NCBI GenBank assembly: GCA_026770575.1
Contig: MU657184.1
Coordinates: 488,807 to 517,051 of the forward strand
Direction of reading: 5' to 3'
Length of the DNA: 28,245 bases
Origin: Pelagophyceae sp. CCMP2097
Lineage: Eukaryota > Sar > Pelagophyceae
Shown: piece by piece, positions 1 through 28,245 of the stretch
How positions within the stretch are numbered: position 1 is the stretch's first letter
How the letters are laid out: every line of letters begins with the position of its first letter
Notes under the pieces: model-generated
Seen by the model: only the letters and a program-made list of their open reading frames with translations
Databases searched by the model: none
Told to the model about the DNA's origin: nothing
Translations under genes and position numbers: made by a program

Positions 1-2
1 TT

Positions 3-800
3 TACCAGCAGTACCCGCCGTCGGCGTTCACGGAACTGGCTACGCGCTCTAAAAAGGGCGTCGTCCTCGACGTCGGGCTGAACAACGGCAAGGACACTGC
101 CTGGTTTATTTCGCAGGGCTACTCGGTCTTAGCCGTCGACGCCAACCCCGTCTAGGTCGCGGAAGCGCGCAAGCGCTGGGCGGCGGAGATTGAAGAGCGC
201 AGGCTCCTTGTTTTGTGCGTCGGCCTCGGTGAGGATTTGGGGCACAACCTCACCTTTTACGTCTCAAAGCAGTCGACAAGGTCTTCCTTCAGCAGGGCCA
301 AGGCGAGCAAAAACGGGGCCATCGGCATCGCGGCCGCAATACCCGTCACCGTCGTGCCCTGCGAGGCTTTATTCATGGCGCTGCCGATCCGCGTGCACTT
401 TGCAAAGGTGGACATTGAGGAGCTCGACTACGCCTGCGTCGCCGCCGTCGCGCACCGCCTCCCGCCGGAGAAGCGGCCCGACTTTTTGACGTGGGAGAAC
501 CACTTCCGCCGCGACCACGCCGGGGTAGGCACGTGGCCCGCCTTTGACATGCGCCTGATTCTAGCAATGGGCCACGCCGACTACGACCAGATCAAAATGT
601 CCTACGGCGTCGACGGAGACACCTTTGGCGAGGCCATGCCAAACGACATCCGAGACTGCTTCACCGGCACCGCAAATTGGCGGTCCTTGCTCCAGTTCGT
701 CCACGACGGCGTGCGCTGCGCAGGCGAGCTCCTCCACGTCGACTTTGCGAAAGAGCCAGGATACTTCGACTTCTCCATGCAGCTACAGCGCGCCAAGTAA
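3..800 (+). CDS. FkbM-type SAM-dependent methyltransferase, 5'-partial, with in-frame TAG
   Basis: The reading frame enters from the left edge and ends with TAA at 798-800. It encodes a class I methyltransferase fold: the SAM-binding motif VVLDVGLNNGKDT, then YSVLAVDANP, and later the FkbM-family KVDIEELDYACV and PDFLTWENH segments. FkbM proteins methylate small-molecule or sugar hydroxyls; the substrate here cannot be told. An in-frame TAG at 153-155 falls between DANPV and VAEARKRW, inside the conserved region that follows the acidic SAM-contacting residue. No plausible intron removes it without also removing conserved sequence. The copy is therefore a pseudogene, carries a sequencing error, or is read through. 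The 5' end lies outside the window. Confidence 0.75.
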
Positions 801-831
801 CGTTTTCATACACCCGGGGTCCGATCCGACT

Positions 832-877
832 GAGGACCCTTCCGATGATGGAGCTCCGGTCCTCGTGGAGGGTCCTC
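832..877. repeat. Inverted repeat between convergent 3' ends
   Basis: GAGGACCCT (832-840) is matched by AGGGTCCTC (869-877), a 9-bp stem around a 28-bp loop. It lies in the 155-bp gap between the end of the methyltransferase and the end of IFT74, so it may fold in either 3' UTR. No function is claimed. Confidence 0.45.
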
Positions 878-955
878 GGGAAAGGCACGTCGTGCGGTTA
901 ATCCCGTCGCTTTGACGGAAGCGTCGTGCGGCGCCCTTTGGGCGTTTGGGCCTTT

Positions 956-2996
956 CTAGGGCATGGTCTGGGCCTTTGCGTGGGCGTTGAGCTTGTCCTG
1001 GAGCGTGGTGCAGTTTTCCTTCAAAGCCTTGTAGTCCGTCTCGCGTCCTTTAGTCTCGACGAACTCCTGGAGGTGGAAGACGTTCTGGGCGTACGTCCGG
1101 AGCTTGGCCTCAAGCGTGGAGAGCGTCTTGGCCACGTCCGAGGCCTGGATTTGGCCCTTGAGGCCTTCGTACTTCGTCGTCAGCTGGGCGACCTGGGCGC
1201 GCACGGACTCGCGGCGGCCGCGGTAGTCCTTGAGCAGGCCCTGCAAGTGCGCGGTGGTGCGCTGGGCGCGCTGGCGGAGTCCGTCGACGTCGTCGAACTC
1301 GACCATGTCGCGGCGCATGGCCGCCATGTTCTGCTGCAACGACGCGACCTCCATCTCGACTTTCTCGTCGAGGTTGGCAATCTTCTCCAGCTCGGCCTCG
1401 CGCTGCTTGCGCTCCTGCAGCAGGCGCTGCATCGTCTGCTGCGACGACTCGAGCTGCCGCTGCTTGAACGTCGCCTCGTCGCGCATCTCGCGCAGCCGCT
1501 GCTGCGAAGGCATCGAGTGCTGCTGCTCCAAGCCCTGGGAAATGTGCTCTAGCAGCGCCACGACCGTGTCCGCCGTCGAGCGCTGGTCCGCCGCCGTCGA
1601 CTCGCGTGCTTCGTCGAACGCGCGCGAAAAGGCCGTCATCTCGTCGTCGCGCTGCCGGAGCTTCTCGTACTTGTCCTTGTCGCCGCCGGATTCGCCCTTG
1701 CGCTCCGCGAGCTCGTCGCCGAGCTCGGAGAGCTGCTGCTGCGCCGCGCGGATCTGCTCCTTCAAGTCCTTGCCAACCGAGTCGCACTGCTTCAGCTCCT
1801 TGGACTGCGCCTCGACGCGCTCCTTGAGGCGCTGCTGCGCCTCGCGCACGTCGGGCAGCTCCCAGATGGCCAGCTCGTCCTCGAGCTGCCGCGCCTCCTT
1901 GTGGAGCCTCGCGCGGCGCTTCGCCAAGGCGCCGTACTCGTCGGCGTGCGACTGCCGCGCGCCGGTCGCGCCCTCGAGAGCGTGCACTTCGTTCATGAGC
2001 GCGTCGGCGGACTGCAGCAGGCCATCCTGCCGCTGCATCAAATCCTGCGACTCGCCCAGTAGAGCGTTGTAGCGGTGCAGCTTCTGCGGCTCCAGCTCGT
2101 TGATCTTGCGCTGCGCCTGCGAGTGCAGGTCCGCGATCTGGCGCTCGACCTGCGACGTGGCCTCGTCCTGCTGCTTCTTCGCCACGAAGATAGAGTCGAT
2201 CTCCGCCGCAAAGTGCTTGTTCTTCGCCTCAAACTCCGCAATGTACTCGTTCAGCTCCGACCTGCGGGGGCGCGCGTCGCGGAGCGACCGCAAAGGGGGC
2301 CTTTTCGACGCCAACGACGACATACAGGGACAATCGGATAAACCCCCAGACTATTCCGACGATTTCTTCGGCGCTGCTTCTGGCGGGTCCGTCCCGACGC
2401 GCGCCTTATCCATGGCGAGGTTGTAGTCGGCGAGTCGGCCTTCGAGGTTGCGGACTTCTTTGAGCAACTCCTCGTGGCGCTTCTGGAGGTAGCCGTACTC
2501 CCCAAGCTCGCGCTCGTGCTTCTTGCGCTCGCCGTCCAGCGCCCCAATCTCGTTGGTCAGCTCCGTCACCTTTTGCCGCAGCACGCCGACGTAGTACGAC
2601 CCGTCCTGCACCTGGCGCGTCGGGCCCGCGGAAGTCTTCATGCCCCGCATGCCTTGGTTTGTCACTGGACGGTCCGCGACCTACGCGCGACGTTTAGAAA
2701 CAGCGGCCTCGGACGGCGCCGCCGCGCCCCGGCACGCGCACGGAGCCGCCGCGGCGCCGCGGGGCAACTCGACGCGTCTCTCGGCGGTCGCGCGCACACC
2801 GCCCTCGAGACCGCCGGCGCGGCATTTGCAGGTATCGCTCAAAGTCTGGGCGCCGCGCGCGCGCGTTGACGTTCGTCCCGAGCGCTGTGCCCTGCGCCGC
2901 GGTGGTGCCCATGGACGACGTGAGCGCGCCGCGCGACGCGAGCTGCTGGCGCGACATGGCCGTGGACACGGGCCGCCCGCCCTGCGACGTGTTCAT
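956..2996 (-). CDS. IFT74: Intraflagellar transport protein IFT74
   Basis: Three exons on the minus strand: 2996-2871, 2680-2361 and 2261-956, giving 583 aa (human IFT74 is about 600). IFT74 is a coiled-coil subunit of the IFT-B complex that pairs with IFT81 and carries cargo such as tubulin into cilia. The N-terminus is the basic, Ser/Thr/Gly-rich tail (GGRPVSTAMSRQQLASRG). After splicing come GTNVADRPVTNQGMRGMKTS and QDGSYYVGVLRQKVTEL, the family signature. The rest is heptad-rich coiled coil, with VVALLEHISQGLEQ and FVETKGRETDYKALKENC near the end. Intron 1 is 2681-2870 (gtcaac...gtag) and intron 2 is 2262-2360 (gtcgga...gcag). The ATG at 2996 is the best start, but the frame is open a little further upstream. 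The gene faces away from the C2 gene. Confidence 0.93.
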
Positions 2997-3408
2997 GCCG
3001 CCCGAATAGGCCCCGCGGCGCGCGGAGACGAGGCGAGTCCGCGAGCGCCGAGTCCGCGAGACGAGACGAGACCTCGGCCGAGCGCTGGTCGTAACCTTCG
3101 AAAAGCGCCGTTGCCGGACGCTCGACTAGACTTGATCAAATTTCGCCCCTATTGCGGACCCAGGTTCTTTCTCTTTCGTGCGGACCCGGTCACGATTCAA
3201 GTTCGAAGTCACGTGCGTTGCGCGCAGGGAATTCTCTCAACTCAAGTTGAGAATTCCCGCAGCGCGCCGTCGATCGCGGTGCCATCGACCGGGCGTTGCA
3301 ACGCCGCGTCGCATCGGGACCGCCAGCGGGTCGATTCAAAGGTTTCCCTTGCGTTGACGCCCTCCAAGTTGCGGACGGTGCGGGCGCGCTTGCGGCTTGC
3401 GAGCGGCG
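2997..3408. promoter_or_regulatory. Divergent intergenic region of IFT74 and the C2 gene
   Basis: About 410 bp separate two genes that point away from each other, so both promoters should lie here. The region contains a CACGTG hexamer at about 3210-3215 and the large palindrome at 3227-3258. I see no coding exon I can support. Confidence 0.5.
3227..3258. repeat. Near-perfect palindrome in divergent promoter
   Basis: GGGAATTCTCTCAACT (3227-3242), two bases, then AGTTGAGAATTCCC (3245-3258). The right arm is the reverse complement of the left arm apart from one extra TC in the left arm. It could extrude as a cruciform or bind a dimeric factor. It sits about 150 bp upstream of the C2-gene ATG. 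Confidence 0.7.
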
Positions 3409-4960
3409 ATGACAACGTCCTCGGACTGGAACGCGGCGCAGGGCCGGATGCAGGGTGACCAGGCCGGCCGCCTGAAGATGCGGCGCGAGCGAGACTCGGC
3501 GGCGACCAAGGCCAATGCCCGCGGCCAGCACCCCGCGGCGTCTTGCAAAGTGCATACGACCCTCCAAGGCCGGGCCCTCGACGGCCCCGCCATAGGCAGC
3601 ACCAGATCAGCCAGGATCGTGTTTCTCGGCGGGTTTCTCGGCGGCGCGAGGGCAAAAAAGAGCGCAAAGGCGCCAAGGCGTCCGTGCTCGAGGTGCACGT
3701 CGTGGCCGCAAAGGACTTGCCAAAGATGGACCTCCTCATCGGCAAGTGCGACGCCTACGTGGCCGTGAAATGTGCGGGCAAGTCCAAGCGGACAAAAGCC
3801 GTGGCTATGACCTATTGTCCGACGTTTAACCACAAGTTCCGGTTCACCGTGCCGCCTTTGAGCGACGCCTTGACGTTTGAAGCATGGGACGCCGACTTGG
3901 TCGGCGCGGACGACTTCATCGGCGCCGCCCAAGTGCCGCTCATGCAGGTCCGAAATCCGTACAAGAGGCCTTTCCCCGGACGGACATTGGCGTAGGCGAC
4001 GACGCAGGCCGGCGAGCTCGTGGTGAGCGAGCTCGTCAACGCGGCGGCGAAGCCTTATAAAAAGCCGCCGCTCCTCAAGTACAAGATCCGATGGGTCGAC
4101 GACGACGAGGCGGATGCGCCGCGCAGGTCGCATAGCGACGTCGCGCACAGCTCCAAGCACGGCGGCGCAGGCCGGAGTCCGGGCCACCGGTCCCTCGACG
4201 AAAGGCCGGTGCGCGCTTCCCGTCCCCAGACGGAGGAGGGTCACCGCGGGTACACGTAGGCCGCCGACCCGCCCCTGTGGTCCGTTTCCTTTTTCGCTTA
4301 TTTCCTCGCCTGCGCCACAAACCCGTCGACGCGTCTCCGCAATCGCATCTCCGCAGGACGTGCTGGAATTGCGGCTACGACGCCAACGGCGCGGCCGACG
4401 AGTGCGACGCGTGCGAGAAGGATAGAGACTTTCGACCGTGCGATACCGCATAACAACGCTTGGCGACCACTGCCGAACAACGACATAGGCGGCCGTCCAT
4501 GTACCGGCAGCTCTTCGGAGGGTCCAAAGCCCCCGACGCGGAAATCGAAGCGCCCGCGCCGCCGCAAGATAAGCCCGACGTGCGTGCCGTGGACGCGCGC
4601 GGCCCGGCGCCGAGCGATGAAACGCACAGGACCGCACGTCCGACAAGAACCACGTCGAGCAACCGTGCGTCCCGGCGCCCCCGCGCCGACGCGGACGCCG
4701 GACGTAGGACTCGCACGGCCTCGGAGAAGGCTGCCGCCGAGGACGACGTCCTGTCTGCGTTCTACGAGGAAGCGGGCGCCAACGAAGCCAACGAGCGCGC
4801 GCGGCCGCGCGGCGTCGAGCGCGAGGCCGGGCGCCCGGCGAGGCCACGGCCGGCCGGCGGCTGGCGCGCGCGCGTGCGCCGGGCCTCGCGCAACGTCGTT
4901 TCCGGGTCCGTCGCAAAGGCCGGCGAGATCAAGGACCTCCTCTGGAAGGAGGGCATTTAA
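3409..4960 (+). CDS. C2-domain protein with RanBP2-type zinc finger
   Basis: Five exons: 3409-3549, 3606-3947, 3996-4249, 4357-4437 and 4489-4960, giving 429 aa. Exon 2 holds one C2 domain (about residues 60-160): LEVHVVAAKDLPKMD, then CDAYVAV, then FEAWDADLVGADDFIGAA. These aspartates are typical Ca2+/phospholipid-binding positions. Exon 4 encodes TCWNCGYDANGAADECDAC, a C-x2-C-x4-N-x5-C-x2-C pattern close to the RanBP2/NZF zinc finger, which binds ubiquitin or RNA in known cases. The remainder is charged and disordered, ending NVVSGSVAKAGEIKDLLWKEG. Stop codons at 3993 (TAG) and 4451 (TAA) fall inside phase-consistent introns. The first splice (3550-3605) is the least certain. Partner and pathway are unknown; a Ca2+-dependent membrane adaptor is inference. 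Confidence 0.72.
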
Positions 4961-5216
4961 ACAACGATGCATGCCTCACCGGCGCGCCGCAGGGGGGAAG
5001 AATATTCACGTGTACAGGGGGGGGGCGCGTTAAGCCGCGCGCGCGAACATTCAAGTTTTTTTCTCCCGAAAATCGCCGAATACAACCCGCAGCGCTCGTC
5101 GTTGGAAAAGTCTGGGAATCGATCGATATCCTACTAGGCCTAGTAGGTAGGTAGGCTGACCCGGGTATCGGCGCGCGCGACGCTGTCCTGACGCCGGCCG
5201 CCTTGGTCTCGGCCTT
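4961..5216 (+). promoter_or_regulatory. Upstream region of the helicase gene
   Basis: A 256-bp gap between co-directional genes. It contains an 8-G run at 5018-5025, an 18-bp perfect palindrome at 5130-5147 and a GTAGGTAGGTAGG run just after it. These are candidate control sites for the helicase gene starting at 5217. Confidence 0.45.
5130..5147. repeat. Perfect 18-bp palindrome
   Basis: CCTACTAGGCCTAGTAGG equals its own reverse complement. It lies 70 bp upstream of the helicase ATG, a position suited to a dimeric transcription-factor site. No known site is recognised. Confidence 0.7.
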
Positions 5217-8200
5217 ATGGACGCGTTCCTCGCGCCGCGGACCAAGCGGAACCCGGAGGGTTGTCCGAAGAGCCCGCCAGAAGTAAAGAAGAAAAAAGGC
5301 GCGCCGCGGAAAAAGGTCGAGGCCCCTTCGGACGCGCAGAAAAGCGCCTTTGGGTCGTACTTCGGCCGCCGGAAACCGCAAACGTTCGTCGCGGCACGGA
5401 CGCTCGACGCCGCGCTTGACGAGGCCGAGGAGATCCAGCGCTCCGAGGAGCACCTCGCGCGGGCAAAGAGGGCCGCGGCCAAGGCCCTCGGTCGCGCGGA
5501 CGGCGCAGCGGTGGGCATGGCCGGTGCCGCAGCGGCAGGCACGGCCGGCGCGCGGCCGCTCTCGCCGATGTGCACAAACGTCCCGGACGCAAAGGTGCGA
5601 TTCGTCAACGCAAAGGTACAATGGGACGCGGCTCGCGCGTCGAGAGCCGAGTCGAGGCTCGAGGAGGCTGCACCCCCGTCGGAGGCCGTCGCACAGACCG
5701 AGGTTGCGCCCAGCGACGAGAACGACGAGGCTCCGACGCCAACGACGAAAAAGGGTCGCACACACGAGACGGCCGCGGCCGCGCCGCCGTCTAACGTGCA
5801 TCTGATCGAGGCAACCGCGCCCGTGGGCTCCAAGCCGCAGCGGCAGCTGACTTTTGGCGCGCGCGGCGTGCTGACGCAGCCGGCGGCGGCTCCGAGGCCG
5901 CCGCACCCGGGGCTGCTCGCGGCGCCCGACGCGTCGGACCCGCGCGACACGTCGCGCGCGCTGCGGCTCCAGTTCCAGCAGCCGACGCCGCCGGCGTCGC
6001 CGCGGCGGCGCGGCGCGGACGTGGGCGCGCCGTCGTTGAGCCAGCGGTCCGACGCTTTCTCGTTCGGCGACGACGAGGCCGCGCTCCTCGCGAGCTGCGA
6101 CGCCGCCATCGGCCGCCTCGAGCAGGGCACGCAAGCCGCGATGAGCACCGCGCAGCGGCGCGTCGCGACGGCCGTGCGTCAGCCGCTTTTATTCATCAAG
6201 TTCGAGGGTCCACTTCCCCCATCGAGACGACGGCCCCGCGTGTGCGCCGCGCAATCTTCGAAAGACCCCTCCGCCGGTAGGCGGTCAACGTGCCCACGCT
6301 CGTCGTCGCGGGCGCGGGCTCTGGCAAGACGCACACTATCGTGCAGCGCGTCGTTCAGATGTGCAACTCCGGCGGTGCGTGCCTTCCCCGGCCGCCCGAC
6401 GTCGATAGTGACGCGCCTGGCAGGCGTCGACGCGCGCGAGGTGCTGCTCGTCACGTTTACGAACAAGGCGTGCGACGAGCTCGCGGAGCGCGTCTCGACG
6501 GCCCTCGGCGCCTCCAAAGGGCCCGCGCCCGTCGTGAAGACGTTCCACGGCCTGGCCAATTTCTGGGTCGGCCAGTACTGGCGCTTCCTTGGCTTTTCCT
6601 GCCGGCCCGTGCCCCTGACGACGGACGCGGCGCAGCGCAAGTTGATGCTGAAGACGCTTCGCGAGGCCGTCGTCGGCCCGCTGCGGCTCCGCCGCGCGGC
6701 GCGCGCGCTCAACCTCGTGCCGCCGCCGCAGCCGACGGGCGCCGCCAGCACGGCGGGCGTTTCGGCGGCGCCGCGTGCGCGTGTGGGCTGGTCGACTGTG
6801 CTGGCGGCGTTTCAAGAGCGCTGGCCCGAGACGTACTCGGATCTCGTCGCGCGCGCTGAAAAGGCGGTGAAGAAGGCCAAAGCGGCGAAGAAGAAGAAAG
6901 TGAAGGGCGACGCGGCCGCCGCGGCCGCCGCGGTCGAGGCGGCGGCCGAGGCCGAGGCGGACGAGCTCTTCGAGCGCGCCGTGCGCCACGAGCTGGGGCT
7001 GGAGGTCTACCTGCACGTGACGGGCCGCGAGCGCGTTTCCAAGAAAGACGATGACGACCTCAGTGAAAAGTGGCTCACGAAGCAATGCGCCGACGAGTAC
7101 CTGCGCCTCGTGCGCAAGGCTCGTAGCGCAGGCCACGCGCCGGCAGACTACTTGCCGACGGAGGCGCGCGTCTGGACCGCCTACGAAGCGGCGTTGAAGG
7201 CAATGGGCCAAGTGGACTTTGACCTCATGCTCCACCTCTTCCTCCATTTGTTAAAAGGCAACTTGCACGCGCGGGACCGCTTCGGCTCGACGCACCGCGT
7301 CTTGGTCGTCGACGAGTACCAGGACAACTGCGCCGTGCAGACGGATATCCTCCTCGAGATGGTGGCAGCGACGCGCGGCCGAGCCGCTGTCACCGTCGTG
7401 GGGGACGACGACCAGTGCATCTACTCGTTCCGCGGCGCGGAAGTCGGCAACTTCGAAAGATTTGCAAAGCACTTCGACGACGCGGGCGGCGCGGCGTCGA
7501 AGAGGTTCGTGCTCGAGGATAACTATCGCTGCTCGGGCCAGATCCTGCGCGCGGCGGCGGCGCTGCTGAAGCGCTGCAAGCAAAGGTCGACGGACAAGGT
7601 TCTAAAGGCGACGCGCGCGACCGGCGACGCGGTGGTCCTGTTCCAGGTCGACGACGACGCGCGGCAGGCCCATCTCATCGCCGACGAGATCGCCAAGCGC
7701 GCGCCGCGCTATTCGGACTGCGCGGTGCTCTTCCGCTGCTTCAACTTCGGCGCCTTTGGGCGCCTGCACTCCAAGCTCGAGCTGGCGCTGGCCCAGAGGT
7801 CGATTCCGTACCGCGTCGTCGGGTCCAAACCCGTCCTGGCGACCAAGGTGGCGCTGGACGTGGCCGCGTACATGTCGCTGGCGCACGCCAGCGACGGCGT
7901 CGCCTTTCAAAGAGTCTTCAACACGCCCCCGAGACGCCTTTCCGTGGCTGTTTTTCAAGCTGTTGAGAGAAACGCCCAACTCTCCGGCGCCGCCGACGTC
8001 GAGGCCGCCGCGCGGCGAGTCGTCGAAACGGGCGTCGGCGTGACCAGGGCGCAGCGCGACACTTTGAAAAGCTACTTGGATGTCATCGGGCACTTGCGCG
8101 TCGAGCTGCGCGCAAACGACTGCGCGACCCTTGTCGACATCATCTGGAAACGCGCCGGCTTCGAGGCGCACGCCGCCAAGCGAGCGGCCAAGGCGCAACA

Positions 8201-9143
8201 GAAGCAAGAGGACGCCGATGACGACGACGAGCCGGACGACGACGACGAGGCCAGCGAGGCCAGCGAGGACGACGCGCCGCCCAAGAGCGCCATCAAGGAA
8301 ACCGACGCGCTCCCGGACGTTGCACCCTGCGTCCGCGATCGATTGTGTCGGGGGATCACTGATCGAGCCTGAAGCGTCGTCTAGGCGGTCGTCGCGCTGC
8401 GTTGCGCGGCGCTGGTGCACGTCCGAGAGTGGTGCGAGGCACACGCGCCGCCGGACGAGGACGCGGCGGGCCCGCCGTCGCTCTACGACCTTGCGAAACG
8501 ACAAGTGCTGAAGTCACGGCCCGGCGACGGCGCGGCGCCAGGCGAGGCGGTGCTGCCGCGGCACCTTGCCGACGACCTCTCGACGCACCTCGGCGTCGGC
8601 GCGGGCGCTTTGGCCGCCTTCCTCTCGAAGATTTCCCTGCAGTCGGCCGTGGCCGAGTCCGGCGGCGACGACAACCGCGTGGTCATTTCGACTATCCACC
8701 GTTCCAAAGGTTTGGAATGGTCAAATGTTTTTGTGCCTTTTTTCAACGATACGTTCATGCCCTGCGGCTTCCAGCCGCCGCGAGAAACGCCGCACACGCG
8801 CCACGCGCCCGAATGCCGCGCCAGGCGCGACGCGATGGCCACGTGCGGCTGCGCGCAACGGTTTCCGACCGCGGACGATGGTGCTGAGGCTCGGCATTCC
8901 GACGAGGAGCGGCGCCTCGCGCACGTGGCCGCGACGCGCGCGCGCGATTCGCTCGTCTTCGTCTCGCTCTCGCGCATGTGGGACCCGAAGAAGCGCGAGC
9001 ACGTGGACTTGATGGCGTCGCCGTTGCAAAAAGACCTCGAGGCGCACGCTCGAATAGATATCATCTCGCTCGTCACAAAGGCCGCGGAGAGGCAAGCCGA
9101 CACCGAAGACGGACCCGGAGGCCTGTTCCACGAAGAGTGGTAA
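5217..9143 (+). CDS. UvrD/Rep-superfamily DNA helicase, SRS2-like
   Basis: Four exons: 5217-6173, 6281-6374, 6424-8318 and 8385-9143, giving 1234 aa. It is an SF1A 3'-5' DNA helicase, in eukaryotes most like SRS2, which strips RAD51 from DNA. Motifs in order: Walker A AGAGSGKTHT (about 329-337), Ia VTFTNKACDEL, KTFHGLANFW, II VDEYQDNC (about 645), III GDDDQCIYSFRG (about 677), IV LEDNYRCSGQI, V STIHRSKGLEWSNVFVP (about 1084) and VI ERRLAHVAATRARDSLVF (about 1157). The first 320 residues are a low-complexity, basic extension, and a Lys/Ala-rich insertion follows Walker A. Intron 1 (6174-6280) and intron 2 (6375-6423) flank the Walker A exon. The third donor may be 8319 or 8331. The last exon carries motifs V and VI, so the protein looks intact. 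Confidence 0.88.
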
Positions 9144-9286
9144 TCACCCTTTTTGTATCGGAGCGCGGCCTCTGACGTCTTGGCATCTGGGACGCGAAGC
9201 TGCCGGAGCGTCGAGGCAACTGGGACGAGGCAATGGGAGGGTCGATTTTAATTCGATCGGCTCGGGCCTCGGGCTCGTCGTCGACG

Positions 9287-11647
9287 TCACACACACAACA
9301 GATGACATGAGAGGGCGGCCCTGGAGCGGAGCCGCGTGCGGCGGTTGGCGCGGCTCGGGGCGGCAGCCTTTGCGTCTGCGGGCCGCCTCCGCGGGGCGGC
9401 TCTGCTGTGTTGCCGGCCCTTTTGCGGTGGTGGCGGTAGGGGTTGGAGGGCGGTGGCCTCAGTCAACATGTGAATGCCATCAATTCCGAGAAACTTGTAG
9501 GCCCAGATCGTCTTTTTCAGCGATTTTTGGTCGAAGGAGACCATCTTCGACTCTGCGGCGACGACTTGGAAGAGCTCTGGCGCCGGGATTCGCGCCTCTG
9601 CAAAGGCCCAGACGAGATGCGCCAAAGTGCGACCGTTGAACGTCTCCATCTTCAACACTGCCTCCTCCGCAACGGCGGAAAAGAGCTTCTGGGCGCGGAC
9701 GCGCGCGTTTGAATACGCCCACGCGCTGCTGGCCAGCTCAAAGTGGTTGAACGTTTGCAGTTTTGTTTGCGCCTCTTTTGCGACCATGTCAAAGAGTTGC
9801 GGAGCGTCCGCGTCGGCGCGCGAGTACGCCCACAGCGTGTTGGCCAGCTCCTGGGACGTAAAGTCCGCCATGCGGCCCGCCGCCGCCGCCGCGATGGCGG
9901 CGAAGAGAGCCGGGGCCTCGATGCGCGACGTGGAAAACGCCCAAGCCGTGATGCTGAGTTCCTGCGAGTTGAAATGAGCCATGCTTTTCGGTGCCGCCTG
10001 CGCCACGGCCTCGAAGAGCTCGGGTGCCGAAAAGCCGACCTTTGCAAAGGCCCAGACAGCGTTGCAGAGCTCTTGCGACGTAAAGTCGTCGATCTTCACC
10101 GCGGCCTCGAGAGCAATGGCCTCAAAGAGTAAAGGCGCCACGACGCCGACCTTTGAAAACGCCCACGCCGTGTTCGCCAGCTCCTGCGCCTTGAACCCCT
10201 CCATCTTCTTGGGGGCTTGTGAAGCGACGGAATTGAAGAGGCGCGAGGCCTCGTCGCCAGCTTTGGCGAACGCCCAAACAATGTTCGCCAGCTCCTGCGG
10301 CTTAAACGTCTCGATCCGGCCCGACGCCTCTGAAGAAATGGCGTCGAAGAGCGTCGGCGCCCAGACGCACGCTTTCGAAAACGCCCAGGCCGTGTTCGCC
10401 AGCTCTTGCGCGTTGAACGTTTCAATCTTGCCCAGCGCTTCCGCAGCGACGGCCTCGAAGAGCATGGGCGCCCGGAACTCCGCGGTGGCAAAGGCCCACG
10501 CCGTCGTCGCCAAAGCCTGCGAGTCGAAGGCGGACGTCGTCGTCGACGCGCGCAGCGAGACGCACCTGAACAGCGCCGGCGCCGGAACGCCAGCCTTTGC
10601 AAAAGCCCAAACCGTCTTCGCCAGAGCCTGCGGCGTCAAAGCCGCAATGTTCTTCACCGATTCGACCGCAACGGCTTTATATAACAATGGCGCTGAAACG
10701 CCCGCCGTCGAAAAAGCCCAGACGGTGTTGGCGAGCTCCTGCGGCTTGAATGCCGACATGTTCGCCGCGGCTGCCGCCGAAACGGCGTCGAACAGTTCCG
10801 GCGCTGAAACGCCCGCCGTCGAAAACGCCCAGACAAAGTTGGCCAGCGCTTGCGGCGTAAACGTTTGGACCTTGATGACCGCTTCTACGGCCATGGCTTC
10901 AAATAAAGCCGGCGCTGCAAAGCCCGCCCTCGCGAAAGCCCAGGCGGTGTTCGAAAGGTCGTGCGCGTTGAACGTATCCATCTTCGTTGTTGCTTCGGCG
11001 GCGGCGGCCTCGAACAGCACCGGCGCCTCGACGCCCGCCGTGGCGAACGCCCAAACCGTGTTGGCCAGCTCCTGCGCGTTGCCCCCCGCGGCAGCGGCCG
11101 GCGCCCGCTCGGCGACGGCCTCGAGGAGCTGCCGCGCCGCGCCGCCGGCCCCGGGGCCGGCCAGCTTGGCGGCGCCCCAGCACGCGTTGGCGATCTCCCG
11201 CGGCCGCCAGCCGGCGACGGTCTCCGCCGCGCGCCGCGCGAGGCTTTGGAAGCGCGCGTCGAGCGCGGCGTCGACGGTTTCGAGGCGGGCGAGGCGGTGG
11301 ATCGCCGTCGCGAGGTTCACGTCACTGAACTCGGCCCCTTCCTCCTCGAAGAGCGCCAGGATCGCGGCGCCGCTCGGGCAACGCACGATCTGCTTGTTGC
11401 GCTCCTTGAACGCGTCCAGCGGCGGCGGTTCCGGACCGGCGGGCGGCGCGGCCGCCGGACCGGGCCCGGGGACCGGCGGCGCGCCGTCGACGGGCGGCGC
11501 GCCGTCGACGGGCACCGTGCCGCCGCGCACCGCTTCGTTTCCGGCGCAGAAGCGCCGCGCCTGCCGCTGGCGCAGCGGCCGCGGCAGCGCCAGGCACCGC
11601 GCGCGGGCGCCGCGGCCGGCTGCCGCAAGGAGCGCGACGCCCCGCAT
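9287..11647 (-). CDS. Helical-repeat (37-aa, WAF-type) protein, probably organellar RNA-binding
   Basis: A single exon of 786 aa. The N-terminus is rich in Arg, Ala and Leu with few acidic residues (MRGVALLAAAGRGARARCLA), like a mitochondrial presequence. From about residue 189 to 744 there are some 14-15 tandem units of 37 residues. The consensus is F-x-x-Q-E-L-A-N-T-x-W-A-F-(A/S)-x-A-G-V-x-A-P-x-LF-x-A-(V/I)-A-x-E-A. This two-helix unit resembles the heptatricopeptide (HPR)/RESC6-like alpha-solenoids of apicomplexans and kinetoplastids, which bind organellar RNA. I see no RAP or nuclease domain at the C-terminus, which is basic and low-complexity. Its closest relative in the window is the gene at 20242-22074. 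The RNA-binding role is inferred from the family. It converges on the helicase gene with a 143-bp gap. Confidence 0.82.
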   Translation of the reverse strand: MRGVALLAAAGRGARARCLALPRPLRQRQARRFCAGNEAVRGGTVPVDGAPPVDGAPPVPGPGPAAAPPAGPEPPPLDAFKERNKQIVRCPSGAAILALFEEEGAEFSDVNLATAIHRLARLETVDAALDARFQSLARRAAETVAGWRPREIANACWGAAKLAGPGAGGAARQLLEAVAERAPAAAAGGNAQELANTVWAFATAGVEAPVLFEAAAAEATTKMDTFNAHDLSNTAWAFARAGFAAPALFEAMAVEAVIKVQTFTPQALANFVWAFSTAGVSAPELFDAVSAAAAANMSAFKPQELANTVWAFSTAGVSAPLLYKAVAVESVKNIAALTPQALAKTVWAFAKAGVPAPALFRCVSLRASTTTSAFDSQALATTAWAFATAEFRAPMLFEAVAAEALGKIETFNAQELANTAWAFSKACVWAPTLFDAISSEASGRIETFKPQELANIVWAFAKAGDEASRLFNSVASQAPKKMEGFKAQELANTAWAFSKVGVVAPLLFEAIALEAAVKIDDFTSQELCNAVWAFAKVGFSAPELFEAVAQAAPKSMAHFNSQELSITAWAFSTSRIEAPALFAAIAAAAAGRMADFTSQELANTLWAYSRADADAPQLFDMVAKEAQTKLQTFNHFELASSAWAYSNARVRAQKLFSAVAEEAVLKMETFNGRTLAHLVWAFAEARIPAPELFQVVAAESKMVSFDQKSLKKTIWAYKFLGIDGIHMLTEATALQPLPPPPQKGRQHSRAAPRRRPADAKAAAPSRANRRTRLRSRAALSCHLLCV
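9418..11083 (-). repeat. Tandem 111-bp coding repeats
   Basis: About 15 consecutive 111-bp units encode the 37-residue repeats of the gene above. The nucleotide units have diverged, but all keep the bases encoding TxWAF and APxLF. They are long enough for unequal crossing over. Confidence 0.8.
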
Positions 11648-11927
11648 GCACGTCGGTGCAGACCTAGACCGGTGCCACGGGGCGGCAAACGCCCATCCCG
11701 CCTTGCAGGCCTGGTCGCGAGCTCGTGCGACGCGCGCGACTCCGCGAGATCGCCGAGCGAGAGGCCGGGGCCTTGCACTTGAAACCCTTTGCCTTCCGAC
11801 ACCAACTCAGAAACAGAGTCTTCGACGAGGGACCGTGCGACGCGCATCTTAAAATAGCAGAGCCGCATCGGGAGCGAGCGTCGTCGAGCCTCGCGCGCGG
11901 CGGCGGGGCGCGCGCTGCTATGCATCT
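11648..11927 (-). promoter_or_regulatory. Upstream region of helical-repeat gene
   Basis: A 280-bp gap between two minus-strand genes. It should hold the 3' end of the J-protein neighbour's intergenic space and the promoter of the repeat gene. I see no further exon or distinct site. Confidence 0.3.
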
Positions 11928-13366
11928 TCAGAGCCTTCCGAAGAACTGTTCCAGCTTGTCGCAGCTCGTCATCTTGTGGTTCTTGGCCTGGTCCAAGCCC
12001 TCCTCGCGCTGCGCTTTTGTGCGCCGGGATCGGGCCTGGTGCATCAATCGCCGCTGCATCTCGCGGGCGGCGTAGCAGTCGTAGCGCATCGTCGTCTCGA
12101 ACTCGTTGGCCACCAACGTGTCGACGCGCTGCAAAGAGTGCGCGTCGCGGGCGTACTTTGACGAAAACGTGTCGGTGACGTAGTACGGGATGTCGGCGGC
12201 GACGCCTCGAGACTTGGTCACGCGCTGGATGCGGTACTTTGCAGACTGGTCAAGCGCAAACGCGGGCTCGGCGTACTGCGCCGGATTGGAGAAGAAGGCG
12301 AACACGAAAAAGAGCAGCAGCGGCAGCAGCTGCACCAGAGACACGCTCTGCGCGTCGGCGCGCTGGTGCTGGTGCTGCTGCTGCTGCCGCTGCCGCCGCG
12401 AGTCGACGCCGAAGAACATGTTGAAGATCTCCTCCGGCGTCACCTCGTGCTCCTGCCGCCGCTGGAACGGGTGCTGTTGCCGCTGCTGCTGGCCGCCGCC
12501 GCCCTCGTCGTCCCCGCCGCCGAGGTCGTACTGCCGCCGCCGCGCAGCGTCGCTCAGCACCGCAAACGCGGTGCCGATGGCCTTAAAGGCCTCGTCCGCC
12601 TTGGGCGCGCGGTTCTTGTCGGGGTGGAACTTTAGAGCGAGCTTGCGGTACGCCTTTTTCAGCTCGTCGTCGGTGGCGCGCCTCGTCACGCCCAAAACCT
12701 CGTAGTGGCCGCTCCGCCGCAGGCTGATGATGCGCGCCACCGCCTCGGCCTGCGCGGGCGTGTACGGCGCCGCCGGAGCCTTGGGCGCCTCCTTGGCCGC
12801 CTCGGGCTCCGCCTGTCTCGCTGTCGCTCTTCGCTGCGGCCCCGGGGCAGAAGAAGACCTACGCCCGGCGGTCGGCGGCGGCGGCGCGCACAGGGACATT
12901 GCTCTGCGCCACACGCCTCGCTCTGCGTCGTCGTAACTCCCGTCGACGTCGACGTCGGCCCTCGGAACGGGACCACGGCCGCTCCTTTCCGACGTGGCGC
13001 ACCCTTTCCGACGTGGCGCCGGCAACGCACGGCGTCGACGCGTTCGGCGAATCCTCGGCCGCCGCGAATTCACGTGTTGCACGCCTGTCGACAGCGCGTG
13101 AGCCGTCAGCATCGTCGTCGCGCGAGGGCCGTTCCGGCCTATTGGACGCGGCTTTGCACGATTTGATGTCGGCGACGCCGGGCAGCTCGTCGTCGGCGAG
13201 GCGGATGGACTTGTCGCAGTACTTAATGGCCATTGCGTACTTGCCTGCGTTTGTGGCTCGATGGCGGCGCCATTCTCTCGCAACTGAAACCCGCAGACGC
13301 ACCCTCGGAGAGGAACTTGGCCGCCAGGTCCTTGCATTTTAACGCCTCGTCCCGGTTCGCCTCCAT
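11928..13366 (-). CDS. DNAJB12/DNAJB14-like ER membrane J-protein
   Basis: Three exons on the minus strand: 13366-13303, 13244-13031 and 12858-11928, giving 402 aa. It starts [19 protein letters not shown], matching the N-terminus typical of DNAJB12. A Lys/Asp-rich linker leads to a J domain at about 141-205 ([20 protein letters not shown], catalytic KFHPDKN). A Gly/Gln-rich stretch and [11 protein letters not shown] follow, then a transmembrane helix ([16 protein letters not shown], about 265-285), and a DUF1977-like tail with [13 protein letters not shown]. Relatives sit in the ER membrane with the J domain in the cytosol, recruit Hsp70 and serve ERAD. Introns: 13245-13302 and 12859-13030, both with GTGCGT donors. 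It shares a 156-bp divergent promoter with the glycosyltransferase. Confidence 0.9.
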
Positions 13367-13522
13367 CCGGGCCCGCGCACAAACGCCGCAGAGGCCAGCA
13401 GTGCCGCGTCCCGTCCGAGGCGAAGCGAGGGGTCCGTTGGGAGTGTGGAGTGCGTTGCACGCAAGTGCAGAAGCGGGCTCGAAAAGCCAGTTTGCGAAGT
13501 GCGAGGTGATCGGCGTCGCGCC
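13367..13522. promoter_or_regulatory. Short bidirectional promoter
   Basis: Only 156 bp separate the divergent start codons of the J-protein (13366, minus) and the glycosyltransferase (13523, plus). Both promoters must overlap here unless the 5' UTRs extend into the neighbour. No TATA-like box stands out. Confidence 0.45.
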
Positions 13523-16500
13523 ATGGTCGCCGCGCGGCCTGCGCACGCGGGCGAGGCGAAGAAGTACCCGTGGAAGTCGTGGTGGCTGCGATGGCTTCTT
13601 TTCGCGACGATGCTCGTCGTAATACTCCGCCTTCTCGTCGCCGCTCCGTGAGCAACACCCTCGCAGCCGCGGCCGCGCGCGGCGCCGCAGGCCCCCGCGG
13701 GCGACGCCGCCTCCGAGTGGCATCGGGGCCATTCGAGGGCCTTGCCGAGGGCCTCTGCAGCCCGCGGCTCCGCGGCCGGGGAAGGCGCTTTGCGGCCGGC
13801 GATCTCGCCGCACGCTCTCGCCGACGGCGCCGTTTAGGTCGGTCGCGACGTCGCAGCCCATGCAGTGGATGCAGACGGGCAAGGTGGGCTCGCGCAGCGA
13901 CGCGGCCGATGCGGCCGAAGAGTCGGCGCCAATCGAGTGCCCTAGATGGGACGGTGCGCCCCGCCGCTTTGTGGAGGCCCTCAGGGACCGCCGCAGACAA
14001 AGAGGCACATCGGCGTGGCGTGCGCACGGCACCACAGGGCCGCGTCGACATTTGCTGCTCGAAACGCCGCGGCTAGGCTCTGGCGGCGAGATCAAGCAGC
14101 CGCACGGGCCATGGAAGCGTGCCTCGCCGGCCGCGTCAAACGTCTACCTCTACGCCGTCGTCGCCTCGACGGCCGAGGCGCAAGCCATGTTGCCCCACTT
14201 CCTCGACCTCTACCTGACAAAGGGAGGCCAGTCCGGCACTAAAGGCCTTGCTTGCAAGTTCAAATGAACCGTGCGCGCAGGCATCCCGGCGAGCAACGTC
14301 GCCATCACGCTGCACGAGGCCAAGGAACACAACCAGCACACGGAGGGCATGATCGCCGTGCGTTGGCGGGGCGTGCTTTGGCTTGGCGTCCGTCGGAGCA
14401 TGTCGGCAAGCGACGTGCGATGCAGGTCCTCGACGCGGCCGGCGTGTACTACGACGTCTGGGTCGGGACGTTCACGTCGGACACCAAGGCCTGGCACCGC
14501 AACAAACTCGTACGCTCCCGTGTCGCCGCTGCTGGGCTTTGTACGGCCCCGTGCCGATGGCCACACCCCGCCAGGTCGCAGAGACGCTGGGCGACGACGA
14601 TTGGATCATCGTCGCCGACATTGACGAGCTGCACCAGTTCCCCGGCCTCGACCAGGGCGCCGCCGCGCGCAACGGCTCGGCGCCCGCTTTCAAGGACCCG
14701 ACGCCGTGCGTGGGCTTCCCAACGCAATGCATGGGCTTCTTGGGGCCTGCCAAGACACGTGGCACCGGCATCCCTGGCTCGCTTTGTGGCGCCAAAATCC
14801 CAGGCGTCTCAGGATCGAATCGTACCTGCGCCGCGCCGAGAGCAAAGGGTTCAACTACGTCCTTGGGGAGTTTGAGGTGAGATATTTGACGCGCCTTCCG
14901 GCGGCCTTTTCGCGACGCGGTCTTTAGGACCGCGTGGGTTTGGGCGGCGAGCTGCGGCACGTGCTGCCTCTGGACCCGAAGGACGCGGCGACGTCGATCG
15001 AGAGCCAGTTCCCGCTGCGATGCTCCATGACGCAGTGGACCAAACCGCAGTCGGGCTGGCAGAAACTCGTCCTCCCGGCGGCGGAGACGACCAAGGTCGT
15101 CGCCCACAAGGCGTACTTGTCTATCCACCGCAGCGCCCATTATGTGAAGCGAGGGTCGTACTTCCGCGCGGCGTTGGCGCTGCTGCGCTTCGATTTTTCA
15201 AAGTACTCGGCTCGATGGCCGCGGCGCGACGCTAAGCAGATGCTGCGCGTGGAGCACTACAAGTGGGTGGCTGGGCTGGTGCCTTATTTGGACAGGCGCG
15301 TCCGTACTTATGAGCAGTGCGGCATGCTCTGGTCCTACGAGTCGGCTGCTATTATTGAGCGCCTCGAGCAGTACCGCGGCCGAATCTGCACGACGTGCGG
15401 CGAGCTCGCCTGTGCCCGCGCCGCGCCGGCGCGCCGGCGGCGCGTGGCCGTGGTGACGTCTGTGTGGGACGAACACGTCGACGGGGTGTCCATCACGATG
15501 AACCGCGTCGCGCGCTTCCTCCACCGCAGTTCGCACTCTGAAGTCCTCGTCGTGACGCCGCACGACCCGGCGGTGCCGCACCCAGTGGTCAACATGGCCG
15601 AGATTCCCAAGCTCGCTGGCGACTCCCTCCCAATCTTCGCCCTCATCGGCCGAAACGACTACGTCGTCGGCATGCCCCTGGCCGCCACGCAGAAGCGCGC
15701 CCTGATCGACTACGACGCCGATATCTACCACCTCGTCTCGCCGGACCTTTTGGGGTTCTCGGCGCAGCGGTGGGCGCGGCAGCAGGGCCGCTGCGCGGTT
15801 TGCTCGTATCACACGCAGATCGACCGCTACGTGCGCTACTACACGGCCAAGCACTCGTTGCTGGACAGGCTCAAGCCCAGGGTCGCCGTGCAGCGGCTGT
15901 TTGGGTCTTTTTACTCTGGGTGCGACATCGTCGCTGTGCCTAACGACGCCATCGGAGACAAGCTCGTGGCGAAGATGGGCGTGCCGCGCGAGAAGATTGG
16001 GTACTTCCCGAGAGGGGTCAACGTGACGCAGTACAACCCGAAGCGCCGCGACGCCGCGTGGCGCCTCGAGACGCTCAACGCGCGGCCCGACGACGTCGTC
16101 ATCCTCTGGGCCGCGCGCCTCGTCAAGGAAAAGGGCGCCGCGCTTTTCGCCGACGCCATCGCGGCGCTCTTCCGCAACGCCTCGCTCGGCGGCGCCGCGG
16201 GGGCCGACGAGGCGGCTCACGGCGCGTGGCTCGAGGCCCGGACGCGCATCATGATCGTCGGCGACGGCCCGGAGCGCGAGGCCATGCGCTCGACGCTGCC
16301 GCCCCGAATCACGCACTTTATGGGCCACGTCTCCGGCGAGGACCTCTGGCGCGCCTACGCGTGCTCCGACGTCTACTTCTTCCCGTCTCATACGGAAGCC
16401 TTCCCAAACACTTTGCTAGAGGCCCAGGCCAGCGGCCTCACCGTACTCGCGCCGGCGTACTCGGTGAACCGCGACCTCGTTCCGCGCGACGCGGGCCTGC

Positions 16501-16754
16501 TTTTAGCTGAGCACGCCGGCGCGGAAGACTTCGCCGAAGGACTCTGGCGCCTCATCACGCAGCCCGACCTGCGCCGAAAAATCGCCGCGCGCGCCGTGCA
16601 AGTCGCGCGCAAGCGCACCTGGGACGCTGCCTTTGGTGACCTGACTGACTCTTACGACCGCTGCCAAAAGCTCAACCTGCAGCCGGAATCCCCGCAAAGG
16701 CTTCGCGCGCTGCCGCAGGCGGCCAACCAAACCGTTAAAGCGCGCCGCCGCTAA
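13523..16754 (+). CDS. Membrane-anchored bifunctional glycosyltransferase (GT2_4 + GT4)
   Basis: Eight exons: 13523-13647, 13838-13953, 14077-14226, 14281-14357, 14426-14509, 14575-14705, 14813-14876 and 14928-16754, giving 857 aa. Residues about 18-40 form a single signal-anchor helix ([20 protein letters not shown]), typical of type II Golgi enzymes. Residues about 100-400 look like a Glyco_tranf_2_4 domain: [20 protein letters not shown], the metal-binding IIVADIDEL (DxD-type, about 199-201), [16 protein letters not shown] and [12 protein letters not shown]. Residues about 415-830 form a GT4 domain related to SQD2-like enzymes: [70 protein letters not shown] and the E-x7-E motif EAFPNTLLE (about 739-747). 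Both sites look complete. The intron at 14227-14280 uses GC instead of GT. The acceptor sugar is unknown. Confidence 0.85.
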
Positions 16755-16884
16755 CACCAAGAACCGCCCCGCCGACACCATTGCGACGCCTCCGCCGCCC
16801 CCGCCACGTATCGTCGCCTCGAGCGCTCGTCCAATTTACACAAACGAACGTTTCATCCTTTGGGCGCGCGCATCGGTTGCTTGC
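16755..16884. other. Gap between glycosyltransferase end and transposable element
   Basis: 130 bp of 3' flank with a Pro-codon-like GCC/CCG run. No gene or clear signal is seen. It ends at the left target-site duplication. Confidence 0.3.
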
Positions 16885-16892
16885 TTAAAATC
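16885..16892. repeat. Left target-site duplication TTAAAATC
   Basis: The octamer TTAAAATC abuts the left inverted end of the element and is repeated exactly at 17619-17626. Confidence 0.8.
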
Positions 16893-17618
16893 CTAGGCTG
16901 TTCATTACTTGGTTACTCGCAACTCGGGATGGAAGTAATCCGCGGTAATTGCGTTACTGTCCGAGTCACAATACGGCGCGCTGTGTTCGTATTACTCCGC
17001 AAGTGCGCCGCAAGTGGCTGAAAAAATTTGGTCTGTGGTCCCCAACTTTTAAATTTTTGATCTGCCTTTCGGTTTTCATTTTTTTGCAGTTTCGAGCGAT
17101 TTTAGCGAAAACTGAACAAACCGCAGCCCTCCAACACATCCAGTCCCGACGTGCGATGCTGGACCTCGCGGTCGTGCCTCCGAAGAGCCATTGGTTCGAC
17201 ATGCTCAACGCGCCAGAAGGCTTCAACGCCGATGCCGAAGACTTGTGGCAAGTGGTACAGAAGCGCGAGGACAAAGACGGCAAGCAAAAGTGGGAGTGCC
17301 TACGCGTTCAGGGTAAACGTCGACGACGGCGCAGCCGAGGACACTGCCGGCTACCCCTACCACATCAACGAGGGCCTGCACGATATGATCGCCGACATTC
17401 GCGCCGACCACCCCAAAAAACTCCAATTGCTTGGCCGAGTGGACTCCTAGGCTCCCAGTCGCCTAGGGAGCGCGCAGAGAGCCCTCTTACGCCGCCCTAA
17501 GGAGATTTTTTTTTGCAGTAACGCGTTTTTAGCGATATTACTCTGATTACTTCGAATCCCGGTAATCTGCGGTAATTTCGTTACTTTTCGGGTATTCCCC
17601 AGGTAAATGACAGCCTAG
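16893..17618. mobile_element. Non-autonomous inverted-repeat DNA transposon, hAT-like
   Basis: A 726-bp AT-richer island bounded by inverted ends: CTAGGCTGTTCATTACTTGG at the left (16893-16912), and the reverse complement of CTAGGCTGTCATTTACCTGG at the right (17599-17618), 16 of 20 matching. It is flanked on both sides by the direct repeat TTAAAATC (16885-16892 and 17619-17626), an 8-bp target-site duplication. Eight bases is the hAT-superfamily length, but the end sequence fits the hAT terminal consensus only loosely. Subterminal GTAAT/GTTAC motifs are repeated; a 24-bp direct repeat with two differences lies at 16935-16958 and 17562-17585. No transposase is present. The insertion is in the convergent gap between two genes. 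Confidence 0.8.
17098..17450 (+). pseudogene. Broken coding fragment inside the transposable element
   Basis: The element's interior is GC-rich and protein-like. One frame (about 17110-17310) reads AMLDLAVVPPKSHWFDMLNA and later FNADAEDLWQVVQKREDKDG. The apparent continuation (about 17312-17450, ending TAG) is in a different frame: VNVDDGAAEDTAGYPYHINE, then GLHDMIADIRADHPKKLQLL. A frameshift near 17310 separates them, and no intron of workable size bridges it. The fragment is preceded at 17060-17097 by a pyrimidine-rich tract ending TTTTTTTGCAG, a good 3' splice site. This suggests a captured piece of a spliced host gene. I do not recognise the family. A similar TTTTTTTGCAG plus TTTTTAGCGA-like stretch recurs at about 17507-17537. 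Confidence 0.45.
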
Positions 17619-17626
17619 TTAAAATC
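17619..17626. repeat. Right target-site duplication TTAAAATC
   Basis: An exact copy of the left octamer, directly after the right inverted end. The exact identity suggests a fairly recent insertion. Confidence 0.8.
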
Positions 17627-17730
17627 CACCCTGGGTGGGGCTGGCCCAATATCGGTTGCATGCCGTCCTCCGGGGCGCGCCTCGGTTGCATGGCAAAGGT
17701 CATGGTCGCATGTTGCATGTTTACGGCGCG

Positions 17731-18712
17731 TCATGCCGCGCTGTTGGCGCGCTCCTTTGGGATAATTTGAGCCTGCTCGCTGCGCCTTCGGCAGACCTTG
17801 CGGCAGAGCAGCAGAAAGACCACTGCGCCGGCGACGATGAGGCAGACGAGCGCGGGGCAGCCGCTGAGTTGCTTGTGGCGCGTCTCCTGGCGGCCCCACT
17901 GCCGCCGCGCCTCGAGCCAATCCTCATGCGGGTCGCGGAAGAGGAAGCAGGGCTCGAGGCAATCAATGTCGTATAAACCGCTCTCCGCCACCTTGCTCCG
18001 CGCGGCGGGCACGTACCAGCACGGGAGCACGGCGCCGGCATTTCCCACGGGACTCGCCGGCGCGTCGATTTCGGCGTCGCAGGCGCAGTCGGTGCAGCGC
18101 ATGACGTCGACAGACTTGCGTTTGTAGACTTGGCCGCAAGAAACGCCCGGGCGCGTGTCGAGCTGCGTCTCGTTGCCGCAGACCACCTCAAAGCTCGCAA
18201 AGAAGCGGTCCACGCACTCGGGCTCCACCCAGCTGTCCCGGCACTCGACACCTACACCCACCGCCGTTTCCCACATGCGCGAGGAGCCGTTTCCCACAGG
18301 CACACGAGGCGCGAGGAGCCTCACTGCCAAAGGGGGCTTGCTTCTTGCACTTGCTCGCAGTATGGCCCTTGCGTAAGACTGACGTCGTCGCCTACGCGTG
18401 GACTGGGCTTCGGTAAAGGCTCCCCGCATAGACCGCCCTTCATCGCCCAGGAGGCACTCATGTTGGGAGGCCCTCCGCGCGGCGCGTCGTCGTATCGGGA
18501 GTCGCGACGCGGCGGCTCGCGACTTGTTCGACGGCGCAGGTCAGCGGTTCGAAGAGCTGGCTGGGCCTATAGTTCTTCCGCGCCGTCTCCTTTTTTCTTC
18601 TAAGGGAGCCTCGTTTTGCGACGTAGACGGCGCCGAGGATAATTCCCGCGCAAAAGTACACAAAGGCCACCGCCAGCGACGCAGTCGTCAAGTCGCCGCA
18701 GACGCGCGCCAT
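17731..18712 (-). CDS. Two-pass membrane protein with Cys-rich loop, family not recognised
   Basis: Proposed exons on the minus strand: 18712-18629, 18566-18325 and 18232-17731, giving 275 aa. Exon 1 is one hydrophobic helix (LTTASLAVAFVYFCAGIILG). Exon 2 is a hydrophilic stretch containing REPPRRDSRYDDAPRGGPPN and SLTQGPYCEQVQEASPLW. Exon 3 adds a Cys-rich segment (WVEPECVDRF, FEVVCGNETQLDTRPGVSCG, VMRCTDCACDAE, VLPCWYVP, DIDCLEPCFLF). A second helix follows (CPALVCLIVAGAVVFLLLC, about 233-255), then a short basic tail. The layout, short N-tail/TM1/disulfide-rich ectodomain/TM2, recalls channel auxiliary subunits such as KCNMB, but I cannot assign homology. The first donor (18628 or 18622) and second acceptor (18233, or a TAG about 20 bp upstream) are uncertain. 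Confidence 0.6.
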
Positions 18713-19069
18713 GAAGGCGATTCTGTGGGCGGCGGCGGGGACCGGGCGACGTGGAGGGCCGCGGCGAACGTTGCTCTTCGTCGTCAACTTGCGCAAGGAA
18801 CTTGAAAAACAAAAGTTTCGGCATTCACGTTCGGGTCTTGTCGACTCTTGTCGCGTTCGGGGCTGGTTCGGGTCCTCGCAGTCCCTGTCTACCGTCCAGA
18901 AGGGCCAGGACCCGAGCCCAGGCGCCGCCGCGAGCGAGAGAACGAGTGCCATCGATGATCCTCAGTTATCCGATGAGGATCCTCTGTCAGGCGGCGTCGC
19001 TCGTCGTTGGGGTCGGGCGCTCCACTCGGTAGAGGTGCGGAGCGACGTCATGCAACGAACGGCCGGCCC
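18713..19069 (-). other. Intergenic region and alkyltransferase 3' UTR
   Basis: 357 bp between two minus-strand genes. It holds the 3' UTR of the alkyltransferase gene, including the SECIS-like fold at 19004-19058. It also holds a strong hairpin, GATCCTCA / TGAGGATC, at 18957-18981 with a 9-base loop. The promoter of the two-pass membrane protein must be at its low-coordinate end. An open minus-strand frame continuous with that protein's ATG runs here, but I see no support for translating it. Confidence 0.4.
19004..19058 (-). promoter_or_regulatory. Candidate SECIS element
   Basis: Read on the minus strand, starting 12 nt after the final TGA stop. Helix I TCGTTG (19058-19053) pairs with CAACGA (19009-19004). 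The 5' core ATGA is at 19051-19048 and the 3' core CGA at 19015-19013. Helix II CGCTCC (19044-19039) pairs with GGAGCG (19023-19018). The apical loop GCACCTCTACCGAGT has CC about 12 nt after ATGA, where SECIS elements have AA or, less often, CC. It is short and helix II is imperfect next to the core, so the fold is suggestive, not proven. Confidence 0.4.
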
Positions 19070-20028
19070 TCAGTCGACGACGCGGAGGCGGTAGGGCCCC
19101 GTGATCTTTTCGTCGGCGCCACGAACCTGCGAGCCGTCTCAGCTTCCCGGCCGCCGCCCGCGGGCCTCACCTGTCCTCGCTGCGTCCTCTGGAGCTGCCC
19201 CGCCGCGCTGTGCAGAGGCGTGCGCCGGCGCGGGAAACGGCGCGTGGGGCGCGCGGCCCGGCCGCGGCGACTCACGCGAGCGCGAGCGCCGCCGCGTGCA
19301 TGCGCGGCATCCACTGCCGCCACTCGCCGCCGCGCTGCTTCGCGAGCAGCCGCGGCACCTCCGAGGGTCAGCACCTAAGCGCGCGCGCGTCGCCGAAACC
19401 CCGCGCCGCGGCGTGCACGTCGCCGCAATCCCGCGCCGCGGCCGCGGCGGACGCACGTCTTCGTCGGCCCGCGCCGCCGCACGAGGTCGAGCGTCGCGGC
19501 CCGGAGCGCTGCGTCGCTGGGCGCAGCGCCATCGTCTGGAGGCTCGTCCTGGGGCACCGCGCTCGGCGCCTGCGCGGCCGCGCTCGGCGGCAACGCCGGC
19601 GAAGCAGCCAGAGGCCTCGCCTCGACCCTGCGCCGCTTCCCGGCGCCGTCGGCGCCGCCGCGCGCGGCTTCGACGGCGCCCGTGGCCTCGACGACGCAGT
19701 CAGCAGAAATGCGGCCGTCTGCGTCGTAGGCCACGCCCTCTGCCTCGAGCATTTTGCGCTTCCGGTCCAGCTGCGGACCACCGGTCTCGCCGTGGAAGCC
19801 GCCGAGTTTGCGGTCCGCCGCGACGACGCGGTGTCAGGGCACCGACGCGTCCACGTTGCGCCGCATGGCCGACCCGACGGCGCGAGCGCTGCCGCCGACG
19901 GCCCGGCACACGGCGCCGTATGTCGTCACTTTGCCTCGCGGGACGTTGCGCACGGCCGCGTAGACCTTTTGCGTGTACGGCGTCAGAGGTTTTGTCACTG
20001 ACTCTGGCAGTGGCAACGGCGCCGACAT
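19070..20028 (-). CDS. Alkylguanine-DNA alkyltransferase-DUF3253 fusion, two in-frame TGAs (candidate selenoprotein)
   Basis: Exons on the minus strand: 20028-19457, 19374-19276, 19207-19171 and 19126-19070, giving 254 codons. The N-terminal half is the MGMT/Ogt DNA-binding domain: YAAVRNVPRGKVTTYGAVCR, arginine-finger ARAVGSAMRRN, then VP-TGA-HRVVAADRKLGGFHGE. The TGA (19836-19834, codon 65) replaces the alkyl-accepting Cys of PCHR. An acidic/Ala-rich linker follows, then DUF3253: ALRAATLDLVRRRGPTKT, C, TGA (19370-19368, codon 193), PSEVPRLLAKQRGGEWRQWM, QLQRTQRGQ, ITGPYRLRVVD. The second TGA aligns with the Cys of the usual TICPSE motif. The three introns have consensus ends and matching phases. 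The best reading is selenocysteine at both sites. Nonsense decay, or an ATL ancestor (PWHR, TGG to TGA), is the alternative. The start is the first ATG of the domain frame. Confidence 0.8.
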
Positions 20029-20241
20029 GGCCCGAGGCGTTCCAAGGGCGCCTCGCGACGCCGCGGCCACGCCGAGAGCGCCGACGAGCAAACTTCGAAA
20101 GGAAAACGTCCGCCTCGCCTCGCCGCCGCCGCGACGAGAGCGAAATAAGTTTTTTTACTTCGAAAAAACGCCAAGGATGGGATTTCTTCAAATGCCTACC
20201 AGGAAGCCCCGCAAGTGATTCCCTCGCACGATGACAACGTG

Positions 20242-22074
20242 TTATCGACCTTGAGCGGCGATGGTTTCGTCTCGGCCTCGCGCCTCAAACAGGGCTTCTT
20301 GCTGGCTGACGTCTGCCGCGCGGGCGCACCCTCCGAACTGAAGCTCGGCTTGGCGCCTGCCAAGGAGCTCCGTCAACGCGTGGTGCGGCGCCTCGTTTTG
20401 GAGGCGCGTGTAGACGTGATGCAGCCGAGAGAGGCCCTCGCCGTCCTTTTCACGAATTGTCGACTCGAGTCGCAACGCAATTTTGTCGAAAAGCGCCGGC
20501 GCCTCGGCGCCCGCGACGGCGTAGGCCCATGCGAGGTCCGCGACGTCTATCGGGTTGAAATTGGCCATCTGCTTCGCCGCTTCCTTTGCAATCGCCTCTA
20601 AAAGCTTTGGCGCCGAAACGCCCGCCGTCGCATAAGCGCAGGCCAAGCAGGCGAGATCTTGCGAGTTGAACAATGAAATCTTGTCCGGCGCCTCAAGAGC
20701 GACGAGCCTGAACAGCAAGGCGTGCGCCACGCCCGCATTCGAATAGGCCATCGTCGTCTTCGCCAAAGCTTGGGGGGTAAACGTCTCGAGCTTCGTTTGC
20801 GCCTCGAGAGCGACGGCTTGGAATAAATCCGGCGCCTCGACGCCCGCCCTCGAAAAAGCCCAGGATATGTTGGCGAGCTCTTGCGACTTGAACGCGATCA
20901 TCTTCTTCTGCGCTTCCAGAGAAATCGTTTCGAAGAGCATTGGCGCCGAAACGCCCGCCGTCGCAAAAGCCCACGCCGTGTTTGCGAGGTTCTGCGGGTT
21001 GAACAATGAAATCTTCTTCGGGGCTTCTGCGGCAATGGCCCCAAATAAATCCGGCGCCTCGACGCCCGCCGTCGCGTAGGCCCAGGCGGTGTTCGCCAAA
21101 GCCTGCGCGTTGAACGCCGCCATCTTCCTCGGGGCGTATGAAGCGATGGCCTCGAAGAGCGGCAGGTTGAACGTTGAGACTCCCGCCGTCGCAAAGGCCC
21201 AGGCGGTGTTGACGAGGTTTTGCGCGTTGAAAGTCGCCATCTTCTTCGGGACCTCTCGTGCGACGGCCTGGAACAGCATCGGCGCCGCCACGCCCGCCTT
21301 TGCAAAAGCCCAGACGACGTTGGAAAGGTCTTGCGAGTTGAACTTGGAAATCTGCCTCGGCGCTTCCGCGCCGACCGCCTTGAACAGCCCCGGCGCCGAG
21401 ACGCCCGCCGTCGCGAACGCCCACACGGTGTTTGTGAGGTTCTGCGGGCTAAAAGTGCCAATCTTCTTTGGGGCCTCTGCCGCGAGAGCTTGGAAGAGGT
21501 GTGGCGCCGAGACACCCGCCGTCGCAAACGCCCACGCGGTGTTTGAAAGGTCCTGCGAGTTGAACGTGGCCATCTTCTTCGGCGCGTCTTGGGCCACGGC
21601 GTGGAAGAGCTTTGGCGCTTTGACGTTGCCGATCTTGGCGACGCCCCAGATGGCGTTGGCGAGGTGCCGCGCCTCCCATTCGGTCGACTCGGCGGCGATG
21701 CTCGAAGCCGCGCGGTCCACGAGCTTGTTCAGCAGCGGCGTCGAAGTCGGCCTAAAAGACCGACCAAGCTTGCCGAGGCGGTGCAGCGACGTCGAAACGT
21801 TGACGTAGTCGTACTCGTGGCCCTTGTTCTCAAATAAAGCGAGGATGTCTGTAGCAGTCGCTTTCTCGAGCAACTCGCGGTTGAGCCGGACCGCCGCCGC
21901 CCGTTTCAGGGCCCACGTCGAGATCATGCAGATCACGGCGCGGCGGAAGCGCCGCGACGTCGATGGGCGCGCTCGACGTACCGCGCCAAGTGCCCTGGTC
22001 ACGTGCGGTGGCCACGGTGCGCTCACCACGAAACCTTCGCCAAACGAGCACGAACTGACCCCGAGTCCGAACAT
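20242..22074 (-). CDS. Helical-repeat (37-aa, WAF-type) protein, paralogue of 9287-11647
   Basis: A single exon of 610 aa from the ATG at 22074; a second ATG at 21927 is possible. The N-terminus has an Arg/Ser-rich stretch (RALGAVRRARPSTSRRFRRA) compatible with organelle import. A leader domain (TATDILALFENKGHEYDYVN, then VSTSLHRLGKL) aligns with ILALFEEEGAEFSDVNLATA in the first paralogue. About 11 units of 37 residues follow (about residues 131-572), consensus FNxQxLxNTAWAFATAGVSA then APxLFxAIAxEAPKKM. Unit 4 carries a two-residue insertion (GVSTFNLPLF). The last units decay toward the C-terminus. As for its paralogue, organellar RNA binding is inferred from HPR/RESC6-type solenoids; no catalytic domain is seen. 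Confidence 0.82.
   Translation of the reverse strand: MFGLGVSSCSFGEGFVVSAPWPPHVTRALGAVRRARPSTSRRFRRAVICMISTWALKRAAAVRLNRELLEKATATDILALFENKGHEYDYVNVSTSLHRLGKLGRSFRPTSTPLLNKLVDRAASSIAAESTEWEARHLANAIWGVAKIGNVKAPKLFHAVAQDAPKKMATFNSQDLSNTAWAFATAGVSAPHLFQALAAEAPKKIGTFSPQNLTNTVWAFATAGVSAPGLFKAVGAEAPRQISKFNSQDLSNVVWAFAKAGVAAPMLFQAVAREVPKKMATFNAQNLVNTAWAFATAGVSTFNLPLFEAIASYAPRKMAAFNAQALANTAWAYATAGVEAPDLFGAIAAEAPKKISLFNPQNLANTAWAFATAGVSAPMLFETISLEAQKKMIAFKSQELANISWAFSRAGVEAPDLFQAVALEAQTKLETFTPQALAKTTMAYSNAGVAHALLFRLVALEAPDKISLFNSQDLACLACAYATAGVSAPKLLEAIAKEAAKQMANFNPIDVADLAWAYAVAGAEAPALFDKIALRLESTIREKDGEGLSRLHHVYTRLQNEAPHHALTELLGRRQAELQFGGCARAADVSQQEALFEARGRDETIAAQGR
20358..21684 (-). repeat. Tandem 111-bp coding repeats (second locus)
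   Basis: About 11 units of 111 bp encode the solenoid of the gene above, one of them 117 bp long. The units are more alike at the nucleotide level than those at 9418-11083. Confidence 0.75.
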
Positions 22075-22387
22075 ATTGGACACGTTCTACGACGACCCTT
22101 AAAGCTTCGCAAGCACGCCTCGAGTTTCAAAGGCGACGTTCTCCGAGTCGCCACGGCGACGCCCGGCGTGGGCCGATCGGGCTGCTGCTTCGCAGACGAC
22201 CTGGCAATCGACGTAGGCATGGCAATCGACGACGGCGACGCGACTCTTCGACGCGGCGGGCTCCCAAGACCATGTGCATCGCCACGAGGACCCGACGCCG
22301 AGCGACGATTCTTCGGTCATTGGTTCGGTGCTCGTTACTTTGGTTCGGGGTTCGTCCTTTCGGCGCGCGTTCCCTTGGGCGCGCTTC
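22075..22387 (-). promoter_or_regulatory. Upstream region of second repeat gene
   Basis: A 313-bp gap between two minus-strand genes. A short direct repeat, GGCAATCGACG, occurs twice near 22202-22230. No exon is seen. Confidence 0.3.
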
Positions 22388-23151
22388 TCACTGGATGAAC
22401 TTTGTCAGATTTGCCAGCGACTGATTTGCGCAGTTGATGGCGCGCCAGCCTTTTGCGAGCGGGGTGTGGAAATGAAGCTTTCCCCTGCCATTGTCCTTGA
22501 CCTTCCCGTACCCCTGCGCCCGGACGCGCACGTTTCCCTCGCGGTCGCAGACTCGCTGCGCCAGCGCTAAAGCGGCGGCGTCGATTCGGTAGAAGCGGCC
22601 GTGGACCTTCTTATTCGCTATCCTCGAATCCAGAGTAAACGACCCAGAGTGCCTCGCGCGGCCCAAATAGATGCGGCTCGCGCCGGCGTCGTACGGGAAG
22701 AAGTCGTCGTCGCTCCGAGCCGTGTCCTTCATGTATATGTCAAGGCGCAGGCGGCGGTAGCGGTGCTGGTAGTTGCGCTGGTTGCGAAGCTTGTAGCGCA
22801 TGCGACCAGTCTCCCAGTTAATGTCCATGACCTACGCGCTCCTTTGACGCCGTCGAAAGGCCGACGCGGGCCGGCCTCGCAGAGCAATGCGAAGGACTGG
22901 TCCCCCGACGGGCCCAGGGGACCACTCACGTGGATTCTCGGCGAGTCTCCCGGCAGGTAGACGTAGGCGGCGATGGCGAGGCAGATGGCGCCGAGGGTGC
23001 AGAGTGCGAGGCAGACGCTAGTGGCTATAAAAGCCGGGCTGTAGTCCTCCTTCTCATCATCGGGCTCTGCCTCGACCTTCTTCCGCTCCTCCGTCAATCC
23101 CGCCTCGGCAGCGCCCTCGGGCTCGGGGAACGCCGACTTCTCGTCCTCCAT
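22388..23151 (-). CDS. Single-pass membrane protein with LEA_2-like domain
   Basis: Two exons on the minus strand: 23151-22930 and 22831-22388, giving 221 aa. The intron at 22832-22929 starts GTGAGT and ends GTAG. An acidic cytosolic tail (MEDEKSAFPEPEGAAEAGLT) precedes one transmembrane helix (about 39-64, FIATSVCLALCTLGAICLAI). The outer part begins VMDINWETGRMRYKLRNQRN and continues RRLRLDIYMKDTARSD, YLGRARHSGSFTLDSRIANK and VRVRAQGYGKVKDNGRGKLH. Tail, helix, then a beta-sandwich with a 'native-state polymer' pattern is the layout of LEA group 2 / NDR1-HIN1-like proteins, which sit at membranes and respond to stress in plants. The match is by architecture and pattern, so it is tentative. 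Confidence 0.6.
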
Positions 23152-23252
23152 GCTGCCGCGGTCCGACGAGGGGCGGTAGAGTTCTGTGTTTCTCTCGTTT
23201 GGACGACATTAGAATTCTTCTTCGGCGGAAATGTTTCGGGTGACCCATTGCC

Positions 23253-25324
23253 TTACACGGCGAGGGACCGGGCCAGGATCTTGGCGATTTGGCGGTCCTT
23301 GGCCTTTTGCGATTGCAGCTTCTTGGCGCCCTCAACGGCGCTTCGCCGCGCCGCGGGTTTGAGCGTGGTCCTGTCGACGGCGCTTCGGATGGCGTCGTCG
23401 TCGTCCGAGTCGTGGCCCGTGTCCGGCGGTGGCGGTGGCGGTGGCGGCGCGGCGGCGGCGGGCCGCACGGAGCCGAGCATCTCGTGCTGCGCGGACGGGC
23501 GGCCGAGGAGCCGCGCGACGACGCTCGCCGTGCGCTGCGTCTTGCGCCCGAGGCCTGCCGACTTTGGCTCCAAGGCGAGTTTGCGCAAGAGGTCGACGAG
23601 CAAGTCGTCGACGGCCGCGCGCTGCGACCGCGGCGCACTCTTGAGGATCGCCGCGGCGGCCTCACAGCTCTGCAAAGCGGCGACGGTCGAGCCACGCCGC
23701 TTGGCCAGAGACTGCGCCCGGCGGTAGTGCGCCTTGGCGTTGCGCGCGTCGGCGAGTAGAGCCGCGGCGCACTCGGCCTCGCAGGCGTCGAGCATTTCGG
23801 CGGTGCGCGATTCGTCGTCGAGGGCGTCGTGGAGTTTGAGAAAACACGTGGCACGATTGCACCGCAGCAGCGCCAGCGCCGCACCGTCCGAATTTTCCGC
23901 CGCGATGGCGTACGCCGCCAAAGCCGCGTCAAAGTCGCCGCGCGCAAAGGCCACGTTGCCCAGGTCGCGCGCGGACGGCGGCGGCGCCTCACGGGCAGCC
24001 AGAGCGCTTGCCGGCGCCGGCCGCTCGGGCGCGGCCGGCGCTGCTGCGGCGGGCGAGAGGTCGAAGGCGCCCGCGTCGTCGGACTCGCCGACGTTTGCCG
24101 CGTCGCCGACCTTGAAGAGGAGGCCGCCGACGTCGCCGTCCACCTAAGGTTTCCGTCGTCAGACGTCGAATCGAAACGAATCTCGAGGGACGCGGCGCAT
24201 TGCGCCGTCGTGGGCGTCGTTCCGGGAAAAGTCGTCGAAGAGCCGCGAGGCGAGCTGCGCCTCTTCGGCGTCGCCGCGCTGGGATGCGAGACCGGCCCAG
24301 TCCGACAGCGCTTCGACGAGGCGGCGGCCCAAAGAGACGCGCTTGTGCTCCGAGTGCAGCTGCCGCGCCCAGCCGAGCCTAGCGAAAACGGCTCGGCGCG
24401 CCCCGCGTCTCTACGACGGCCGCGTCTCTCCACCGGCGGATGCCTCTGTGATCACAGTTCCTGTTTCGTGGGCTTCTCGGACCGACGCGGACGCACCAGA
24501 AGCCGACGAGCTTGAGGCACTGGGCCTCGCCGCCCGGGTATGAGTCGCTGCGGTTGGCGGCGAGGCCGCGGAAGAAGGCTGAGGCAGGCACGTCGTTGGC
24601 GGCGTCTGCGTCGGCGGCAGAGAGCTTGAGCATGAGCTCGTGCGCTTTGGCGGCGTCGCAGTCTGGTGACTCGGGCGAGGCGTACCAGAGGTCGTCGTCC
24701 TGCGTGACGCTGCCAAAGACCTCTACGGCGTGCGCGCGCACGTGCAGGTCGGCGTCGGTGAAACGCCGCGCGAGGCCCTCGAGGCCGCCCGCGAGGACCA
24801 TGCGGCGCTTCAGGCCCACGCGGCCGCCGTGCAGCGCGTACATGAGCGCGAGCCTGCGATGCACCTTTTGGGCCAAAGGCAAAGGGGCGCCGTGCGAGGC
24901 GTCATCCGAGTCGCGTCGTCCGAGTCGCGTCGTCCGAGTCGTCAGACGCGCGGCCCGCGAATAGACTCACGCCGGCCTCGACGCCGCGCGCAGCGATTCG
25001 TCCCTGCGTGGCGGCGTCGCGCTGCCTTCGCTGGCGTGGTACGCACCGGAAGATGCGCGCATAAGTGTCTCCGTCAGCGTCCTCCGGAAAGAAGAGCAGC
25101 GCGCGCGCCGTTTCACTGCAACCGCTGACCTCCACGACGGACTTCCTAATACAAACGCGCGTCAGCGCACCAACGAGGACGAGGCGCCACCGAGCGCGGG
25201 GCGCTGCGACTTGCGGCGGCGTGTCGTAGAGCGCCGTTAACGACGTTAGCAAAAAATCGGGCATGGGCGCGACCATCCGCTCGAACTCGGCCCGCCGCAT
25301 TGCGCCATCCGCGTCCGAGGCCAT
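23253..25324 (-). CDS. ARM-like plus TPR protein, possible co-chaperone
   Basis: Five exons on the minus strand: 25324-25047, 25003-24971, 24853-24497, 24378-24192 and 24143-23253, giving 581 aa. The N-terminal half (MRRAEFERMVAPMPDFLLTS, ARALLFFPEDADGDTYARIF, LKRRMVLAGGLEGLARRFTD, DLHVRAHAVEVFGSVTQDDD) is helical and armadillo/HEAT-like. Residues about 343-450 hold TPR units: ARDLGNVAFARGDFDAALAA, ALLRCNRATCFLKL and NAKAHYRRAQSLAKRRGSTV. These resemble the Hsp70/Hsp90-binding TPRs of co-chaperones. A poly-Pro/Asp linker and a basic tail (SQKAKDRQIAKILARS) end it. Introns 1 and 3 use GTGCGT donors. Ortholog not recognised; TTC12/UNC45-like mixes of TPR and ARM are the nearest concept. Intron 2 carries a small tandem repeat. 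Confidence 0.7.
24907..24943. repeat. 14-bp minisatellite in an intron
   Basis: CGAGTCGCGTCGTC occurs twice in tandem (24907-24920, 24921-24934), followed by a shortened third copy. It lies in intron 2 of the ARM/TPR gene. Confidence 0.6.
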
Positions 25325-26067
25325 CTCTGAGCCGCGGCGGCCGCGTCGAACTAAGCCCGTAGCCGCTCTTCAGTCTACACTCAACTGAAGTCGGCCGAGG
25401 AGCCGCTTTTCTACGACCGTCCTGATCTCCGGACCGCGACTCCGATCCTCCCGCCGCTCGCCTCCCTGCGCGCGCAGAGAGAGCGAGAAAACGGGAACGA
25501 TCATCCCTCGAGAGGTCCCGGGTCGTTTGGGTCTCTAATAGAGAGAGGGTCCTTCTCCATCATCCTTCGGAGGTCGCTGACCCGACCGGTGGAAAAGCCC
25601 CTCCTGGCTCTATGTGGAGCGCGACGTGCCGGATGGTATTTATACACTGGTGGGATGCATCTTTGCGAGTGGCTACTCGACGCGGTGGCCGGCCGCGGCC
25701 TCGGGTGCCGTCCCGGAGCCGGATTGAAAGAGCCGGGTTGAAACGCGGTACGAACGAGCATCGAACGCTGTGTCGGCGTTCTTGCGCGGATGCGTCCGTC
25801 GACACGGCGTCCGTCGTATTCATGCATGGGGATTCATTCACGGATTTTTTAATCCTTTCCAACACGAAGCACGACGTTGCTGGTGACGCGGGGTCCTGGA
25901 GGACGCTGGCTGGGGGCGTGGACCGCCCCAAAGCCCGTCGAGTCCCCACTCGGCAGCGTCGCCCGTGGCACCAGCGGCGCCGAAGCAACGCTCGGGAGTC
26001 CGCTCGGTGTCGCTAATGTTGCACCTCGCCAAAGTTGTTGAGGTCGTCGCGGCTCGCAAAAGGTCTG
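25325..26067. promoter_or_regulatory. Divergent intergenic region
   Basis: 743 bp between the ARM/TPR gene (minus) and the RHD3-like gene (plus). GA-rich tracts lie at about 25478-25498 and 25541-25550. A 14-bp tandem duplication, GAGCCGGATTGAAA / GAGCCGGGTTGAAA, is at 25716-25743. The frames seen here lack conserved motifs and look random. No RNA gene is recognised. Confidence 0.4.
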
Positions 26068-27820
26068 ATGCGGGCGTTCGGGGCGGCGGCTCTGTGCCTC
26101 TTGGGCAACCCCGCGCTGGGCTTCAAGGGCAGCGTGACGTCGGAGCTCTCAGATGCACTGAAGCGGTTCGGCGCGCCGCTCAGGACAGTGGGCCTCGTCA
26201 CGCCGCAGGTGCGCCCCGAACTGAGAGCGCGCCCCGCGGAGAGCTATAGACTCCCGCCGGCCCTTTTTCGAAATCGCACGCGCCTTTGCAGGCCGGCGGC
26301 GAGCTGGCGCGCGCGCTCTGCGGCGAGCTCCTGCAGCGAGTGACGCTGGTGCCCGCGGAGACGTCCGACTCGCCCGCTCTCGCGGTCATCGACGTCGACC
26401 GCTCCGTGCCGTCCTGCGACGCGTGAGTCCGCGCGAAAAGGCCCGACGGCGGGCCGACGGGCGGGTCGTCGCCCGGGCGCCGTATGCCGGCACCCAGCGT
26501 CTGCGCAGGCTCGAGGCGGTGCTTGCGTCGGACGTGGTGGTGTACGCGGTGGCGCAGCACGAGCTGGACCGGCGCGGCGAATCTTCTCCGTACCTGCTGG
26601 CGCTGCTGGGGGCCCTGGAGCACCAGCTGGAGCTCTACGCGGTCGAGGGCCCTGTCGACGCCTCGCGGCGGAAGACGGTGGTGCTGGCCTGCACCGACTC
26701 TGCGGCGTCGGACCTCGGCGCCGACGCTTTGCTGGACCGCATGCGCGCCGACGTGGAGCGCATGTGGGCGGGCGTCTCCAAGCCCGCGGCGTTTGCCGAA
26801 TCTGCCTTGGAAGCCGTCTTTGACGTGCGCTACGCGCTCCTGCCCCACGCCAAGTACGCCGGCGCCGCGTTTGGCGACGAACTCGACGCCCTGAAGCGGT
26901 CGGCCCTCTTCGCGCCGGCCGCGACGTCGAGCCTCGCGGGCGTCGAGCGCCGCGCGAGAAACGCGGCGCGGCACTTTGACGCCGAGGCTTTGGCGGCGCG
27001 GCGCGCGCCGGAGAACGCAGAGGTCCGCGCGTTCGTCGCCTGCGAGGCGGCTTTGGACTCGTTCGCCGACTCTACGGATGCGGCCGTGGAATCGCTGGTG
27101 CTGACTCTGACGGCGGATGCCGCCGAGCCGACGGATCAGTTCCTGCAGCGCTGCGACGCGCTCATCGGCGACGCTTTACGCAACTTTGACGCCGCCGTCG
27201 CCGACGCGTTTACGAACACTGACACTTTTTCACGGAAGCGGTCCGAGCTCGTCCGGTCCCTCGCTGGGCGGCTGGCACCGCTGCGGTCGCGGCGCGTGGC
27301 GCTGCTGGCCAACGAGGCGTCGCAGCGCGCTTCAAAGGCCGGGTCGGCGCTGCGCGTCAAGCCGTCTTTGCAAAAGGATACTGAGCGCATCGTCGCAGAC
27401 GCCCTCGCCTTCTTCGACGCGCGAGTCGCCGCAATCTCCCAGCACCAGGGCCTCTCGCCCTTTGAGGCATCTTCCGCGGGCCGCGCGGAAAGGCGCGCGC
27501 TGGACCAGACTCTTACCGAGTTCTTCCGCGAAAGGTTGGTCCAACTGCAGTTGCAGGGCTCGTACGTCCCCGCCAAGCGCAAGCTCTGGCCCTTCCCCGT
27601 CGCGCTGCAGCTGCACTGGCTCGTGCCCGCGCTGGGCCGCGAGGCCTCTGCGACGGGGCTGACGGCGTTCGACCGCAAGGCGTTTAATATTAACGCCGAA
27701 GGCGACGCCAACGGCCTCAACCTACCGATCCCTGACGCCATCAAAAAGTTCGCTAAGGGCCTAGTCGCCCGCGACCCTTCCACCGCCGACGTCGTCCGCG
27801 ACGACCTCGCAGACGTCTAG
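26068..27820 (+). CDS. RHD3/Sey1-like dynamin-family protein with degenerate GTP site
   Basis: Three exons: 26068-26208, 26292-26422 and 26509-27820, giving 527 aa. An N-terminal signal peptide (AFGAAALCLLGNPALG, then FKG) precedes a domain that aligns with the RHD3/Sey1 GTPases that fuse ER tubules. Family landmarks: AVIDVDRS (G3 region), SDVVVYAVAQHELDRR, MRADVERMWAGVSKPAAF, FDVRYALLPHAKYAG and EVRAFVACEAALDSF, followed by a long helical bundle. The P-loop position reads VGLVTPQAGGEL where active relatives have a G-P-x-x-x-G-K-S type loop. The Lys is Glu and the Ser is Leu, so GTP binding is probably lost. I see no clear paired membrane hairpin near the end. A Phe right after the likely cleavage site resembles the stramenopile plastid-targeting rule; that is inference. 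Confidence 0.68.
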
Positions 27821-28245
27821 AAGAAAGCCTCTCGCCGCGGGCTAGATGCACTGGCACTCGCCTGCGAGTCCTCACTTTTAAATTGAAAATTGAAAAGCCA
27901 GTTAAATGCAAGGGGTATCGGAGATAAAGCCCTCAAGTGACGCAAAGTTGTGCCTCGGGGGTGAGGTGAGGGTTGATTATTTATATCCCGGGAAAGAAGT
28001 GCAGACGGGGGTGAAAAAACACTTAATCCAAGGTAGCAGTCGAGACTGCGCATCGAGGAGGTGGGCGTGGTGCTATGCCTCCCCCTGCCCCCACGACACG
28101 CGTCGCGTAAGCTGCCCCCTGCCCCCCGGGGTGTCCGTGACATGATCAGCCTCGAGGAGGGCGCCTTGCAAGGGCGTGAACAAGCGTTTCCCCCAATATT
28201 TTGGACTTGATAAAATCTTTATTTGCCTCTTTACCTTGATTTTGA
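27821..28245. other. Lower-GC terminal stretch, no gene recognised
   Basis: 425 bp after the RHD3-like stop. It is AT-richer than the rest (for example TTATTTATATCCC near 27975 and AATCTTTATTTGCC near 28213). It has two C-rich runs, TGCCTCCCCCTGCCCCC and GCTGCCCCCTGCCCCCC (about 28076-28130), and a short inverted pair GCAGTCGAGACTGC (28036-28049). None of the open frames shows a known motif. Confidence 0.35.

Follow-up and report, generated by a model that had tools for sequence, protein, structure and literature searches.

Introduction

The closest described relatives of the gene reported here are DNA repair alkyltransferases that carry selenocysteine (Sec). In the available parts of 'The algal selenoproteomes' (2020), a repair alkyltransferase termed 'MDP' is given as a Sec family in algae (PMC7539508), and one Sec MGMT apiece is recorded in the accessible portions of a GOS survey (PMC2398784) and of a 2026 review of prokaryotes (PMC13188914). 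For Aureococcus, 59 selenoproteins have been predicted, and a figure legend of that study includes 'MTR, methyltransferase' (PMC5917014, consulted in part). The chemistry has an engineered precedent: the sections available of a study of human AGT describe a form with Sec145 that shields E. coli from MNNG, as a Ser form does not, and in which N137 is no longer required (PMC4150793).

Here we describe a gene within a 28,245-nucleotide stretch of contig MU657184.1 of Pelagophyceae sp. CCMP2097 (positions 488,807 to 517,051; hereafter the window, to which all coordinates refer unless a contig is named) that joins an alkyltransferase domain to a DUF3253 domain and has an in-frame TGA in each. Judged from its sequence and genomic setting, it is probably a genuine selenoprotein of 254 residues with two selenocysteines. 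The original prediction for this locus implied that a Sec alkyltransferase would in itself be new, a claim that is not supported in view of MDP in algae and the Sec MGMT of the GOS survey (PMC7539508, PMC2398784).

Results

The gene occupies positions 20028–19070 of the minus strand and comprises four exons separated by three GT-AG introns, the spliced frame holding 254 codons plus a stop. Exon 1 (19457–20028) opens with the ATG at 20028 and encodes the alkyltransferase domain and, after a linker of low complexity, the first residues of DUF3253, as placed by frame and Pfam; exon 2 (19276–19374) starts GTGCTGACCC and carries the second in-frame TGA together with the DUF3253 core, its junction with exon 1 fitting the ends (…GPTKTC) of the two database proteins P0023 and P0024. 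The DUF3253 wing (GQLQRTQRGQ) is supplied by exon 3 (19171–19207; frame, canonical splice sites and DUF3253 alignment), and the C-terminus of the domain (GPYRLRVVD) and the stop by exon 4 (19070–19126; frame and Pfam). Intron 1 (19375–19456, 82 nt) is consistent with both P0023 and P0024; its borders read AAGAC/GTGCGT … TTAG/GTGCTGACC, such that the joined exons would give AAG ACG TGC TGA CCC (K-T-C-U-P). Introns 2 (19208–19275, 68 nt) and 3 (19127–19170, 44 nt) are predicted purely from frame and splice sites.

Both domains are recognized well above their Pfam gathering scores. The alkyltransferase DNA-binding domain (PF01035, residues 18–99, 19732–19977) matches with an E-value of 2.4e-25, scoring 88.6 bits with Cys written at the TGA and 82.4 bits with X, against a cut-off of 27; DUF3253 (PF11625, residues 173–252, 19079–19512, spanning exons 1–4) matches at E 2.2e-18 and 66.7 bits against a gathering score of 22.1, with positions 2–80 of the 81 in the profile covered. 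Writing X at both TGAs leaves E-values of 2.1e-23 and 7.1e-17, respectively. The domain matches run through both in-frame TGAs, so that coding sequence is conserved on each side of each: codon 65 (19834–19836, within VP-U-HRVV), at the site of the alkyl-acceptor Cys, and codon 193 (19368–19370, within KTC-U-PSEV), immediately following Cys192, are the two proposed Sec codons, whereas a third TGA, codon 255 (19070–19072), lies two residues beyond the end of the DUF3253 match and acts in our model as terminator. The coordinates, the splice-joined frame with two TGAs and the conserved sequence beyond both of them, all put forward in the original prediction, are borne out by this model and by the Pfam matches.

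A protein search with the DUF3253 part returned, among 31 candidates, only P0023 (JGI; three member sequences, longest contig 964) and P0024 (two contigs, longest 1013), both of which are this gene. Each starts at Met92 and ends …RRRGPTKTC; unspliced DNA beyond that point would instead give KTCVRRGRG. The two ends agree with splicing of the template and a stop immediately past Cys192, and the Met92 start likewise fits an in-frame stop upstream. We infer that the underlying contigs are transcripts. It is unlikely that contigs happening to end at KTC account for both termini. P0023 is without 17 residues of the exon 1 linker (about 19570–19640), reflecting either an allele or a spliced piece of 51 nt. 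A wider search for a homologous fusion scored 7994 protein candidates, yielding 22 matches, none with PF11625 among its precomputed domains; genome contigs gave one distant locus and viral contigs none. This absence carries little weight, since Sec fusions would go unseen in libraries whose proteins are broken at TGA.

The window also holds two large proteins, at 9290–11647 and 20245–22083 (both minus), built of tandem repeats of ~37 residues (LANTAWAFATAGVSAP...) and both matching FAST_1 and DUF1601, which in appearance we take to be octotricopeptide-type organelle RNA-binding proteins; one of these genes ends ~0.2 kb ahead of the alkyltransferase gene. A UvrD/Rep-type helicase lies at 5217–9140 (plus) in two adjoining frames (PF00580, PF13361), probably a single gene interrupted near 8370–8415 by an intron or a break in the frame. 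A protein with DnaJ and DUF1977 at 11931–14051 (minus) has a make-up presumably like that of DNAJB12/14-type membrane co-chaperones, and a CAG/GCT-rich, low-complexity stretch at 12306–12394, weakly matching several Rfam families on both strands, is likely the Gln-rich part of this DnaJ protein.

The codon 65 site was compared with 13 alkyltransferase homologues chosen from 79 matches. All 13 have the Cys of PCHR at the codon 65 column, confirming by alignment the earlier claim that the first TGA falls on the acceptor Cys of MGMT/Ogt proteins, and N58, H66, and E97 are invariant in the same alignment; matched by motif, these would correspond to human N137, H146, and E172. Solved relatives of the domain include 1mgt, 4zyg, and 1wrj, among others. 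With UGA in place of the classical acceptor Cys of PCHR, the gene falls outside the classical Cys alkyltransferases; by analogy, however, a Sec in place of the acceptor could serve, and a description as working like an alkyltransferase would stand. Nor does the gene belong with the alkyltransferase-like (ATL) proteins, in which a non-nucleophile, usually Trp, replaces the acceptor Cys: codon 65 is TGA and not TGG. That human AGT functions with Sec145, according to the parts of that study available (PMC4150793), suggests that Sec65 would be chemically sound as an alkyl acceptor. A genome-wide search with PF01035 found this gene only (E 2.2e-22, with one TGA), the next match having an E-value of 0.42, so that codon 65 left unread would leave the organism without a findable alkyltransferase, although the search could overlook a gene broken up into small exons.

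The counterpart of the codon 193 TGA in PDB entry 2ns0 is, by alignment, the Cys of 'SICPSDVAR'. For a broader sample we turned to Pseudomonadota, the phylum of the Kosakonia locus L035: among 398 genomes, 53 have DUF3253, giving 55 matches, the best-scoring 30 of which (L036–L065) were aligned. By a scripted recount, Cys occupies the codon 193 column in 18 of these best 30 of 55, and the other 12 have Glu in four, Ser in three, and Asp in two, followed by Gly, Ala, and Thr. The Cys that the original prediction regarded as conserved in DUF3253 is thus present in 2ns0 and in 18 of 30 loci, but is not invariant. Bacterial loci L040 and L044 have a vicinal 'TCCPSEV', which suggests that Cys192-Sec193 would replace a Cys-Cys pair that occurs naturally.

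The surroundings of bacterial DUF3253 were surveyed at 10 Pseudomonadota loci through 20 flanking frames (one per side, chosen for length and codon bias); DUF599 occurs at five loci and DUF218 at three, and no repair family was named among the 20 frames. With five alkyltransferases as queries, no alkyltransferase frame turned up within 1.5 kb of DUF3253 at any of the 30 bacterial loci. The word DUF3253, alone or with selenocysteine, was not found in the open-licence papers searched.

How often would two nonsense changes land on these two sites by chance? Only nine other sense codons of the gene lie one substitution from TGA; the gene is so GC-rich, and near-TGA codons hence so few, that two random nonsense changes would strike both sites about 1 time in 55. 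The original prediction placed both sites correctly and called the coincidence very unlikely; the figure is weaker than that wording implied. Taken alone, the positional argument is suggestive but not overwhelming, and the case rests on the summed evidence.

Downstream of the gene, a SECIS-like hairpin lies at 19002–19061 (minus), consisting of helix I, a quartet of AUGA (19051–19048) opposite CGAC (19015–19012), helix II, and the apical loop ACCUCUACCGA, in which a CC lies 12 nt past the AUGA. The AUGA begins 18 nt beyond stop codon 255, placing the element 588, 204, and 18 nt downstream of the UGAs at codons 65, 193, and 255, respectively. One SECIS normally serves every UGA upstream of it, and SECIS-dependent decoding usually needs a UGA-SECIS spacing of more than 18 nt; the 18-nt spacing falls below this usual need and would explain why codon 255 acts as a stop. 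A first scan of 870 nt for TGA, GA, and a single hairpin with unpaired AA or CC returned two hairpins, of which the one with AA or CC is this element. Folded to minimum energy, the 70 nt past the stop form helices I and II, separated by an open quartet region and capped by the apical loop. The stability of the hairpin is unremarkable (z 0.25; 114 of 200 shuffles fold as well or better).

Two further grammars were applied to the window. The looser one (AUGA, spacing of 10–13, at least 8 pairs) finds four candidates, all of them on the minus strand. The strict one, which bounds the energy of each helix and allows a spacing of 10–14, has limits that were set after viewing the reference elements so that those of L014 and L021 pass; across both strands it has a single match, the SECIS-like element, and it has a match in 32 of 4000 dinucleotide shuffles of the 3' stretch, or ~1 in 125. 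Across 277,854 bases of the same genome (both strands counted, from loci that overlap and were partly picked as Sec genes), there are nine distinct matches; five, the present element among them, neighbor genes whose presumed Sec site is a TGA. Of eight reference loci, four have an element by the strict grammar (L001, L014, L015, and L021) and L007, L013, L016, and L020 have none; the elements of L014, L015, and L021 are our own predictions from the same kind of grammar. The Rfam model SECIS_1 is silent on the SECIS-like element, a silence that counts for little with us, as the glutathione peroxidase (GPx) candidates L014 and L015, scored as isolated 92-nt stretches, escape the model too; the Rfam SECIS score of the L001 element is 28.3 bits, below the gathering score. 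Four SECIS candidates of this genome are divergent and align poorly in MAFFT, and ACCUCU in the apical part is common to L014 and the window element.

Elsewhere in the genome, SepSecS is present (contig C174, E 7.0e-45), and in each of the four GPx genes found, the matched stretch contains a single TGA, which occupies the Sec position. A tandem GPx pair (G000:C111:58327-60409) has a TGA at the Sec position in each gene and a SECIS-like element for the second only. The MsrA gene L020 reads A-L-G-U-F-W (PF01625, E 7.4e-35 with Cys written at the TGA), and the Rdx gene L007 (G000:C13:88004-88516) has C-T-S-U at the CxxU place plus another TGA in the matched stretch, either in an intron or a second Sec. 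The putative Sec sites of two more loci are weak, depending mainly on motif: L021 has C-L-G-U-F-W in an upstream exon that is without a Pfam match, and L001 has a frame with ADTGGUTAE whose AhpC-TSA match (E 0.0019) is below the cut-off. The MsrA piece L029 has a TGA away from any Sec site, perhaps in an intron, and neither of the two AhpC-TSA_2 genes above the cut-off has an internal TGA. The original prediction named a genome with no SECIS and no Sec machinery as what would count against it; a SECIS-like element and SepSecS were found, and a search for tRNA-Sec gave no match in the genome among the 53 of 5768 candidates scored.

Discussion

The reading that we prefer is the one at the core of the original prediction, Sec at both sites, which draws support from the SECIS-like element, from the Sec-type genes and SepSecS in the same genome, from the position of the gene as the sole PF01035 match, and from P0023 and P0024. 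In this model, a SECIS in the 3' UTR would cause UGA codons 65 and 193 to be read as Sec, and the UGA at codon 255, a mere 18 nt ahead of the SECIS, would terminate translation. The first domain would present a selenolate instead of the alkyl-accepting thiolate, the alkyl group of O6-alkylguanine passing to Sec65, beside which Asn58, His66, and Glu97 are retained. The second, a small DUF3253 domain whose fold we take to be a winged helix, is probably nucleic-acid-binding, and its Cys192-Sec193 pair would most likely form a selenenylsulfide, serving as a redox switch or keeping the protein reduced.

We favor a redox switch on Cys192-Sec193. A bolder version has the alkyltransferase escape suicide, the alkyl-selenide on Sec65 being cleaved or exchanged with the help of Cys192-Sec193 such that each protein could repair many lesions; we hold this to be decidedly improbable, though if true it would make DUF3253 a new selenium-dependent redox domain.

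Among readings that dispense with two selenocysteines, the likeliest takes codon 65 alone as Sec, translation stopping at codon 193 to leave a single-Sec alkyltransferase of 192 residues, with DUF3253 a relic or made conditionally. A single-Sec alkyltransferase is the state catalogued in algae, as far as the accessible parts of that catalogue go (PMC7539508), Cys occupies the DUF3253 site in only 18 of the best 30 of 55 matches, and P0023 and P0024 do end at codon 193, weak evidence given that gene callers do not read Sec. Against it, the 61 codons past the second TGA lie across three exons with canonical introns and match DUF3253 to its end, the TGA stands at the Cys column, and a single SECIS would normally serve all UGAs upstream; we regard the one-Sec reading as unlikely. 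That the gene is a pseudogene in decay, its two TGAs being nonsense codons and its hairpin fortuitous, is very unlikely: chance placement at both sites (~1 in 55) and the 17-residue linker deletion of P0023 could be enlisted for it, but both domains score far over their cut-offs, all introns have canonical sites, the SECIS-like element adds a factor of about 1 in 125 by shuffling, and no second alkyltransferase gene was found in the genome. A selenium-free reassignment or general readthrough of UGA (as Trp or Cys, for instance) would cover the in-frame TGAs here along with the off-site TGAs of L029 and L007, yet it leaves unexplained why all four GPx genes have one TGA per matched stretch, at the Sec position; SepSecS is present, moreover, and the gene itself ends in TGA at the end of its domain, making such a code change extremely unlikely.

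Should two-Sec decoding hold, several consequences follow. Most selenoproteins of known function are redox enzymes, and a selenolate as a stoichiometric acceptor of alkyl groups from DNA would be unusual. With two selenocysteines on a supposedly single-use protein, one may ask what makes the expense worthwhile, or whether the molecule turns over. For DUF3253, a Cys site at which Sec is worth having would be a first clue to its chemistry, and the placement of the SECIS allows a test of how one UGA stays a stop while two are recoded.

In comparison with known systems, MDP shares with the present gene the character of a Sec alkyltransferase; our gene is recognized by the UGA at the acceptor site, and the Sec of MDP is assumed to lie at that same position. 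Where MDP is named in the available parts of its source, no second Sec, DUF3253, or fusion is mentioned, and the term 'DUF' is absent from the main text (PMC7539508). MGMT/AGT, Ogt, and the C-terminal part of Ada have in common with the gene the domain, the PxHRV motif, and the invariant N58, H66, and E97, whereas the present gene differs in having UGA for the acceptor Cys and a C-terminal DUF3253, with no room for the N-terminal domain of Ogt or Ada. DUF3253, of which 2ns0 is an example, is matched as a domain over nearly its full length, but the present gene has UGA at the second Cys and is fused to an alkyltransferase. Thioredoxin reductase ends in GCUG, with adjacent Cys and Sec; the pair resembles Cys192-Sec193 in its adjacency, although it belongs to a different protein and position, and we claim no sequence relation. 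More than one Sec, or the fusion of two Sec domains, is likewise a feature of the Emiliania huxleyi GST-MSRA fusion, of two-Sec SELENOW and SELENOJ, and of the Sec-Sec PDI_e, which, as described in the accessible parts of that survey, are without a DNA repair alkyl acceptor and without DUF3253 (PMC7539508). Set beside these systems, the Sec in DUF3253, the fusion, the two-Sec state, and the vicinal Cys-Sec pair look new within the open-licence papers searched.
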